Under the pieces are notes generated by a model that made no database searches, was not told where the DNA came from, and worked only from the letters and a program-made list of their open reading frames with translations. The position numbers were made by a program, and so were the translations under genes. Positions 1 to 64,000 of a DNA stretch of 64,000 bases are shown here, piece after piece (positions within the stretch are counted from its first letter, which is position 1; each line of letters starts with the position of its first letter). The stretch is from Litoreibacter albidus. GTDB taxonomy: Bacteria > Pseudomonadota > Alphaproteobacteria > Rhodobacterales > Rhodobacteraceae. The DNA is taken from positions 62,001-126,000 of the forward strand of contig NZ_FNOI01000005.1 of the NCBI RefSeq assembly GCF_900107015.1. The letters are read 5' to 3'.

Positions 1-10
1 CTTCAAAAGC

Positions 11-40
11 GTTTCATCTTGGCAAAAATATTCCCCCCGG
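11..40. repeat. Short dispersed intergenic repeat, copy A
   Basis: This 30-bp segment lies just after the stop of the GlcD-type oxidase gene. It resembles two segments at 17605-17634 (inverted) and 17781-17810. The shared pattern is a TCAT-TTGGC block, an A/T-rich AAATATTCC core and a C-rich end. It looks like a REP-like gene-end element; only three copies are in this window and the match is imperfect. Confidence 0.45.
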
Positions 41-50
41 ATGGGCGGTT

Positions 51-1484
51 TCAGCCCGCGCGGCGGGTCTCGGTCGCACTCAGCGGAAAAACCTTGGCGG
101 GGTTGAGCAGCCATTTCGGGTCGAACACGTCTTTGACCTTCATCTGCGCCTCCAGATCCTCGGGCGCGAATTGGTCGAACATCAGGTCGCGTTTCTCGAT
201 GCCAACGCCGTGCTCCCCCGTCAGGCAGCCGCCGACCTCTACACACAGGCGCAAGATGTCCGCGCCCATGGCTTCGCATAGCTCCAGATCGCCTTCCTTG
301 TTGGCGTTGAACAGGATCAGCGGGTGCATGTTGCCGTCGCCTGCGTGAAAGACGTTGCCCACATCCAGCCCGTATTGCTTGGACAGCTCGCCAATGCGTT
401 TCAAAACATAAGGCAGCTCCGACACGGGGATCGTCCCGTCAAGGCACATATAATCGTTGATCTGGCCCATGGCGCCGAAGGCGGATTTGCGGCCCAACCA
501 GATTTTGGCGCTTTCCTCGGCGGAGGTGCTTTCGCGCAGCTCCACGGGGTTATGCTTGCGGGCGATGTCCATGATCTTGGCAAGCTGGTCGTCGATCTCC
601 TGCGGGGAGCCTTCGACCTCCACGATCAGCAGCGCCTCGCAGTCGGGGTAGCCCGCGCCCGCGAAAGCCTCGGTGGCGCGGATGACGGGGCGGTCCATGA
701 ATTCGATGGCCACGGGCAGCACGCCCGCCTTGATAATGTCAGCCACGCAGGCGCCTGCGACTTCGTTGTCGTCAAAGCCCATTAACACGGGCCGCGCGCC
801 TTCGGGCTTGCGCAGAATGCGCAAGGTGGCTTCGGTAACAACCCCCATTTGCCCCTCAGAGCCGCAGATGATGCCCAGCAGATCGTAGCCCGCCGCATCC
901 AGATACGCGCCGCCGATTTCAACGATGGTCCCGTCCATCTGCACCATGGTCACGCCCAGCAGGTTGTTTGTCGTCACGCCGTATTTCAGGCAATGCGCCC
1001 CGCCGGAGTTCATGGCGATATTGCCGGCAATCGCGCAGGCCAGCTGCGACGAGGGGTCTGGGGCGTAGAAGAAATCATTCTCCTCCACCGCGCCGGTCAC
1101 GCTAAGGTTGGTCCGGCCTGTTTGCACACGGATGTAGCGGTCGTCGTAATTGGTTTCCAGCACAGCGCTGAGCTTGGCAACGCCTAGGATCACGCAATCC
1201 GCCGTGGGCAGCGCGCCCCCTGCCAGCGACGTGCCGGAGCCGCGTGGCACGACAGGCACGCCCTCTTCGTGGCAGATTTTCAAAACCGCCGCGACCTCCT
1301 CGGTGGAGGACGGCAGCACCGCGCAAAGCGGCGGGCATTTATAGGCCGTCAGCGCATCGCACTCATAGGCGCGGGTTTCGAATTCATCGTGGATCACCGC
1401 GTCCTTAGGCAGCACCTGCTGCAAGCGCGATACCAGCTTGGCCTTCTTGGCCATGATACGGGCGTCCGGGGCGGGCATTTCCAT
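51..1484 (-). CDS. glcD: FAD-linked 2-hydroxy-acid oxidase, GlcD type
   Basis: A 477-residue flavoprotein of the GlcD/D-lactate dehydrogenase family, which oxidises 2-hydroxy acids such as glycolate or D-lactate to 2-oxo acids. The FAD-binding PCMH loop PRGSGTSLAGG is at residues 80-90. The C-terminal FAD-oxidase domain carries HAGDGN (380-385) and TGEHGVG (422-428). The first ATG is preferred because GAGAGGA lies 6 nt before it; a second Met at residue 11 is less well placed. A perfect 23-bp dyad sits 25-47 nt upstream (1509-1531). In many Rhodobacterales glcE and glcF follow glcD; if present here they would lie beyond the left edge. The family is clear; glycolate as substrate is inferred. 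Confidence 0.85.
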   Translation of the reverse strand: MEMPAPDARIMAKKAKLVSRLQQVLPKDAVIHDEFETRAYECDALTAYKCPPLCAVLPSSTEEVAAVLKICHEEGVPVVPRGSGTSLAGGALPTADCVILGVAKLSAVLETNYDDRYIRVQTGRTNLSVTGAVEENDFFYAPDPSSQLACAIAGNIAMNSGGAHCLKYGVTTNNLLGVTMVQMDGTIVEIGGAYLDAAGYDLLGIICGSEGQMGVVTEATLRILRKPEGARPVLMGFDDNEVAGACVADIIKAGVLPVAIEFMDRPVIRATEAFAGAGYPDCEALLIVEVEGSPQEIDDQLAKIMDIARKHNPVELRESTSAEESAKIWLGRKSAFGAMGQINDYMCLDGTIPVSELPYVLKRIGELSKQYGLDVGNVFHAGDGNMHPLILFNANKEGDLELCEAMGADILRLCVEVGGCLTGEHGVGIEKRDLMFDQFAPEDLEAQMKVKDVFDPKWLLNPAKVFPLSATETRRAG

Positions 1485-1508
1485 GAGTTGTCCTCTCGCT
1501 GCACAGCA

Positions 1509-1531
1509 ATTGGTAAAAACATATTACCAAT
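1509..1531. promoter_or_regulatory. Predicted operator, perfect 8-7-8 dyad
   Basis: ATTGGTAA, a 7-nt spacer, then TTACCAAT: a perfect inverted repeat 25-47 nt before the GlcD-type oxidase start. The same design, with the same spacing, occurs before the FCD/GntR regulator (22158-22180) and the TRAP binding protein gene (40196-40218). It is inferred to be the operator of the FCD regulator. The geometry (TTGGT, 11 nt, ACCAA) is wider than the usual 3-nt spacing of FadR-family sites and would also suit a LysR-type protein. Confidence 0.65.
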
Positions 1532-1575
1532 TTACCCGTATGGCAAGTCCCCCAAATCGCGAGTAGCATCACGAT

Positions 1576-2304
1576 ATGACAATATTAGACCACCTGTCCC
1601 TTCTGACGCCTCTCGACGCCGCCGCCCTTGCTTTGCTGGCTTTCTGCTGGTTTTTCATGAGCTGGTGGATCGAGCGCCCCAACACCGCGCGCCCGTCGGT
1701 CACCGCCATCATGGTTGAATACCGCCGCGAATGGATGCGGCAGATGGTGACCCGCGACCCGCGCATTTTTGACGCGGCGATTCTATCGGACCTGCGCCAA
1801 GCGACGTCTTTCTTCGGCTCCGGCTGCATGATCGCGATTGGCGGCGTGCTGGCGATGATTGGCAACACCGAGCAAATCCAGATGGTCGCCTCCGACCTGA
1901 CCTCCGAGGAAATTCCCAGCATCGTCTGGCAGGTGAAGCTGATGGTGGTCGTGCTGTTTCTGACGCATGCGTTCTTGAAGTTCGTGTGGTCCAACCGGCT
2001 GTTTGGCTACTGCGCGGTGATCATGGCGGCGGTGCCCAACGACATCACCCAGCCCACCGTCTACCCCCGCGCCGCCCAAGCTGCCGACATCAACGTGCGC
2101 GCCGCGTGGAACTTCAACCGTGGGCTGCGCGCTATATATTACTCCTTGGGCACGCTGGCGTGGCTATTGGGGCCGATCCCCTTGATCCTTGCAACATTGA
2201 TGGTCACCTATATCATCTGGCAAAGGGAATTCTGGTCCCTGCCGCGCGACATTTTGCAAAACGGGCCTGCATTGCCTGCAGCCACCGAGGAGACATCGAC
2301 ATGA
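1576..2304 (+). CDS. DUF599 family membrane protein
   Basis: A 242-residue integral membrane protein that I recognise as DUF599. It has an N-terminal hydrophobic segment (about residues 12-32), a charged cytoplasmic-type stretch with an RREWMRQM motif (about 51-58), two central hydrophobic segments (about 82-98 and 118-137) and a C-terminal one (about 190-215). No enzymatic motif is visible and the family has no established function. It is divergent from the GlcD-type oxidase gene, 91 bp away, and its stop overlaps the next ATG by 4 nt (ATGA), so the two genes are probably translationally coupled. Confidence 0.8.
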   Translation: MTILDHLSLLTPLDAAALALLAFCWFFMSWWIERPNTARPSVTAIMVEYRREWMRQMVTRDPRIFDAAILSDLRQATSFFGSGCMIAIGGVLAMIGNTEQIQMVASDLTSEEIPSIVWQVKLMVVVLFLTHAFLKFVWSNRLFGYCAVIMAAVPNDITQPTVYPRAAQAADINVRAAWNFNRGLRAIYYSLGTLAWLLGPIPLILATLMVTYIIWQREFWSLPRDILQNGPALPAATEETST

Positions 2305-2663
2305 GACCTCTACTGGTATCGGCCTTCCTTTTGGGGGCAACCGCCCTGCCCGCGCTTGCAGACCAAGCGCTGATCGAGCGCGTGACCGCCCGCCAATCCA
2401 GCAACAGCTGGAGCTTTGACGTCACAATCAGCCACCCTGACACGGGGTGGGACCATTACGCTGACGGTTGGTCGGTGAATGCGCCGGACGGCACCGAGCT
2501 TGGCTTTCGCCAGTTGGCGCATCCGCATGAAAATGAACAACCGTTCACACGGTCCCTGTCTGGCGTCGTTGTGCCCGAGGGGGTGAGCGAGGTTATCATC
2601 CGCGCCCGTGACAGCGTGCACGGGTGGTCCGACAAGACCTACACCGTCAAGCTGAAGAACTAG
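2301..2663 (+). CDS. Small exported protein, unknown function
   Basis: A 120-residue protein with a clear Sec signal peptide (about residues 1-20, ending ALPALA before DQ). The mature part has beta-rich spacing with many Trp/His residues (SWSFDV, DTGWDHYADGW, HGWSDKTYTV), suggesting a compact beta-sandwich in the periplasm. I do not recognise a characterised family. The ATG overlaps the DUF599 stop (ATGA), so this start is preferred over longer in-frame starts. Its TAG stop overlaps the TAG stop of the convergent gene within one CTAG at 2660-2663. Confidence 0.8.
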   Translation: MRPLLVSAFLLGATALPALADQALIERVTARQSSNSWSFDVTISHPDTGWDHYADGWSVNAPDGTELGFRQLAHPHENEQPFTRSLSGVVVPEGVSEVIIRARDSVHGWSDKTYTVKLKN

Positions 2664-4723
2664 CGGCGGCCCTCGCGCAGCCACGCGCCGACCGTCAGCA
2701 TCATTGCCAGCAACAAGAACACCCACGGCGACACGAGCGCCGTGACGGTGACGTTCGTGGTCACGTAAGCGTCGCGCGGGGTCAGGCCGATCCAGCCGCG
2801 ACCGGCGGCGTTGCGACCTTCACCGACCATACGCAGGCTTGGAATGCCGTCCTCCAGACGTAAGATACCGCCACGGGTGGCATCGACCGCATCTTGCAGC
2901 TTGTCGCCAGAGGCCACGGTCTCGATGAATTCACGCGGGGCGGCAGGACCAAGGGCGAGGACGCTTTCCTGATCGCCCTCCTTCAGGCGGTAAAGCCCCT
3001 GCTGCGGCCCGTCGAATGTTGCGGTGAATCGGCCGGGGCTGGTTTCCGTCAGCGGCACCATGGTCACCGTGCCGTCAGGTGCGGTGATCTCCAACTCACC
3101 GACCTCCATCTCCAGCGTGCGGCGGGTCAGCGTCATGGTTTGCCCTTCGGCGGTGGCGGTCAGGGCCTCCTCCTCCAGATCAGGTTCTTTCATCATCCAG
3201 TGCGCCAGACGGCGCAGCAATTCCAGCTGCGGGCCACCGCCCTCAAATCCGCGGTGCCAAAGCCACGCCTGATCGGATGCCATAAGCGCGATGCGCCCTT
3301 CGCCCACGCGGTCAAGCGTGAGCAGCGGGCGGCCTTCTATCCCAGACATCACCGTTTGGCCTTGCAAGCGCTCTACCTCAATCTGGCGCATCCAGCGGCC
3401 CCAACCCGGCACCCCGTCTACGGGGGCAGTCGGCGCAAATTTCTCCAGACCTTCGGTCACCGGATGGCGCGCACCAAGCTCTGAGATAAGCGGCGTGAAG
3501 CCTTGGTCCAGCACCCGCGCCGTTGGGCGGGCCGGAAGGATGTCGCCCAAAGGCGAGCGGTAAATACTGTCGGCGGAGGCGAAGTCCGGCCCAGCCGCGA
3601 CAAGCACCGCGCCGCCGCCTTCGACATACTGCCGGATACTGTCGAAATAGAGGGCGGGCAGGATGCCGCGCCGTTTGTAGCGGTCAAAGATGATCAGATC
3701 GAATTCGTCGATCTTCTCCAAAAACAGCTCCCGCGTGGGGAAGGCGATCAGGGACAGCTCCGACACAGGCACGCCGTCTTGCTTTTCAGGCGGGCGCAGG
3801 ATGGTGAAATGCACAAGGTCGACCGCGCTGTCGGATTTTAGAAGGTTGCGCCATGTGCGCTCCCCCGCGTGGGGTTCGCCGGAGACCAGCAAAACGCGCA
3901 GCCTGTCACGCACGCCGTTGATCTGCACCACGGCGGAGTTGTTGCGGTCCGTCAACTCGCTGTCATCCGCCGCGACGTTGAATTGCAGCACGTTCATGCC
4001 GCCATGCGGCAGGGTGAGCGGCAGCTCCAGATCCTCACCTGTTGGCACTTGGAAGGTCTGCGCCTCTGCCCCGTCGATGGCGATGGAGAGGCTGGCCAAG
4101 GGCGGTGTGCCAGAGGGCACCGCGCCTTGATCCTCAATCCGCAATGTGAGGGTGATTTCCTCATCCAAGATCGCGAAAGCGGGCGCATTTTTGACGATTA
4201 GGCGGCGGTCCCAATCAGGGCTGCGTCCGGTCAAAAGCGTGTGCAACGGCGCGTCCAGCGCGGGGGCGCGGGCCGTGTCATGGACCTGCCCGTCGGTCAC
4301 GAGGATCGTGCCCGCAACGCGGGATTTCGGCACCTCCGACAAGGTATCGGTCAACGCGCTCATCAACTGGGTTCCGGCGTCGCCCTGCCCGTCGGGCACG
4401 GTGACCGTGCGCAGCTCCATCCCGCGCGACGTGATGTCATCGCTTAGGGCCTGAACGGCCTCGCCCGTTTGGGTGGTGCGGTCCGACAGGTGCTGCGACG
4501 CGCTGTCATCCACCACCATAACGACGATATCTGACAGGGGGTCGCGCTCCTCGTCCTGCAAAGACGGGTTGGCCAAGGCCCCGAGCAGAACGACCAGCGC
4601 CAAGCCGCGCAGCCACCAGCCATTCAGGCCGCGCCAGATCGCCAGCACCAAACAAAGCGTTGCCACAGCCGCCGCGACATACAGCGCGGGCCACGGCAGG
4701 AGAGGGGCAAAAATCACGTCCAT
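2660..4723 (-). CDS. Membrane-anchored VWA/glutamine-amidotransferase-like protein of the MoxR operon
   Basis: A 687-residue membrane protein, last gene of the moxR operon. Two N-terminal transmembrane segments (about 12-30 and 38-50) precede a von Willebrand A-like start with a MIDAS-type D72-x-S74-x-S76. The middle contains a region resembling class I glutamine-amidotransferase folds (LIIFDRYKRRGILP, then VEGGGAVLVAAGPDF) but with no recognisable catalytic Cys. One transmembrane segment closes the protein just before WLREGRR. Only 1 nt separates it from the upstream gene. MoxR systems pair AAA+ ATPases with VWA proteins in envelope or stress functions; the role here is not known. Confidence 0.8.
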   Translation of the reverse strand: MDVIFAPLLPWPALYVAAAVATLCLVLAIWRGLNGWWLRGLALVVLLGALANPSLQDEERDPLSDIVVMVVDDSASQHLSDRTTQTGEAVQALSDDITSRGMELRTVTVPDGQGDAGTQLMSALTDTLSEVPKSRVAGTILVTDGQVHDTARAPALDAPLHTLLTGRSPDWDRRLIVKNAPAFAILDEEITLTLRIEDQGAVPSGTPPLASLSIAIDGAEAQTFQVPTGEDLELPLTLPHGGMNVLQFNVAADDSELTDRNNSAVVQINGVRDRLRVLLVSGEPHAGERTWRNLLKSDSAVDLVHFTILRPPEKQDGVPVSELSLIAFPTRELFLEKIDEFDLIIFDRYKRRGILPALYFDSIRQYVEGGGAVLVAAGPDFASADSIYRSPLGDILPARPTARVLDQGFTPLISELGARHPVTEGLEKFAPTAPVDGVPGWGRWMRQIEVERLQGQTVMSGIEGRPLLTLDRVGEGRIALMASDQAWLWHRGFEGGGPQLELLRRLAHWMMKEPDLEEEALTATAEGQTMTLTRRTLEMEVGELEITAPDGTVTMVPLTETSPGRFTATFDGPQQGLYRLKEGDQESVLALGPAAPREFIETVASGDKLQDAVDATRGGILRLEDGIPSLRMVGEGRNAAGRGWIGLTPRDAYVTTNVTVTALVSPWVFLLLAMMLTVGAWLREGRR

Positions 4724-4724
4724 T

Positions 4725-7469
4725 CTAATTCCCCAACCGCTCTAGCAGGGCCGGCACATGGACCTGATCTGATTTGTAGTTGCCGGTCAGCACATGCATC
4801 ACCACGTTGACCCCAAAACGGATCGCCAACTCGCGCTGACGCTCGCCAGCAAAGCCGCGCCCCACCGGATAAAGGGCATTGCCCCGCGCATCGCGCGCCC
4901 ATGCCGCGGCCCAATCGTTGCCACCGATCAGCACCGGCGTCACCCCGTCGTTGAGATCACGGAACGGCAGCCCCTCCGCCGCTTGCGCGTCGGCGGGGGC
5001 GGCTTCGACCCAGATATCGCGCGAGGTGAACCGACCGGGATAGTCTTGCAACAGGTAGAACGTGCGCGTGAGCACGTGGTCTTCTGGAATGGGTTCCAGC
5101 GCGGGGATATCCAGCGGCGCGGCCAAGGCCTGCAACTTGCGGCCCATCGGCGTGGACGCGCCAAAGCCGCCGATATTGCCGTCGCGGGTGTCAAAAAGGA
5201 TCATCCCACCGGTTCGCAAATAGCGGTTCAGCTTGGCATAAGCTTCGGGCGACGGTGTGGGTTGGCTTTCAATGATCGGCCAGTAGAGGATCGGGAAGAA
5301 GGACAGCTCGTCCGCCTCCAGATCGACCATGATAGGGTCCGCAGGCTCCACCGAGGTGCGGCGAAACAGGCTCATCGACAGGCCGCGTAACCCCTCGTCT
5401 GAGACGCGGTCCAGCTTGGCGTCGCCGGTTTTCACATAGGCCAGCACCACCTCGGACGTGGCTTGCACCGCGCGGCTGTCATCTTGGGCGCGTGACTGCT
5501 GCGGTAGGGCTGACACTGCGAACAGCACGACGGCGGCTGTCGTCGCGCCGCGCAGCTTGCCGGACAGCGACAGCGTGGCGAGGATATCGAGCAGTAACAG
5601 CAGCAAAGCCGCCGACAAAAGCGCGCCCATCAACGGGGTTTCCTGCGCCACGGACAGGCCTTCGACCTTGGTGCCCGCGGGCCATGACGATGCACTGAGG
5701 GTTGTGTCGCTGGCGATCACGTTCAAGGCAATGCGCCGGTCCTCCCCCGCATACAGACCAGGCGGAAGCGCGGCACCGATGGGATTTTCGGCCAGCACCT
5801 CGCCCGCCACGCCTGCCAAATCACCCGCATCGCTGACCACGCCAAACGCGTCGAGCGTTTCTTCGGGCACCCATGTCGTGCCGATCAAATCTTCCGCCGC
5901 GATGGTTGCGGGGCGGGTGGAGATCGCGAGGCGCTCCAACATCTGCACGAACAGGCCAGACAGCGGCAGGGTGGACCATTCGGCGTTGGCGGTGACGTGG
6001 AACAGGATGATCTGACCGTCGCCCAAGGATTTGCGCGTGACCAGCGGCGTACCGTCCGCCAGCGACGCCACGGTGCGTGCGGCTAAGTCTGGGTCCGGCT
6101 GCGCCACCACTTGCGCGGTGACTTGCACGTCTTCGGGGATGCTAAGGCCAAAGAACGGGCCGTCGCGGGTAAAGGCCCGCAGCGCTTTCGGCTCCCCCCA
6201 TGACATGGCACCGCCGACGCTGCGCCCGCCCGCGCGCAGGCGAACGGGCATAAGCGGATCGTCGCTTTCGACATCGGCGGCGGCGGTGCGTGGTCCGGCA
6301 AAGCGGACCAACATACCGCCCTCATCGACCCAATCCAAAAGCGCGTCACGTTCCGCGCCGGACACGGTTGCAACATCGGCCAGCACCAATGCGTCGGGAC
6401 TGGCGAGCAACATGTCTTGCAAGCTGCCTTCGATCAGGTCGGCGGTCGGCACCAGTGCTTTGTTCAGGTAATAGAGCGGCGACAGCAGGTCTTGCGCCTC
6501 TTGGTCGTTGCGGCCTGCCAGCAAGCCGACTTCGCGCCGCTTCAAGGCATCATCCGTCAGCGCCACAGCCCCTGCCGAGCGCAGCCCCGCAATTTCGAAG
6601 CGGTTCACACGGTTGCGCAATTCGGTCGGCAGGTCCAACAGCACCTCTGTCGAGGTCGCCCCTGCGGCGAAGTCGGCGGTGGCGGTGGCCAATTCACGCT
6701 CCGCCCCGTTCGGGTCCGGCCCCATGGCCGACAGGGTGATGCTTTGCGCGGCACCCGCAGGGCTGCGCAGCGCGGTGATGGAAATACGACCGTCTTTGAA
6801 CACGGCGGGCTTCAAGGCATAGATCGGGCGCGCGGTTTCAATGATGCTGACATCGCCTTTGGCCTCAAACGCGGCCAACACATCCGCACGGCTGTCGCGG
6901 TCCAACCCGTCAGAGAACCAGACGGTATCGAAGGCCGCATCGCCAAGGCGCGGCAGCCACTCTGCCACCTTATCTGCGTCCGGTGCCCATGCGCGGGGCT
7001 GCACCCCTGCGAGCGTTGCGGCGACGGCGTCAGCGGATTGGAAGCTCAGCGGGCCAGCGGGCGGGTCGGACAGAAGGGTGATGGTGGCGGGGCGGCCTTC
7101 GCGGGCGGCTTCGGCCAAAAGCTCCTCCACACGGGCTTTGCGGGCTGGCCAGTCGCGCGCGCTGGCCCAAGAGCCGTCCATAGCGATGAGCAGCGGGCCG
7201 GAGCCTGCGCGGTCTTCTTCGGGGTTCAGGACCGGACCCGCGAAGCCGATGATAAACGCGGCCACCGCCAACATGCGCAGCAGCAGCAACCACCACGGGG
7301 TGGTGTCGGTCTGAGCCTTATCGTCGGTCAGGCCAAGCAGCAGCGCGATGCCTGGAAAGCGGCGTTTGACCGGCGCGGGTGGCACGGCGCGCAGCAGCCA
7401 CCACAGGATCGGCAAAATCGCGAGGGCGGCTAAAAGAAGCGGTGCGGTGAAGGCAAGACTGGCTATCAT
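4725..7469 (-). CDS. BatA N-terminal / DUF4159 membrane protein
   Basis: A 914-residue protein. The first 85 residues match the aerotolerance-regulator N-terminal (BatA) module: a hydrophobic start (IASLAFTAPLLLA), a conserved FPG element and a second membrane segment (WWLLLLRMLAVAAF). A long periplasmic-type middle follows, then a membrane segment near residues 610-660. The last 200 or so residues are a DUF4159 domain (GGMILFDTRDG, RDIWVEAA and the PVGRG region). The start chosen overlaps the DUF58 gene stop as ATGA; an 11-residue longer in-frame start is less likely. Proteins of this layout accompany moxR and DUF58 genes in alphaproteobacteria; biochemical function is undetermined. Confidence 0.85.
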   Translation of the reverse strand: MIASLAFTAPLLLAALAILPILWWLLRAVPPAPVKRRFPGIALLLGLTDDKAQTDTTPWWLLLLRMLAVAAFIIGFAGPVLNPEEDRAGSGPLLIAMDGSWASARDWPARKARVEELLAEAAREGRPATITLLSDPPAGPLSFQSADAVAATLAGVQPRAWAPDADKVAEWLPRLGDAAFDTVWFSDGLDRDSRADVLAAFEAKGDVSIIETARPIYALKPAVFKDGRISITALRSPAGAAQSITLSAMGPDPNGAERELATATADFAAGATSTEVLLDLPTELRNRVNRFEIAGLRSAGAVALTDDALKRREVGLLAGRNDQEAQDLLSPLYYLNKALVPTADLIEGSLQDMLLASPDALVLADVATVSGAERDALLDWVDEGGMLVRFAGPRTAAADVESDDPLMPVRLRAGGRSVGGAMSWGEPKALRAFTRDGPFFGLSIPEDVQVTAQVVAQPDPDLAARTVASLADGTPLVTRKSLGDGQIILFHVTANAEWSTLPLSGLFVQMLERLAISTRPATIAAEDLIGTTWVPEETLDAFGVVSDAGDLAGVAGEVLAENPIGAALPPGLYAGEDRRIALNVIASDTTLSASSWPAGTKVEGLSVAQETPLMGALLSAALLLLLLDILATLSLSGKLRGATTAAVVLFAVSALPQQSRAQDDSRAVQATSEVVLAYVKTGDAKLDRVSDEGLRGLSMSLFRRTSVEPADPIMVDLEADELSFFPILYWPIIESQPTPSPEAYAKLNRYLRTGGMILFDTRDGNIGGFGASTPMGRKLQALAAPLDIPALEPIPEDHVLTRTFYLLQDYPGRFTSRDIWVEAAPADAQAAEGLPFRDLNDGVTPVLIGGNDWAAAWARDARGNALYPVGRGFAGERQRELAIRFGVNVVMHVLTGNYKSDQVHVPALLERLGN

Positions 7470-8371
7470 GACGCCCCGCGTTCCAGCGACTGATACAGCC
7501 ACAGCAGGGCCTTGGCCGCCGGATCATTGGTGTGATGGCACATGTAGCGCCAGCCGGTTTTACGGGCCAGATCCTGCAACTGCGCCTTGCGCGCGGCAAG
7601 TCGCTGCAAATACGCGTCGCGCAGGGAATTGGCCTTGAGGGTTTCGAATTTTATGGCGCCGGACATGCTCTCGAAGACGGTGCGCCCGTCGTAGGGAAAG
7701 GCCTCCTCGTCAGGGTCCAGCACTTGCAGCAAAACCCCGCGCACACCGCGATCGGTTGCGGCGGTCAGGGCGGTGGCAACCTCTGCCGGATCGCCCAGAA
7801 AGTCGGAAATAAACACCGCGCGGGAGCCTGCAGGCAACACACGGGCGTTGGGCGCGCCGTAGTCGGCAGTGCCTTCCGCATTCATCAAATGGCCAGCCGT
7901 GCGGGTCAAATGCCCCTCGCCGCGCCGTGGCGGGGTGCCGCGATCCGCGAGGCCGAAACGCTCTCCGCCTTTGTTCAGCAACACACAGAGCGCCATGGCG
8001 ATAACGCGGGCGCGGTGGCCCTTGGTGGGGCGATCCTTGCCACCCGCAAAGGACATAGACAGCGCGTCATCAACCCAGAGCATGACCGATTGCGCCGCTT
8101 GCCATTCCTTTTGACGCACGAAGGTGGCGTCGGACCGCGCGGAGCGCCGCCAGTCCACATCGCGCAGCCCGTCGCCGTGTTGCGTGGGACGGTACTGCCA
8201 AAATTCATCGCCCATGCCCGCCCGTTTGCGGCCATGTTCCCCCAAGAGAACCGTCGCGGCCAAATGCTCCGCCTGCGCCAAAAGCGCGGGGAAGGCGCTG
8301 GCGTGGGCCTCGGCGCGGTGCCGTAGGCCTGCGGGCGTGGTCGCGGTATCTTTGGGGGTGGCTTGGCTCAC
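7466..8371 (-). CDS. DUF58 domain-containing protein
   Basis: A 301-residue DUF58 protein, the usual partner of MoxR AAA+ ATPases. The diagnostic block GDEFWQYRPTQHGDGLRDVDW with WRRSARSD and QKEWQ is at about residues 50-80. A VWA-like remnant follows (VMLWVDDALSMSF). The GTG start overlaps the moxR TGA (GTGA) and matches where similarity begins; the open frame extends 75 codons further upstream but overlaps moxR. Its own stop overlaps the next gene as ATGA, so the operon is tightly coupled. No membrane segment is seen, so it is probably cytoplasmic. Function is inferred only from context. Confidence 0.88.
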   Translation of the reverse strand: MSQATPKDTATTPAGLRHRAEAHASAFPALLAQAEHLAATVLLGEHGRKRAGMGDEFWQYRPTQHGDGLRDVDWRRSARSDATFVRQKEWQAAQSVMLWVDDALSMSFAGGKDRPTKGHRARVIAMALCVLLNKGGERFGLADRGTPPRRGEGHLTRTAGHLMNAEGTADYGAPNARVLPAGSRAVFISDFLGDPAEVATALTAATDRGVRGVLLQVLDPDEEAFPYDGRTVFESMSGAIKFETLKANSLRDAYLQRLAARKAQLQDLARKTGWRYMCHHTNDPAAKALLWLYQSLERGAS

Positions 8372-9375
8372 GCCGCAGCTTTCCGCTGGCTGGTTTTGGC
8401 GGCGACATCCGCGATAACGTCGGACAAAACGCGCCCTTCCGCGCGGGCGGCGAAGCTCAGCGCCATGCGGTGCGACAGGATCGGGTCCGCCATCGCCAGC
8501 ACATCGTCGGAGGATGGCGCGAGGCGGCCTTGCAGCAACGCGCGGGCGCGCACGGTCAGCATCAACGCCTGTGCGGCGCGGGGGCCCGGCCCCCAAGCGA
8601 CGGTTTCGCGCACCAGATCGGTGGCTTCGCCCTCGTCAGGGCGGCACGCGCGGACCAGATCAAGGATATGCTCCACCACCGCATCGCCCACGGGCATGCT
8701 GCGGACCAAATTTTGTGCTGCGATTAGCTCCGCGCCTGTGAAGACCTGCGTGGATTTCGCCGTCGCCGTACCGGTTGTGGCCAGCAGGATATCGCGCTCG
8801 GTGTCGCGGTCGGGGTAGTCGACGTTGATTTGCAGCAAGAAGCGGTCAAGCTGGGCCTCCGGCAACGGGTAGGTGCCTTCCTGCTCCAACGGGTTTTGCG
8901 TGGCCAGAACGTGGAATGGCGCGGGCAGCTTGTGGTCAACGCCCGCCACGGTGACGGAGCGTTCCTGCATCGCCTGAAGCAGCGCGGACTGGGTGCGCGG
9001 CGAGGCACGGTTGATCTCATCTGCCATCAACAACTGCGCGAAAATCGGGCCCTCGATGTAGCGAAACGCGCGGCTGCCATCGTCTGCGGTTTCCAGCACC
9101 TCGGAGCCGATGATATCGGCGGGCATCAAATCCGGCGTGAACTGCACACGGTTGGAGCTGAGCCCCATAACGGTGGAGAGCGTATCAACAAGCAGGGTTT
9201 TGCCCAAGCCGGGAAGCCCCATGAGCAGCGCATGACCGCCGGACAACATGGCAATCAGCGATAAATCAACTGCGCCCTGCTGGCCAATGATCTGCTGGCC
9301 GATGCTGTTGCGCGCAGCGTTCAGCTTGTCCGCAAGGGCTTCAATATCTTTTACCAGTTCCTGCGCGTCTGCCAT
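8368..9375 (-). CDS. moxR: MoxR family AAA+ ATPase
   Basis: A 335-residue AAA+ ATPase of the MoxR family, thought to act as a chaperone that activates or assembles VWA-containing partners. Walker A is GLPGLGKT at 53-60, Walker B ends in MADE (D119, E120) followed by INRASPRTQSALLQAM, and sensor 1 lies around the ATQNP motif. It is first in a four-gene minus-strand operon (DUF58, BatA/DUF4159, VWA-like membrane protein) in which every junction overlaps or nearly touches. It is divergent from the DUF1285 gene with 66 bp between. Length and motifs fit a full, active ATPase. Confidence 0.95.
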   Translation of the reverse strand: MADAQELVKDIEALADKLNAARNSIGQQIIGQQGAVDLSLIAMLSGGHALLMGLPGLGKTLLVDTLSTVMGLSSNRVQFTPDLMPADIIGSEVLETADDGSRAFRYIEGPIFAQLLMADEINRASPRTQSALLQAMQERSVTVAGVDHKLPAPFHVLATQNPLEQEGTYPLPEAQLDRFLLQINVDYPDRDTERDILLATTGTATAKSTQVFTGAELIAAQNLVRSMPVGDAVVEHILDLVRACRPDEGEATDLVRETVAWGPGPRAAQALMLTVRARALLQGRLAPSSDDVLAMADPILSHRMALSFAARAEGRVLSDVIADVAAKTSQRKAAA

Positions 9376-9441
9376 GTGACAACTCCCTCGGGGCGGCTAT
9401 AATCAATATGTATATAAAGGCAGATATGGCGGGATAATAGA

Positions 9442-10029
9442 ATGGCAAAAGGTACAGATGCACAAAAGCTTGAGGTCCCGTCGGCGGAAAGTATCGCAGC
9501 CGCTGCGCAAGAAAGCGCCAAAGGCGGCCTGCCGCCGGTAGACAAATGGAATCCGCCGTTTTGTGGCGACTTGGACATGCGCATCGCGCGGGATGGGACG
9601 TGGTTCTATCTGGGCACGCCCATTGGGCGGGCGGGGCTGGTGAAGCTGTTCTCGTCGATCATCCGCAAAGACGGCGACGACTATTTCCTTGTGACGCCCG
9701 TGGAGAAAGTGGGCATCAAGGTGGACGACGCGCCATTTGTGGCGCTGGATTTCAACGTGGTGGGCGAAGGCGAGGGCCAGAAACTGCGCTTCGAGACACA
9801 TGTGGGCGACGTCTTTGTTGCAGGGCCGGATCACCCGATCCGCGTGGCCTATGACGACAATGGCGAGCCGTCGCCTTATGTATTGGTTCGCCGCAATCTG
9901 GAGGCGTTGGTGGACCGCAAAAGCTTTTACCGGTTGGTTGATCTGGGGGTTCACCGCGACGGCTGGTTCGGGGTGTGGTCTTCGGGGGAATTCTTCTCGA
10001 TCATTCGCTCTGACGCGCTTGAGGGCTGA
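9442..10029 (+). CDS. DUF1285 domain-containing protein
   Basis: A 195-residue soluble protein recognised as DUF1285. Typical features are WNPPFCGDLDMRIARDGTWFYLGTPIGR (given here only as a region, about residues 36-62), the block after DDYFLVTPVEK, and FRFETH-like beta strands. The fold is beta-rich and the family function is not established. The gene starts 66 bp from moxR in the opposite direction, so the two probably share a divergent promoter region. The N-terminal 30 residues are Ala/Lys-rich and low in complexity. Confidence 0.85.
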   Translation: MAKGTDAQKLEVPSAESIAAAAQESAKGGLPPVDKWNPPFCGDLDMRIARDGTWFYLGTPIGRAGLVKLFSSIIRKDGDDYFLVTPVEKVGIKVDDAPFVALDFNVVGEGEGQKLRFETHVGDVFVAGPDHPIRVAYDDNGEPSPYVLVRRNLEALVDRKSFYRLVDLGVHRDGWFGVWSSGEFFSIIRSDALEG

Positions 10030-10185
10030 TCACATCCGCGTGCGCACTTGGTTGGCACCATAGCTTACAGGCACTTAGCAGCCGTCCTGCGCGATGGCGC
10101 ACAGAGATCGTGCGCGGCAGGGCTTTTCGGGCTGCGGTGAACTGCCTAGCATCGCCCAGATTGCTGACCTGTCGAGAGCCCGCGT

Positions 10186-10449
10186 ATGAACCGTTTCTTG
10201 TTTGCCCACCTGCTGTTTAGCGCCGTGACCTCCGCGCTGATGTCATCGCTAGTGTGCGGCGTCGCCACCTTCCGCATGGTTGGGGCGTCGGCGGCGTTTG
10301 TACACGTGTGGTCCGGCGCGTGGTTTTTCGCGTGGCCTGTGGCGTTCATCGTGCTGGTCAGCATCGGGCCGTTCGTGCGCAAGACCGTTTATCGCGGGTG
10401 CAAGTGCCCGATGGCCGTGCCCTCGCAAGAGCCGCACGAGACGCGCTAG
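10186..10449 (+). CDS. DUF2798 family small membrane protein
   Basis: An 87-residue protein with two transmembrane helices: about residues 7-32, and 42-63 containing FAWPVAFIVLV. It ends in a basic, Cys-containing tail (VYRGCKCP). This layout fits DUF2798, a family of two-helix membrane proteins of unknown role. A 156-bp gap precedes it with no other gene. Its TAG stop overlaps the polA TAG stop within one CTAG (10446-10449). Confidence 0.75.
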   Translation: MNRFLFAHLLFSAVTSALMSSLVCGVATFRMVGASAAFVHVWSGAWFFAWPVAFIVLVSIGPFVRKTVYRGCKCPMAVPSQEPHETR

Positions 10450-13232
10450 TGCGCCTCGGCCCAGTTTGCGCCCTGCCCTGCATCCACCACCAGTGGCACG
10501 TCAAATTTAACCGCTGGATCGGATGCGTTTTCCATGATGCCGCGCACGGTGTTGACCGTGTCGTCCACCGCGTCTTCCGGCACCTCGAAGATCAATTCAT
10601 CGTGGACCTGTAGCAGCATTTTGCACGGCAAGTCCTTGATCGCCGCAGGCATCTGGATCATCGCACGGCGGATGACGTCCGCCGCCGTGCCTTGGATCGG
10701 CGCGTTGATCGCGGCGCGTTTGGCAAAGCCAGCCCCCGGGCCTTTGGCGTTGATCTCCGGCGTGTGGATTTTGCGGCCAAACAGCGTTTGCACGTAGCCG
10801 TTATCCTTGGCGAATTGCACGGTTTCATCCATGTACGCGCGGATGCCGGGGAAGCGTTCAAAGTAGCGGTCGATGAAGCCCTGCGCCTCACTACGCGGAA
10901 TGCGCAGGTTGCGGGCCAGACCGAAGCCGGAGATGCCGTAGATCACCCCGAAGTTGATCGCCTTGGCCTGACGGCGCACGTCTGGTGTCATCTCGTCCAA
11001 AGGCACGCCGAACATCTCTGACGCGGTCATGGCGTGGATATCGTGGCCATCCTTGAAGGCCTGCTTCAGCGCATCAATCCCCGCGACGTGGGCGAGGATA
11101 CGCAGCTCAATCTGGGAATAGTCGAGCGACACAAGCACATTGCCCTGCTCCGCCACAAACGCCTCGCGGATGCGGCGGCCTTCCTCGGAGCGAACAGGAA
11201 TGTTTTGCAGGTTCGGATCGGACGACGACAGACGGCCGGTGTTCGCCCCAACGATAGAATAGCTGGTGTGCACGCGGCCAGTATCGGCGTTGATATGGGT
11301 TTGCAGCGCGTCGGTGTAGGTGGATTTCAGCTTTGACAGCTGGCGCCAATCCAGCACCTTGCCGGGCAACTCATGCTCTGTTGCGAGGTCTTCCAAGATG
11401 TCCACACCCGTGGAGTAGGCACCTGTCTTGCCCTTTTTACCGCCCGGCAATTCCAGCTTGTCGAACAGGATTTCGCCCAGCTGTTTGGGGGAGCCGACGT
11501 TGAAATCCTGGCCTGCGAGTTCGTGAATTTCCGCCTCCAGCCCCGCCATCTTCTGCGCGAACGCGTTGGACATGCGGCTCAGCGTGTCACGGTCCACTTT
11601 GATGCCGTGCCGCTCCATCTGGGCCAGAACCGGCACCAAGGGGCGCTCCAACGTCTCGTAAACTGTGGTGACCCCTTTTTGGTGCAACTGGGGCTTCAAC
11701 AACTGCCAAAGGCGCAGCGTGATATCCGCGTCTTCGGCGGCGTAGGGCGTGGCGTCGTCGATAGGGACACGGTCGAATGTAATCTGACTTTTGCCCGTGC
11801 CGAGCAGGGATTTAATCGGGATCGGGGTGTGCCCCAGATAGCGTTCCGACAATGCGTCCATACCGTGACCATGCAGGCCTGCGTTCTGCGCGTAGCTGAT
11901 CAGCATGGTGTCATCGAACTGGGCCAGATCAATGCCGTATCTGTTAAAGATTTTGGCGTCGTATTTCATGTTCTGGCCGATTTTGAGGATGCTTTCATCC
12001 TCAAGCATGGGTTTCAGCAGATCGAGCGCCTCTTGCAGGGGCATTTGCCCCTCCGCCGCGGCGTCGGAGCCAAACAAATCATCGCTGCCTTGCTTGTGCG
12101 CCAGCGGGATGTAGCAGGCGTGACCCGCGTTCACGCAGAGCGATATGCCCACGAGGTCCACAACCATATCGTCAAGGCCTGTGGTCTCGGTGTCGACGGC
12201 GACATGGCCATGCTCATAGACAAGATCGACCCATGTTTGCAGCGTGATCGCATCGCGCACTGTCTCGTAAGTGGCGTCTTTGATTTCGGGCATTTCCGGC
12301 GCGTCAGCGGCAACGGGGGCTGCGTCCTCGATAACCGGTGCCTCTGTCCCCAGCTTATCGGCGATACGCTTGGTTAACGTGCGGAATTCCATGCGGGCGA
12401 GGAAGTCGAGCAGGCGTTCTGGGTCCGGATCGCGGACCTCCAAATCGTCAATGGAGAAGGTCAGCGGCGTGTTTTCATCCAGCTGCACCAGTCGTTTAGA
12501 CAGTTCGATCTGGGCGCGGTGCTCAATCAGGGTCTGGCGGCGTTTGGGCTGTTTGATTTCCTCGGCGCGGTCCAAAAGCTGCTCCAGCGAGCCGTATTCA
12601 TTAATCAGCAGGGCCGCCGTTTTGATACCGATACCCGGCGCGCCGGGTACGTTATCGACGCTATCGCCTGCCAGCGCTTGCACATCGACAACGCGGTTCG
12701 GGCCTACGCCGAATTTTTCCTCAACGCCTTCGACGTCGATGACCTTGTTCTTCATCGCATCCAGCATTTCGACGCCGCCGCCGACAAGCTGCATCAAGTC
12801 CTTATCGCTGGAGATGATCGTGCAACGTCCGCCGAGGTCGCGCGCCTGCACGGCAAGGGTCGCGATGATGTCGTCGGCCTCATAGCCCTCCATCTCCTCG
12901 CAGGCGATGTTGAAGGCCACCGTGGCTTCGCGTGTTAGGGGCATTTGCGGGCGCAAATCCTCTGGCATGGCGTCGCGGTTGGCTTTGTAGAGATCATACA
13001 TATCGTTGCGGAAAGTGTGTGACCCTTTGTCAAAGATCACAGCAACATGGGTCGGCGCGTCGGGGCCGTTGTTGCCCTCCACATAGCGCTGCAACATGTT
13101 GCAAAATCCCGCAACCGCCCCGATGGGCAGCCCGTCAGACTTGCGTGTGAGCGGTGGTAGAGCGTGGTAGGCGCGGAAGATAAAGGCAGAGCCGTCGATC
13201 AGGTGCAGATGGCAGCCCTTGCCGAACGCCAC
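10446..13232 (-). CDS. polA: DNA polymerase I
   Basis: A 928-residue full-length Pol I, the length of the E. coli enzyme; it removes RNA primers and fills gaps. The N-terminal 5'-3' exonuclease spans about residues 1-290 (DGSAF, SSDKDLMQLV, GDSVDNVPG). The 3'-5' proofreading domain keeps its acidic pair in VDTETTG (D347, E349), so proofreading appears intact. The polymerase domain has SLDYSQIELR, the O-helix RRQAKAINFGVIYG and VHDE (His877-Glu879). The start is GTG; its G is also the last base of the upstream zinc-finger gene's TAG. It is convergent with the DUF2798 gene. Confidence 0.97.
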   Translation of the reverse strand: MAFGKGCHLHLIDGSAFIFRAYHALPPLTRKSDGLPIGAVAGFCNMLQRYVEGNNGPDAPTHVAVIFDKGSHTFRNDMYDLYKANRDAMPEDLRPQMPLTREATVAFNIACEEMEGYEADDIIATLAVQARDLGGRCTIISSDKDLMQLVGGGVEMLDAMKNKVIDVEGVEEKFGVGPNRVVDVQALAGDSVDNVPGAPGIGIKTAALLINEYGSLEQLLDRAEEIKQPKRRQTLIEHRAQIELSKRLVQLDENTPLTFSIDDLEVRDPDPERLLDFLARMEFRTLTKRIADKLGTEAPVIEDAAPVAADAPEMPEIKDATYETVRDAITLQTWVDLVYEHGHVAVDTETTGLDDMVVDLVGISLCVNAGHACYIPLAHKQGSDDLFGSDAAAEGQMPLQEALDLLKPMLEDESILKIGQNMKYDAKIFNRYGIDLAQFDDTMLISYAQNAGLHGHGMDALSERYLGHTPIPIKSLLGTGKSQITFDRVPIDDATPYAAEDADITLRLWQLLKPQLHQKGVTTVYETLERPLVPVLAQMERHGIKVDRDTLSRMSNAFAQKMAGLEAEIHELAGQDFNVGSPKQLGEILFDKLELPGGKKGKTGAYSTGVDILEDLATEHELPGKVLDWRQLSKLKSTYTDALQTHINADTGRVHTSYSIVGANTGRLSSSDPNLQNIPVRSEEGRRIREAFVAEQGNVLVSLDYSQIELRILAHVAGIDALKQAFKDGHDIHAMTASEMFGVPLDEMTPDVRRQAKAINFGVIYGISGFGLARNLRIPRSEAQGFIDRYFERFPGIRAYMDETVQFAKDNGYVQTLFGRKIHTPEINAKGPGAGFAKRAAINAPIQGTAADVIRRAMIQMPAAIKDLPCKMLLQVHDELIFEVPEDAVDDTVNTVRGIMENASDPAVKFDVPLVVDAGQGANWAEAH

Positions 13233-13411
13233 TAGACTTTACCCTCAAAGTCTTTGTGGACGATCTTTTTATCGCAGTAGGGACATTCAACATAGCCGAC
13301 AGTCGCAGGGATTTGCAGCCAGACACGCGGGTGGCCCAAGGCCCCTTCGCCGCCATCACACGCGACGCGCATGGTGTCCACAATTACAGTCTCAGGAGCA
13401 GCAGTGGCCAT
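13232..13411 (-). CDS. Small CHCC zinc-finger protein
   Basis: A 59-residue protein, shorter than most ORF cut-offs. It has the CHCC zinc-finger pattern Cys18, His27, Cys43 and Cys46, with GGEGALGHPRVWL around the His and VECPYCDKKI around the last Cys pair. The same fold occurs in the NDUFS6-like subunit of complex I and in small stand-alone alphaproteobacterial proteins. Its TAG stop shares one base with the polA GTG start (TAGTG), so the two are probably co-transcribed and coupled. Whether it serves respiration or something linked to Pol I is not shown by sequence. Confidence 0.88.
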   Translation of the reverse strand: MATAAPETVIVDTMRVACDGGEGALGHPRVWLQIPATVGYVECPYCDKKIVHKDFEGKV

Positions 13412-13645
13412 GATGAATCGTCCCGTTTCAAGAGTAAATCAGAGGGGGCAATCATAGCGCCCCCACCCGCGCCGACAAGGGCGGACTGCGCGCGCAGTGC
13501 AGAACAAAAGCGCGATCGCCGCAGAAAAAATGCCCGGCAGCCGGATTGCCGTGGTGTCGTCACAAAATCGCGGTTTTTAGGGCACCTTCGGCGGCGATAC
13601 CCACAGGGGTATCCAAACGCGACTTCCAGCAAGGACATTTTAAAT
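13412..13645. other. Intergenic region between zinc-finger gene and RTX gene
   Basis: This divergent region must hold the promoters of the polA unit (minus) and the RTX gene (plus). I see no further gene or clear terminator. AAGGAC at 13631-13636 is the likely ribosome-binding site of the RTX gene. A long in-frame extension of the RTX frame into this region is compositionally poor and not supported. Confidence 0.4.
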
Positions 13646-14635
13646 ATGATCGGTTTATTTTCAATTATTGCGCTGCTTGGTGTGGGGTTGGTCACGGATG
13701 TGTTCGGCGGAAGCGACGATAAAGCCGCTGACGACGCCCAAAACCCTGAAGACGGTGGTGGCGAGGAAGCTACGCTCATCGGCACCGAGAACGGCGATAT
13801 CATTGAGGCGACCACTGCCAATGAAACCATCAACGCAAACGCGGGCGACGATATTGTTGACGGCGGCGCGGGCGATGACACGCTGAACGGCGGGCCGGGC
13901 GACGACCTGATGACGGGCGGCGACGGCAATGACATTGTGAACGGCGGCGAAGGTGACGACGTGTTGTTCGGTGGCGAAGGCGACGACCTGATCCGCGGCA
14001 GCGTTGGCCAAGACAGCCTTTACGGCGAAGCGGGCGACGACACCATCAGCGGCGGCGAAGACGGGGACACGATGTTTGGCGGGGACGGCAACGACACCCT
14101 GCGCGGCAACGCGGGCGACGACCACTTGATTGGCAACGGCGGCGACGACGTTCTGGAAGGCGGCGCAGGTAACGATCTGATCAACGGTGATATGGGCGTC
14201 GACACCTTGCGGGGCGGCGATGGCAACGACATCATTCTAGGCTTGGAGGACGGTATCGAGGACGGATTGTTCGGAGCCGAGGATTACGATCAAGGCGACA
14301 CGCTTGTAGGCGGTGCGGGTGACGACACTCTGCAAATCGGCAATGGCGATAGCGCCACGGGCGGCGCGGGGTCGGATCTGTTTACGCTTGGCACATGGTT
14401 GAACGCGAACTCGGGCGCGGTGGTCGAGGATTACAACGACACCGAAGACGCCATCCGCCTACGCTACAACGCGGCCGACCCCGAGCCTGCGGTTAGTGTC
14501 ACGATCACAGCCGACGGCGCGGATATCCTGATCGACGGCGACGTCGTGGCCACGGTGTTGGGGGCCACAACGCTGACGCCGCAGGACATTGATCTGGTCG
14601 CGACGAACTTCGGACCGTCCGAGCGGGCGGCCTAA
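13646..14635 (+). CDS. RTX-type calcium-binding repeat protein with N-terminal anchor
   Basis: A 329-residue acidic protein. Residues 1-22 form one hydrophobic segment (GLFSIIALLGVGLV). From about residue 65 to 205 there are tandem nonapeptides of the GGxGxDxUx type (GGAGDDTLN, GGPGDDLMT and so on), which bind calcium and fold as a parallel beta-roll. The C-terminal 90 residues (DLFTLGTWLNA, VVEDYNDTEDAIRL) resemble the domain after RTX repeats in secreted Roseobacter proteins. The ATG is preceded by AAGGAC; an in-frame start about 390 nt upstream is rejected. No type I secretion genes are adjacent. An N-terminal hydrophobic helix is unusual for a type I substrate, so it may be membrane-anchored. 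Confidence 0.85.
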   Translation: MIGLFSIIALLGVGLVTDVFGGSDDKAADDAQNPEDGGGEEATLIGTENGDIIEATTANETINANAGDDIVDGGAGDDTLNGGPGDDLMTGGDGNDIVNGGEGDDVLFGGEGDDLIRGSVGQDSLYGEAGDDTISGGEDGDTMFGGDGNDTLRGNAGDDHLIGNGGDDVLEGGAGNDLINGDMGVDTLRGGDGNDIILGLEDGIEDGLFGAEDYDQGDTLVGGAGDDTLQIGNGDSATGGAGSDLFTLGTWLNANSGAVVEDYNDTEDAIRLRYNAADPEPAVSVTITADGADILIDGDVVATVLGATTLTPQDIDLVATNFGPSERAA

Positions 14636-14639
14636 CGCC

Positions 14640-15017
14640 CTACTCCGTCTTCGCGAGCATCCGGCCCAGCGGACGGCCACCGATGATATGTACGTGAAGG
14701 TGCGGCACCTCCTGCACACCGTTGCGACCGGCGTTGGAGATGGCACGAAAGCCGTCTTCGCTGACGCCCTCAAGGCGACACACTTCGCCGATGGCGCGCA
14801 TGAAGCCGACGATCTCGGCCTCCGACGCCTCTTGGGTGAAGTGGTCCATGGAAACATACGGCCCCTTGGGGATCACCAGCACATGCGTGGGCGCGGCGGG
14901 CGAGATATCGCGGAAGGCCAAGGCGTGGTCGCTCTCAAACACGGTATCATTGGGGATTTCGCCGCGCAGGATTTTGGCAAAGATGTTTTGGTCGTCGTAA
15001 GCGTAGGCCATGGGCAT
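14640..15017 (-). CDS. HIT family nucleotide hydrolase/transferase
   Basis: A 125-residue histidine-triad protein of the Hint/HinT type, which hydrolyses nucleoside phosphoramidates or related substrates. The catalytic triad motif HLHVHIIGG is near residues 107-115. The N-terminal Hint segment is IFAKILRGEIP. Either of two ATGs could serve; the upstream one overlaps the previous gene's TAA (TAATG), the other is two codons later. It follows the GT14 glycosyltransferase gene in the same direction and ends 4 bp from the RTX gene end. Confidence 0.92.
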   Translation of the reverse strand: MPMAYAYDDQNIFAKILRGEIPNDTVFESDHALAFRDISPAAPTHVLVIPKGPYVSMDHFTQEASEAEIVGFMRAIGEVCRLEGVSEDGFRAISNAGRNGVQEVPHLHVHIIGGRPLGRMLAKTE

Positions 15018-16594
15018 TAGTCCTCAAACAGGTAGTCGATGTTCAATATCTCGCGGGCCTTTTCCTCTGACACGTCAAGGAAGGCCATCAAGGGCACGAT
15101 GTTTTCGTCGCGCGACTGGTTCTCCGACACCTTAAAGTAATTCGGGAAGTCCGCATCCTTGATCTGGTCACTCTCGAACAGAAAATTCTGGCGCACGGTG
15201 GGCAGCAACCTGTCGATGGTGTCTTGCGGCGTCATCTCGCCCGCCAGCCCTACCCGTTTGGCGTGGCCCAGCAGGTATTCATCCTCGAAGCGGCACTCGA
15301 TTTCCAGCAGTCGCGTGGTGGAGTTGTCGGAGAACAAATCACTGAGCAAGTCCAGATTGGACGGATCGAGGCAGATCACCATGCGGTTCTGTTCGTAATG
15401 GTCGTAGAGCAGCCGCATCAATGCGCGGCGGTGACGCGTGCGCTTGTCGAGCGTGCTTTGGATGCCGCCCAGGTCCGGCAGCACGGTGTCTGCCTCGTCA
15501 AACAGATACTCCGCGCCTTTCAACTCCGTGTGCTCCAATATCCGGCTGATCAGGCGCTTGGCCACGTGCCATTTCTTGCAGGCGATCACCATCAGTTCGC
15601 GGTCGCGTCCGAGCGAGCTTTCGCGTTCCCAGAACCGCGGGGCAAAGCGGCGGCCGATGCGGCCACGTCCGGTCAGGAACTTGAACAGCGTCAGCCCCTC
15701 ATTGGAGGTTTGAAAATCCATCCGCTCCGACGCGTAAAGGTCGCCCAACCGCTCCTTCAGCTCTAGCGCGTCTGGGGAAACCTTGCGCGCGAACAAAAAG
15801 TCCTGACTGAGCAGCAGATCGTAATGATCATTATAGAATGTCACCGGCATGCCGTAGTCGGTGAACATCAAAAACGTCAGCGTCCGCGTCTTGATTTCGG
15901 CAGAGGGCACAAGGTGGCGCACCAACGTTTGGAAAAACGTCTCGTCCGGAATCCACGTCGTCTTGAAGAAGCGCATGACGTCGGGCCGGTCACGGGTGAA
16001 GTCCAGCACCCATTCCACCGTGCGCCGCCGCAAGCACCACCATTGCGACCCGATCATCATTTGCAGATCGGCGGGTATCTCGCGCGTGAAGCCGAACTTC
16101 TTTTGCAACTCGTAAGAGGTGTAGAACAGCCATTTGCGCGTGCGCTCGTTAAACCAGTGGCGGTAAATCAGGCGGTCGGCCTTCATGCCCGTCTTGATCC
16201 AGTCCGAAGCAAAGAAGTCGAAGCTTTCGATGTAGTCGACATCGTTCGAATCGAGTGCCTCATGGGCGTAGGTCGCGGATTTGATGGCCATGCAATCGCC
16301 GGACAGCATGTAGAAATGGGTGGCGCGCGGGAATTCATCCACCGCAGCGCGCATGGCGTGCAGGGTTGCCTGCACCAACGACCACTCCCCCCAACCGCAT
16401 TTGATGCGCTTTTTGGCGAAGGCCACGTTCGGGTTATCGTCCAACGCCGCGCGAATCTGTTTATAGGCGGCGGGGCTGGCGCTGGCATCGAAGTGGATAG
16501 ACATGCAGTCCCCCGCCGCCGTCAAACGCTCCGCTTGGTCAATAATTGCTAAGGGGTCTTTATGACACAGCAAAATGAAGGCGATTTTTGCCAT
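15017..16594 (-). CDS. GT14 (core-2/I-branching type) glycosyltransferase with DUF5928-like C-terminus
   Basis: A 525-residue protein. The first 270 or so residues match beta-1,6-N-acetylglucosaminyltransferases of family GT14: AFILLCHKDP at the start, IHFDASAS, the region FYMLSGDCMAIKS, GSQWWCLRRR and a PDETFFQT motif. The C-terminal half resembles DUF5928, which is fused to this domain in Roseobacter proteins, and has no known activity. No signal peptide or membrane segment is seen, so it is probably cytoplasmic, acting on a nucleotide-sugar donor. The divergent sulfotransferase gene suggests both modify an exported glycan or glycolipid. Substrate unknown. Confidence 0.82.
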   Translation of the reverse strand: MAKIAFILLCHKDPLAIIDQAERLTAAGDCMSIHFDASASPAAYKQIRAALDDNPNVAFAKKRIKCGWGEWSLVQATLHAMRAAVDEFPRATHFYMLSGDCMAIKSATYAHEALDSNDVDYIESFDFFASDWIKTGMKADRLIYRHWFNERTRKWLFYTSYELQKKFGFTREIPADLQMMIGSQWWCLRRRTVEWVLDFTRDRPDVMRFFKTTWIPDETFFQTLVRHLVPSAEIKTRTLTFLMFTDYGMPVTFYNDHYDLLLSQDFLFARKVSPDALELKERLGDLYASERMDFQTSNEGLTLFKFLTGRGRIGRRFAPRFWERESSLGRDRELMVIACKKWHVAKRLISRILEHTELKGAEYLFDEADTVLPDLGGIQSTLDKRTRHRRALMRLLYDHYEQNRMVICLDPSNLDLLSDLFSDNSTTRLLEIECRFEDEYLLGHAKRVGLAGEMTPQDTIDRLLPTVRQNFLFESDQIKDADFPNYFKVSENQSRDENIVPLMAFLDVSEEKAREILNIDYLFED

Positions 16595-16714
16595 CTGGAA
16601 ATTCCCCCCTGACCTGACTTAAAACTCTTTTAGGTTTGCCTACATAACCTTAGGTGCGGTTGCTTAAACAGTCCGCAATTGCAATTGTAGGTGTAATTGT
16701 GGCCAAAACGTAAA

Positions 16715-16728
16715 CAATCGGCCGATTG
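16715..16728. promoter_or_regulatory. Perfect 14-bp palindrome in divergent promoter region
   Basis: CAATCGGCCGATTG is a perfect palindrome 23-36 bp before the sulfotransferase start. Two overlapping-style CAATTG palindromes lie just upstream at 16676-16687. The 156-bp region separates the divergent GT14 and sulfotransferase genes, so a shared regulator could act here. No regulator is identified. Confidence 0.35.
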
Positions 16729-16750
16729 ATGCGAGAACGAGGATAGCAGT

Positions 16751-17569
16751 ATGGGGTTTCCAGGAACCTGGATGACGGAAAGCGAAAGCATGGTGTACCG
16801 CGTTGTGCCCAAATGCGCCTGCTCCTCCATCGGCCAGATCATGTATTATTCCGATCACGGCGAGTTTTTTGACGGCGACATCCACGACGCGACGGGCAAG
16901 TTGCACAAATGGGCGATCGAGGCCAGCCAGCCGAAGATCGAACAAAACGTCACCTCCCACAAAAGCTATGCCTTCACCTGCGTGCGCAACCCGTATGGGC
17001 GCATCCTGTCGTCGTTCTTCGACAAGATTTGCGGCATCCAGCGCAATGGCAAACGCTATCGGGGCAATCTGGTGCCGCTGCTTGTGCAGAAATACGGCAT
17101 TGAGGTGGGCGATCCGGAAACCGGCTTCGAGTTTGACCAAATCGAGTCGTTTCGCCGCTTCTTGCTGTTCGCGCGCGACACCATCCGCTGGAAGCGCCCG
17201 ATGGATCCGGACATCCACTGGTCGGCCATGTCGGGCCATATCTCCACCTTCATCGTGAACGGCGGGCGCTACGACAACATCTTCTTCACCGAAACTTTCA
17301 ACGACGGCATGCAGTCGGTGATGGACGCAGTGGAAACCAAACACGCCGTCGACGTCGCCACCATACCGCGCTTCAACGAAAGCGAAGGGCACGGCCCCAA
17401 ACGCCTGCACCCGATTGAGGATTACTTCGACGACCTGTCGATGCATCTGGTCTATGAAATCTACAAGCGCGACTTCAACCTGTTCAAATATGACTTCGAC
17501 AACCCTGCTAATAAAATGCCCATCGGAGAAATTGATCTGGATGAGGTCCACGCCAAGCTTGGTGACTAG
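16751..17569 (+). CDS. Sulfotransferase family 2-like protein
   Basis: A 272-residue cytoplasmic protein resembling carbohydrate sulfotransferases (sulfotransferase family 2), which move sulfate from PAPS to sugars. The 5'-phosphosulfate-binding element is MVYRVVPKCACSS (about residues 17-29), in which K-C-A-C-S replaces the usual K-A-G/A-S/C-T. The 3'-phosphate-binding region is FTCVRNPYGRILSSF (about 75-89), with the conserved Arg-Asn-Pro. No signal peptide is visible. It is divergent from the GT14 gene. The acceptor, perhaps a capsular or lipid-linked glycan, is inferred only. Confidence 0.8.
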   Translation: MGFPGTWMTESESMVYRVVPKCACSSIGQIMYYSDHGEFFDGDIHDATGKLHKWAIEASQPKIEQNVTSHKSYAFTCVRNPYGRILSSFFDKICGIQRNGKRYRGNLVPLLVQKYGIEVGDPETGFEFDQIESFRRFLLFARDTIRWKRPMDPDIHWSAMSGHISTFIVNGGRYDNIFFTETFNDGMQSVMDAVETKHAVDVATIPRFNESEGHGPKRLHPIEDYFDDLSMHLVYEIYKRDFNLFKYDFDNPANKMPIGEIDLDEVHAKLGD

Positions 17570-17586
17570 ATAAACCGCGCGCGCAA

Positions 17587-17604
17587 GCGGGGGCCAGCCC
17601 CCGC
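17587..17604 (+). terminator. GC hairpin after sulfotransferase gene
   Basis: GCGGGGG, a CCAG loop, then CCCCCGC, 18 bp after the sulfotransferase stop. It lacks a T tract, so it may stabilise the mRNA end rather than terminate by itself. Confidence 0.4.
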
Positions 17605-17634
17605 ACCCCCGGGATATTTATGGGCCAATGAGAG
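17605..17634. repeat. Short dispersed intergenic repeat, copy B (inverted)
   Basis: In reverse complement this segment reads TCTCATTGGCCC followed by an AAATATCCC core, matching copy C at 17781-17810 and, more weakly, copy A at 11-40. Copies B and C form an inverted pair about 145 bp apart that flanks the possible small RNA. Confidence 0.5.
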
Positions 17635-17642
17635 GGTAACGG

Positions 17643-17765
17643 TTCTTTAACGGGAATCTCCGAGACTGGTTGCGCGGTACAGGCGGGGACGCCGATGGCC
17701 GTGGCCGGTGAGGGTTTAGACCTGTCACCAAGGCGGGCGGCTCAAACGGACCGCTCGCCTTTTTC
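17643..17765 (+). ncRNA. Candidate small RNA with intrinsic terminator
   Basis: This interval lies between two convergent genes and contains no ORF. It can form a hairpin GGTGAGGG/CCTGTCACC (17707-17729) followed at once by the terminator hairpin at 17731-17765 with a T run. It could be an intergenic sRNA or just the 3' end of the sulfotransferase transcript. A covariance search of alphaproteobacterial sRNA families would be decisive; I cannot assign a family. Confidence 0.3.
17731..17765 (+). terminator. Rho-independent terminator
   Basis: GGCGGGCGG pairs with CCGCTCGCC (one G-U) around a 10-nt loop, followed by TTTTT. Orientation is plus, so it ends transcription from the sulfotransferase gene or from the candidate small RNA. 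Confidence 0.75.
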
Positions 17766-17780
17766 TATTAGCGCCAGATC

Positions 17781-17810
17781 TCTCATTGGCCCCCAAAATA
17801 TCCCCGCCGG
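17781..17810. repeat. Short dispersed intergenic repeat, copy C
   Basis: TCTCATTGGCCC, then an AAAATATCCCC core and GCCGG. It is the inverted partner of copy B (17605-17634) and resembles copy A (11-40). It lies about 50 bp after the kinase gene's stop, consistent with a gene-end repeat. Confidence 0.5.
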
Positions 17811-17861
17811 AGGCATCCCGTAGGAGCAAGCTGTACCGTCAGTTCTGTTGGAGGACCGCCG

Positions 17862-18857
17862 CTAGAGAAGCCCTTGCTCTTGAAACAAAGCACGCAAATC
17901 AGCTTCGGGGCGCGCGCCAATGTGGGAGATCACCTCAGAGGCTGCAACGCAGCCCATGCGGCCGCAGGTCTCCAGATTGTGGCCATTGGTCAAGCCCCAC
18001 AGGAACGCCCCTGCGAACAGATCTCCGGCACCGGTGGCATCAACGATTTGGACTGGCGTGGCCGGCACGTGCCAGCGCTGACCGTGGGACAAGATGTGAG
18101 CACCGTCTTCGCCGTCCGTGCAGGCTACAATCTCAACCTCAGAGGCCGCGAGCGCCAGCGCCGCATCGAAATCATCGGTCTCGTACATCGACAGCATTTC
18201 AGCGCGGTTGCAGAACAGCAGGTCAACGTGGTTTTGGATCAAACTGCGGAAGGCCTCACGGTGGCGGCCGACACAGAACGGATCGGACAGGGTCAAGGAC
18301 ACCCGCCCGCCAGAGCCAGTGCAGGCCGCAATCGCCTTATCGAACGCGGCAACAGAGTCTGGCCCGTCGAAGCGGTAGCCCTCAAGGTAGATCCATTCGG
18401 CCTGCGCCATCTGGGACTCGTCGATGTCGTCTGGCGACAGGAATTCGGTGACGCCAAGGTAGGTGTTCATCGAACGCTCCCCGTCTGGCGTCACAAGGAC
18501 GATGCAACGACCAGTTTCCGCGTCATGGGTGCTGGGTGCCATCGGCGTTTCATAGACGGCGCCTTGCGCGCGCAGGTCGTGCGCGAAGATCGCGCCGAGC
18601 TGATCGTCTTTGACCTTGCCGATATAGGCCGTGGTTCCACCCAGATGCGCGATACCCGCGATCGTGTTGGCCGCCGAGCCGCCGGAGATTTCCTTGGCCG
18701 GCCCGATAAGATCGTAAAGCGCCACGCCGCGGGCGCGGTCGGTCAGCTGCATGATGCCTTTGTCGATGCCGTTTTCGGACAAAAACGCGTCAGTGCTGGA
18801 CGCCAGCACGTCAACCATAGCGTTGCCGATGCCGACGATTTGAAACTTCTTAGTCAT
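17862..18857 (-). CDS. PfkB family kinase, adenosine kinase-like
   Basis: A 331-residue ribokinase/PfkB-family sugar or nucleoside kinase. It opens with FQIVGIGNAMVDVLA, has the GGSAANTIAGIAHLGG substrate-lid motif (about residues 53-68) and the catalytic anion-hole motif DATGAGDLFAGAFLWG (about 280-295). Adenosine kinase is the usual annotation of close alphaproteobacterial relatives; ribokinase-like alternatives remain possible. The ATG lies inside the end of nth (8-nt overlap), so it is translationally coupled to it. A 25-residue longer in-frame start is not favoured because it overlaps nth more deeply. Confidence 0.85.
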   Translation of the reverse strand: MTKKFQIVGIGNAMVDVLASSTDAFLSENGIDKGIMQLTDRARGVALYDLIGPAKEISGGSAANTIAGIAHLGGTTAYIGKVKDDQLGAIFAHDLRAQGAVYETPMAPSTHDAETGRCIVLVTPDGERSMNTYLGVTEFLSPDDIDESQMAQAEWIYLEGYRFDGPDSVAAFDKAIAACTGSGGRVSLTLSDPFCVGRHREAFRSLIQNHVDLLFCNRAEMLSMYETDDFDAALALAASEVEIVACTDGEDGAHILSHGQRWHVPATPVQIVDATGAGDLFAGAFLWGLTNGHNLETCGRMGCVAASEVISHIGARPEADLRALFQEQGLL

Positions 18858-19506
18858 GGATTTTGTCCTCTGAGGTACACAGATCACGGATGATACAATT
18901 GGCGCACACTGGCTTGCGGGCCTTGCAGACATAACGCCCGTGCAAGATCAGCCAATGATGCGCATGGTGTTGGAATTCGACGGGGATGTTGTCCTCTATG
19001 GCGCGCTCCACCGCCTCTACGGTTTTACCGGGGCAGATGCCCGTGCGGTTACCGATGCGAAAGATGTGGGTATCGACCGCCTGTGCGGGATAGCTCCACC
19101 ACATGTTCAGCACGACATTTGCCGTTTTGCGCCCTACGCCCGGAAGCGACACCAAAGCGGCGCGCGAAGACGGCACCACGCCACCGTAATCGTCCACCAA
19201 TATCTGGCTCAGCTTGATGACGTTCTTGGCCTTGTTGCGGTACAGGCCGATTGTTTTGATGTGCTCGATGACCCCGTCCAAGCCAAGCGCCAGCATCTTC
19301 TCAGGCGTGTCGGCGATCTTGAACAGCTCTTTCGTAGCCTTATTCACGCCCACGTCGGTGGACTGCGCCGACAGCGCGACGGCCACCACCAGCGTATACG
19401 CGTTCACGTGGTCCAGCTCCCCTTTGGGTTCTGGGTCAGATGCGGCGAAGCGGGTGAAGATCTCGTGGATCGTATGATAATCGAGTTGTTTGGCAGGCGC
19501 AGTCAT
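18850..19506 (-). CDS. nth: Endonuclease III
   Basis: A 218-residue bifunctional DNA glycosylase/AP lyase that removes oxidised pyrimidines in base excision repair. The helix-hairpin-helix is LPGVGRKTANVVL, with the catalytic Lys in it and the catalytic Asp in VDTHIFRIGNRTG. The C-terminal iron-sulfur loop is C-x6-C-x2-C-x5-C (in CKARKPVCANCIIRDLC). Length matches the family. It overlaps the kinase gene downstream and is divergent from the Ada-like repair gene 116 bp away, which pairs two DNA-repair functions. Confidence 0.95.
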   Translation of the reverse strand: MTAPAKQLDYHTIHEIFTRFAASDPEPKGELDHVNAYTLVVAVALSAQSTDVGVNKATKELFKIADTPEKMLALGLDGVIEHIKTIGLYRNKAKNVIKLSQILVDDYGGVVPSSRAALVSLPGVGRKTANVVLNMWWSYPAQAVDTHIFRIGNRTGICPGKTVEAVERAIEDNIPVEFQHHAHHWLILHGRYVCKARKPVCANCIIRDLCTSEDKIHD

Positions 19507-19622
19507 ACGCGCGGTATGCCCCGTCGCCCCATTGGGGGCAAGGTTTACTGTATGTCAGCCCCCTACGGTGAAAGCGCAAAAAACGGGTCGATCCGCAGGA
19601 CGCACAGGCCTAGGCTGCATCC

Positions 19623-20510
19623 ATGGAACATAAACCCAATCCCCTCGCCCATGACAATCACGCCGTAACGCCGGAGAGCAGCTACCACTACGGGCTGGTC
19701 AAACGCGCCATTGAAGCAATTGACCAACACCAAGACGGGCCGTTGTCGCTGGACCAGCTTGCGCACAGCATGCAGATGAGCCCTGCGCATTTTCAGCGTG
19801 TGTTCAGCAAATGGGCGGGCGTGTCGCCGGGGCGGTTGCAGCAATATCTGCGCCTAGGGCACGCCAAGGCGTTGCTGGAGGACAGGTTTACGGTGTTGGA
19901 GACCTCCGGCTCTGTCGGTTTGTCAGGCAGCGGGCGGCTTCATGATCTGTTCATAAAATGGGAAGCGATGAGCCCCGGTGAGTTCGCCCGCAAGGGTGAG
20001 GGGCTGACGATCCATTGGGGGTGGTTTGATAGTCCGTTCGGGCCAGCGTTGGTGATGGGCACCGACAAGGGCATCTGCGGTATCGGGTTTGGCGCGGAAA
20101 CCGGCGAAGAGGCTGCGATGGCCGACCTTGTCAGCCGCTGGCCAAATGCGACTTATCAGGAAAACCCTGACCTCCTGCGTCCATGGGTGATGGCGGCCTT
20201 CGGGGCGCAAGACGCCAGCGCGGAGCCAGCGCCGCTGTATCTGATCGGGGCCCCGTTCCAGATCAAGGTATGGGAGGCGCTGCTGGCGGTCCCCACAGGG
20301 CATGTGACGACCTATTCGGAGATCGCGAACACCATCGGGCACAAGAAAGCGGTACGTGCGGTAGGCACTGCCGTGGGGCGCAACCCGATTAGCTGGCTGA
20401 TTCCATGTCACCGCGCGTTGCGCAAATCCGGTGGTCTCGGCGGATACCACTGGGGCCTTCCAGTGAAGCGCGCAATGTTGGCCTATGAAGCGGCGAAAAC
20501 CGGCCTATAG
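19623..20510 (+). CDS. AraC-HTH / O6-methylguanine-DNA methyltransferase fusion (Ada-like, lacking Ada zinc domain)
   Basis: A 295-residue protein. Residues 22-122 are an AraC-type helix-turn-helix region (LDQLAHSMQMSPAHFQRVFSKW). The C-terminal part is an O6-alkylguanine-DNA alkyltransferase: PFQIKVWEALLAVPTGHVTTY, then the acceptor motif PCHR at 261-264 with Cys262. It repairs O6-methylguanine by irreversible transfer to Cys262. E. coli Ada has an N-terminal zinc domain that senses methylphosphotriesters; it is absent here, so the protein cannot be switched on in that way. It may bind DNA constitutively or respond to self-methylation. Confidence 0.9.
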   Translation: MEHKPNPLAHDNHAVTPESSYHYGLVKRAIEAIDQHQDGPLSLDQLAHSMQMSPAHFQRVFSKWAGVSPGRLQQYLRLGHAKALLEDRFTVLETSGSVGLSGSGRLHDLFIKWEAMSPGEFARKGEGLTIHWGWFDSPFGPALVMGTDKGICGIGFGAETGEEAAMADLVSRWPNATYQENPDLLRPWVMAAFGAQDASAEPAPLYLIGAPFQIKVWEALLAVPTGHVTTYSEIANTIGHKKAVRAVGTAVGRNPISWLIPCHRALRKSGGLGGYHWGLPVKRAMLAYEAAKTGL

Positions 20511-20671
20511 GCGCGGGGTATCGGGGCCTTTTGCGGCCACTTGTGTCAGTAAATTGATCGCGACGGCGGGAACCCGCCGCAGGTTTCTTGCCCTCACTTG
20601 AAACTTTTTGGCGTCTGCACAGTTATTACTTTGAGAGCCGCGACACCGCGGCCTAAAGAGGAACGTATGAC

Positions 20672-21307
20672 ATGAAAACCCTTATGCTTGCTGTGCCCGC
20701 TGCGGCACTCATCTTGGCTGGCTGCGATGCATCCACCCCGAACCAACGTACAAAGAACGGCGCCTTGATTGGTGCGGCTATCGGCGGGGCGCTCGGCGCG
20801 AACTCCACATCCGACAACAAACTGGAGCGCGGCATAATCGGCGCGGCAGTTGGCGGCGCGGTCGGCGGTGCGATCGGCAACAGCTTGGACAAACAGGCCG
20901 CCGAATTGCGCAACGACTTGGGCAACGACAACGTGGGCGTGGTTAACACCGGCTCCGAATTGCGCGTGACACTGCCGCAAGACCTACTGTTTGCAACCGA
21001 CAGCACGACGCTGCGCTCTGACTTGCGCGCCGACCTGCGGGCCGTTGCAAACAACCTGAACGACTACCCGAACAGCGAAGTGATCGTTGCGGGACACACC
21101 GACAGCACGGGTGACGCTGCCTACAACCAAGACCTGTCAGAGCGCCGCGCTCAGGCGGTTTCCAGCGTGCTGCGCAACGCTGGCGTGTCCGGCTCCCGCC
21201 TGCGCGTGATCGGCCAAGGTGAAAGCCAGCCAATCGCGTCTAACGCGAGCAGCGCGGGCCGCGCCCAGAATCGTCGGGTCGAGATCGTGATCCGCCCCTA
21301 CTCCTAA
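20672..21307 (+). CDS. OmpA family lipoprotein with glycine zipper (paralogue 1)
   Basis: A 211-residue outer-membrane lipoprotein. The signal peptide ends in a lipobox (LILAGC) at about residue 18. A glycine-zipper segment follows (GALIGAAIGGALG and GIIGAAVGGAVGGAIG, about residues 30-70). The C-terminal OmpA/Pal-like domain binds peptidoglycan: VAGHTDSTGD, LSERRAQAVSSVL, GQGESQPIASN and RAQNRRVEIVI. It resembles E. coli YiaD in layout. The downstream gene is a close paralogue; the two are 138 bp apart, with a hairpin between them. Confidence 0.9.
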   Translation: MKTLMLAVPAAALILAGCDASTPNQRTKNGALIGAAIGGALGANSTSDNKLERGIIGAAVGGAVGGAIGNSLDKQAAELRNDLGNDNVGVVNTGSELRVTLPQDLLFATDSTTLRSDLRADLRAVANNLNDYPNSEVIVAGHTDSTGDAAYNQDLSERRAQAVSSVLRNAGVSGSRLRVIGQGESQPIASNASSAGRAQNRRVEIVIRPYS

Positions 21308-21327
21308 GCGCGCCTTATAAGACCTTT

Positions 21328-21352
21328 GGCCGGCGGCGTGATTTCGCCGGCC
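21328..21352 (+). terminator. Hairpin between the two OmpA-family genes
   Basis: GGCCGGCG and CGCCGGCC form a perfect 8-bp stem around a 9-nt loop, 20 nt after the first gene's stop. There is no T run, so it may be an mRNA-stabilising or partial terminator structure. Confidence 0.4.
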
Positions 21353-21445
21353 AGAGCTTCCCCCTTAACAGGGAGGCCAGATTGCGGTAAACTGCCCCTA
21401 TAACCCACGCCGAAAAGGCGGGACCCACATACCGAGGCAGGTACC

Positions 21446-22090
21446 ATGACGATCAAACCTATCGCAGCCGTTGCGGCTGCCGCTTTTGCTGTCAGCGCAT
21501 GCACGACCGATAGCATTTCCCAAGCCAATAAATCCCAAACCGGCGCCATCATCGGTGGCGCGGTCGGCGGGCTGATTGGCGCGTCAAGCGACGACAACAA
21601 GCTGCTGAAGGGCATTGTGGGCGCGGGCATCGGCGCCGCCGCTGGCGGCGTCATCGGCCACCAGTTGGACAAGCAGGCCGACGATCTGCGCCGCGACATC
21701 CCGAACGAAGACATCGACATCGTGAACACGGGCGACGAGTTGCGTGTGACCATGCCGCAAGACTTGCTGTTCGCAGTTAACAGTGCAGATCTGGGCGGGG
21801 CTATGCGGTCTGACCTGCTGGCGCTGGCGTCCAACCTGCAAGACTACCCCGACACGACTGTGAACATCGTTGGCCACACCGACGACACGGGTTCAGAAAG
21901 CTTCAATTACGAACTGTCGGAGCGCCGCGCGCAGGCCGTTGCATTTACTTTGGAAGATGGCGGCGTGGCCCCGTCGCGCATCCGGTCCTACGGGCAGGGC
22001 GAGTCCCGCCCCGTGGTGTCCAACGTTACCGAAGAAGGGCGCGCGCAGAACCGCCGCGTCGACATCGTGATCCGCCCCAACGCGGCCTGA
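21446..22090 (+). CDS. OmpA family lipoprotein with glycine zipper (paralogue 2)
   Basis: A 214-residue paralogue of the preceding gene, colinear through its whole length. The lipobox is FAVSAC near residue 17. The glycine-zipper segment has GAIIGGAVGGLIG and GIVGAGIGAAAGGVIG. The peptidoglycan-binding OmpA domain has IVGHTDDTGS, LSERRAQAVAF, GQGESRPVVSN and RAQNRRVDIVI. The same order of zipper, linker with LDKQAD and OmpA domain points to a local tandem duplication. An intrinsic terminator follows at 22113-22141. Confidence 0.9.
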   Translation: MTIKPIAAVAAAAFAVSACTTDSISQANKSQTGAIIGGAVGGLIGASSDDNKLLKGIVGAGIGAAAGGVIGHQLDKQADDLRRDIPNEDIDIVNTGDELRVTMPQDLLFAVNSADLGGAMRSDLLALASNLQDYPDTTVNIVGHTDDTGSESFNYELSERRAQAVAFTLEDGGVAPSRIRSYGQGESRPVVSNVTEEGRAQNRRVDIVIRPNAA

Positions 22091-22112
22091 TCCATAGACA
22101 GCGAGACATTAG

Positions 22113-22141
22113 CGGCCCCTATCACGCGGGGGCCGTTTTTT
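22113..22141 (+). terminator. Rho-independent terminator after OmpA-family pair
   Basis: CGGCCCC and GGGGCCG pair around a 9-nt loop, followed by six T. It closes the tandem OmpA unit and separates it from the FCD regulator gene. Confidence 0.85.
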
Positions 22142-22157
22142 GTTGTCTGCACTTGGC

Positions 22158-22180
22158 GCTGGTCATATAAATTTACCAAT
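22158..22180. promoter_or_regulatory. Predicted operator before FCD regulator gene (imperfect 8-7-8 dyad)
   Basis: GCTGGTCA, 7 nt, TTACCAAT: the right half is identical to the site at 1509-1531 and the left half keeps TGGT-A (5 of 8). It ends 15 nt before the regulator's ATG, which fits autoregulation. Confidence 0.5.
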
Positions 22181-22195
22181 TCAGAAGGTGAATAG

Positions 22196-22966
22196 ATGCC
22201 ATTTAAGAAGATCGAAGCCGAGAAACTGTCCAACGCGGTCGTGCGCCAAATCGAACTGCTGATCTTGCGCGGCATTCTGAAGCCGGGGGAACGGCTACCG
22301 TCGGAACGGGAGTTGGCGGAAAAGATGGGCGTTTCCCGCCCGTCCCTGCGCGAGGCCGTCGCGGACCTGCAAAGCCGTGGACTTTTGGCAACGAAAGCAG
22401 GGGCTGGCATCTACGTGGCCGAAGTGGTCGGCGCGGCGTTTTCGGACGCGTTGGTGCAGCTTTTCTCCGACCACGACGAGGCAATTTTCGACTACATCTC
22501 ATTCCGCCGTGACCTTGAGGGGTTGGCCGCTGCGCGCGCCGCGCGTTTAGGGTCCGATACTGATCTGAAGGTTATCGACACCATCTACCGCAAAATGGAA
22601 GCCGCCCATTCCAAAAGAAACCCCGCCGACGAAGCGCAGCTTGATGCGGAGTTTCACCTTGCGATCATTGAGGCCAGCCACAACGTGATCATGCTGCATA
22701 TGATGCGGGCCATGTTCCAGATGCTGCGCGAAGGCGTGTTCTACAACCGCAACATGATGTTCAAACACCGCACCACCCGCGACACCCTGCTAGAGCAGCA
22801 CCGCGCCATAAACACGGCCCTGCTTGCACGCGACGAAAGCGGCGCACGCGCTGCGGTGGAGGCGCATTTGAACTACGTCGAAGCCAGCCTGTCCGACAGC
22901 CTGAAGGCAGAGCACAACGAGGCCATTGCCAAACTGCGCCTCGACCACGAAACCTCTAAGCCTTAA
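22196..22966 (+). CDS. FadR/GntR family transcriptional regulator with FCD domain
   Basis: A 256-residue regulator. The N-terminal winged helix (about residues 8-75) has LPSERELAEKMGVSRPSLREAV and RGLLATKAGAG, typical of GntR proteins. The C-terminal FCD domain (about 90-235) keeps acidic and His residues for metal/ligand binding (DAEFHLAIIEASHN, HRAINTALLARD). Close families (LldR, GlcC, PdhR) sense 2-hydroxy or 2-oxo acids. A dyad matching those before the GlcD-type oxidase and the TRAP genes precedes it, so these are its likely targets. It is convergent with the enolase-superfamily gene, overlapping 11 nt, and could instead control that cluster. Confidence 0.9.
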   Translation: MPFKKIEAEKLSNAVVRQIELLILRGILKPGERLPSERELAEKMGVSRPSLREAVADLQSRGLLATKAGAGIYVAEVVGAAFSDALVQLFSDHDEAIFDYISFRRDLEGLAAARAARLGSDTDLKVIDTIYRKMEAAHSKRNPADEAQLDAEFHLAIIEASHNVIMLHMMRAMFQMLREGVFYNRNMMFKHRTTRDTLLEQHRAINTALLARDESGARAAVEAHLNYVEASLSDSLKAEHNEAIAKLRLDHETSKP

Positions 22967-24185
22967 GCGGCGCGCCGCCCGCGAAAGAATTCCCGTTCTG
23001 GTAGTCGCAGGGGGCTTCTTGCATTTGCAGGTGAAGCCCTTGGCCGGTGTAGGGATGCGCCGAGGCAAGATCTTCGTTCAATGTGATCCCAAGACCCGGC
23101 GCATCTGGCGGCGTGATGTAGCCGTTATCCACCTTGAGCGCGCCGCCGATCAGATCCGCGTGGAATGGTGTCTCGATGGTTTCGCACATCAGCAAGTTCG
23201 GGATCGAAGTCGCCAAATGGATATTAGCGGCCCACTCAACAGGCCCTGCGTAAAGGTGCGGCGCGAGTTCCGCGTTGAACACTTCCGCCAGTCCGGCAAG
23301 CTTCTTCGCCTCCCATATACCGCCCACGCGACCCAACGCGGGTTGCAATATCTTTACGCCGCCAGTGCGCAGCAACGTTGCGAATTCGGCCTTCGTGGTC
23401 AGCCGTTCACCCGCCGCAATCGGGATGCGCACGGCTTTTGCCACCTCCGCAAATTCAAGCGGGTTGTCGGGCGGTAAAGGCTCCTCGAACCAAAGCGGCG
23501 CATAGGGCTCTACCGCGTGCCCCAACCGGATCGCACCTGCGGTGTTGAACTGCCCATGCGTGCCAAACAGCAAATCCGCGCGGTCGCCCACGGCGGCGCG
23601 GATGGCTTTGCAGAACGCAACGGACAAGGAAATGTCGAACATGGCGGGCTGATGGCCTGCGTGGATCGTATAGGGGCCGGCGGGGTCAAACTTCACCGCT
23701 GTGTAGCCGCGATTGACGGCGTCCAGCGCCGATTCCGCTGCCATATCCGGAGAGGTCCAGAATTCTGTCAGATCGTGGTGCGGCAGGGGGTAGAGGTAGG
23801 TATAGGCGCGAATTTTCGGGTTCATCTTGCCGCCAAGCATCGCCCACACGGGGCGGCCACGGGCCTTGCCCAAGATATCCCAGCAGGCCATCTCCAGACC
23901 TGAAAACGCCCCCATAACGGTGGGGTCAGGGCGCTGCGTGAAGCCGGACGAATAAACGCGGCGAAACATCAGTTCAATGTTTTCGGGGTCCTCGCCCTCT
24001 ACATGGCGCGCAAACACATCCTCTATCACCGCGCGCATCGCATCCGGCCCGACGGCGGAGGCATAGACCTCCCCCACGCCCTCGATCCCGCACGCGGTCG
24101 TTAGTTTAACGAATATCCAATACTGCCCGCCCCACCCCGGTGCAGGGGGCGCGGTCACGATGATTTTGAGGTCTCGCAGCTTCAT
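22956..24185 (-). CDS. Enolase superfamily (mandelate racemase subgroup) sugar-acid dehydratase
   Basis: A 409-residue enzyme of the mandelate racemase/muconate lactonising group. The N-terminal capping domain begins LKIIVTAPPAPGWGG. The barrel shows a Lys-bearing strand (TAVKFDP), metal-ligand positions in the LFGTHGQFN, WFEEPLPP and AGERL strands, and a catalytic His in APHLYAGP. Members with these features dehydrate sugar acids. The unusual THGQFN in place of a D-x-N metal strand means substrate cannot be assigned. It is translationally coupled (ATGA) to the upstream alcohol dehydrogenase, suggesting joint use in aldose/aldonate breakdown. Confidence 0.82.
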   Translation of the reverse strand: MKLRDLKIIVTAPPAPGWGGQYWIFVKLTTACGIEGVGEVYASAVGPDAMRAVIEDVFARHVEGEDPENIELMFRRVYSSGFTQRPDPTVMGAFSGLEMACWDILGKARGRPVWAMLGGKMNPKIRAYTYLYPLPHHDLTEFWTSPDMAAESALDAVNRGYTAVKFDPAGPYTIHAGHQPAMFDISLSVAFCKAIRAAVGDRADLLFGTHGQFNTAGAIRLGHAVEPYAPLWFEEPLPPDNPLEFAEVAKAVRIPIAAGERLTTKAEFATLLRTGGVKILQPALGRVGGIWEAKKLAGLAEVFNAELAPHLYAGPVEWAANIHLATSIPNLLMCETIETPFHADLIGGALKVDNGYITPPDAPGLGITLNEDLASAHPYTGQGLHLQMQEAPCDYQNGNSFAGGAPLKA

Positions 24186-25270
24186 TTGAACATGATCACA
24201 TTGCGCCGCGCCGCGCCGGAGCGCGTGTCGGCAATGGCCTCGTTGATCTGATCCAGACGCCAGCGCCCCGACACCAGTTCATCCAGTTTCAGGCGACCCT
24301 GACTATACAGGTCGACCAGCCACGGGATGTCGCGTTTCAGGACGACATCGCCCATCTTGGTGCCCTTCATCCCCTGCGCCATCGCGCCGAAAATCACTGG
24401 CTCATAGGTGGCTTTATCGCCGGAATGCGGCATGCCGACGAGGTACATGTTACCCCCCGCACCCAGAAATCGGGGCGCGGAGTCGAAGGCAGGGATAGCA
24501 CCGACCGTGACCATCACCGCGTCAGCCATGCGCCCGTCCGTGATGTCGGCCACCGCTTTCCACGGCTTTGGATCGGTGGCCAGCACGCCATCGGTTGCGC
24601 CAAACTCTTTGGCGGCTTCCAGCTTCTCGGGCACCATATCGACGGCAATGATCCGCGCAGCACCGGACAGCGCCGCGCCTTGGATTGCATTAAGCCCGAC
24701 GCCACCTGCGCCGATGACGACCACCGTCTGTCCGGGCCGCACTTTAGCGGTGTTCACCACCGCGCCGACGCCCGTGACAACGCCACATGAGAGCAGCGAC
24801 GCGGCGTCCATCGGGATGTTGTCAGGGATGCGTGCGATCTGGCTTTGATCGACCACCGCGCGCTCCGCGAAGGCGCCGCAAGCCAATCCGTGCTCCAGCG
24901 CGCTGCCGTCCGGCATCGACAACGGCCCTGCCATGCGGTCGTAGGGCGTGGTGCATTGTGTTGGCGCACCGGAGGCGCAGGGCGTGCAGGTGGCACAGGC
25001 ACGGATCAGCGTCACCAACACCGCGTCACCGACGGACACCCCCGTCACGCCGTCGCCTATGGCGACCACGCGTCCGGCGGCTTCGTGGCCATAGACCGCA
25101 GGCAGTGCACCGCCCCATCCGCCATCCATGTAGGAGATATCGGAAAAGCAGATCGCGCAGGCTTCAAGCGCCACCTCGACTTCACCGGCTTCGGGCGCAC
25201 GCAGCTCCACCTCCTCGATACTTAGGGGCGCACCAAATTCATGGCACACTGCGGCTTTGATTTTGGTCAT
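24182..25270 (-). CDS. Zinc-dependent alcohol dehydrogenase family protein
   Basis: A 362-residue medium-chain dehydrogenase (MDR). The catalytic zinc site shows Cys in ACAICFSD and His-Glu in YGHEAAG; the structural zinc lobe is CATCTPCASGAPTQC (about residues 90-105). The NAD(P)-binding motif is VVIGAGGVGLNAIQGA. It oxidises an alcohol or sugar alcohol to the carbonyl. The start at MTKIKAAVCHEF fits the family; the frame is open 81 codons further but non-homologous in look. It is first in a two-gene operon with the enolase-superfamily dehydratase (ATGA overlap). Substrate unknown. Confidence 0.88.
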   Translation of the reverse strand: MTKIKAAVCHEFGAPLSIEEVELRAPEAGEVEVALEACAICFSDISYMDGGWGGALPAVYGHEAAGRVVAIGDGVTGVSVGDAVLVTLIRACATCTPCASGAPTQCTTPYDRMAGPLSMPDGSALEHGLACGAFAERAVVDQSQIARIPDNIPMDAASLLSCGVVTGVGAVVNTAKVRPGQTVVVIGAGGVGLNAIQGAALSGAARIIAVDMVPEKLEAAKEFGATDGVLATDPKPWKAVADITDGRMADAVMVTVGAIPAFDSAPRFLGAGGNMYLVGMPHSGDKATYEPVIFGAMAQGMKGTKMGDVVLKRDIPWLVDLYSQGRLKLDELVSGRWRLDQINEAIADTRSGAARRNVIMFK

Positions 25271-25309
25271 TAGGGCGCCCTCGCAATATGTTCTAGTTGA
25301 AGACAACCC

Positions 25310-25327
25310 GCGAAGCTGGCACTTCGC
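25310..25327. promoter_or_regulatory. Candidate operator, 6-6-6 dyad
   Basis: GCGAAG, a 6-nt spacer, then CTTCGC form a perfect dyad 40-57 bp before the alcohol dehydrogenase start and 74 bp before the PcaD-like gene. It lies in the divergent region and could control either side. Confidence 0.35.
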
Positions 25328-25400
25328 AAGAGACATGTGCGATTTTTCTGCTGTGCCGTGCGGTTTTCTGCGCCGTGCACCGCAACCGACGGAGCAACGC

Positions 25401-26186
25401 GTGAAGATAGACCTAGGCCACATCACACTGAACGTCCAAGAGGACGGCGACGCGTCCGGCGCACCGGTCGTGTTTTCCAACTCCCTTGGGACGTCGCTGG
25501 AACTGTGGGACAAGGTGATACCGCTGCTGCCGCAAAACTTGCGGCTGATCCGCTATGACATGCGCGGTCACGGGGCGTCTGATGTGCCGCCCGCGCCCTA
25601 CTCCATGGGTATGTTGATCCGCGATGCGGAGGCCCTTCTGGACCATCTGGAGATCCGTGACTGCGTGTTTGTCGGCCTGTCGGTGGGTGGCATGATCGCG
25701 CAAGGTTTGGCCACCAAACGGCTGGATCAGATCCGCGCTATGGTGCTGTCAAATAGCGCTGCCAAGATGGGCAACCCGCCGATGTGGAAAGGCCGGATGG
25801 ACGCTGTGAAGGCAGGCGGGATAGAGAGTCTCGCCGACGACATCACGACGCGCTGGTTTTCGCGGGCCTTCTTGAAAACGCCGGAACTCGACTACTGGCG
25901 CGACATGTTAACCGGCACCCCAGAGCAGGGCTACCTTGGGGCGTGCGCGGCGATTGCGGGCACGGATTTCTACACCACCACCGCCGCGCTGACCTTGCCG
26001 AGCTTGGTCATCGCGGGCAGCGAAGATGGCGCGTCGCCCCCCGATTTGATCCGCGAGACCGCAGAGCTGATCAAAGGCAGCCGGTTTGAGTTGATCCGCC
26101 GCGCGGGTCACCTGCCCTGTGTGGAGCAGCCGAACGTCTTCGCGGCGTTGCTGACCGAGTTCCTGAGCGACATTGGCCATACGTAA
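25401..26186 (+). CDS. pcaD: 3-oxoadipate enol-lactonase-like alpha/beta hydrolase
   Basis: A 261-residue alpha/beta hydrolase. Features are the oxyanion region SNSLGTSLELWD, the MRGHGAS turn, the nucleophile elbow GLSVGGMIAQG, a late Asp region (AGSEDGASPP) and the catalytic His in RAGHLPCVEQP. This fits PcaD, which hydrolyses 3-oxoadipate enol-lactone in the protocatechuate branch of the beta-ketoadipate pathway. The GTG start has GGAG 6 nt upstream and gives the usual family length; a 48-codon longer in-frame start is unlikely. No other pca genes are nearby, so the in vivo substrate is uncertain. Confidence 0.8.
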   Translation: MKIDLGHITLNVQEDGDASGAPVVFSNSLGTSLELWDKVIPLLPQNLRLIRYDMRGHGASDVPPAPYSMGMLIRDAEALLDHLEIRDCVFVGLSVGGMIAQGLATKRLDQIRAMVLSNSAAKMGNPPMWKGRMDAVKAGGIESLADDITTRWFSRAFLKTPELDYWRDMLTGTPEQGYLGACAAIAGTDFYTTTAALTLPSLVIAGSEDGASPPDLIRETAELIKGSRFELIRRAGHLPCVEQPNVFAALLTEFLSDIGHT

Positions 26187-26225
26187 ACCTTGCCATGCGC
26201 GCCACTCACGGCCACTTAGGGCGCT

Positions 26226-27446
26226 ATGACGCGCAACTTGCCAGTAACCTTTATCCTGATCACCGTGCTGATCGACGCCATGGGCATCGGCCTGATCCTG
26301 CCCGTGATGCCAGAACTCATCCAAGATGTCGGGCAGACGGATATTTCCGGCGCGGCGATTTGGGGCGGCGTATTGTCGGCGGTTTTCGCACTGATGCAAT
26401 TCGTCTTCTCGCCCACAGTTGGTGCGTTGTCAGATCGGTTCGGGCGGCGGCCCGTCTTGCTGACCTCGAATGCGGCGATGGCCTTTGATTATGTACTGAT
26501 GGCCTTGGCGGGGACGATCTGGCTCTTGCTGATCGGGCGGATCATCGGCGGGATCACAGCGGCCACACATGCTACGGCGAACGCGTTCATGGCGGATGTG
26601 TCCCCGCGCGAGAAAAAGTCGCAAAACTTCGGCCTGATCGGCGCGGCGTTCGGCGTGGGCTTTGTGCTGGGGCCGGTGATCGGCGGCCTGTTGGCAGAGC
26701 TTGGGCCACGCGCCCCGTTCTGGGCGGCGGCGATCCTTGCGGGCGGGAACTTCGTGTTCGGCTACTTCGTGCTGCCGGAAACTGTAACCGCGGAGAAGCA
26801 ACGCCCCTTTGAATGGGCCCGCGCCAACCCCGTCGGCGGGTTGAAGGCCATCACCGCCCTGCCAGGGCTTGGGGCGTTGCTGGCGGTCTACTTTTTCTAC
26901 CAGATCGGCAACATGGTCTACCCCGCGATCTGGGCCTACTACACCGCCGCCAGCTTTGGTTGGTCACCGGGCGTGATCGGGGCGTCCTTGGCGATTTACG
27001 GCGTCTCGATGGCTGTCACACAGGCGCTGCTGATCCGCTGGGTCATTGCCAAGCTGGGGGAGGTACGCACGGTCTATTGGGGTCTCATCTACAACGCGAT
27101 GACCTTGGCGATGATGGCGTTTATCACTGACGGCGTAGTGCTGCTGGTGCTTACCCCGTTGGCCGCGTTCGGAGCCGTTGTCGGACCAGCCCTACAGGCC
27201 GTTATGTCGGGACGGGCGGCGGACAACCAGCAGGGCGAATTGCTGGGTGTCATGTCGTCGATCAACGCTTTGGGCATGATCTTTGCGCCGCTGGTTTTTA
27301 CCCGCGTGTTCTCTTACTTCACGGGTAGCGACGCGCTGATCTACCTGCCCGGCGCTGCGTTCTTGCTGGCGATGGGGCTGATGCTGGTGTCGTGGGCGAT
27401 GGTCGCCCGCGCCGCTACGCGTCCCACAGGCGCAGGTGCGCCATGA
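26226..27446 (+). CDS. MFS transporter, TetA/TCR-like drug:H+ antiporter family
   Basis: A 406-residue major facilitator with twelve predicted transmembrane segments. Motif A is GALSDRFGRRPVLL (about residues 66-79), with the second-half counterpart weak. The N-terminal PVTFILITVLIDAMGIGLILPVMPEL is typical of the TCR/Tet subfamily of tetracycline-type exporters. Whether it confers resistance is unknown. The 3' end overlaps the convergent EEP gene by 32 nt. Confidence 0.88.
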   Translation: MTRNLPVTFILITVLIDAMGIGLILPVMPELIQDVGQTDISGAAIWGGVLSAVFALMQFVFSPTVGALSDRFGRRPVLLTSNAAMAFDYVLMALAGTIWLLLIGRIIGGITAATHATANAFMADVSPREKKSQNFGLIGAAFGVGFVLGPVIGGLLAELGPRAPFWAAAILAGGNFVFGYFVLPETVTAEKQRPFEWARANPVGGLKAITALPGLGALLAVYFFYQIGNMVYPAIWAYYTAASFGWSPGVIGASLAIYGVSMAVTQALLIRWVIAKLGEVRTVYWGLIYNAMTLAMMAFITDGVVLLVLTPLAAFGAVVGPALQAVMSGRAADNQQGELLGVMSSINALGMIFAPLVFTRVFSYFTGSDALIYLPGAAFLLAMGLMLVSWAMVARAATRPTGAGAP

Positions 27447-28605
27447 TCTGCCCATGGTCCGACGCCAGCTTGTTGTAGGGCGCTTCTTGGTGCGACCCGT
27501 CAGTCAAATGATCGTTGAACACCGAGAAATAAGACATCTCCCCGATTTGGCCGTCTCCGCCGGTAAAGTGGCGCGATAGCAGGATTTGGTCGATGCTCTC
27601 AAACACCCCGCCGAAGGCAGATGTGTAGACCATATCGCGCAAGGACTTACGCACGAACAGCTTTTCGCAGCTTTCCAGCCGGACTGATTTGATCTTCTCT
27701 TGGATGATCTCGTTTTCTGCATCCGTATAGCGCTCGTTTGACTTCTGCGCGTCATGGCGGCGCATCCACGCGTAGTTTTTGAACGGGCGTTCACCTGCGA
27801 TGATCTCGGAGCTGACGGCATTGTCGCTATCGTTGAAATCGCCCAGCACAATCACTGGCAAGCCGTTGTTGATCTCTTCGACGATCAACTGACGGAGCAC
27901 CCAAGCCTCCGCCATGCGGCGCGTCGCGGCACGCAACGCGCCTAGGGCACGCCCGACGGGGTCATAGTTCACCAAATCCACCTCTGGCGGCAGGCCGCCA
28001 CCATCCGGACGGGTGAATTCACCAAGCTTGGATTTCAGGTGACAGTTAAAGACGGTTATCACTTGATCGCCGACAGGAATGCGGGCTTTCAAAATCGGGC
28101 GTGACAGGCGGTCCAGCTTGAACGCGCCGCCGTCGCCGCCTTGCATCAACCCGAAGGGGATCACCAGATCGGGGTCAACGTCCTGAATGACCTCCGGCTT
28201 GCCCACAAAGCCGTAGCGCGACAGGATCGCGAGGCCCGGACGTCGCTCTCCTGGCGCCCCGTCGTTCAGATTTGGCGCGAAGGCCAGCGCCGCGTCGGCG
28301 TAATCGGCGTAGGCTAACTTGCGAAAGATGGCCTTGCGAGCGTAGCGTTTGCTGCGGTCGGGCAAGGCGTCATCGTTGGAGGCCTTGCCGCGACGGTCGG
28401 CTTCCGCAATCACATCTTGCAGCGGGGCTTTATCGAATATCTCCTGAAAGCCCACGATATCCGCGTTTAGCGTGAACAGCTGATCGGCCAGCCAGTCTTC
28501 CTTCCACGCGTGTTCTTCTGGGGTATACTTCTCAAAGCGGTAGTACTCCTGATCGGCACCGATCAGGTTCTTCACATTGAAGCTGGCTATGGTGAAATCA
28601 GTCAT
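27415..28605 (-). CDS. Endonuclease/exonuclease/phosphatase (EEP) family protein
   Basis: A 396-residue EEP-fold protein. It begins TIASFNVKNLIGAD (the Asn-x-Asn-type metal region), has VGFQEIF with the metal-binding Glu, a central VFNCHLKSKL strand, VIVLGDFNDSDNA with the catalytic Asp/Asn, and SDHGQIMAHL with the C-terminal Asp-His pair. These residues support an intact metal-dependent phosphodiesterase or nuclease; the substrate cannot be read from sequence. It is last in an ATGA-coupled operon with the dehydratase, hydrolase and dehalogenase genes. No signal peptide is seen. Confidence 0.85.
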   Translation of the reverse strand: MTDFTIASFNVKNLIGADQEYYRFEKYTPEEHAWKEDWLADQLFTLNADIVGFQEIFDKAPLQDVIAEADRRGKASNDDALPDRSKRYARKAIFRKLAYADYADAALAFAPNLNDGAPGERRPGLAILSRYGFVGKPEVIQDVDPDLVIPFGLMQGGDGGAFKLDRLSRPILKARIPVGDQVITVFNCHLKSKLGEFTRPDGGGLPPEVDLVNYDPVGRALGALRAATRRMAEAWVLRQLIVEEINNGLPVIVLGDFNDSDNAVSSEIIAGERPFKNYAWMRRHDAQKSNERYTDAENEIIQEKIKSVRLESCEKLFVRKSLRDMVYTSAFGGVFESIDQILLSRHFTGGDGQIGEMSYFSVFNDHLTDGSHQEAPYNKLASDHGQIMAHLRLWDA

Positions 28606-29582
28606 GCGTCATTCCCGTATTGCGATAGCGCGCGCTGGAAAACCTCCGCGTCGACGTTCCCGCCGGAGGCCACGGCAATGACGTCTTCACCCTCTATCTT
28701 GTCGCCATGGTACAGTGCTGCGGCCAAGGCGATTGCACCTCCGGGTTCCAAAACGATCTTGAGCCGCGCGAAGGCGACGGCCATTGCCCTAAGGCAATCC
28801 TCGTCCGTCACGGTGATCCCCGCGCCGCACAGTCGGTTCATGATCGGGAACGTCAGGTCCCCAGGCTGTGGGGTGATGATCGCGTCGCAGATGGAGCCCG
28901 CCAGTTGCGCATTGCGTTGAATTTGACCCGTCGCGAGCGACCGCGTTACATCGTCAAAGCCCACAGGCTCCACGGGGCGGGCGCGCATAGCGGGGGCTTT
29001 CGCCTCAAGCGCCAAAGCAATGCCGGAGGTCAACCCGCCGCCGCCGCAGCACACCAAAACGTCGCGCGCATTGGCCCCGAGTTCTGCCGCCTGCTCCACA
29101 ATTTCCAAGCCGATCGTGCCTTGGCCTGCGATCACCTGTGGCTCATCAAATGGCTTGATTAGCGTCAATCCACGCTCCGCCGCGAGGCGTGCGCCGATCT
29201 CGTCGCGGTCCTCTGTGGTGCGGTCATATAACACGACCTCAGCGCCCAAGGCGCGGGTGTTTTCAATTTTCATCGCGGGCGCATCGGCAGGCATGACGAT
29301 GACCGCGCTGGCCCCATGTTCGCGCGCCGCCAAGGCGACCCCCTGCGCGTGGTTGCCCGATGAAAACGCAATGACGCCAGCCTTCACCGCCTCCGCGTCC
29401 AGCGCTGACAAAGCCGACCATGCGCCGCGAAACTTGAACGAGCCGGTGTGCTGCAACGCCTCCGGCTTGAGGAACACGCGCCGTCCGGCGATCTTATCCA
29501 CGAAGGGGGATGTCAGTAGCGGAGTGCGGCGGGCGTGCCCTTTGATCCGCCCGGCGGCGGCTTCGATCATGTCGATGTTCAT
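28602..29582 (-). CDS. Threonine/serine dehydratase-like PLP enzyme
   Basis: A 326-residue fold-type II PLP enzyme. The cofactor Lys is in HTGSFKFRGA (about residue 51), SSGNHAQGVA binds the substrate carboxylate and CCGGGGLTSG binds the PLP phosphate. It most resembles threonine/serine dehydratases and threo-3-hydroxyaspartate ammonia-lyases, which turn beta-hydroxy amino acids into 2-oxo acids. It lacks the C-terminal ACT regulatory domain of biosynthetic threonine deaminase, so it is probably catabolic. Start chosen at the ATG overlapping the upstream TGA; a start six codons earlier is possible. Confidence 0.85.
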   Translation of the reverse strand: MNIDMIEAAAGRIKGHARRTPLLTSPFVDKIAGRRVFLKPEALQHTGSFKFRGAWSALSALDAEAVKAGVIAFSSGNHAQGVALAAREHGASAVIVMPADAPAMKIENTRALGAEVVLYDRTTEDRDEIGARLAAERGLTLIKPFDEPQVIAGQGTIGLEIVEQAAELGANARDVLVCCGGGGLTSGIALALEAKAPAMRARPVEPVGFDDVTRSLATGQIQRNAQLAGSICDAIITPQPGDLTFPIMNRLCGAGITVTDEDCLRAMAVAFARLKIVLEPGGAIALAAALYHGDKIEGEDVIAVASGGNVDAEVFQRALSQYGNDA

Positions 29583-30400
29583 TGTAGTTCCTGTAACCAA
29601 GCATTGAGAACGAGAAGCGATTCCGGCTCATCCAAGAAGGGCACGTGCCCCCTGCCCGCGACTTCCGCGACCAGCATGTCGGGGCGGCGGCGCTCCATCT
29701 CTGCGACCGTGTCGCGGGTGAGCAGATCAGAGTTGGCACCACGAATGACCGCCAGCGGCAGACCGTCCAGTGCATCAAAGAAGGGCCACAAGTCAGGGTT
29801 CAAATTCTGCGGCCCAGCCAATACGCCGTCGCGCAGTTTGGGGTCGTAGTTGATATCCAAGCCGTCGGGTTTTTCGATGTAGTGCTTATGCGCCTCTTCG
29901 CGCCAACGGTCCACGGGAACATCCTCGAACCCCGCCATGAGCTTGGCGCGTTCTGTCGTGGCCTCCGCGTAGGTCTTGAAACTGGGCCTGCGCCCAAGAT
30001 AGGTTTTGATAGCGTCCAATCCGGGGGCTGCGATTTCCGGCCCGATATCGTTGAGACATACCCCAAGCAGGCGGTCCTTCACGGTTGCGGCAAGCCCCAT
30101 GGCGATGATCCCACCACGAGAGGTGCCGAGTATCGCGGCCTTCTCGATGCCCAGATGATCCAGCAGCGCCAGTGCGTCCATGCCTTCTTGCGGCAGGGTG
30201 TATGTTGAAGGGTCAGCCCAGTCAGATTGCCCACGTCCGCGGTAATCCATGCGGATCATACGCACGTCTTTCAGGTGGGGGGCGACGTAGTCAAAATCGG
30301 TGCTGTTGCGGGTCAGTCCCGCGAGGCACAGAACAGGAAGCCCCGCGCCCTCATCGGTGTAATGCAGCTTGGTCCCGTCAGCGGCAGTCAGTGTGCTCAT
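29579..30400 (-). CDS. Alpha/beta hydrolase
   Basis: A 273-residue alpha/beta hydrolase. Features are the oxyanion loop around CLAGLTRNSTDFD, DYRGRGQSD, the nucleophile elbow GTSRGGIIAMG (Ser in the elbow), an acid region around VIRGANSDLL and the catalytic His in GRGHVPFLDEP. The start overlaps the dehalogenase gene's stop (ATGA). Substrate class could be an ester, lactone or peroxidase-type compound; sequence does not decide. Its position between a haloacid dehalogenase and a dehydratase suggests a short catabolic route. Confidence 0.85.
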   Translation of the reverse strand: MSTLTAADGTKLHYTDEGAGLPVLCLAGLTRNSTDFDYVAPHLKDVRMIRMDYRGRGQSDWADPSTYTLPQEGMDALALLDHLGIEKAAILGTSRGGIIAMGLAATVKDRLLGVCLNDIGPEIAAPGLDAIKTYLGRRPSFKTYAEATTERAKLMAGFEDVPVDRWREEAHKHYIEKPDGLDINYDPKLRDGVLAGPQNLNPDLWPFFDALDGLPLAVIRGANSDLLTRDTVAEMERRRPDMLVAEVAGRGHVPFLDEPESLLVLNAWLQELQ

Positions 30401-31089
30401 AATGCGCCTGCCAGTTCGGGGATGGTGGTCAGGTCGGTGAGGATATGCGCGGGCGTCCACGGCAAGCGATCAACAGGTTCGCCAGCGCGGTTCACCCACG
30501 CGGTGGTGAAGCCGTAGCCCGTGGCGCAGCCTGCGTCCCAACCGTTGGAGGAGACGAACAGCACCTCATCCTTTTGACAGTTGAACCGCTTGCCGACCAA
30601 ATCGTAAACCGACGCATGTGGTTTGAAGACACCCACGTCTTCGACCGACAGCACGTCATCCAACGTGGTGGCGATCCCTGCGGACGAAACCGCGCCATCC
30701 AGCATATCCGGCGACCCGTTGGACAGGATGGCAGTGTTCATTCCGGCTTTCTTCAGCTGCGCCAGCATCAACGGCACCTCCTTGTAGGCGCGCAGTTCCC
30801 AATAGAGTGCAAGCAGCCGTTCGCGGAGTTCCAGATCAGCGAGGCCGTTTGCCTCCATCGCCCAATCCAAGCCATTCTGGGTCACATCCCAAAAGTCTGC
30901 ATGATCCCCCGTGACGGCGCGAAGCCATGTGTATTGCAGCTGTTTATTTCGCCAATCGCTTGCCAGTTTTTGCCAGCAGGCCGCGAGCTTGTCGCGCCCC
31001 GGCTCCTCTGACGCCAAACGGGCGGCAGCGGATACATCGAACAGCGTTCCATAAGCATCGAAAACACAAGTGGTGATAGGCATGGGCAC
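30397..31089 (-). CDS. L-2-haloacid dehalogenase (haloacid dehalogenase type II)
   Basis: A 230-residue HAD-superfamily enzyme. The nucleophile is Asp11 in FDAYGTLFD. Residues expected of type II haloacid dehalogenases are present: Arg in QYTWLRAV, SNGSPDML (motif II Ser-Asn), the Lys in FKPHASVYDL and SSNGWDAGCA with Asn and Asp. The family hydrolyses L-2-haloacids such as 2-chloropropionate to D-2-hydroxy acids. It is first in a four-gene operon joined by ATGA overlaps. Dehalogenation itself is inferred from residue conservation, which is good. Confidence 0.9.
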   Translation of the reverse strand: MPMPITTCVFDAYGTLFDVSAAARLASEEPGRDKLAACWQKLASDWRNKQLQYTWLRAVTGDHADFWDVTQNGLDWAMEANGLADLELRERLLALYWELRAYKEVPLMLAQLKKAGMNTAILSNGSPDMLDGAVSSAGIATTLDDVLSVEDVGVFKPHASVYDLVGKRFNCQKDEVLFVSSNGWDAGCATGYGFTTAWVNRAGEPVDRLPWTPAHILTDLTTIPELAGAL

Positions 31090-31140
31090 TCCTTTGGCTG
31101 CTTCGGGCAGACTGGCATAGCCCGCAACGAAGGAAAACGC

Positions 31141-31923
31141 CTAAAGGTAGCGTGCCAACATTGTGAACCCGCCCCAAAGGTGCGCCCCTGCCGTGAACAC
31201 ATACGCGCCGAGTGCTATGACGCCCTGCGACTTCGTCATGGCTGGCCTATGTACCCACGTCTGAGACCACGAAAACAGCGACTGGGCGCCAAGTATAGCA
31301 AAGAAGAACAACGCCATGGATTGCATGGCCACCGCGAGCGCGGCGAGCCCCGCACTCATCGTGAGGGTGACAAACCTTGTGGCACCCGGCGCGAAGGTGT
31401 CGGTCAGAATGCGGGTGCAATGGCCGCCGTCCAGCGGCCAGAATGGCATAAGGTTAAAGAAATTCAGCGCGCCCGTCACAATTGCGAAGACCCACAGGAA
31501 ATGCGCAAAATCAGGTGCAAATGGCGCAACTACCTCCGACAACGCATAGGCCAGCGCCATCGGGGCGAGGCAGATGCCCGGCCCCATCAGGCTTATAAAG
31601 AAGTCATGTGCTTGTGTTTCCGGCGCGCGGTCAGAGATTGCCACGCCGCCCATCAGCGGGATCAGCCGGAAGCGGGCATCATCGTGCCCCGCGATGCGAA
31701 ACGCCGCGACATGCCCGAATTCGTGGATCATCACCGACAGCACAATCGCCACGCCATAAAGCGGGCCGAAGTACCACGCGGCCGCGACAAAGGCCAAAAC
31801 GCCCATGCCAAGACCCTCAATGTCCATGCCGACAATTGTTAACCCACGGTCCGAAACCATCCCGCCGCGCAGGGTGTAAACCATCAAGCTGCACAGCACC
31901 GCTGCGGATAACAATGTAAGCAT
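31141..31923 (-). CDS. Site-2 protease family (M50) membrane metalloprotease
   Basis: A 260-residue polytopic membrane protein with the zinc-protease motif HEFGH at residues 67-71 inside a transmembrane helix, and the third ligand region NLMPFWPLDGGH further on. Around six hydrophobic segments are visible. Site-2 proteases cleave membrane-embedded substrates such as anti-sigma factors. An anti-sigma gene occurs at 40.5 kb but there is no direct evidence for a link. It has no PDZ domain and is a short member of the family. The dehalogenase gene follows 51 bp downstream in the same direction. Confidence 0.85.
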   Translation of the reverse strand: MLTLLSAAVLCSLMVYTLRGGMVSDRGLTIVGMDIEGLGMGVLAFVAAAWYFGPLYGVAIVLSVMIHEFGHVAAFRIAGHDDARFRLIPLMGGVAISDRAPETQAHDFFISLMGPGICLAPMALAYALSEVVAPFAPDFAHFLWVFAIVTGALNFFNLMPFWPLDGGHCTRILTDTFAPGATRFVTLTMSAGLAALAVAMQSMALFFFAILGAQSLFSWSQTWVHRPAMTKSQGVIALGAYVFTAGAHLWGGFTMLARYL

Positions 31924-32011
31924 AACACGAAGCCCTAATTACCGAAGGACTGCGTTTTCGCGCCAGAACATGGCCAAATGAGACCCACAGATTGGCGTTG
32001 TTAGGGCAGGC

Positions 32012-32800
32012 TTACAGATTTTCGGGCTGAGGCATTCCCAAGACATGGTAGCCACCGTCGACGCGGATAATCTCGCCCGTGGTGCAGTTGCCGTTGTCGC
32101 CTGCCAGATAAACGGCGGTGCCGCCGACGGCCTCTAGCGTAGCATTGGCGCGCATCGGGGAATTGGCCTCTGTCTGGCGGAAGGTCTTGCGTGCGCCGCC
32201 GATGGCCGCCCCTGCAAGGGTCTTCATCGGACCAGGAGAGATCGCGTTTACACGGATACCATCGGGGCCAAGGTCGTTGGCCAGATAGCGCACGGTCGAC
32301 TCCAACGCGGCCTTGGCCACGCCCATCACGTTGTAGAACGGCGTCACACGGTTGGAGCCTTGATACGTCAAGGTCAGCAAGGTGCCGCCGTCTTTCATTA
32401 AAGGTGCCGCGCGGCGGGCCACGTCGATCAGCGAGTAGCAGCTGATAACCATGGAGTTCTTGAAGTTCTCCCGCGAAGTATTCACGAAACGGCCCGTCAA
32501 CTCGTTCTTGTCGGAGAAGGCGATGGCGTGGACCACGAAGTCCAAGCCACCCCATTTGTCTTCCAGCGTCTTGAAGCAGGCGTCCAGAGACGCGTCGTCT
32601 GTCACATCAACATCGACCAGAATGTCGGATCCCAATGACGCGGCCAGCGGCTCTACCCGTTTGCCAAAGGCGTCGCCTTGGTAGGAAAACGCAAGCTCTG
32701 CGCCCTCTGCGGCCATGGCCTTCGCAATGCCCCATGCAATGGAGCGCTCGTTGGCAACGCCCATGATAAGGCCGCGTTTACCTTTCATCAGGTCAGACAT
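32012..32800 (-). CDS. fabI: Enoyl-[acyl-carrier-protein] reductase (NADH)
   Basis: A 262-residue short-chain dehydrogenase of the FabI class that reduces trans-2-enoyl-ACP in fatty-acid elongation. The NADH-binding start is KRGLIMGVANERSIAWG. The catalytic residues are Tyr156 and Lys163 (Y-x6-K spacing), the same numbering as E. coli FabI, the triclosan target. It follows fabB by 3 nt and is the last gene of the fabA-fabB-fabI unit. The C-terminal RVDGGYHVLGM matches the substrate-loop end. Confidence 0.96.
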   Translation of the reverse strand: MSDLMKGKRGLIMGVANERSIAWGIAKAMAAEGAELAFSYQGDAFGKRVEPLAASLGSDILVDVDVTDDASLDACFKTLEDKWGGLDFVVHAIAFSDKNELTGRFVNTSRENFKNSMVISCYSLIDVARRAAPLMKDGGTLLTLTYQGSNRVTPFYNVMGVAKAALESTVRYLANDLGPDGIRVNAISPGPMKTLAGAAIGGARKTFRQTEANSPMRANATLEAVGGTAVYLAGDNGNCTTGEIIRVDGGYHVLGMPQPENL

Positions 32801-32803
32801 AGA

Positions 32804-34033
32804 TTAATCCTTAAACTTGGAAAGCAGCATGGAGCCATTGGTTCCGCCGAAGCCGAAGGAGTTTGTCATAAGCGTGTCCAGCCCCGCGTTCTCGACCAAC
32901 GACGTGGCAATTTCTGCCGGCTTCAGAGCCGGATCAAGCGTTTCAACGTTGATGGATGGCGCAATAAAGTCGTCCTTCAACATCAACAGGCAATACACGG
33001 CCTCCTGCGCGCCGGTGGCGCCTTGGGAGTGCCCGGTCATTGACTTGGTAGAGCTAATTGGCGGGGTCGTGCCTTCGCCGAACACGCGGCGCACGGCCTC
33101 GACCTCCCCCACATCGCCCACTGGCGTGGAGGTGCCGTGCGCGTTGATATAGCTGACTTTGCGGCCTTCTGGGATGGTGCTCATGGCCAAACGCATCGCG
33201 CGCTCCCCGCCCTCACCAGACGGTGCCACCATGTCGGCACCATCGGACGTTGCGCCGAAGCCTGTGACTTCCGCGTAGATTTTTGCGCCGCGCGCATTGG
33301 CATGCTCCAGATCTTCCAGCACGACCATGCCGCCGCCGCCTGCGATCACAAACCCGTCGCGGTCCGCGTCAAACGCGCGGGAGGCCTTCGTTGGCGTGTC
33401 GTTATACTTGGAGGACATCGCGCCCATGGCGTCGAACAGGCAGGACAGGGTCCAATCCAATTCCTCACCGCCACCTGCAAACATGACGTCCTGCTTGCCC
33501 ATCATGATCTGCTCTGACGCAGCCCCGATGCAGTGCAGCGATGTCGAGCAAGCGGAAGTGATCGAGTAGTTGATCCCTTTGATCTGATACGCCGTCGCCA
33601 AGTTGGCGGAGATGGTGGAGCCCATGCATTTCGGCACCGCAAACGGCCCGATACGTTTGGTCGCGCCTGTTTTCAGCACCGACTGGTGCGCGGCGAACAT
33701 GGCAGATGTGGACGGACCGCCGGAGCCCGCAATCAGGCCCGTGCGTGGGTTGATGACGTCGCTTTCCTCAAGCCCCGCGTCCGCAATCGCCTGCTCCATC
33801 GCGATGTGGGCGTAGGCCGCACCTGGCCCCATGAAGCGCAGGCGGCGTTTGTCGACATGCTCTGTTACGTCGATCTTCAGCGTGCCTGCGATCTGGCTGC
33901 GGAAACCGTGCTCGGCCATCGCCTCCGAGGCGACAATGCCGGAGGTGCCGGACTTCAAAGCGGTGGTGACTTCCTCGGCAGTGTTGCCGATGGGGGATAC
34001 GATCCCCAAACCTGTGACGACGACGCGACGCAT
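32804..34033 (-). CDS. fabB: Beta-ketoacyl-ACP synthase I
   Basis: A 409-residue condensing enzyme. The active-site Cys162 is in SITSACSTSLHCIG, and the two catalytic His lie in INAHGTSTPVGD and KSMTGHSQGATG. FabB elongates unsaturated intermediates from FabA and is required for unsaturated fatty acids in the anaerobic-type pathway. Its placement directly after fabA, with 21 bp between, supports the FabB rather than FabF assignment. Confidence 0.95.
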   Translation of the reverse strand: MRRVVVTGLGIVSPIGNTAEEVTTALKSGTSGIVASEAMAEHGFRSQIAGTLKIDVTEHVDKRRLRFMGPGAAYAHIAMEQAIADAGLEESDVINPRTGLIAGSGGPSTSAMFAAHQSVLKTGATKRIGPFAVPKCMGSTISANLATAYQIKGINYSITSACSTSLHCIGAASEQIMMGKQDVMFAGGGEELDWTLSCLFDAMGAMSSKYNDTPTKASRAFDADRDGFVIAGGGGMVVLEDLEHANARGAKIYAEVTGFGATSDGADMVAPSGEGGERAMRLAMSTIPEGRKVSYINAHGTSTPVGDVGEVEAVRRVFGEGTTPPISSTKSMTGHSQGATGAQEAVYCLLMLKDDFIAPSINVETLDPALKPAEIATSLVENAGLDTLMTNSFGFGGTNGSMLLSKFKD

Positions 34034-34054
34034 GGGCGTGCTCCTCTTTGGACT

Positions 34055-34564
34055 TTAGCTCTCGGAGAGAGCAACTTTCATGTCTTTTACTTCATAGATG
34101 ACTTCGCCATCGGCTTCGACGATACCATCTGCCACGCCCATGGTCAGGCGGCGGGTTTGGATCGCTTTGATGAAGTCGATTTTGTACGTCAGCATCTTGC
34201 GGTCAGGGCGCACCATGCCTTTCAGCTTCACTTCGCCCACACCCAGCGCGTAGCCGCGACCCTGCCAGCCGCGCCAGCCAAGGTTGAATCCGGTTAGCTG
34301 CCACAAGCCATCAAGGCCAAGGCAGCCGGGCATGATCGGGTTGCCGGGGAAGTGGCAGTCGAAGAACCACAGATCAGGAGTGATGTCGAACTCGGCAAGG
34401 ATGTGGCCTTTGCCATGCGCGCCGCCGTCGCCGGAGACCTCTGTGATGCGGTCCATCATCAGCATGGGCGGGGCCGGAAGCTGGGCATTGCCTTCGCCGA
34501 ACAGCTCGCCGCGTGCGCATTTTAGAAGTGCGTCTTTGTCAAAGCTCGTTGGGTAATCGCTCAT
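34055..34564 (-). CDS. fabA: 3-hydroxydecanoyl-ACP dehydratase/isomerase
   Basis: A 169-residue hotdog-fold enzyme, nearly the length of E. coli FabA. Catalytic His71 and Asp85 lie in the [18 protein letters not shown] block. It dehydrates 3-hydroxydecanoyl-ACP and isomerises the double bond, starting unsaturated fatty-acid synthesis. The ATG at [10 protein letters not shown] is chosen; 27 codons of open frame lie before it. It heads the fabA-fabB-fabI operon and is divergent from irr, a common alphaproteobacterial arrangement. Confidence 0.96.
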
Positions 34565-34726
34565 GGCACTCTGCCCCCCATATCTCGTGTTGTTTCCTTG
34601 GCAACCATCTAGCATTGGCGCTTTATGGCGTGCAAGGGCCGCCATCCAGCCAGCTGCGACTGATTTTCATTTGAAACATAGGGGGGACAGGCCCTATATG
34701 TAAGGCAAGCAAAGGAAAGTTGGCGA

Positions 34727-35143
34727 ATGTTGTCGATAAAGACCAAGCGCGGAACGGAATGGTTGGCAGGTGCGGGGCTACGCCCGACGCGGCAACGCGT
34801 GGCATTGGCGGAGCTGCTGGTCGGTGACGGCCAAGACCGGCACATAACCGCCGAAAGCCTGCATGCCGCCGCCAAGACTCACTCCGAGGGCGTCTCACTG
34901 GCGACTGTTTACAACACGCTAAAGGCGTTCTCCGAAGCGGGACTTATCCGCGAGATCATGGTCGACGGCACCAAAAGCTACTTCGACACGCGGGTTGACG
35001 ACCACCCGCATTTTTTCTGGGAGGACGAAGGCCACCTGACCGACGCCCCGAAAGAGCAGTTGGAGATCGCCGCCCTGCCCGAAGCCCCCGAGGGCACGGA
35101 AATTGCAAAAGTCGACGTAGTGATTAGGCTGCGCCGAACCTGA
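34727..35143 (+). CDS. irr: Iron response regulator Irr (Fur family)
   Basis: A 138-residue Fur-family protein. The winged helix has LRPTRQRVALAELL and the recognition region SLATVYNTLKAFSEAGLI (about residues 57-74). A His-rich loop (DDHPHFFWED, His93 and His95) and loss of Fur's C-terminal Cys pairs identify Irr, which senses haem/iron state in alphaproteobacteria and represses or activates iron genes. AGGAAA lies about 9 nt before the ATG. It is divergent from fabA, separated by 162 bp. Confidence 0.92.
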   Translation: MLSIKTKRGTEWLAGAGLRPTRQRVALAELLVGDGQDRHITAESLHAAAKTHSEGVSLATVYNTLKAFSEAGLIREIMVDGTKSYFDTRVDDHPHFFWEDEGHLTDAPKEQLEIAALPEAPEGTEIAKVDVVIRLRRT

Positions 35144-35170
35144 GCCACCTAAATCCAAGAGATTTACGCC

Positions 35171-35836
35171 ATGTCCAAACGTCTAAACGGTATTGCCGCA
35201 GCCGCCTGCATGATGCTGGCCCCCGCGCCGATCGCGGCCCACCCCCACGTGTTCATTGATACCGGCCTAGAGATTATATTCGATGCTGAGGGTCGGTTGA
35301 CCCACGTGAAGGTCACTTGGAAATACGACGATCTGTATTCACTGCTGCTGGCAGAGGACTACCGCGTGGACAGCGACGGAGACGGTGCGCTGACGGACGC
35401 TGAGCGCAAAGAGCTAACCGGCTTCGACGCGGACTGGGTGCAGGGCTACGCGGGCGACCTTGAGGTTGTGTTGGACGGACAGGTGCTCGCCCTCTCGCGC
35501 CCACTTGATCCAACCGCAGATATGATCGACGGGCGCATCATATCCACGCACATACGCGAAGTTGCAGGGACGCCACTGCTGGAGGGTGACCCCGTGTCTC
35601 TGAAAGCGTTCGACCCCACCTATTACACCGCTTACGACATGACCTTGCCGGTCGTCCTGAAGGGGCGCAGCGATTGCGTCTTCACGCGGATAGAGCCTGA
35701 CATCGAGGGCCAGCTCGCACAAATGCAAGCGCAACTGTTGACGCTCGACGCCAATGCGGATCTTGAAGAAAATGACATCCCGCTCATTGGCGGCGAGTTT
35801 GCCACGGATATCCGCGTCACATGCCCCGCCTTGTAA
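35171..35836 (+). CDS. DUF1007 family periplasmic protein
   Basis: A 221-residue exported protein with signal peptide (about residues 1-23, AAAACMMLAPAPIAA) and the family's opening AHPHVFIDTGLEIIFDAEG. The mature protein is acidic with an EF-hand-like DSDGDGALTDAE stretch (about residues 67-78). DUF1007 proteins are nearly always next to NicO-type metal transporters and are thought to help deliver a metal. The gene overlaps the transporter start by 16 nt and lies 27 bp after irr, so all three may be co-transcribed. Confidence 0.88.
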   Translation: MSKRLNGIAAAACMMLAPAPIAAHPHVFIDTGLEIIFDAEGRLTHVKVTWKYDDLYSLLLAEDYRVDSDGDGALTDAERKELTGFDADWVQGYAGDLEVVLDGQVLALSRPLDPTADMIDGRIISTHIREVAGTPLLEGDPVSLKAFDPTYYTAYDMTLPVVLKGRSDCVFTRIEPDIEGQLAQMQAQLLTLDANADLEENDIPLIGGEFATDIRVTCPAL

Positions 35837-36759
35837 TTGTTCCGGTCATCGCCGCGATTGCGCTTCTTCTTTGGTTATGGGGCAGCGGCGGCTTTGACAG
35901 CATCGCGGCGTGGGCCGCAGGGGAGCAGCGTGACTTTCAAAACCATATCGCCCGTACCCTGCGCGCGTTGCGCAGCGGCGACGCGGGCGCGCTGACCTTG
36001 TTGATGACGCTGTGCTTTGCCTACGGCTTCTTTCATGCGGTTGGGCCGGGTCACGGCAAGGTGCTGATTGGCGGCTACGGTCTGGGCCGTCAGGTGCCTT
36101 GGGTACGGCTCTCGCTGATTTCGCTGGTCTCCAGCCTCGGGCAGGCTGTCACCGCTGTGGCACTGGTCTATGCGGGGGTGCTGGTGTTCAACCTGAGCCG
36201 CACGCAGATGGTCGGCGCGGCGGAGGACTATATGGCTCCGTTCAGTTACGCCGCCATCGGTGCAATCGGAGTATGGCTCACGATACGCGCCATACGCAAA
36301 TTCGCACGGATGCGTGCCGCTGCGGCGCATGACCACCATCACCACGACCACAGCCATGATCACGGTCATGATCACAGCCACGATCATGGGGCCTGCTCCG
36401 AATGTGGTCACAAACACGGGCCAACCGTGGAGGAGGTGGAAAACGCCAGCTCACTGCGTGACGCCCTTATCCTGATCGGCGGTATCGCGATGCGCCCCTG
36501 CACTGGTGCATTGTTCGTGCTGATCATCACATGGCAGATGGGGATCGCCTATGCAGGCATCGCGGGTGCCTTTGCGATGGCGCTAGGCACTGCCGTCGTG
36601 ACGATCGCGGTGGGGGTCGCTGCCGTGACTATGCGGGCGGGGCTGCTTGGCTCTTTTGCCGCCTCACCTTTGGCCGCGCGGATCGTGCCTGCCATCGAGC
36701 TACTAGCAGGGCTGTTGATCCTTGTGATTGCGTCAGGGCTTTTGTTGCGCGCCTTGTGA
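35821..36759 (+). CDS. NicO family nickel/cobalt-type metal transporter with His-rich loop
   Basis: A 312-residue membrane protein. The family signature HAVGPGHGK is at residues 72-80. A cytoplasmic or periplasmic loop at about 170-200 is extremely rich in His and Asp (repeated HDH/SHDHG units) and ends with a Cys-x2-Cys-type CSECGHKHG. About seven transmembrane segments are visible. NicO/RcnA proteins move Ni2+ or Co2+; in irr-linked sets other divalent metals are possible. It overlaps the DUF1007 gene by 16 nt. A strong hairpin follows the stop. Confidence 0.88.
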   Translation: MPRLVIVPVIAAIALLLWLWGSGGFDSIAAWAAGEQRDFQNHIARTLRALRSGDAGALTLLMTLCFAYGFFHAVGPGHGKVLIGGYGLGRQVPWVRLSLISLVSSLGQAVTAVALVYAGVLVFNLSRTQMVGAAEDYMAPFSYAAIGAIGVWLTIRAIRKFARMRAAAAHDHHHHDHSHDHGHDHSHDHGACSECGHKHGPTVEEVENASSLRDALILIGGIAMRPCTGALFVLIITWQMGIAYAGIAGAFAMALGTAVVTIAVGVAAVTMRAGLLGSFAASPLAARIVPAIELLAGLLILVIASGLLLRAL

Positions 36760-36762
36760 AAA

Positions 36763-36787
36763 GGCCGCCCCGAGGGGCGGCCAAGTT
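36763..36787. terminator. Bidirectional terminator between convergent genes
   Basis: GGCCGCCCC and GGGGCGGCC form a near-perfect stem just after the NicO-type gene and just before the end of the TRAP large-permease gene. On the minus strand the stem is followed by TTTT; on the plus strand T content is lower, so it mainly suits the TRAP unit. Confidence 0.7.
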
Positions 36788-36791
36788 CGTT

Positions 36792-38237
36792 TTAGTTCCC
36801 GTAAGCCACCGCCGGTAGCCATGTCACAATGCCCGGGAAGGCGAACACAATCCCTAGCCCTGTGAGTTGCAGCAGTACGAAGGGGATAACGCCTTTGTAG
36901 ATGTGGCCCAGCGTGATCTCTGGCGGGCAAACGCCCTTGAGGTAGAACAACGCGAAGCCAACCGGCGGCGTTAGGAATGACGTCTGTAATGTCACCGCCA
37001 CCAGTATAGCGAACCACACGATGGACGGGTTATCCACGACGCCAAAACCGTCCACGGGAATGTCCAACGCCAGCACCACTGGCAGCATCAACGGCATGAT
37101 GATCAGCGTGATCTCGATCCAGTCCAGCAAGAAGCCAAGCAAGAAGATGATGAACAGGATGAACAAGACCACGAGGTATTTGTCATCGAAGGACGACAAC
37201 ACCAGATGCTCGATAATCTCGTCCCCGCCAAAGCGGCGCAGAATGAAGGCAAAGAAATTGGCGGCGATGAAAATCCCGACAATGTAGCCGGAGGTATTCA
37301 GCGTCTGGCGCATCACATCTTGGAAGACGCGCATGTTTAGCTTGCGATTCAGCAAGGCCAAGATAGTCGCACCCATTGCCCCAAGGCCGGACGCCTCTGT
37401 CGGGGTGGCGAAGCCGAAGAAGATCGACCCCAAGACCAGTAGAATTAGTGCCATGGGCGGCATCACCGACAAAGCCGTTTCCTTGATGACAGTCATATCC
37501 ACGGGCGGACGGTTGGCAGGCACCGGCATCGCCTTCGGGTTAACCAGCCCGTAGACAATCAGGAACACAATGTAGAGCACGCCCAGCAGCAAGCCCGGGA
37601 ACAACGCCCCCATGAACAGATCGCCCAAGCTGATCGCGAGCTGATCCGACATGATGACCAACATGATCGACGGCGGGATCAAGATGCCCAATGTGCCGGA
37701 TGCGGCGATAGTGCCTGTCGCGATCGACTTGGAGTAGTTTTGGTTCATCATCGTCGGGATGCCCATCACGCCCAACAGAACGACCGACGCGCCGATAACC
37801 CCCGTGGAGGCCGCGAGGATGATGCCGATGAGCATGACTGACAGCGCCAGCCCGCCTTTCAGCGCGCCGAACAGCACCTGCATAGCTTTCATCATACGCT
37901 GCGCCACGCCGGATTGATCCAGCATCAGCCCCATGAAGATAAACATCGGTAAGGCCACCAGAACGGGGTTGTTGATGATCCCCCCGAAGAAGCGGCTGCC
38001 GTTGGCAAACAGCTTTGTATAGGTGATGCCGGTTCTGTCGAATTCGATGAATTCGTTTATATATTTGCGGTTCGGATCCAACACGAATTCGCCAAGAACA
38101 ATGAACACCAGCGACACGCCAACCAGCGCATAGGCCACCGGAACGCCGCGAAACAGCATCACGATGAAAATGACGAACATCGCCAGAACGGACCACTGGT
38201 TCAGCGTCATGAAGTCAAAAAGGGATAGGATTTGCAT
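36792..38237 (-). CDS. dctM: TRAP transporter large permease (DctM)
   Basis: A 481-residue polytopic membrane protein, the large channel-forming subunit of a TRAP transporter. Typical blocks are MLFRGVPVAYALVGVSL, LFIFMGLMLDQSG, GALFPGLLLG and GIFIAANFFAFILR. It uses the Na+ gradient for uptake of organic acids delivered by the binding protein. The gene is 4 bp after dctQ. The bidirectional hairpin at 36763 ends the unit. Confidence 0.92.
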   Translation of the reverse strand: MQILSLFDFMTLNQWSVLAMFVIFIVMLFRGVPVAYALVGVSLVFIVLGEFVLDPNRKYINEFIEFDRTGITYTKLFANGSRFFGGIINNPVLVALPMFIFMGLMLDQSGVAQRMMKAMQVLFGALKGGLALSVMLIGIILAASTGVIGASVVLLGVMGIPTMMNQNYSKSIATGTIAASGTLGILIPPSIMLVIMSDQLAISLGDLFMGALFPGLLLGVLYIVFLIVYGLVNPKAMPVPANRPPVDMTVIKETALSVMPPMALILLVLGSIFFGFATPTEASGLGAMGATILALLNRKLNMRVFQDVMRQTLNTSGYIVGIFIAANFFAFILRRFGGDEIIEHLVLSSFDDKYLVVLFILFIIFLLGFLLDWIEITLIIMPLMLPVVLALDIPVDGFGVVDNPSIVWFAILVAVTLQTSFLTPPVGFALFYLKGVCPPEITLGHIYKGVIPFVLLQLTGLGIVFAFPGIVTWLPAVAYGN

Positions 38238-38241
38238 GAAC

Positions 38242-39036
38242 TCAAGCTTCCTTAGATGTGTTGCGTGACCGCACGAGGCTGATCACGATCAGGAGCGCGA
38301 GTAAGGCGATGGCAAACAGCCCCACCTGTGAAAACACGGCCTCTTTGGTTATTCTGCGCGGGGCCAGATCGGATGTCAGCGCGTAGAACCAGTAGAAGAC
38401 GTAGTGAAAAGCGCGCGTAAAAAAGAACAACGCGGCGGGCAACATCCACAGCAAAACCGTGTGCAGCTTTATGACAGAGAACACCTGCAAGTTGCGCTTG
38501 AAGACGCCCCATGCGGCAATCATCGCGATGATGAACATCACGGGTAGCGAGGATTTCAGGAGATAGAGGTGGTGCAAGCCGTTCGGGCTGCTGGATCCCT
38601 CCAACGCGACGATGGACGACCACGCATAGTGCAGCAGGATGTCGGTCATAATCACCAAGAACGGCAGCAGCAGCCAGCCGATGGCGAATACCTCAATCCG
38701 CGCGCGTTTCGCGGGGGAGTAGTTTTGGTGCAGGATGTCCACCCGCACGTGGCTTTGTGTGGTGATGGCATAGGCAAAGCCCGTCAGCATGGCGAAGCCG
38801 TAGATCCACCACTGCGCATCATCAAGCCACGCTTGGTTTACGCCGCTTTGACGCAAGATCACTTGAGCGACGATGCCGATCATCAGCAGCGGAAACAACC
38901 ACGCGACAACGTTGCCCACATTGATCATCAAGCGATCCGGCCAGCCGTGATGTTCGCGGTCTATCTCGCCGGGGTCGTTGATGGCGATCGACACCTCGTC
39001 CAACCCTTTGGCCACGTCTACTGGTCCACCTGGCAT
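38242..39036 (-). CDS. dctQ: TRAP transporter small permease (DctQ)
   Basis: A 264-residue protein, longer than the usual 160-200 for DctQ, with an acidic N-terminal extension before the first membrane segment (about residues 38-60, VVAWLFPLLMIGIVAQ). The four-helix DctQ core includes WLDDAQWWIYGFAMLTGFAYA and the HVRVDILHQNYSPAKRA loop. The DctQ-DctM order and the terminator-like hairpin between dctP and dctQ are typical. The start codon is the first of several possible and remains uncertain. Confidence 0.85.
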   Translation of the reverse strand: MPGGPVDVAKGLDEVSIAINDPGEIDREHHGWPDRLMINVGNVVAWLFPLLMIGIVAQVILRQSGVNQAWLDDAQWWIYGFAMLTGFAYAITTQSHVRVDILHQNYSPAKRARIEVFAIGWLLLPFLVIMTDILLHYAWSSIVALEGSSSPNGLHHLYLLKSSLPVMFIIAMIAAWGVFKRNLQVFSVIKLHTVLLWMLPAALFFFTRAFHYVFYWFYALTSDLAPRRITKEAVFSQVGLFAIALLALLIVISLVRSRNTSKEA

Positions 39037-39071
39037 ATGCCCCCCTGCTCCATTCGGAATCTGAAAATGTT

Positions 39072-39101
39072 GGAAAAAGGGCGGCCAACTTGGCCACCCT
39101 T
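39072..39101 (-). terminator. Terminator/attenuator between dctP and dctQ
   Basis: On the minus strand AAGGGTGGCC and GGCCGCCCTT pair around AAGTT with a single mismatch, followed by a T run (CCCTTTTTCC). It lies between the dctP stop and the dctQ start. A leaky terminator here would give more binding protein than membrane subunits, as expected for TRAP operons. Confidence 0.7.
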
Positions 39102-39125
39102 GATGTTTAGGTTCTAAACGCGCGC

Positions 39126-40172
<1,047 letters not shown>

Positions 40173-40195
40173 GTTATCTCCTCCCAGAGAGCTTA

Positions 40196-40218
40196 ATTGG
40201 TAATGTTTCCTTACCATA
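40196..40218. promoter_or_regulatory. Predicted operator before dctP (8-7-8 dyad)
   Basis: ATTGGTAA, 7 nt, TTACCATA: the left half is identical to the site at 1509-1531 and the right half differs at two positions. It starts 24 nt before the dctP ATG, close enough to affect initiation. Confidence 0.6.
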
Positions 40219-40510
40219 AACCAGTTTTGCGGCAGCGCAGCGCGGCCAACAATACCCAGAACCAGTTACTCTAAGGAGAATTATTGGCTTTGATAGCGCT
40301 AAACTAAGTTAATCGCCCCATTCTGCCGCCACCCGCCCGCCTTGGCGCGGCGAAGTCAATCAACACGCTTTAGCCGATTTGCGCGATTCGACAGCAACCA
40401 CCGCCCTCTGGGACAGGGGGCTTAAAGCTACGCGGAGACCGGGCAACGGCATAGCCGGTTGGTGACTGGACAAGACGTCACGAGGATGCTGGCACGGTAG
40501 GGACCGGCCT
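40219..40510. other. Intergenic region between dctP and anti-sigma gene
   Basis: This 292-bp stretch lies before dctP and after the end of the anti-sigma gene. It should contain the TRAP promoter. I see no gene, strong hairpin or further copy of the dyad. A 99-codon frame here on the minus strand overlaps the anti-sigma gene and looks non-coding. Confidence 0.4.
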
Positions 40511-41212
40511 TTAAACCCCGCTGACCTGCCCCACGGCCAGAACCGCGCCCGTCGGCGCACCTGTAGGAGAGCCGCCATCTGGCTCATCAGAGATCGCCAA
40601 GACCACCCCGCCAAAGGCCCCCTGAAGGCTGGCCGGAATTGCGATGGTATCGACACCACCGTCCGTCAAAACCCCGAGTGAGACCGGCGCGTTATCCCCG
40701 ACAATGGCCCAAAGCTCAAAATCGCGCCCCGCCACGGCTTCGCCCGCAGTCCGCGTCACGCGCATGCCACCGGTCGCGCCGTCGAACATGGCCAACACCC
40801 GCAAGCTGTCATCCTCTGACGCGATCTCGCTCAGATAGAACGGCCCTGACACAGGTGCATCTGGCGCTGGCTGCGTAACCAGCACCACGGCCAGCACGGC
40901 TGCCGCAGCCGTGGCTGCGAAGGACAAGCCGCGCCAGAAGCCCAGCCGTGACCAGATCGACGCTGGGACGTCGGGCGCGCCAAACAGGTTCGCGGTCAGA
41001 CGCGCTTTCACGGCAGCAGGCGGTTTAACCGGCGCGTATTCGTCAGCAAGCGGCGCGAAGTGCGCCACCCACTCCGCCACGTCCTGCTTCAGGGCCTGAT
41101 CCTCTGACAGACGGGCCTCGAAACGCCGCTCTTCATCCGCGTCCATCAGGCGCAATGTGTATTCCGCCGCTGCGACGCGGTTTTCGTCCTCTGGTGTCAA
41201 TTGCTCGCTCAT
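40511..41212 (-). CDS. Anti-sigma factor, RskA/anti-sigma-K-like
   Basis: A 233-residue protein with an N-terminal cytoplasmic acidic region (about residues 1-85), one transmembrane segment (about 95-113, GLSFAATAAAAVLAVVLV) and a periplasmic domain containing GGMRVTRTAG and FELWAIVGDNAPVSLGVL, which fits the anti-sigma-K C-terminal family. It should hold the adjacent ECF sigma factor at the membrane and release it on a signal. The ATG overlaps the sigma gene's TGA (ATGA). No zinc-binding anti-sigma motif (His-x3-Cys-x2-Cys) is present. Confidence 0.85.
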   Translation of the reverse strand: MSEQLTPEDENRVAAAEYTLRLMDADEERRFEARLSEDQALKQDVAEWVAHFAPLADEYAPVKPPAAVKARLTANLFGAPDVPASIWSRLGFWRGLSFAATAAAAVLAVVLVTQPAPDAPVSGPFYLSEIASEDDSLRVLAMFDGATGGMRVTRTAGEAVAGRDFELWAIVGDNAPVSLGVLTDGGVDTIAIPASLQGAFGGVVLAISDEPDGGSPTGAPTGAVLAVGQVSGV

Positions 41213-41751
41213 TGGGTCATGCACTCCCGCAGCGCCAAAAGGGATCTGCGCAGCCAAGTGCGCATTGTGTTCAGCGGTACGTCAAATTGCGCCGCAAGAT
41301 CGGCGTAGCTTTCCCCCTGCAGATACGCGCCGCGAACCGCCGCGCGGCGGTCATCCGGCAACTGGTCCAGACATCCGACAATGCGCTTCGCCTCTGAACC
41401 CGCCACGGCAGACTGTTCCGGTGTCGGCCCAGAGGCCGCCACCCTGTCCTCGACATCAGCGATGTCGGACGTCTGCTTTGTCGCCCGCAGCCGGTCGATG
41501 GCTGTGTTTCGGGCAATTGTGATTAGCCATGTCATCGGGCTCATTCCGTTGCTTGCGTATCTGTCCGCGTAGCGCCAGATTTTCATGAACGTCTCTTGCA
41601 AAACATCCTCGGCACTTGCGGTATTATTCAACACACGCAGCGCCACCCCGAAAAGTTTCGCGGACGTGGCGTCATATAGCTTGGAGAAGGCCGAGCGGTC
41701 CCCCAAAGCGACCCGTGCGATCAGGTGGTCGATATCGGCTGCAGTGGTCAT
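41209..41751 (-). CDS. ECF RNA polymerase sigma factor
   Basis: A 180-residue sigma-70-family protein. Region 2 includes SAEDVLQETFMKIWRYA (about residues 46-62) and the region 2.4 helix TWLITIARNTAIDRLRA. Region 4 has LPDDRRAAVRGAYLQGESYADLAAQF and NTMRTWLRRSLLALREC. It resembles the SigK-type ECF group paired with RskA-like anti-sigmas, matching its neighbour. The target promoter is unknown. It is divergent from tex with 180 bp between. Confidence 0.92.
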   Translation of the reverse strand: MTTAADIDHLIARVALGDRSAFSKLYDATSAKLFGVALRVLNNTASAEDVLQETFMKIWRYADRYASNGMSPMTWLITIARNTAIDRLRATKQTSDIADVEDRVAASGPTPEQSAVAGSEAKRIVGCLDQLPDDRRAAVRGAYLQGESYADLAAQFDVPLNTMRTWLRRSLLALRECMTQ

Positions 41752-41931
41752 AGAAGGCTCAATCTCTGTCAGATACGCTGCGGCAACGTATTTTACGCGC
41801 CTCGCAGAAAGACCTTAGGCCGCGCCGCGCAAATATCTAGGGCAGGATTGCATTTTCAAGCACCTTTGGCTTGGCGGCCCCAGTTAGTGCAGATATCACG
41901 ACCTTCCGACCCCCAAAATCAGGAGCCACCA

Positions 41932-44244
41932 ATGACCGCAGTTGCAGACCGTATCGCCCGCACGATTGCCACCGACATCGGGGCCCGCGCCGATCAGGTG
42001 ACCGCGACGGTGGCCCTGCTGGACGGCGGCGATACGGTGCCCTTCGTCGCGCGCTACCGCAAGGAAGCCACGGGCGGGTTGGACGACGCGCAACTGCGCA
42101 AACTGGCGGATCGGTTGGACTACCTGCGCGACCTTGAGAAGCGCCGCGCCAGCATTCTTGGCGAGATCAAGTCCCAAGGCAAGCTGACCGACGACTTGGC
42201 GCGCTCCATCACCGCCGCCGACACGAAGTCCCTGCTGGAAGACTTGTACCTTCCCTTTAAACCGAAGCGCCGCACACGGGCGATGATCGCCCGAGAAAAC
42301 GGGTTGGAGCCGCTGCTGCGCGCGATCCTTGCGGACCGCGCCGCCAATCCCGAAGAACTAGCCAACACTTACCTGACCGAGACTGTTGAGACGGCGAAAG
42401 ACGCCCTCAACGGGGCGCGCGATATATTGGTGGAGGAGTTGGGAGAGAACGCCAGTTTGCTTGGCCGTCTGCGCGAGATCATGCAAAAGGAGGCCCTGAT
42501 CACCGCAAAGGTGAGCGCGGGCAAGGAAACCGTCGGCGCGAAGTTTTCCGACTATTTTGACCACAGCGAAAAATGGGCCACGATCCCGTCGCACCGTGCC
42601 TTAGCTATCCTGCGCGCCTCGAAAGAGGAAATCGTGACCGTAAACATCGCGCCCGAGCCCGAGAACGGCCTGCCCCGTATGATCGACATTGTTGCCGCAG
42701 AAATCGGCATCCAAGGGGAGCAGCCCGGCGACATCTGGCTACGCGAGGTTGCGCGGTGGGCGTGGAACATCAAGTTGAGCATGACCATGTTTATGGACCT
42801 GATGACCGATCTGCGCCGCCGCGCCCATGACGCCGCAATCGACGTGTTCGCCCGCAACTTGCGGGACTTGCTGCTCGCCGCGCCAGCTGGCCCCCGCGCC
42901 ACACTGGGGCTTGATCCGGGCATTCGAACGGGCTGCAAAATTGCCGTCGTCGATGAAACCGGAAAGCTGCTCGACACTGCCACGATCTACCCGTTCCAGC
43001 CACGCATGGATGTGCGCGGTGCACAGGACAGTTTGACCAACATGATACGTAAACACGGCGTGGCGCTCATTGCGATTGGCAATGGGACCGCCAGCCGCGA
43101 ATCTGAACGTTTGGTCGCCGACGTGATCAAAGCCCTGCCCGCAGGCATCGCGCGGCCCACACCGGTTATCGTGTCGGAGGCAGGCGCGTCGGTTTATTCA
43201 GCGTCGGAGCTGGCATCATTGGAATTCCCCGACATCGACGTGTCGCTACGCGGGGCAGTCTCTATCGCGCGTCGCCTGCAAGACCCGTTGGCCGAACTGG
43301 TGAAGATTGAACCACAAGCCATTGGCGTCGGGCAGTATCAGCACGACGTCGACCAACGCCGCCTGTCACAATCGCTGGCCGCTGTGGTGGAGGATGCGGT
43401 GAACGCCGTCGGCGTAGACCTTAACATGGCGTCCGCCCCGCTGCTGTCACATATCGCCGGTTTGGGCACGTCGCTGGCACAGGCCGTCGTCGCGCATCGT
43501 GACGCCAACGGTCCCTTTGCGAGCCGTAAAGACCTGTTGAAGGTTGCGGGGCTGGGGCCGAAAGCGTTCGAGCAATGCGCGGGTTTCTTGCGGATCAACG
43601 ACGGGGCGGAGCCTCTGGATGCGTCTTCTGTCCACCCAGAGGCCTACGGCGTGGCCCGCAAAATCGTGCAAGCCTGCGGCCGCGACATTCGTGCAATCAT
43701 GGGTGACAGCAGCGCCTTGGCACACCTATCGGCAGAACAGTTTGTCGACGATAACTTTGGCCTGCCAACCATTCGCGACATCTTGGCGGAGCTTGAGAAG
43801 CCCGGTCGTGACCCGCGCCCGACCTTTAAGACCGCCACCTTTGCCGATGGCATCGACAACATCACCGACCTGAAATCCGGCATGTCGCTGGAAGGCACCG
43901 TCACCAATGTTGCCGCCTTCGGGGCCTTTGTGGATATCGGCGTGCATCAGGACGGGTTGGTTCACGTCAGCCAATTGGCGGACCGGTTTGTCAAAGACCC
44001 GCATGAGGTGGTGAAAGCTGGCGATGTCGTGCGCGTGCGTGTGACGGAAGTCGACGTGCCCCGCAAACGCATCGGCCTCACCATGCGCAAGGATAATGCT
44101 CCGTCACAAAACACAGAGACAGGTAAGCCGAAGCAGAACCGGTCCCCTAAGAAAACGACCGCAAAACCGTCACAAGACAGCGGCCCAAGCGCGCTTGGGT
44201 CAGCATTGGCGGAAGCCATGAAGCGGCAAACCAAGGGATCATAA
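41932..44244 (+). CDS. tex: Tex family RNA-binding transcription accessory protein
   Basis: A 770-residue protein with full Tex layout: N-terminal Tex-like domain (about 1-190, VPFVARYRKEATGGLDD), YqgF RNase H-like fold (about 320-440, LGLDPGIRTGCKIAVVD), a helix-hairpin-helix region (about 480-560, LLSHIAGLGTSLAQAVVAHRD) and an S1 RNA-binding domain (about 640-715, GTVTNVAAFGAFVDIG). Tex influences transcription and gene expression under stress in several bacteria. AGGAG precedes the ATG; an earlier in-frame start is rejected. The Lys/Pro-rich tail is low complexity. Its stop overlaps the LysR gene end by 6 nt. Confidence 0.93.
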   Translation: MTAVADRIARTIATDIGARADQVTATVALLDGGDTVPFVARYRKEATGGLDDAQLRKLADRLDYLRDLEKRRASILGEIKSQGKLTDDLARSITAADTKSLLEDLYLPFKPKRRTRAMIARENGLEPLLRAILADRAANPEELANTYLTETVETAKDALNGARDILVEELGENASLLGRLREIMQKEALITAKVSAGKETVGAKFSDYFDHSEKWATIPSHRALAILRASKEEIVTVNIAPEPENGLPRMIDIVAAEIGIQGEQPGDIWLREVARWAWNIKLSMTMFMDLMTDLRRRAHDAAIDVFARNLRDLLLAAPAGPRATLGLDPGIRTGCKIAVVDETGKLLDTATIYPFQPRMDVRGAQDSLTNMIRKHGVALIAIGNGTASRESERLVADVIKALPAGIARPTPVIVSEAGASVYSASELASLEFPDIDVSLRGAVSIARRLQDPLAELVKIEPQAIGVGQYQHDVDQRRLSQSLAAVVEDAVNAVGVDLNMASAPLLSHIAGLGTSLAQAVVAHRDANGPFASRKDLLKVAGLGPKAFEQCAGFLRINDGAEPLDASSVHPEAYGVARKIVQACGRDIRAIMGDSSALAHLSAEQFVDDNFGLPTIRDILAELEKPGRDPRPTFKTATFADGIDNITDLKSGMSLEGTVTNVAAFGAFVDIGVHQDGLVHVSQLADRFVKDPHEVVKAGDVVRVRVTEVDVPRKRIGLTMRKDNAPSQNTETGKPKQNRSPKKTTAKPSQDSGPSALGSALAEAMKRQTKGS

Positions 44245-45174
44245 TTGCGGCGCGTCGCGGGGCATGCGCCACGGCTGATTCGTCGTGGCGACATCCTTAA
44301 AGATCGCCGCGAAGTCAGTCGTTTTACGCGCCACTTTGCGCTCGGGCATGACCATGACCAGCTTCGCCGTCACGTCTGGAATGTCGATGGGGCGAAACAC
44401 GACACCGGGACTTGCCGCGGAGCGCGACGACTCCGGCAGGACTGCAATCCCCAAGCCCGACGCAACGAGGCAGATACCGCCGAACGTGTCTGAGAACGTG
44501 CCGACAATCTTGGGTGAAATGTTGAACCGTGCTATCGCCGCGCGCAGGGCACCGCTGTAATCGGTGCCAACCTTGTCCGTGAACAACACCATCGGTTGTT
44601 GGTGCAGATCCGCCATCTCAAGCTGCGACTTTTTGCTGAGCGGGTTATCCTCATGTATCGCTGCGCACAGCCCTTCGTTGCAGACAACTTCGGCAACGAA
44701 AGACCCCGGAATACTCGCGGGGCGCACAAGGGCCAAGTCAAGCTCCGCACTCTCCATGCGCTGTAGTTGTGCGCTGGTGGTCATCCCGAATACGTCAACA
44801 ATTACAGCGGGGTAAAGCGCTCGAAAGCGACGCAAAACTTCGGGGAGGATATAGTTGGCTGCTGGTCTAATCGCGCCGACACGCAGCCGACCACCCTCCT
44901 CACTGCTGGCGGCGCGGGCGTGGCTGACACCCTCGTCCAATGTGTCCAGAATTGTCTCGCAATATTCCAGAAAACGAACGCCGCCCTCGGTGAGGGATAC
45001 GCGGCGCGTTGTTCGCTCAAACAGCTTTGTTCCCATCCGGTCCTCCAGCTGTTTGATCTGTTGGCTATAGGGCGCCTGCGATATCCCAACCGTATCTGCC
45101 GCACGTCCAAAATGCAGCTCCCGCGCAAGGACCATGAAGTAGCGCAGGTGCCGTAGTTCGATCTGGTTTTGCAT
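44239..45174 (-). CDS. LysR family transcriptional regulator of the ABC/amidohydrolase operon
   Basis: A 311-residue LysR-type regulator. The N-terminal winged HTH has LRYFMVLARELHFGRAADTVG and ISQAPYSQQIKQLEDRMG. The C-terminal part is a periplasmic-binding-like inducer domain. The ATG at MQNQIELRHLR is preceded by GGGGTGAAGTG, so it is chosen over a start 20 codons earlier. It is divergent from a ten-kilobase transport/hydrolase operon; a dyad with LysR-like geometry (45233-45257) lies between them, so it is its likely regulator. Confidence 0.88.
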   Translation of the reverse strand: MQNQIELRHLRYFMVLARELHFGRAADTVGISQAPYSQQIKQLEDRMGTKLFERTTRRVSLTEGGVRFLEYCETILDTLDEGVSHARAASSEEGGRLRVGAIRPAANYILPEVLRRFRALYPAVIVDVFGMTTSAQLQRMESAELDLALVRPASIPGSFVAEVVCNEGLCAAIHEDNPLSKKSQLEMADLHQQPMVLFTDKVGTDYSGALRAAIARFNISPKIVGTFSDTFGGICLVASGLGIAVLPESSRSAASPGVVFRPIDIPDVTAKLVMVMPERKVARKTTDFAAIFKDVATTNQPWRMPRDAPQL

Positions 45175-45232
45175 CACTTCACCCCGTTTTCTACTACGCG
45201 TGCCTGCCGGCGCTGCCACCTTATAGGACTTC

Positions 45233-45257
45233 AATTAAGACATAATGCAACTTAATT
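45233..45257. promoter_or_regulatory. Candidate LysR-type binding site
   Basis: AATTAAG, 11 nt, CTTAATT: a perfect 7-bp dyad in the LysR/ABC intergenic region, 59-83 bp before the LysR start and 85-109 bp before the ABC permease start. The spacing suits the T-N11-A rule for LysR sites. The surrounding region is A/T-rich, which also fits a promoter. Confidence 0.5.
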
Positions 45258-45341
45258 ATATATTCACTACCCCCTTTCTGAGACTGATTTTTCGCGCCTA
45301 GAGTACCCTTGAACGGCCATCGACGGGCCTTGGAGGGATGG

Positions 45342-46259
45342 ATGGAATTTTGGATAACACGGGCTTTTCGGCTGGCTCTCACGCTGTTTGTGGTGGTCAC
45401 CTTGACGTTCATTTTGCTGCGCACATCATACGATCCAGTCGTCGCCATGTTGGGGCCGGACGCAACGGCCCGCGAGATAGAAATGTTCCGCTCCCGCTGG
45501 AACCTCGATAAGCCGCTGTTCGACCAGTATCTGGCCTATCTCGGCAACGCTATTCGCGGCGACTTTGGCAATTCCTTCCGCGACGGCCGCCCCGTGTTCG
45601 TGGTTATCGCAGAACGGTTCCCACAAACCCTGTGGCTGGGGGGCGTCTCTTACGTATTTGCGATCGTTATCGGTGTGCCTGCGGGCATTTTGGCCGCGCT
45701 TTACAGAGGGTCAATCTTTGATCGCGCCATCATGGTCGTGTCGGTTGTGGGGTTTGCGCTGCCGAACTTCTTTCTCGGGATTTTGATGATCCTCTTATTC
45801 TCGCTGGTGTTGCAAATCCTGCCCAGCTCCGGCGCCAGTTCTTGGGCACATATCATAATGCCCGCCTTCGCCTTGGGTCTAACGCTTGCGGGTATTCTGG
45901 CGCGCTTCACCCGCTCCGCGATGCTGGAAGTTCTGTCAAAGACCTACATGTTGGCGGCAGAGGCCAAGGGCATCCGCCCCGTGCGCCGCGCGATCTTTCA
46001 CGCCCTGCCAAACGCCGCACTGTCTGTGATCACGATCATGGGTCTGATTTTAGGGAATCTCGTCGCAGGCACGGTTGTCGTTGAAACTGTGTTTGCATGG
46101 CCCGGTATCGGGCGGCTTTTGGTCACCGCAATTTCATCCAAGGACTTGGCCGTTGTTCAAGCTTTGGTCTTCGTCATCGCCGCCGCGATGGTCCTTATCA
46201 ACTTGGCAGTCGACCTGTCTTACCGAATGCTAGACCCACGCACGAGGCGCTCCTCATGA
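45342..46259 (+). CDS. ABC transporter permease, DppB type
   Basis: A 305-residue inner-membrane permease of the peptide/opine/nickel family. The N-terminal helix is typical (FWITRAFRLALTLFVVVTLTFILLR region), followed by DPVVAMLGP and the GDFGNSFRDGRPV segment. The EAA loop, which contacts the ATPase, is AEAKGIRPVRRAIFHALPNA (about residues 207-226). GGAGG is 7 nt before the ATG. It is the first gene of the operon; its stop overlaps the next ATG as ATGA. Confidence 0.92.
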   Translation: MEFWITRAFRLALTLFVVVTLTFILLRTSYDPVVAMLGPDATAREIEMFRSRWNLDKPLFDQYLAYLGNAIRGDFGNSFRDGRPVFVVIAERFPQTLWLGGVSYVFAIVIGVPAGILAALYRGSIFDRAIMVVSVVGFALPNFFLGILMILLFSLVLQILPSSGASSWAHIIMPAFALGLTLAGILARFTRSAMLEVLSKTYMLAAEAKGIRPVRRAIFHALPNAALSVITIMGLILGNLVAGTVVVETVFAWPGIGRLLVTAISSKDLAVVQALVFVIAAAMVLINLAVDLSYRMLDPRTRRSS

Positions 46260-47098
46260 TACACCGAATGAACCCGATCACCGCTGCTGCGGCCATGTTC
46301 CTTGTGCTTATCGCGGTTGTTGCCCTGCTTGGTGAATACGTCGCACCTCATGATCCGTATAAGCAAAACCTGCTGTCTCGACTGACGGGCCCCGTGTGGA
46401 CAGAGGGCGGCTCCTCTGAGTTCTGGCTTGGCACCGACAGGCTTGGGCGGGACTTACTGTCGCGATTGATTGTCGGCTTGCAAATGTCCGTGGGCGTCGC
46501 CCTGTTAGGCACAATGATCGGCGCGCTGGTGGGCACGGTTGTCGGGTTTGTGTCGGGTCACTTTGAAGGCTGGGTCGACAACATTTTGATGACCATTGTC
46601 GACATTCAGCTGTCGCTGCCCTTCATCCTGATCGCGCTGACGCTGCTGGCTTTTTTCGGGAATTCCATGGCGCTGTTTATCCTGCTTATGGGAATGTACG
46701 GCTGGGAAACCTACGCCCGTCTGGCCCGCGGCCTTGTCTTATCCGCCAAGCGGCAGGCGTATTCGGTTGCGATCGTGTCCCTAGGAGCCACGTCGGGGCG
46801 GCTCTACGGGCGCCATATTTTGCCCAACATCGCCAGCGCCCTGATTGTGCAACTCACTCTTACCATTCCGGCGATTATCCTGCTGGAGACCGCGCTCAGC
46901 TTTCTGGGCTTGGGCATTCAACCACCGGACGCCAGCCTTGGGCAAATCCTTGGCGAAGGGCGTGATTACCTAGGCTCTGCGTGGTGGATCGCTGTGTTCC
47001 CGGGGTTGGCTATTTTCTGCATTACCTTGTCGGTCGGCGTCGTCGGTGACGCGCTGCGCGACAGATTCGACCCGACGCTAAAGGCGCGTCGCAATTAA
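46256..47098 (+). CDS. ABC transporter permease, DppC type
   Basis: A 280-residue second permease. It opens with one membrane segment (AAAAMFLVLIAVVALLG), the periplasmic WLGTDRLGRDLLSRLI signature (about residues 59-74) typical of DppC and an EAA-type loop (VSLGATSGRLYGRHILPNI). The ATG overlaps the DppB-like stop. It forms the channel with the previous gene product. Confidence 0.92.
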   Translation: MIHRMNPITAAAAMFLVLIAVVALLGEYVAPHDPYKQNLLSRLTGPVWTEGGSSEFWLGTDRLGRDLLSRLIVGLQMSVGVALLGTMIGALVGTVVGFVSGHFEGWVDNILMTIVDIQLSLPFILIALTLLAFFGNSMALFILLMGMYGWETYARLARGLVLSAKRQAYSVAIVSLGATSGRLYGRHILPNIASALIVQLTLTIPAIILLETALSFLGLGIQPPDASLGQILGEGRDYLGSAWWIAVFPGLAIFCITLSVGVVGDALRDRFDPTLKARRN

Positions 47099-47125
47099 AA
47101 ACTACTCAGCAAAGGAGGGTCACCC

Positions 47126-48700
47126 ATGATCACACGTCGTACTTTGAATAAATCCCTTATGAGCGTTAGCGCGCTTGCCCTAGCCTCGGCACCGACAGCG
47201 CTCATTGCACAAGACCGACCGGCGATACGCATAGCAGTGGACAATCTGTGGCGCACCATGGCGCCCCTTAACGGTCTGTCGACCACTGGGAACCGGATCA
47301 ACATCAACTTCTACGAAGCCCTGACCGAAGTAGATTGGTTCAATGACCCGTCAGGGGCCACCGTCATCCCCAAACTGGCTCTAAGCTGGAAACGCGACGG
47401 GAATGTCTGGCAGTTCAAGCTGCGCGAAGGGGTGATGTTCCACCACGGCGAAGAGATGACCGCCGAAGATGTGGCATTCACCCTGTCCCATGAACGTCTG
47501 CGCGCCGATGATGCCTATGAGCCGCGCGGCGCCATTTTCAGCTCCAACATTGTTCGGGTGGAGGCCGTTGACCGCTACACCGTGGAGATCGAAACGGACT
47601 CCCCTGATCCAAACATGGCGCAAAAGCTGTCAAACCATCACGCCAAGGTCGTTCCAAAAGCGCACTACCTTGAAGTTGGCGTTGACGCCTTTGGCCAGAT
47701 GCCAATCGGAACCGGCCCCTATAAGGTCACCCTGTTCCGTCCGGGCGAAGTCATGACCATGGATGCCTTCGAGGACTACTGGGGCGACCAACCAGCTGCG
47801 GCCTCCCTTGAATGGCGGATCGTTCCTGAATACGCGGGCCGGATCGCGGGTGTGGTTGCTGGCGATTACGACTTCGCCGTTAACGTACCCTTTGACCAAC
47901 AAGAGCAGGTGCGCGGTTACGACAACATCAATCTGATCAACACTGTCGCGCCGAACTACGTGATGTTCGCCTTCAACACCCGTCCTGATCCAGAAGACAA
48001 CCCGCTGGTCGACGTGCGGTTGCGCCACGCCATGATTCAAAGTGTCGACATGGAAACCATCGTTAAGGTGCTGTTTGGCGACGAAACGTTCTTCCCAACC
48101 ATACCGTTCAACTTCCCCGATTACGGCGACTTCTACGACCCCGACATGGTTGACCCCCACCCCTACGACGTTGAAGCAGCGCGCGCGCTTATTGCGGAGA
48201 CGGACTACGACGGGGAAGAGCTGATCTGGCACATCACGCGTGGTTTCTATGACAACTATGAAACCGCAGCGGAGATCATGATCGCCCAATGGGCCGAGGT
48301 CGGGATCAACGTGAAGATGGTTGTCGTCGACAACTTCTCTCTTGCCTATCAGCGCCCGTTCCACCTGCTCAACATGTCCAACGGCACCGACTTCATCCCC
48401 GGCGATCCCTACCGCCCGCTGTGGCTGGATTGGAACCCCGGCTCCACCCGCGCGTCTGCGGATTGGAAGGTGTGGGATCCAACCGACAAATTTGTGGAAC
48501 TGGGTGAGAAGTTCGTCAAAGCAGTGGAGTTCGAGGAACGGCGCGATGCCTATCTGGCCCTCTCCAAGGAATGGCAGGACGTCACGCCCGGCATGTACAT
48601 GTGGAAGCGGCTGTTCAGCTACGTCCACCGCACGGGTGTCGACTGGGCCCCCGCAGCCGGTGAGATGCGCATGTACGGCAATTACCTCACTGTATCCTGA
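47126..48700 (+). CDS. ABC transporter substrate-binding protein, DppA/OppA type
   Basis: A 524-residue periplasmic protein (SBP_bac_5). It has a twin-arginine-like start (TRRTLNKSL) and a signal peptide to about residue 29. Family blocks are YEALTEVDWF, PKLALSWKRDGNVWQFKLREGV and MTAEDVAFTLSH. There is no lipobox, so it is soluble. AAGGAGG precedes the start. Proteins of this family bind peptides, opines, amino-acid conjugates and small heterocycles, so the ligand is not predictable; the downstream hydrolases suggest an amide- or N-formyl-containing compound. Confidence 0.92.
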   Translation: MITRRTLNKSLMSVSALALASAPTALIAQDRPAIRIAVDNLWRTMAPLNGLSTTGNRININFYEALTEVDWFNDPSGATVIPKLALSWKRDGNVWQFKLREGVMFHHGEEMTAEDVAFTLSHERLRADDAYEPRGAIFSSNIVRVEAVDRYTVEIETDSPDPNMAQKLSNHHAKVVPKAHYLEVGVDAFGQMPIGTGPYKVTLFRPGEVMTMDAFEDYWGDQPAAASLEWRIVPEYAGRIAGVVAGDYDFAVNVPFDQQEQVRGYDNINLINTVAPNYVMFAFNTRPDPEDNPLVDVRLRHAMIQSVDMETIVKVLFGDETFFPTIPFNFPDYGDFYDPDMVDPHPYDVEAARALIAETDYDGEELIWHITRGFYDNYETAAEIMIAQWAEVGINVKMVVVDNFSLAYQRPFHLLNMSNGTDFIPGDPYRPLWLDWNPGSTRASADWKVWDPTDKFVELGEKFVKAVEFEERRDAYLALSKEWQDVTPGMYMWKRLFSYVHRTGVDWAPAAGEMRMYGNYLTVS

Positions 48701-48721
48701 TCCCGAAAGAAGGCTGACAAG

Positions 48722-49516
48722 ATGACACGGTCACACCGATTAAGCGATCTCAGCTTCGTGGAGTTCCAAGCGGCCCTAGCCGAAGAACCCGTCGTTTTGC
48801 TGCCTTTCGCCAGTCAGGAAGAGCAAGGCCCGCATGCACCGATGGGCGATTACCGCCTGACGCGCCAGATTGCAGACCTTGCGGCACAAAGGTCGGGGGC
48901 GCTCGTCGCCCCCACCGTCCCCTTCGGCTACGCTGATTTCTTCCGTGCGTTCGCAGGCGGCATCCAGCTGCGCTCCCAAACCTTCAAAGCCTTGGTGGAG
49001 GATGTCGCCGTATCGCTTCTGGATCACGGCATAACGCGGCTCATCATCGTGAACGGGCATACCACCAATGGCTTCCTGATCGACGAGGTCATGCGCAAGA
49101 TACAAGCCGAGCGTGGTGTTTACCTAACCTCCATCGACATCTGGCAGTCGCTCGACGCTGATACGTGGCGCGCAATTCATGGCGACAATGCCAGCGCCGC
49201 CCGGGGCCACGGCGCGGACCCGATGACGTCCGTCTACATGCATTATTTCCCCGACCAGATTCACCTGAATCGCGTGTCCCCGCGGGACAATGGCACCGCC
49301 TTTGGCTTGCCGGTCCAGAACCCGCGATCAGTCCGGTTTGGCACCGCATCTATCAACATGCCGCTATCGGCCCGCGACGCCAATGAGACGGGCATTCTGG
49401 GCGGTGACCCGTCCTTCTCCACGCCTGAAAAGGGCGCGCAAATATCCGAGCATATAATCGGCCTACTGTGCGATTTCGTGACACACCTTAAAACGCAGGA
49501 CCCGAAGAACCTATGA
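48722..49516 (+). CDS. Creatininase family amidohydrolase
   Basis: A 264-residue creatininase-family protein. The metal/catalytic block is EEQGPHAPMGD at about residues 33-43, where the classical motif is E-x-H-G-x-H-L-P-L-x-T-D; here the first His is replaced by Gln. NGHTTNG (about 112-118) replaces the usual NGHGGN. Family members hydrolyse creatinine, act as FAPy deformylases or cleave other amide/lactam bonds. The altered motifs suggest a different substrate or a changed metal site. It sits inside the ABC operon between the binding-protein and ATPase genes, 4 nt overlapping the latter. Confidence 0.82.
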   Translation: MTRSHRLSDLSFVEFQAALAEEPVVLLPFASQEEQGPHAPMGDYRLTRQIADLAAQRSGALVAPTVPFGYADFFRAFAGGIQLRSQTFKALVEDVAVSLLDHGITRLIIVNGHTTNGFLIDEVMRKIQAERGVYLTSIDIWQSLDADTWRAIHGDNASAARGHGADPMTSVYMHYFPDQIHLNRVSPRDNGTAFGLPVQNPRSVRFGTASINMPLSARDANETGILGGDPSFSTPEKGAQISEHIIGLLCDFVTHLKTQDPKNL

Positions 49517-51132
49517 TCGTTTCAACCCAAGCCCCCCTGCTTCACTGGGACCGCCTGAGCGTGCCCCTACCAACCGGTGCGGATCGGCCTCACGCTGTTG
49601 AAAACCTGAGCCTGGATCTGCGCCAGAACGAGGTCCTATGCCTTGTCGGCGAAAGCGGATCAGGCAAATCGGTTTCCGCCATGGCAACCATGGGACTGCT
49701 CAAAGGCGAGATGAGCCAAACGTCTGGCGCCATTCGCTTTGCGGGGCAGGATTTAACCAAGCTCAGCCCCGATGCACGCCGTCAATTAACCGGCTCCAAG
49801 CTTTCAATGGTGTTTCAGGAACCGATAGCGTCGCTCAATCCGTTCTACACCGCTGGCGCGCAAGTGTCGGAGACGATCCGCACCCATTCAGATCAGCCCG
49901 CCGCCGCTATACGCGAGAAAGTGCTATCGCTTTTCGAAGAGGTCCATTTGCCAAACCCGGAACAGATTTTTCGCGCCTACCCGCACGAACTATCTGGGGG
50001 CCAATGCCAGCGCGTCATGATCGCTTCTGCCCTTGCGCTTGATCCGGCCGTGCTGATTGCAGACGAGCCGACAACCGCGCTGGACGTGACAACACAGGCC
50101 CAGATTCTGTCGCTAATATTGGCGCTGCGCGACAACCACAACACGGGCATCCTGTTTATCACGCATGACTTCGGGGTGGTCAGCGAAATTGCCGACCGTG
50201 TCGCGGTGATGCGCAAAGGGCAGCTGGTGGAAGTCGGCCCACGCGAGCAAATCCTCACCAACCCGCAACATGACTACACCAAGGCGCTGCTGGCTGCTGT
50301 TCCGAAACTGGCCCCGCGTGCCGCGCGCCCCGTTCAAGGCAAACCAATCCTTGAGGTGAACTCTGTCTCTAAAACATACCGAACCGGTAGTTTTTTGCGC
50401 AAAGCAGGGCGCGAGGTGAAAGCCGTTGTCGATGCCAACATCCACATCCACGGTGGCGAAACGCTAGGCGTCGTGGGGGAGAGCGGGTCGGGAAAAACGA
50501 CGTTGTCGCAATGCATCATCCGCATGGTGGAACCGACATCCGGTCAAGTCCAGATCGCGGGGAAAGACTTCTTGTCCCTCAAAGGCAAAGAGTTGCGAAA
50601 AGCGCGCCAGCGGGTCCAGATCATTTTCCAAGACCCATACACGTCCCTAGATCCACGCCAAAAGGTTGGCGATGCTATCGCCGAGGGCCCGTTGATCCAT
50701 GGCACCGACATGCGCGAAGCCACCAAAATCAGCCACGAGTTGATTGAGGCCGTAGGGTTGGAAACAGCTGCCGCAGACCGTTACCCGCACGAATTTTCTG
50801 GCGGCCAGCGCCAACGCATCTGCATCGCGCGTGCATTGGCGCTGCAACCGGACCTGTTGATCGCCGACGAAAGCGTCTCGGCGCTCGACGTCTCGGTGCA
50901 GGCGCAAATCCTCGATCTGCTGGCTGACATTCAGACGCAGCGCGGGTTCGCCATGTTGTTTGTGACCCACGACCTGCGCGTTGCCAGCCAGATATGCGAC
51001 CGTATTTGCGTGATGCAAAGGGGGCAGATCGTGGAGACAGGTGCGCCGGATCAATTGTTCGCCAACGCGAAAGAACCCTACACCCGCGCCCTTTTGGCCG
51101 CCGTCCCCGGTGCAAATCGCGTGTTCGGTTGA
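49513..51132 (+). CDS. Fused dual ABC transporter ATPase (DppD-DppF type)
   Basis: A 539-residue protein with two ATPase halves joined in one chain. The first has Walker A GESGSGKSVS (about residues 48-57) and signature LSGGQCQRV; the second has GESGSGKTTL (about 326) and FSGGQRQRI, each with its own Walker B (LIADEPTTALD, LIADESVSALD). It powers the DppB/C-like permeases. The oligopeptide C-terminal extension is seen after the first half. It overlaps the creatininase-family gene by 4 nt. Confidence 0.93.
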   Translation: MIVSTQAPLLHWDRLSVPLPTGADRPHAVENLSLDLRQNEVLCLVGESGSGKSVSAMATMGLLKGEMSQTSGAIRFAGQDLTKLSPDARRQLTGSKLSMVFQEPIASLNPFYTAGAQVSETIRTHSDQPAAAIREKVLSLFEEVHLPNPEQIFRAYPHELSGGQCQRVMIASALALDPAVLIADEPTTALDVTTQAQILSLILALRDNHNTGILFITHDFGVVSEIADRVAVMRKGQLVEVGPREQILTNPQHDYTKALLAAVPKLAPRAARPVQGKPILEVNSVSKTYRTGSFLRKAGREVKAVVDANIHIHGGETLGVVGESGSGKTTLSQCIIRMVEPTSGQVQIAGKDFLSLKGKELRKARQRVQIIFQDPYTSLDPRQKVGDAIAEGPLIHGTDMREATKISHELIEAVGLETAAADRYPHEFSGGQRQRICIARALALQPDLLIADESVSALDVSVQAQILDLLADIQTQRGFAMLFVTHDLRVASQICDRICVMQRGQIVETGAPDQLFANAKEPYTRALLAAVPGANRVFG

Positions 51133-51172
51133 GAACGCTCTTACTGCCAACGCAAAAGGATACCTCCCTTTG

Positions 51173-51847
51173 ATGAAGAAATATGAAGTCGCCGACATGC
51201 CGCCGCCTCTGCCTGCCGATCTGGTCACTGCCCTAAGCGGGGTGGAGTTGGCAACAATCGGACATCTCTTACACCGTGGGTTTGTCGATCACGGCATTGC
51301 CGCCATGACCCCGCAACCCAAAACCGTGGTGGGCACGGCGGTGACGGTCAGCCTACCTGCGTGCGACGGCGTGATGTTGCACTATGCGCTTGATCACTTG
51401 CGGGCCGGCGACTTTCTGGTGATCGACCGCTTGGGCGACGAAAGGTACGCCTGTGTCGGCGGGGGGGTGGCTGAACGCATCGCTATGAGCGGTGCTGTTG
51501 GTGTCGCCGTGGATGGACCGTGCACCGATGTCGATGAACTCGCCGATGTGGATCTTGGCATATGGGCCCGCGGTGCATCCTCGCTGACGACGCGCGTAAC
51601 CGATTTGGGTGGGGCACTCAATGTTCCGGTGGCCATTGGTAACGTGCCCGTCCTGCCCGGTGATGTTGTGATGGGCGACAACACAGGCGTTATCGTGCTG
51701 CCCCGCGCCGACGCGTGGGACATATGCCGTGCCGCCGTCGCCCGCGAAGCCGCATCTGCCGCGCAGCAAAACCTGCCCGTAGGCGAAAGGCGCATATCGC
51801 GCGCGCGCACCATTGTAGAAGCAGCGATGAACGGGAGCGCCGCATGA
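51173..51847 (+). CDS. RraA family protein (aldolase/decarboxylase-like)
   Basis: A 224-residue RraA-like protein. It has the substrate-binding GTAVTVSLPACDGVML region, the loop GDFLVIDRLGDERYACVGGGVAERIA, VDGPCTDVDEL and PGDVVMGDNTGVIVLP. The family includes 4-hydroxy-4-methyl-2-oxoglutarate/oxaloacetate lyases and the RNase E regulator RraA. Context favours a lyase acting on a 2-oxo acid formed by the other enzymes. The ATG shown has AAGGA 12 nt before it, a long spacing, so the start is less certain. Its stop overlaps the next ATG (ATGA). Confidence 0.85.
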   Translation: MKKYEVADMPPPLPADLVTALSGVELATIGHLLHRGFVDHGIAAMTPQPKTVVGTAVTVSLPACDGVMLHYALDHLRAGDFLVIDRLGDERYACVGGGVAERIAMSGAVGVAVDGPCTDVDELADVDLGIWARGASSLTTRVTDLGGALNVPVAIGNVPVLPGDVVMGDNTGVIVLPRADAWDICRAAVAREAASAAQQNLPVGERRISRARTIVEAAMNGSAA

Positions 51848-53409
51848 CACCTGAAGCCCTACAAGCCGCGCGCGTAGAGCGTTGGACGCGCACAAAGCCT
51901 GCCGCCCGCTCTGCGCACGGCATTGTCACAAGCCAGCATTATGCGGCCTCGGAAGCGGGGTTGGCTGTTCTATCAGAGGGCGGCAACGCAGTTGATGCCG
52001 CCGTCACAACCGCCTTCACACTGCAAACAGCGGAGCCTTGGATGTCTGGATTGGGCGCCTGTGGCTATATGCTGGTGGGCGAACCCGACGGGCAGGTAGA
52101 GACAATTGAGTTCACGGGCCGACTGCCCGCTGTAATTGACGCCAACACCTATGCACCCGATCCTAGCGGTGCGCTGTTCTTTAACGGCAACGCAATATCG
52201 CGAGATCACAACAACATTCGCGGCTTCCCCGCCGCCGCAATTCCGGGTTGCGTGCGCGGGTTTGATCAGGCGCTCACACGTTACGGAACCATCTCCTTTG
52301 CTCGCGCCCTGACGCCAGCGCTAGAGCGGGCAAAAGCGGGTATGACGGTGGATTGGCACACCACGCTTGCCATCGCGCTCGCGGAGCAGAACATTCGCAA
52401 AGACCCCGGAATGAGCAGCGTGTTCCTGCCAAACGGCACAATCCCCCAGCCGGGCCAGATTCTTGCAATGCCCGCGCTGGCCGCAACGCTGGAACGTTTG
52501 GTCGAGCACGGCACGGACGAGTTCTACCAAGGCCAGATCGCGACCGATCTGGTGGCGGACCTACAAGCAGGCGGCAACGGCATCACGAAGGGCGACCTGC
52601 GCAACTATGCGCCTTTGACCTACCCCTCTGTGACCAGCGTGTTCGGCAGATATCAACTCCATACTGCTGGCCATACCAGCGCTGGCGCACGGCTTCATGC
52701 AACGATCACGCAGTTCACCGACCGCCATGGTGACGGGCCAGTGTCGCCGGAATTCTTTACCGCAATGGGCCATTCCATCGCCGCCGGCTTTGAGGATGCG
52801 GTGAAGCCAGCCGTGCCTGCCGATTTTGACACCAAAGGAAGCACCACGCAGATCAACGCCGTTGATGCGCAGGGGCGCTTTGTGTCGATCACCTTCACAC
52901 TGTTCAACCGTTTCGGGGCCTGCGCGCTGTCACCAAGGACAGGCATTATTTTGAACAACGGTATGGCGTGGTTTGATGCACGGGCGGGGCGGACAACCTC
53001 CATGCTCCCGAATGCCTACGCGCATTCCAACATGTGCCCAGCCATCGTCACCAAGGACGATGCCCCCGTGATGGCGGTTGGGGCGTCAGGGGCGAACATG
53101 ATCGTCCCAGCGGTGGCGCAATTCATCGCGCTGCACCTTTGCGCCAATCTTGATGTGGAAGAGGCCGCCCACAGGCCGCGCCTGCATCTTGGCCCTGAGG
53201 GCAAGATGAGCGTTGATGCAGACATGATGCCCGCGGAGATCGCGGCGCTGGAACGCCACTGGCGCCTGACCCCCGCGCAAACCACCGTCATGCCTCGGCC
53301 GTTCGGGTCCCCGTCCATGATCGGCAAAGACGCCAATGGCTTTGTGGGTATTCCCGACACTTCCTACCCCGCAGCCTATGCGGCTGCCTATCTGAACGGA
53401 TCCTCCTGA
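51844..53409 (+). CDS. Gamma-glutamyltransferase family Ntn-hydrolase
   Basis: A 521-residue protein of the gamma-glutamyltransferase (GGT) family. The early region is IVTSQHYAASEAGLAVLSEGGNAVDAA and the oxyanion/Gly motif is at GLGACGYM. The autocatalytic nucleophile is Thr334 in GSTTQINAVD, where E. coli GGT has NTTH; the Gln replaces His. Unlike typical GGT it has no signal peptide, so it should act in the cytoplasm. GGTs hydrolyse or transfer gamma-glutamyl groups; related acylases act on other amides. It is coupled by overlap to RraA upstream and to the N-formylglutamate gene downstream. Confidence 0.87.
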   Translation: MTPEALQAARVERWTRTKPAARSAHGIVTSQHYAASEAGLAVLSEGGNAVDAAVTTAFTLQTAEPWMSGLGACGYMLVGEPDGQVETIEFTGRLPAVIDANTYAPDPSGALFFNGNAISRDHNNIRGFPAAAIPGCVRGFDQALTRYGTISFARALTPALERAKAGMTVDWHTTLAIALAEQNIRKDPGMSSVFLPNGTIPQPGQILAMPALAATLERLVEHGTDEFYQGQIATDLVADLQAGGNGITKGDLRNYAPLTYPSVTSVFGRYQLHTAGHTSAGARLHATITQFTDRHGDGPVSPEFFTAMGHSIAAGFEDAVKPAVPADFDTKGSTTQINAVDAQGRFVSITFTLFNRFGACALSPRTGIILNNGMAWFDARAGRTTSMLPNAYAHSNMCPAIVTKDDAPVMAVGASGANMIVPAVAQFIALHLCANLDVEEAAHRPRLHLGPEGKMSVDADMMPAEIAALERHWRLTPAQTTVMPRPFGSPSMIGKDANGFVGIPDTSYPAAYAAAYLNGSS

Positions 53410-54281
53410 TGACACTGCCAGAAAATCTGCTGAACGCTATTAATGGAACCCTGCATGTTAACGCCCCGGCGTTACCGTCTTGCGCCTTGGTGTTCGACAG
53501 CCCGCACAGCGGCCTAACGCTGCCCGACGGTTTCAAACCTTCTGTCGATGCAGCCATGGTGCGCCAAGCGAGCGACACCTATGTCGACGAGTTGTTCGCG
53601 GCTGCCCCTGACATCGGCGCGCCGCTTCTCGTTGCGGAGTTTCCGCGCAGTTACCTAGATGTGAACCGTGCCGTCGACGACGTCGACGTCTCCATGATTG
53701 CGGGCGAGTGGCCCCATCCGGTCCGCCCGAGTGCCGCCACGCATCGGGGCATGGGGCTGGCATGGAAATACGCGTGGGGCGACGTGCTGATGCACGACAC
53801 TCCAATTTCCGTGGCGGAGATGGAGCATCGGATCGCCGCCTTCTGGCACCCGTATCACGACCGCCTAAGGGCGCTGCTTGACCATACCTTTGACACCTAC
53901 GGGCGCGTCTATCATGTCAACTGCCACTCCATGCCGGAATTCGGTCACAAGCTATCCCCTGACCCCGCGGGCACCAGACGCGCAGACTTTGTGATCGGCG
54001 ACGGTGACGGCACCACCTGTGACCCCGCGTTCGTGGATTGCATTTGCAACGCGGCCGAAAGCCTAGGGTATTCGGTGAAGCGCAACGACCCGTTCAAGGG
54101 CGCAAACCTGATCCGCGACTACAGTGATCCGGCAAGGGGTCGAAACAGTGTTCAGATAGAGTTGAACCGTGCGCTCTACATGAACGAGGTTACCCGAGAG
54201 CGGTCATCAGGCTTCGCGGCGCTGACACGCGATTTGACGTCGCTGATAAAGACCATGCGAGAATTTGTCGAAACCGCCTAA
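53409..54281 (+). CDS. N-formylglutamate amidohydrolase family protein
   Basis: A 290-residue protein of the N-formylglutamate amidohydrolase (HutG-type) family, which cleaves N-formyl-L-glutamate to formate and glutamate. Conserved blocks are VFDSPHSGLTLP (metal-site start), FPRSYLDVNR, and VNCHSMPEFG with the His-x-Met region. ATG and the GGT-like stop share one base (TGATG). No hut genes are nearby, so it probably serves this operon rather than histidine breakdown. A possible weak hairpin follows (54307-54333). Confidence 0.87.
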   Translation: MTLPENLLNAINGTLHVNAPALPSCALVFDSPHSGLTLPDGFKPSVDAAMVRQASDTYVDELFAAAPDIGAPLLVAEFPRSYLDVNRAVDDVDVSMIAGEWPHPVRPSAATHRGMGLAWKYAWGDVLMHDTPISVAEMEHRIAAFWHPYHDRLRALLDHTFDTYGRVYHVNCHSMPEFGHKLSPDPAGTRRADFVIGDGDGTTCDPAFVDCICNAAESLGYSVKRNDPFKGANLIRDYSDPARGRNSVQIELNRALYMNEVTRERSSGFAALTRDLTSLIKTMREFVETA

Positions 54282-54379
54282 ATACTTTATAAAAGTTAAC
54301 AAAAGTCGGCCCCAGCTGTGTTGATCTGGGCCGCGATCAATTAGGAGTGACGAAACGAAAATCATAAGGAGGACGTCTG

Positions 54380-56023
54380 ATGTCAGATGATTCGACGCCG
54401 GGGATTCCCTCTCCGGACGGCGCGGCAGATGTAATTGATACCGATTACGTCGTCGGCCAAGACAACCACGAGGGCAGTGTTGGCCCCTTTGGATTCGATA
54501 TCCATAACCCAGTGTTCCAGATATCTGGGTTGAGCATTGTCGCATTCGTATTCTACACCTTGGCGCTGCCCGAGCAGGCTGGCGCTGTGTTCAGCTGGCT
54601 GTTTTCGGCTGTGACCCAAGGCTTTGACTGGTTCTTCATTGCGGCGGCGAACGTCTTCGTCTTGTTCTGTTTTCTCCTGATCCTGACCCCGCTGGGCAAC
54701 GTTCGGCTGGGCGGCGCGGATGCCGCGCCCGACTACAACTATCTTGGCTGGTTCTCGATGCTGTTCGCCGCAGGCATGGGCATCGGGCTTATGTTTTATG
54801 GCGTGTCAGAGCCGCTTTCCCACTTCTCTACCGCATTGGGCGGCACATCCGTTGGTGAAGATGGTCTGCGCAACGACTGGGCACCTTTGGGTGCGGCAGC
54901 GGGCGACCAAACAGAGGCCATCCGCCTTGGCATGGCCGCGACCATCTATCACTGGGGCCTGCACCCTTGGGCCATCTACGCCGTCGTAGGTTTGGCGTTG
55001 GCTTTGTTTAGTTATAACAAAGGCTTGCCGCTGACGATCCGTTCTGCTTTCTACCCTGTCTTGGGGGAGCGTGTGTGGGGCTGGCCTGGTCACATCATCG
55101 ACACGCTTGCGGTTTTTGCGACGCTGTTCGGCCTCGCGACGTCCCTTGGCCTTGGTGCAACGCAAGCCAACGCCGGTTTGAACGAATTGTTCGGCGTGCC
55201 AATCGGCGCCACAACGCAGGTGCTGCTGATCTCCGGCATTTCCGCAGTTGCTACAGTGTCTGTTCTGCGCGGCCTTGATGGCGGCGTGAAGCGCCTGTCC
55301 GAGCTGAACATGGGGTTGGCGTTCTTGCTGCTGGTCTTCGTGTTGATCGTTGGACCGACGCTGCTGATCTTGCAAACCTTCGGCTCCTCGTTGCTGGCGT
55401 ACCTTGAGTACCTGCCAGCCCTAGCCAACCCTGTTGGCCGTGAAGATGTGAACTTCGTCCAAGGCTGGACCTCGTTCTACTGGGCGTGGTGGATCAGCTG
55501 GTCACCTTTCGTCGGCATGTTCATCGCCCGTGTTAGCCGTGGTCGTACTGTGCGTGAATTCTTGGTCTGCGTATTGCTGATCCCAAGTGTCGTTTGCGTG
55601 TTGTGGATGAGCGTCTTTGGCGGCGTAGCAATCCAGCAAGTGATCCAAGATGGTTACACTGTCGCACAAGAAGCAGAGCTGCCACGTCAACTGTTCGCAA
55701 TGCTCAACGCGCTGCCATGGGCTGGCATCACATCGTTGATCGGCATCGTGCTGGTCATCGTGTTCTTCGTCACCTCGTCCGACTCCGGCTCGCTGGTGAT
55801 CGACACGATCACGGCTGGCGGCAAGGTTAATGCGCCGGTTCCACAGCGCGTGTTCTGGTGCATCTTCGAAGGGGCCGTAGCAATCGTGTTGCTGCTGTCT
55901 GCAGGCGGCTTGAAGTCGTTGCAATCGATGGTGATTTCTACCGGATTGCCGTTCACTGTTGTGCTGCTGTTCATGTGCTACGCGATCTACAAAGGCTTGC
56001 GTTCGGAACGCGCTAACACCTGA
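54380..56023 (+). CDS. BCCT family transporter
   Basis: A 547-residue transporter of the betaine/carnitine/choline family with about twelve hydrophobic helices. The N-terminal tail is hydrophilic and acidic. The first membrane segments follow IHNPVFQISG. Signature WTSFYWAWWISWSPFVGMFIARVSRGRTV (region about 360-385) and the GMGIGLMFYGVSEPLSHF segment are typical. It takes up betaine-type or sulfonium osmolytes, including possibly DMSP in marine bacteria. AAGGAGG precedes the start, 98 bp after the previous gene, so it could share that transcript. A terminator follows. Confidence 0.92.
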   Translation: MSDDSTPGIPSPDGAADVIDTDYVVGQDNHEGSVGPFGFDIHNPVFQISGLSIVAFVFYTLALPEQAGAVFSWLFSAVTQGFDWFFIAAANVFVLFCFLLILTPLGNVRLGGADAAPDYNYLGWFSMLFAAGMGIGLMFYGVSEPLSHFSTALGGTSVGEDGLRNDWAPLGAAAGDQTEAIRLGMAATIYHWGLHPWAIYAVVGLALALFSYNKGLPLTIRSAFYPVLGERVWGWPGHIIDTLAVFATLFGLATSLGLGATQANAGLNELFGVPIGATTQVLLISGISAVATVSVLRGLDGGVKRLSELNMGLAFLLLVFVLIVGPTLLILQTFGSSLLAYLEYLPALANPVGREDVNFVQGWTSFYWAWWISWSPFVGMFIARVSRGRTVREFLVCVLLIPSVVCVLWMSVFGGVAIQQVIQDGYTVAQEAELPRQLFAMLNALPWAGITSLIGIVLVIVFFVTSSDSGSLVIDTITAGGKVNAPVPQRVFWCIFEGAVAIVLLLSAGGLKSLQSMVISTGLPFTVVLLFMCYAIYKGLRSERANT

Positions 56024-56046
56024 GCAACTAGGTTAAATTAAACCTA

Positions 56047-56080
56047 AACGCCCCGTTGCATTGCTGCTGCGGGGCGTTTT
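56047..56080 (+). terminator. Rho-independent terminator after BCCT gene
   Basis: AACGCCCCG and CGGGGCGTT pair in a 9-bp stem around a 14-nt loop, followed by TT. It ends 57 nt after the BCCT stop. Confidence 0.75.
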
Positions 56081-56130
56081 GCATTTTGCCGGACGACACC
56101 ACCGAATAACGTCTTATTTTCATCGGCTTA

Positions 56131-56151
56131 TTACGAAATTTCTTTTCGTAA
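56131..56151. promoter_or_regulatory. Perfect 8-5-8 palindrome upstream of phosphorelay genes
   Basis: TTACGAAA, 5 nt, TTTCGTAA: a perfect inverted repeat about 150 bp before the REC/degenerate-GGDEF gene. The whole gap (56024-56303) has no other gene. It may be an operator for that gene or a stable A/T-rich structure. Confidence 0.4.
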
Positions 56152-56303
56152 CATCGCGTTTCGCAACCCTCACAAGATTAACTTGCATCCGGAAACAATC
56201 ACATAGTCGCCCTATTCCTGCCCACATTCCCCGACACTGTGGACGGAAGTTACGGTGTTAGTTGGTTGTTTTTTCTGACCGCAAGAAACCAAAGGGCAAG
56301 ACT

Positions 56304-57284
56304 ATGCGTATTTTAGCAGTCGATGACGATCCAATCATCTTGGAGATCCTGAGCGAGGTTCTAAGCTCTTTCGGGTATGATGACTTTACGTTTGCGGGTT
56401 CAGGCTATGAAGGGCTAGAAACCCTCAAGAATGATAAGCAAGGCTTCGACGCCTTACTATACGACATTCAAATGCCGGATATGGACGGCATTACGCTGAC
56501 CAAGCTGACACGCAAAATTCACCGCTATAAAGACGTGCCGATTCTGATGCTGACGGCTATGGCCGACAAAGCATACATCGACCGCGCATTCCGCGCGGGC
56601 GCGACAGACTACGTGACCAAACCTTTCGAGACGCAAGAGTTGCGCTCTCGGATGGATTTGGCCAGCCGTTTGGCGCAGGGCCAAAAACGTCTCGACGCGC
56701 GCGCGAATTCGCTGCGCGATATTGCACAGCAAGAGCGTCAGATCGCTCTGGAAGACCCGCATTCCATCCAAGATGTTGACTGCGTGATCCCGCTTCCTGC
56801 GTTCAACAACTACCTGAAACAACTTGGCAGAGGCTCGCTTTTCAGCTCCTCCCTGATCACCTTCAAGATTGAGAACATCGAGCGGTTGAACGGCTCAATG
56901 ACGGATTTTGAATACATCTGCGCCCTGACAGACGCGGCCGACGCAATTGCGGCGGCGATCCCCTTCCGTCAGTTTCTTATGACGCACGGCGGCAACGGCA
57001 CTTTCCTATGCGTCGCCGACGGCGTGAACCGTGAACTGATCGAGGCGCTGCCCTCCGACATCGCCCATGCAGTCGAGGAAATCGATCCTTGCTACGGCGA
57101 CGGACGCCCGCTTGTTATGTCAATCCTCGTTAGCGAACCAGTTGCCCTGCGCTTCCGTGGACGTGACGCGATTGACCGTGCGTTGAGCACCGCCGTATCG
57201 CGCGTGGAGCATGAATCAGCAGACGTGCCGGCGCATATTCCTACAAAGCCTAAGTTCCCATCCTTCCGGCTGGGCGGCCTATAA
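56304..57284 (+). CDS. Response regulator with degenerate GGDEF-like output domain
   Basis: A 326-residue protein. The REC domain (1-118) has the acidic pocket D7-D9, the phosphoacceptor Asp54 in LLYDIQMPDMDG and Lys106 in VTKPF. A coiled linker (about 120-150) follows. The C-terminal domain (about 160-300) has the fold signs of a diguanylate cyclase (FNNYLKQL, LITFKIENIERLNG) but HGGNGTF (228-234) stands where GGDEF would be, so catalytic activity is unlikely. The ATG chosen gives a normal REC start; 14 codons earlier is possible. Its TAA overlaps the Hpt gene ATG (TAATG). Confidence 0.85.
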   Translation: MRILAVDDDPIILEILSEVLSSFGYDDFTFAGSGYEGLETLKNDKQGFDALLYDIQMPDMDGITLTKLTRKIHRYKDVPILMLTAMADKAYIDRAFRAGATDYVTKPFETQELRSRMDLASRLAQGQKRLDARANSLRDIAQQERQIALEDPHSIQDVDCVIPLPAFNNYLKQLGRGSLFSSSLITFKIENIERLNGSMTDFEYICALTDAADAIAAAIPFRQFLMTHGGNGTFLCVADGVNRELIEALPSDIAHAVEEIDPCYGDGRPLVMSILVSEPVALRFRGRDAIDRALSTAVSRVEHESADVPAHIPTKPKFPSFRLGGL

Positions 57285-57637
57285 TGACGCAAACCAGCGC
57301 CGTTCAAATAGGTCTGGAACGTATCAAGCTTCGGTTTCTATCGCAGCTTGATGACAAACTAGACTTGCTAGAACTGCAGCTGGACCAGCTCCTTATCCCA
57401 CAAAAGCGCGCGAACGCGATGCGGGCCATTCAAGCTGAAGCGCATAAAATTTCAGGTACAGCGCCCGTGATTGGCCTTCCTGAACTGGGCAGCGTCGCGG
57501 CAACCGTCGATACTGCCATCGCTGGTCTTTCAGCGTCAGCAATGACCGAAAGCGTCACGAGGCGTCTCCAAGCACAGGTAGAGTTGCTTTTGGAAACTGG
57601 TGCGCTCGCAGTGCAGGGCATGTCACCCGACCAATAA
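57284..57637 (+). CDS. Histidine phosphotransfer (Hpt) domain protein
   Basis: A 117-residue, almost entirely helical protein. The phosphorylated His is His54 in IQAEAHKISGTAPVIGLPELG, with the typical Gly/Ala following. Such proteins carry phosphate from a hybrid kinase's REC domain to a final response regulator. It is translationally coupled to the preceding regulator gene, so these two form one module. The hybrid kinase at 59827-63084 is a likely source of phosphate. Confidence 0.85.
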   Translation: MTQTSAVQIGLERIKLRFLSQLDDKLDLLELQLDQLLIPQKRANAMRAIQAEAHKISGTAPVIGLPELGSVAATVDTAIAGLSASAMTESVTRRLQAQVELLLETGALAVQGMSPDQ

Positions 57638-57639
57638 AC

Positions 57640-58017
57640 TCAAGCGGTGATGATCGCCCTGATCCGGTCGGCCAAAGTCATTGGGTCAAAGGGCTTCTCG
57701 ATGACATCCACAGCACCGTGTTCCTTCAACCCTGAGATCTCGTTCGCTTGCACGCGCGCAGTCATGAAAATACACGGCGTCTCTTGAAGTTTTGGGATAT
57801 TGCGGAGTTGCGAAAGCAACTCTACGCCACTCATTTCGGGCATCATAACATCAAGCAGCAGCACGTCTGGTTGGAGGTTTTCGACGCTTACCAGCGCCGC
57901 TGCGCCGGATGACGCTTGCACGACCGTCATTCCGCCGACTGCCTCCAGCGCCAGAAGTGTGATTTCTCGAATGTCGTCGTCATCATCGACGTGCAATACT
58001 GTTAGTTGATCTGCCAT
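57640..58017 (-). CDS. Single-domain CheY-like response regulator
   Basis: A 125-residue REC domain without output. It has the acidic pocket in HVDDDDDI (residues 9-16), the phosphoacceptor Asp56 in LLLDVMMP, the Thr in MTARV and the Lys in IEKPFDP. It lies 2 bp from the end of the Hpt gene, convergent, and 35 bp downstream of the PAS kinase gene on the same strand, so it is likely co-transcribed with that kinase. It may act as an intermediate receiver or phosphate sink. Confidence 0.92.
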   Translation of the reverse strand: MADQLTVLHVDDDDDIREITLLALEAVGGMTVVQASSGAAALVSVENLQPDVLLLDVMMPEMSGVELLSQLRNIPKLQETPCIFMTARVQANEISGLKEHGAVDVIEKPFDPMTLADRIRAIITA

Positions 58018-58052
58018 GCCCCACCTTACTCTTTCCTATAAGCCTTAAAGAC

Positions 58053-59708
58053 TTATTGCGCCGCGTCCAGTATTTCGGCGTCCTGCACACGGCCCTGTGC
58101 GGAATGCCGCGATGGCAGACGCACAACGAAAGTGGAGCCTGCCCCTTCGGCACTTTCCAAAGTCACCTTGCCGCCGTGGCGTTCCGCAATGACCTTTACA
58201 ATATTCAGCCCCAAACCTGTACCGCCCTTTGACTTGCGGTCCTGTCCAGACACTTGTGTGAAACGGTCAAAAATCGTCGCCTGAGCTTCTGCCGGAATCC
58301 CTACCCCGTAGTCGCGCACCGCGATCAACGTGTCAGGGCCGTCAGTCGCAAGGCTTACAACAATGTCGTCTCCTGGAATCGAGAATTTGGCCGCATTCGA
58401 CATCAAGTTGTTGAGTATCTGGAAGATTTTGTCCGCGTCACATTCCACAACATGCGGCTCGTCCGTCCCCACCAGTCGGATCCCGACCTGGTACTGCGTG
58501 CAATACGCCTCGTTCGCGGCGGCGGCATCCTTGATCAAAACAGACAGGTCTGTTTTCGCGAGATTGAGCTGGTTTTGCCCTGACGAAAACTTCTGCAAAT
58601 CCAATATATCATTAATGATCAGGACCAAACGGTCCGAGTTTCGATGCGCGATTTCCAACAGCGAACGGCTCTTGTCCGAAAGCTCCCCCGTTGCACCTGA
58701 CAGCACCAGCCCAAGGCCTCCTTTGATAGACGTCAGCGGAGACCGGAGTTCATGGCTGACTGTCGAGACAAATTCGTCCTTGGCCTTCTCTTGCGCCAAG
58801 CGCTTGGAGATATCATTGGCGAAAGCTACAAATTGTGCGCGCCCGTCGACGTTGATAATGTGCTGCAGGTTTATCTCGAACGATGTCCCGTCCGTTTCAA
58901 TCACGTAGGTAAGCTGCGGTAGGCGCCCTTTGATCAGCGGCTTTGCGCGTTCGAAGAAACGGCTGCGGTCAAATTCCGCGACGGAATCGGCGGGCGTCTT
59001 GTCCTTATAGTCGTCCCCCCAACCGGACCGGTCCATCGCTGCTTTGTTCATGTAGGTGTAATGCAGGGTTTCGGCATCAAACACATACACTTGGTCACGC
59101 AGCATATGCAGAGCGGCCCGCATGTCCTGCTCGCTCTGCATCTGCTTCACGGCGGTAATATCGGTTCGGGTGGAGATGCTGCTGACATGTTCTCCCGCGT
59201 CCGAGTACACGGGGAACACTGTAGTTTGCGTCCAGATAGGGCGCCCACTTTTGGCCCGCAGCTGTAGCTCGCCAGTCCAAGGAATTCCGTCGTTCATCGC
59301 CTGTCGAATGAGCTTGAACTGATGTTGTTCTTTGTCGGGATAAAACGCGTTGGCCTGTTGGCCGATCACCTCATCCCTGCTGTATCCAAATGTCTCAAGA
59401 AAGCGTTCGTTCACCTCGGTGATACGCGCATTCCGGTCCGTCACGCTAACGATCGTATGTTGGTTGAAGGCCTTAAGCTGGTTTTCCGCATCAGAGCACC
59501 GCGCCTCCGCAACGGCTCTCAGGTGCATCACATAGCCCATCCCACCGCAGAACAGCGCGGAAGTTACGAGTCCCAAGCTGAAGTATGTTCCGCTCGACAA
59601 CGCAGTAAGGTCCGGCGCGGCCAAAGCTGCACTCGGCACGACAAAGGATGCCGCAGTGCTGAGCAGAGACGACGCCCGCCTAACACCTAGAGATATTTTT
59701 CGACTCAT
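58053..59708 (-). CDS. PAS sensor histidine kinase
   Basis: A 551-residue membrane-attached kinase. Two N-terminal hydrophobic segments (about residues 14-34 and 45-62) are followed by two PAS domains (about 80-195 and 205-315; the first has RFLETFGYSRDEVIGQ). HisKA has the phospho-His in FVSTVSHELRSPLTSIKG, HATPase_c has the N-box and GGTGLGLNIVKVIAERHGG. It has no REC domain. An in-frame TTG start seven codons earlier is possible. The CheY-like gene follows 35 bp later; the hybrid-kinase gene precedes it by 118 bp. Confidence 0.92.
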   Translation of the reverse strand: MSRKISLGVRRASSLLSTAASFVVPSAALAAPDLTALSSGTYFSLGLVTSALFCGGMGYVMHLRAVAEARCSDAENQLKAFNQHTIVSVTDRNARITEVNERFLETFGYSRDEVIGQQANAFYPDKEQHQFKLIRQAMNDGIPWTGELQLRAKSGRPIWTQTTVFPVYSDAGEHVSSISTRTDITAVKQMQSEQDMRAALHMLRDQVYVFDAETLHYTYMNKAAMDRSGWGDDYKDKTPADSVAEFDRSRFFERAKPLIKGRLPQLTYVIETDGTSFEINLQHIINVDGRAQFVAFANDISKRLAQEKAKDEFVSTVSHELRSPLTSIKGGLGLVLSGATGELSDKSRSLLEIAHRNSDRLVLIINDILDLQKFSSGQNQLNLAKTDLSVLIKDAAAANEAYCTQYQVGIRLVGTDEPHVVECDADKIFQILNNLMSNAAKFSIPGDDIVVSLATDGPDTLIAVRDYGVGIPAEAQATIFDRFTQVSGQDRKSKGGTGLGLNIVKVIAERHGGKVTLESAEGAGSTFVVRLPSRHSAQGRVQDAEILDAAQ

Positions 59709-59826
59709 GTTGACCCACAATCCACGCAACTTGCGTAACTATTTACATATCCACGGACAATCACTGAACTTGTGGCTAATCCCGTGCCGAAATTGCGGCA
59801 TTGTTGTGGTAGATTTGAATCCAAGT

Positions 59827-62800
59827 TTAGGAGACGTGAGGGTCACCTTCTGCGCGCCGGAAGCGCTCGACACTTTTGATGGCTCTCGTCACGACTTCAG
59901 TCAAATCCGCACGGGATTTAACAAGGTCTGCAACGACCAGATCGCTCTTGACCTTGCCCTCATACGCCGAAAGGCCAAATATCGGGATATTGTTCTGATT
60001 TTCCTCAATGCCGCTCAACAACTCATCGCCTCGTCCATCGGGCAATTCCCAGTCGATGATAACTAGATCATATGTAAAGTCGCGAATCTTTTTGCGCGCG
60101 CCCGCAAGCGTCCCAACGGATGTTACCTTGGCAAATCCGCCGAAGCTGTTGCGAACAATCTCGGCGAAGTCCTCATCGTCCTCTAGGTGCAAGATCTCGA
60201 TCGGCTTTTGATCCTCCAATTGATGCTCCTGCAGGTTCGCGGCAACGACAGCGGCGCTCTCGATCTCGGGTAGCGTGAACCAAAAACATGTCTCGCCGTC
60301 CACGACACTGTCGAAGCCAATTTCTCCGCCCATGTGATCAATTATTTGCTTGGAGATATTCAAGCCAAGCCCCGTTCCGCCGTTGCTCCGCGTATCGGAG
60401 CTATCAGCCTGCTGGAACGCCATGAATACCTTGGGGACAAAAGCCTCCGGTATACCTGGTCCGATGTTGCACACTTTCACCCGTAGGTTGCCGTCCAGCC
60501 GTTCCACCGACACGTTGATCACGCTGTCGTTGCAGGAATACTTCGCCGCGTTGGAAATGAAGTTGGCAACAACTTGCTGCAGGCGTCTCGGGTCGACATA
60601 TGCGGCAGGGGAAATCGGAGGGTATTTCCCCTTGATCGTGGTATTGTGTTGATGGGCAAAGGGTTCCAGCTGCTCAACCGCAAGCTGTACAAGCGTATTG
60701 ATGTTCTCGTTCGAGAAGACGAAATCCGACTGACCGGAGGAGATTTTCTCCATGTCGAGAATATCGTTCACAAGGTCGATCAAACGATCCCCGTTCTGCT
60801 GCGCGATCTTCACCAACCGATTGGCAGGGCCAGCTAAGTCGGCAGCGTACTGACCTTCGAGCAAAGACAATGCGCCCTTGATGGATGTAAGCGGAGTTCG
60901 CAATTCGTGACTAACGGTGGAGACAAACTGCGCCTTCATTTTCTCGACGTTTTTCAGCTCGTTGATGTCCTGAACTTGCAGGATGAACATCTCCTCATCC
61001 AGCTCATCGTTGTACGTCCACGCGACACCGACCAGCCCCCATTTTATGCCACCCTCACGCGTGACGATCCGGCACTCGCTCTTCAAAGAATGCTCGTTGT
61101 TTTTTTGCAGCTCCCGCACGTTGCTATGCAGGTTGCGGAAGTCCTCACGCACCACAATGTCGCTGAGCTTTTTGGTTTGCAGGTATTCCTCGCTAAAGCC
61201 TGTCAGATCGCATAGCGCATCGTTGACGCCAAGGAAGTCGCCCTGCGCCGAGCACAGCGCCATCCCTACCGGAGCGTGTGCCAATACGGATTTGAATCGT
61301 TGTTCGCTGTGCTCAAGCCTTTCTTGCGCTTCACGCAATTCGGTGATGTCCGTTTGCGCCCCGATGAGGCGTGTAGCCACCCCGTTCTCATCTTTGCCTG
61401 CAACGACCGCGTCCGACCGCATCCAGCGCCATTCGTCCTCGCCGAACCGCATCCTGTACTGCGCGACCGAGCGTTGCGTTTTACCCGAAATGCACGCCTG
61501 ATCCGCCTCTTGCAGCGCCGCAAGATCGTCGGGGTGAATCCGGTCCAAAAACGCTTGCTGGGTATCCACGTCGGAGGTCGCCTCAGGGATGCCCATTAGC
61601 TGCTTCCACATGCCGGAGACAATTGATTTGCCCGTTCTCAAATCCAGATCGAACACGCCAATCTCTGCGCCGATGAGCACTTTATTCCAGCGCTCTTCAG
61701 CCTCGCCAAGCCTTTGCTTGCTGTTTTCTTCCTCGGTGACGTCTTGTAAAATCGCCACCGACTGGGTGGACCCATCAATCGCATCCCAGCTTGAAAACCG
61801 CCCGTCTAACAAAAGCTTCGTTCCGCTGGAGGTTTCCGCCTTGATCCGCGTTGCGTCGTCATGTGCGGTAATATCAAGCCCGCCGATGAGGCACTGTAAC
61901 GGTTTTCCGATCAACGCCTGCTCATCCAGCTCGAACATTTCGCCCGTGGTTTTGTTTGCCGTAACGATGCGTTGCTCACCGTCTAACAGCAGGATGGCCG
62001 CCATTGCATTATCCACGATGGAACTGGTCTGACGCTCCCGCGCCTTTAGCTCACGGGTTTTCTGCGCGACCAATATCCTCACCGCACGCTCCCGCTGCAA
62101 AAGCGAGGCCGTCAGCAAGCCCACCAGCGCCGTGACCATGAGCCCTAGCGCCAAGGTGAACCACGTGGATAACTGCGCTTCGCCTGCCTCAAACTTTGGC
62201 GTACTGCTCCAGACCATCAGCCATTCCTGACCCATCCCCGGCACGACGGCGGACCGCGTGAAAGCGGATGTTGCACCACCGTCAGGACTTTCGTCGTATA
62301 TCACCATGTCATCGTCAGGCTCGGTGCCGTCGTAGACCGTCAACCAGAATTGCTCGGTCTGCGCTGCTGTCATGTCTTTCAGAGCTTCGCCACCAACGAA
62401 CGGCAGGTACGACCAACCGATAAATACGTCGTTTGCACCGATAATCGGGTTGACCAAAAGGAACCCTGGCTGACTGGTCTCATCTTGGACCAGCAAAATA
62501 CGTTCGGTAAGCTGAGGGGACTTCGTGTCACGTGCCTTGATGGCCGCCTCTCGCCTTCGTTTCTCGAACCCGATGTCCAAGCCAATCGCGGCGGCATTTA
62601 CCGACATTGGTTCGATGTAGGTGATCACATAGGCGGTTTCACGATTGGACTCAGGCCGGACTTGAAAGTTCGGTTGCCCAAAATCACTGCGGCCCGCGCG
62701 AAACTCGTCCATCTTCGCCGTCTCAACCGGCAGAATAATCCCAAGACCACTAACTCCCGGCAATGCTTCGGATATCGTCAACGCCTCTACGTACTTGCGC

Positions 62801-63084
62801 CAGTCCTCTTGCGTCACCTTATCGGAGGCCATGTAAAAACCGGCTGCGCTAGTCAACGCTTGCCGGTAGTCCGATAAGCGACCGGACAGAGCATCCTTGT
62901 TGTCTTCTGTTATCGTCTCAAAGACCGCGCTCGTGCGCTTCTTTTGGTCATTGTTGAACCATGAGGCCACGGCAAGCGTCGCCAACACACAAGCGGTCAT
63001 GATGGTTAATGGAATCCACCCAGTGTGTTTTTTAACAATAAAATCGACCAAATCCGAAGATCCCCAGTTTATAATTCCCACCAC
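59827..63084 (-). CDS. CHASE-type hybrid histidine kinase with three PAS domains and REC
   Basis: A large hybrid kinase of about 1085 residues. One transmembrane segment (about 25-45) precedes a periplasmic CHASE domain (about 70-290, with the AGFYMASDKVTQEDW and VSGLGIILPVE blocks), then a second membrane segment (LALGLMVTALVGLLTASLL). Three PAS/PAC units follow. HisKA has FVSTVSHELRTPLTSIKG, HATPase_c has GGTGLGLNISKQIIDHMGG, and a C-terminal REC has phosphoacceptor Asp in LVIIDWELPDG. It needs an Hpt partner, present at 57284-57637. The start is uncertain: TTG at 63111 or GTG at 63084 or 63081; the first GTG is used here. Confidence 0.9.
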   Translation of the reverse strand: MVGIINWGSSDLVDFIVKKHTGWIPLTIMTACVLATLAVASWFNNDQKKRTSAVFETITEDNKDALSGRLSDYRQALTSAAGFYMASDKVTQEDWRKYVEALTISEALPGVSGLGIILPVETAKMDEFRAGRSDFGQPNFQVRPESNRETAYVITYIEPMSVNAAAIGLDIGFEKRRREAAIKARDTKSPQLTERILLVQDETSQPGFLLVNPIIGANDVFIGWSYLPFVGGEALKDMTAAQTEQFWLTVYDGTEPDDDMVIYDESPDGGATSAFTRSAVVPGMGQEWLMVWSSTPKFEAGEAQLSTWFTLALGLMVTALVGLLTASLLQRERAVRILVAQKTRELKARERQTSSIVDNAMAAILLLDGEQRIVTANKTTGEMFELDEQALIGKPLQCLIGGLDITAHDDATRIKAETSSGTKLLLDGRFSSWDAIDGSTQSVAILQDVTEEENSKQRLGEAEERWNKVLIGAEIGVFDLDLRTGKSIVSGMWKQLMGIPEATSDVDTQQAFLDRIHPDDLAALQEADQACISGKTQRSVAQYRMRFGEDEWRWMRSDAVVAGKDENGVATRLIGAQTDITELREAQERLEHSEQRFKSVLAHAPVGMALCSAQGDFLGVNDALCDLTGFSEEYLQTKKLSDIVVREDFRNLHSNVRELQKNNEHSLKSECRIVTREGGIKWGLVGVAWTYNDELDEEMFILQVQDINELKNVEKMKAQFVSTVSHELRTPLTSIKGALSLLEGQYAADLAGPANRLVKIAQQNGDRLIDLVNDILDMEKISSGQSDFVFSNENINTLVQLAVEQLEPFAHQHNTTIKGKYPPISPAAYVDPRRLQQVVANFISNAAKYSCNDSVINVSVERLDGNLRVKVCNIGPGIPEAFVPKVFMAFQQADSSDTRSNGGTGLGLNISKQIIDHMGGEIGFDSVVDGETCFWFTLPEIESAAVVAANLQEHQLEDQKPIEILHLEDDEDFAEIVRNSFGGFAKVTSVGTLAGARKKIRDFTYDLVIIDWELPDGRGDELLSGIEENQNNIPIFGLSAYEGKVKSDLVVADLVKSRADLTEVVTRAIKSVERFRRAEGDPHVS

Positions 63085-63244
63085 GTTCCGCAAACCGCAG
63101 AAGCAAACCAAAAACTAGATAACAGGCTCACCTATATTGCAGTCGCTTGGGCACTGACAGGGATGAAAGTAGGTCGATTGTTCAGACAGGCAACACTGTG
63201 CCTTATTCATCGCGGCAATGCTGGCTGCGAATAACTGTTCATTG

Positions 63245-63321
63245 TGGCGATCCCTGAAGGACTCGAACCCTCAACCTGCTGATTAGAAGTCAGCTGCTCT
63301 ATCCAGTTGAGCTAAGGGACC
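63245..63321 (-). tRNA. tRNA-Arg (anticodon UCU)
   Basis: The reverse complement folds as a cloverleaf. The acceptor stem GGTCCCT pairs with AGGGATC, the D arm has TAGCTCAACTGG, the anticodon loop CTTCTAA gives UCU and the T arm has GGTTCGAGTCC. The 3' CCA is encoded (77 nt in all). It reads AGA-type Arg codons, which are rare in this high-GC genome. Confidence 0.95.
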
Positions 63322-63417
63322 GCTGACCGCTTATTGCGAAAGCCTGCGCGCAAACGCAAGGGCTTTGCTTATTTATCCGCCCTAGCTAAAGATGAACGCA
63401 GTTCAAGTGAGGGGCCT

Positions 63418-64000
63418 ATGACCGGAAAAGTTCAGAAGAAACGTGAAGATCTCCGCGCGCGATTGATTGATATCGCTGAAGAGCGGATCAAGACGGATGG
63501 CATAGCTGGCCTGCGGGCCCGAGACCTTGCGAAGGAAGCAGGATGTGCGGTTGGTGCCATATACAACGTCTTTGGCGATATGAACGACTTGATCATGGCC
63601 GTGAACGCACGGACGTTCAAACGCGTCGGCGCGCAGGTTTCAAAGGCCGTCGCGGCACAGCCCCCCGGTCATCCGGTCAATTCAATGATCGCCATGTCGC
63701 ATGCCTATCTGCACTTCGCACGTGACAACACTCCCGCTTGGCGCACGCTGTTCGACTTGGAGGTTTCTACCGAAGAAAAGGTGCCAGCGTGGTATTTAGA
63801 GGAGCTGCAAAACGTCTTCTCCCTGATCGCTGATCCGTTGGTGCGAATCTTTCCGGATATGTCCGAGGAGGATGTGAATCTTATGACCCGCGGGCTGTTC
63901 TCATCCGTGCATGGAATCGTGCTTCTTGGGTTGGAGAAGCGAATATCAGGCGTTCCTATTGATAAGCTTGAACATATGATTTCTCTTGTTTTCAATCACT
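63418..64000 (+). CDS. TetR/AcrR family transcriptional regulator (cut by window end)
   Basis: At least 194 residues; no stop is reached before the window ends. The N-terminal HTH has RLIDIAEERIKTDGIAGLRARDLAKEAGCAVGAIYNVFGDMNDLI (region about 13-60), typical of TetR proteins. The C-terminal part (HAYLHFARDNTPAWRTLFD, SSVHGIVLLGLE) resembles the WHG-type TetR C-terminal domain. Ligand and targets unknown. The true C-terminus lies just beyond the edge. Confidence 0.85.
   Translation, partial: MTGKVQKKREDLRARLIDIAEERIKTDGIAGLRARDLAKEAGCAVGAIYNVFGDMNDLIMAVNARTFKRVGAQVSKAVAAQPPGHPVNSMIAMSHAYLHFARDNTPAWRTLFDLEVSTEEKVPAWYLEELQNVFSLIADPLVRIFPDMSEEDVNLMTRGLFSSVHGIVLLGLEKRISGVPIDKLEHMISLVFNH

Follow-up and report, generated by a model that had tools for sequence, protein, structure and literature searches.

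Creatininase is taken here to hold two metals at a site that includes His36 and Glu122, and we presume the accepted roles and numbering of its Glu34, Asp45, His120 and His178. For GGT, we adopt what we take to be the E. coli numbering of Arg114, Asn411 and Asp433, with Asp433 and Arg114 presumably engaged in γ-glutamyl binding. In HMG/CHA aldolase, Arg123 is essential (PMC5065237), and the RraA-family KDGR dehydratase/decarboxylase FlDet shows that RraA-like proteins are capable of lyase reactions beyond pyruvate aldol cleavage (PMC8563752). For the binding protein AccA, PMC4526662 describes Asn54 as holding the sugar OH1 and the phosphate, and Trp423 as a gate. Here, we compare these systems with a gene block of Litoreibacter albidus, located in a window of 64,000 nucleotides (the whole stretch of DNA analysed) to which all coordinates refer.

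Gene content and layout of the block

A gene block at 44239-54281, with an importer and probably catabolic enzymes, is confirmed as genuine; eight of its genes run in one direction and a LysR gene diverges from them:

44239..45174, minus strand: divergent LysR-type regulator (HTH_1 and LysR_substrate), in the same place in the 22 full loci
45235..45280, no strand assigned: probable operator/promoter, block AATTATATAT..CACTACCCC common to the two nearest relatives
45342..46259, plus strand: DppB/GsiC-type permease (BPD_transp_1)
46256..47098, plus strand: DppC-type permease, in ATGA overlap with the preceding permease gene
47126..48700, plus strand: substrate-binding protein of family 5, AccA-like (SBP_bac_5)
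48722..49516, plus strand: creatininase-family protein with E-E-Q-G-P-H-A-P-M-G-D (PF02633)
49513..51132, plus strand: fused DppD-DppF-type ATPase (two ABC_tran stretches)
51173..51847, plus strand: RraA-like protein with Thr at the aldolase Arg place (PF03737)
51844..53409, plus strand: GGT-like Ntn-hydrolase with TTH changed to TTQ and the pocket Asp to Trp (PF01019)
53409..54281, plus strand: FGase-family amidohydrolase, by score not HutG (PF05013)

The first-pass annotation described a complete DppABC-type importer with a fused ATPase alongside four enzymes, and every gene is present as it stated; two permeases, an SBP_bac_5 protein and ATPases in one operon identify a Dpp/Gsi-type peptide ABC importer. 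Its description of nearly all genes as joined by overlapping codons was overstated: four of seven junctions overlap (the two permease genes at 46256/46259, creatininase/ATPase at 49513/49516, RraA/GGT at 51844/51847 and GGT/FGase at 53409), and gaps of ~20–40 bases separate the DppC-type permease from the binding protein, the binding protein from creatininase, and the ATPase from RraA. By consensus comparison only, the 45235..45280 block contains a sigma-70-like match. The DppB/GsiC-type permease is 87–88% identical to its counterparts in L076/L077; its start is uncertain, the reading frame being open from 45309, and the RraA-like gene may start at 51170 or 51173. A BCCT gene at 54380 was rejected as an operon member, with a BCCT match in 0/55 loci.

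Active-site positions of the four enzymes

All four enzyme homologues (creatininase, GGT, RraA and FGase) score under the curated functional cut-offs. The creatininase homologue belongs to PF02633 (161.3 bits against a gathering threshold of 31.3), and its AlphaFold model (mean pLDDT 93.3) retrieves creatininases as best PDB matches (TM 0.79); its score against the creatininase model TIGR04448 is 91.7 bits, below the cut-off of 235. The altered EEQGPHAPMGD motif noticed earlier is genuine and extends beyond this genome to its relatives, with Gln instead of the motif His in 55/55 loci, a count partly built in because the motif itself was one of the six peptide patterns of the 55-locus scan. As a control for this bias, matches from searches not using the motif were considered: homologues of at least 33% identity carry Gln, except L145 (39%) and L138 and L164 (35%), which are of the His type, and at identities of at most 31% the place is taken by His or other forms, L148 (25%) with its Gln being the exception. 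Upon alignment to 1j2t/3a6j, the two-metal-site residues are not kept, with Gln35 and Thr115 at the His36 and Glu122 places, and both residues are replaced in 55/55 loci; structure and profile comparisons drew on 28 of the 55 relatives. Because some ordinary homologues of the His type likewise have Gly at the Glu122 place, loss of the second metal is only tentatively suggested.

The GGT-like protein scores 250.1 bits against TIGR00066 (cut-off 357.85) and lacks the γ-glutamyl-binding residues, having Thr at the Arg114 place and Trp at the Asp433 place of the E. coli enzyme; its Thr334 aligns with the Ntn-hydrolase nucleophile. The glutamyl-binding Asp is replaced by Trp in 23/23 operon-type GGTs, and family-wide rows carry Trp (28/33) or Tyr (5/33) at this place, in a comparison that left out L036, L054, L062 and L070. 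The STTQ sequence in place of TTH, as first observed, is borne out in 23/23 GGTs of the operon type as well as in the two Ketogulonicigenium copies, and the N-terminus, judged by eye, agrees with the reported lack of a signal peptide. Structure and profile comparisons drew on 14 of the 23 operon-type GGTs and 2 of another type. Since the pocket Asp has become Trp and TTH has become TTQ, and with Thr at the Arg114 place, the γ-glutamyl substrate originally proposed is poorly supported. An Arg two residues further, kept in 23/23 relatives, could substitute for Arg114.

At the position of the pyruvate-aldolase Arg, the RraA homologue and its relatives carry Thr or Ala (47/47, counts that include the L082 and L101 rows, in which a stop lies inside the BLAST match; structure/profile alignment A3 covers 24 of the 47), and the Arg123-then-Asp arrangement of HMG/CHA aldolase is thus not present. 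Because this catalytic Arg is missing throughout, pyruvate-type chemistry is poorly supported, and the suggestion that RraA yields a 2-oxo acid is not supported. The first-pass annotation had missed this loss. The FGase homologue conserves the PHSG, CHSM and Q-x-E motifs and matches PDB 2q7s with 237 bits. Its score against HutG (TIGR02017) is 102.4 bits, under the cut-off of 278.75, and the genome has three further PF05013 genes; release of glutamate from N-formylglutamate, as once assigned to this enzyme, is on these grounds not supported, and N-formylglutamate as its substrate is unproven.

Binding protein

AccA is the closest solved relative of the binding protein, aligning over approximately the full length (252–264 bits for AccA entries, 105 for the next PDB match), and homologues on Agrobacterium plasmids, whose identity as AccA is inferred, share 34–35% identity with it. 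Among 29 operon-type relatives, Asn284 is kept in 28, Tyr376 in 29, Ser419 in 29 and Glu510 in 25, the Asn54 place is Thr in 29/29 and the gate Trp423 place is Asp in 23/29. The window protein itself keeps three of the four pyranose-2-phosphate-site residues (Asn54, Asn284, Ser419, Glu510), with Asn54 changed to Thr; the Ketogulonicigenium protein has lost Asn284 and Ser419.

Distribution and variants of the block

The block is patchily distributed, conserved and co-inherited. The genes, first proposed to serve one pathway, are indeed conserved together in relatives: the nine-gene order, including the divergent LysR gene, occurs in 22 of 55 loci retrieved with the creatininase protein (46–80% creatininase identity to the window's protein), spread over several families, and in a 23rd locus (L077) a contig edge falls inside the GGT gene. 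In 47/55 loci, RraA is found downstream of creatininase at a distance of up to 2.5 kb, two of the eight misses being at a contig edge, FGase of >40% identity is found in 32/55, and L100, L102, L103 and L105 combine importer and creatininase without RraA. The tree contains 54 rows and omits L125 and L130, which are truncated at contig ends. The gene set was found in 0/20 congeners. A search with the GGT protein in the same family gave matches in 39/295 genomes, none above 41% identity in the 294 other genomes; these matches elsewhere occupy 44 places, of which 37 were examined with flanks together with three own-genome GGT paralogues, and neither the creatininase nor the FGase was seen in any of the 40 stretches, some of which stop at a contig end. 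One same-family genome (G205) carries an operon-type creatininase (L175, 48%) without a GGT match.

Several versions of the block exchange individual modules. On two Ketogulonicigenium plasmids the operon is retained but creatininase is missing from the stretch examined. In 10 loci, a serine hydrolase stands at the GGT place with creatininase, RraA and FGase kept, accompanied by a PHA-depolymerase-like hydrolase that could mean an ester substrate. A nitrilase adjoins creatininase and RraA in nine loci of a sphingomonad type, one of them annotated, and a Paracoccus jeotgali plasmid has the same binding-protein type, RraA and nitrilase, with no creatininase, GGT or FGase annotated. The best NCBIfam match of these sister-cluster nitrilases is deaminated-glutathione amidase (168–206 of 500 bits), and next to them lies a cystathionine beta-lyase in the sphingomonad type and an L-cysteine desulfhydrase-like gene in P. 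jeotgali. The wider GGT-like clade adjoins a NodB-type deacetylase and an SDR in 10/40 loci (30/40 without); these neighbours reach 43–57 of 424.6 bits against the allantoinase PuuE and may be plain deacetylases. Three genomes each hold two different versions (L081/L111, L096/L114, L092/L103), which are therefore unlikely to be redundant, and FGase and GGT, missing from several versions, may act on side branches.

Proposed pathway and rival explanations

We put at roughly 0.5 the probability that the block is an inducible operon serving the catabolism of a single imported small molecule with amide and ring-amide (lactam/imide) bonds. On this sequence-based reading, uptake of the substrate would fall to the AccA-like binding protein together with both permeases and the fused ATPase, and the creatininase homologue would open a ring amide by hydrolysis, perhaps using a single metal rather than two; because the Ketogulonicigenium plasmids without creatininase keep the other genes, this step may matter only when the compound has cyclised. 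The GGT-like Ntn-hydrolase would cut the amide of an acid other than γ-glutamate, a role that the serine hydrolase or nitrilase could fill in sister clusters where it is missing, the FGase homologue would strip an N-acyl group off an acidic amino compound, and the Arg-less RraA would act on the hydroxy/keto acid left over, as a metal-dependent lyase, dehydratase or decarboxylase. LysR may sense the substrate or an intermediate.

A specific substrate class, N-substituted 2-oxoglutaramates (deaminated γ-glutamyl or glutathione-like compounds), is a long shot as the nutrient. Such compounds self-close to the 2-hydroxy-5-oxoproline lactam. If they were degraded here, the creatininase homologue would open a creatinine-sized N-substituted lactam, the GGT-like enzyme, its alpha-amino pocket lost, would hydrolyse the deaminated γ-glutamyl amide, the sister-cluster nitrilase would replace it, and RraA or HpcH would act on the freed 2-oxo acid.

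It is unlikely that four near-canonical enzymes cut a γ-glutamyl, lactam or N-formyl compound to glutamate and a 2-oxo acid: the family assignments, the FGase motifs and the Arg displaced by two residues speak for it, but the GGT pocket Asp and the RraA Arg are lost, and 4/4 enzymes fall under curated cut-offs that a sister-cluster GGT passes (383.7 vs 357.85 bits). Degradation of an agrocinopine- or mannityl-opine-like conjugate, with AccA pyranose recognition retained, is similarly improbable; the near-full-length AccA alignment, the likeness to Agrobacterium plasmid proteins and the conserved Asn284, Tyr376, Ser419 and Glu510 are set against the Thr and Asp at the Asn54 and Trp423 places, the losses in Ketogulonicigenium and an operon without phosphodiesterase or sugar enzyme.

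The oxamate amidohydrolase HpxW, an amidase of the GGT fold whose substrate is not a glutamyl compound, counts in favour of a ureide-type route in which the GGT-like enzyme is related to it and a hydantoin-like ring is opened by the creatininase. The HpxW large chain (5hft) aligns with the GGT-like model at 28% identity, but ranks under true GGTs in both sequence and fold, and carbamoyltransferase, allantoicase and ureidoglycolate enzyme account for 0/9 operon genes, leaving this route quite improbable. We give equally little credence to an importer merely carrying along hydrolases for different compounds: set composition does differ between clades, but the fixed order in 22 loci, the gene overlaps and the patchy presence as a block argue otherwise. 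Among candidate substrates, pterin, histidine-like, agropine, canavanine, bacillithiol and cyanopeptide compounds were set aside on general knowledge, as matching genes were wanting.

The active-site-variant enzymes and importer probably point to a nutrient pathway not found described. The first-pass annotation could recall no known pathway with this set, and in the open-licence PMC literature we likewise found no paper naming the operon enzymes together, creatininase included. The changes in the creatininase-, GGT- and RraA-like active sites are fixed across the relatives examined, and such proteins are annotated under names whose chemistry is probably not theirs; the conserved block offers a direct route to the reactions they really catalyse, and the nutrient would be one common to marine, soil and plant-associated bacteria. 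A plasmid of Ketogulonicigenium vulgare, which is used in vitamin C manufacture, carries a version of the operon, making a growth test practical.

Comparison with known systems

The operon RraA belongs by sequence to the family of HMG/CHA aldolase and RraA (PDB 3noj) and keeps the Asp past the Arg place, but has Thr/Ala for Arg123 and an upstream conserved D-R-L-G-D segment. FlDet, from a flavobacterial alginate pathway, is likened to it by description rather than residues. With HutG (TIGR02017) and PDB 2q7s, the FGase homologue has PF05013 and the conserved motifs in common, but its HutG score is too low. Compared with AccA (agrocinopine/agrocin 84), the binding protein keeps Asn284, Tyr376, Ser419 and Glu510 and has lost Asn54 and the Trp gate, and the operon has no phosphodiesterase. 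The creatininase homologue shares the fold of creatininase (TIGR04448; PDB 1j2t, 3a6j) and the Glu34, Asp45, His120 and His178 equivalents, but shows His36 changed to Gln, Glu122 to Thr/Ser/Gly/Ala and one residue fewer ahead of the Asp. The GGT-like enzyme differs from GGT (TIGR00066; PDB 2e0w, 4y23) in the Gln for His past the Thr pair, in Asp433 to Trp, Asn411 to Phe/Leu and Arg114 to Thr, and in having no signal peptide, but shares with it the Ntn fold, the catalytic Thr and the second Thr.

Operon organization and family assignment

To describe the operon at 44239-54281, we combined Pfam assignments with curated NCBIfam functional cut-offs, the latter serving as reference for the four enzymes. 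Genes overlap at four of the seven operon junctions, and the layout is as follows:

44239-45174, LysR gene, divergent from the eight-gene run
45.3-54.3 kb, + strand, eight closely packed genes with Pfam matches to BPD_transp_1 (two genes), SBP_bac_5, Creatininase, ABC_tran (matched in two stretches of a single protein), RraA-like, G_glu_transpept and FGase

The intergenic stretch that separates LysR from the first permease contains a block shared with L076 and L077, the two loci closest to the window in the creatininase tree, and this block includes a promoter-like match. All four enzymes scored below their cut-offs: the creatininase-like protein (91.7 bits vs 235), the RraA-like protein (101.2 vs 179 for CHA aldolase), the GGT-like protein (250.1 vs 357.85) and the FGase-like protein (102.4 vs 278.75 for HutG, the N-formylglutamate deformylase), the last of which retains the conserved family motifs. 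Since the GGT of a sister cluster clears the NCBIfam GGT model at 383.7 bits, this model is not simply over-strict. Downstream, a BCCT betaine-type transporter gene follows (54380-56023), and a G+C-rich inverted repeat, spotted by eye between the FGase and BCCT genes (54308-54332), was not among the reports of the terminator scan.

Distribution of the nine-gene block

Scanning with the window creatininase protein against a contig set described as one genome per species (84,980 species) yielded 55 loci, 22 of which carry all nine genes in identical order and orientation; L077, whose operon is truncated by a contig end, was counted apart. By record titles and tree labels, these 22 include Rhodobacterales, Rhizobiaceae, Phyllobacteriaceae and Inquilinus. 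BCCT matches were found in none of the 55 loci. In the creatininase tree, the window groups with L076 and L077 and next with L121, all labelled Rhodobacterales.

The operon was absent from each of 20 other species of the genus (three give only 25-35% matches), and a further 294 genomes from the family lack any GGT above 41% identity, although one of them (G205) carries an operon-type creatininase at 48% identity. A creatininase profile at E 1e-30 matched 7 of 398 sampled genomes of the phylum, the window's own included. Based on these absences, the block is rare and patchy. Its G+C equals that of the window (0.591 vs 0.596) and thus, G+C being a crude sign, does not indicate recent arrival.

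Two loci deserve separate mention. The contig L098 bears the title Mycobacterium sp. KBS0706; its creatininase strongly resembles the Inquilinus limosus protein, and no RraA, GGT or FGase match lies beside it. The Mycobacterium label may be wrong. In Neorhizobium galegae VafX2 (L155:14478-16704), the GGT copy may be broken, as its match falls into three pieces and the annotated gene spans only 753 bases.

Natural subtractions and swaps

Across versions, a creatininase-type enzyme, an amide hydrolase and RraA recur as a set behind an importer, and partner enzymes are exchanged for unrelated ones of similar chemistry. We put at about even odds (roughly 0.5) the reading that the operon serves to import and catabolize a small compound of the amide or lactam kind.

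Operon versions by gene content (type; loci; genes)
A; 22 loci; full operon
A-minus; Ketogulonicigenium vulgare and K. robustum plasmids (L182:3449-12876 and L183:1447-10882); LysR, two permeases, binding protein, ATPase, RraA, GGT, FGase
B; L106-L111, L113, L114, L120, L126; unlike binding protein, serine hydrolase, then creatininase, RraA, FGase, alpha/beta hydrolase
C; L115, L116, L117, L119, L122, L123, L124, L127, L129 (sphingomonads and Asticcacaulis); M14 peptidase, nitrilase, creatininase, RraA, cystathionine beta-lyase
D; L080, L090, L104; importer, creatininase, ATPase, RraA, TTH-type GGT, with a 2-hydroxyacid dehydrogenase upstream
E; L100, L102, L103, L105; importer, creatininase (no RraA)

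Neither Ketogulonicigenium plasmid encodes a creatininase within its operon stretch; STTQ (GGT) and DGPCTD (RraA) are retained, with 50-60% identity over the four proteins compared. These operons represent a natural deletion, of use for probing the role of the creatininase. An HpcH aldolase lies near the type B operon in L110, L120 and L126, and a TonB receptor and Xaa-Pro-dipeptidase-like amidohydrolase accompany most type C loci. A 28.8-kb Paracoccus jeotgali plasmid (L187:6607-14433) encodes a binding protein of the window type (51%), a nitrilase, an RraA with DGPCTD and a gene resembling L-cysteine desulfhydrase (575 bits vs 600). Two versions that are unrelated to each other include a C-S lyase, a hint that their substrate contains cysteine; the window's version has no such enzyme. 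Because three genomes each hold two versions, the versions are unlikely to share one job.

Comparison with characterized relatives

The AlphaFold model of the creatininase-like protein (mean pLDDT 93.3) best matches creatininase (TM 0.79). Aligned to solved creatininases, the window protein has Gln35 in place of His36 and Thr115 in place of Glu122, residues we take to be ligands of the second metal. Judged from these substitutions, it may bind one metal, a suggestion weakened by ordinary His-type homologues, which can hold Gly at the Glu122 place. Glu33, Gln35, Asp43, His113 and His163 are invariant across 29 aligned rows. Under sampling independent of motif, homologues of at least 33% identity mostly show the E-x-Q-G...M-G-D form and those of at most 31% mostly E-x-H-G (exceptions: L145, L138, L164, L148).

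The GGT-like model (mean pLDDT 84.2) is structurally closest to GGT precursors and to a GGT-like protein of Thermoplasma, and Thr334 aligns to the nucleophile position. Operon-type GGTs carry TTQ (23/23), Trp where E. coli GGT has Asp433, and, in all 23, an Arg two residues past the missing Arg114. The Trp is not operon-specific, occurring in 28 of 33 rows of the wider GGT-like family (Tyr in the other 5); TTQ occurs in none of these 33. Within that wider clade, a NodB-type deacetylase and SDR directly adjoin GGT in 10 of 40 fetched loci, constituting another orphan module; pocket-Trp members L041, L043-L049, L051 and L055 lie in peptide-type ABC operons with both genes. In other loci checked, an M20 peptidase (two) or amidase (one) adjoins GGT.

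Arg123 is essential in HMG/CHA aldolase, according to PMC5065237, whereas the window RraA-like protein has Thr there and its relatives Thr or Ala (47/47). For the binding protein, the nearest solved relatives are AccA proteins, which bind agrocinopine/agrocin 84 (252-264 bits; next best 105). According to PMC4526662, AccA Asn54, Glu510, Asn284 and Ser419 hold the sugar OH1, and Trp178 and Trp423 form the gate, at the positions of DppA Met152 and Asp408. By alignment, the window protein retains Asn284, Tyr376, Ser419 and Glu510, but Asn54 is replaced by Thr (29/29 relatives) and Trp423 by Asp (23/29). A small polar molecule with an amine would be a fair guess for the ligand, and agrocinopine, the AccA ligand, is unlikely.
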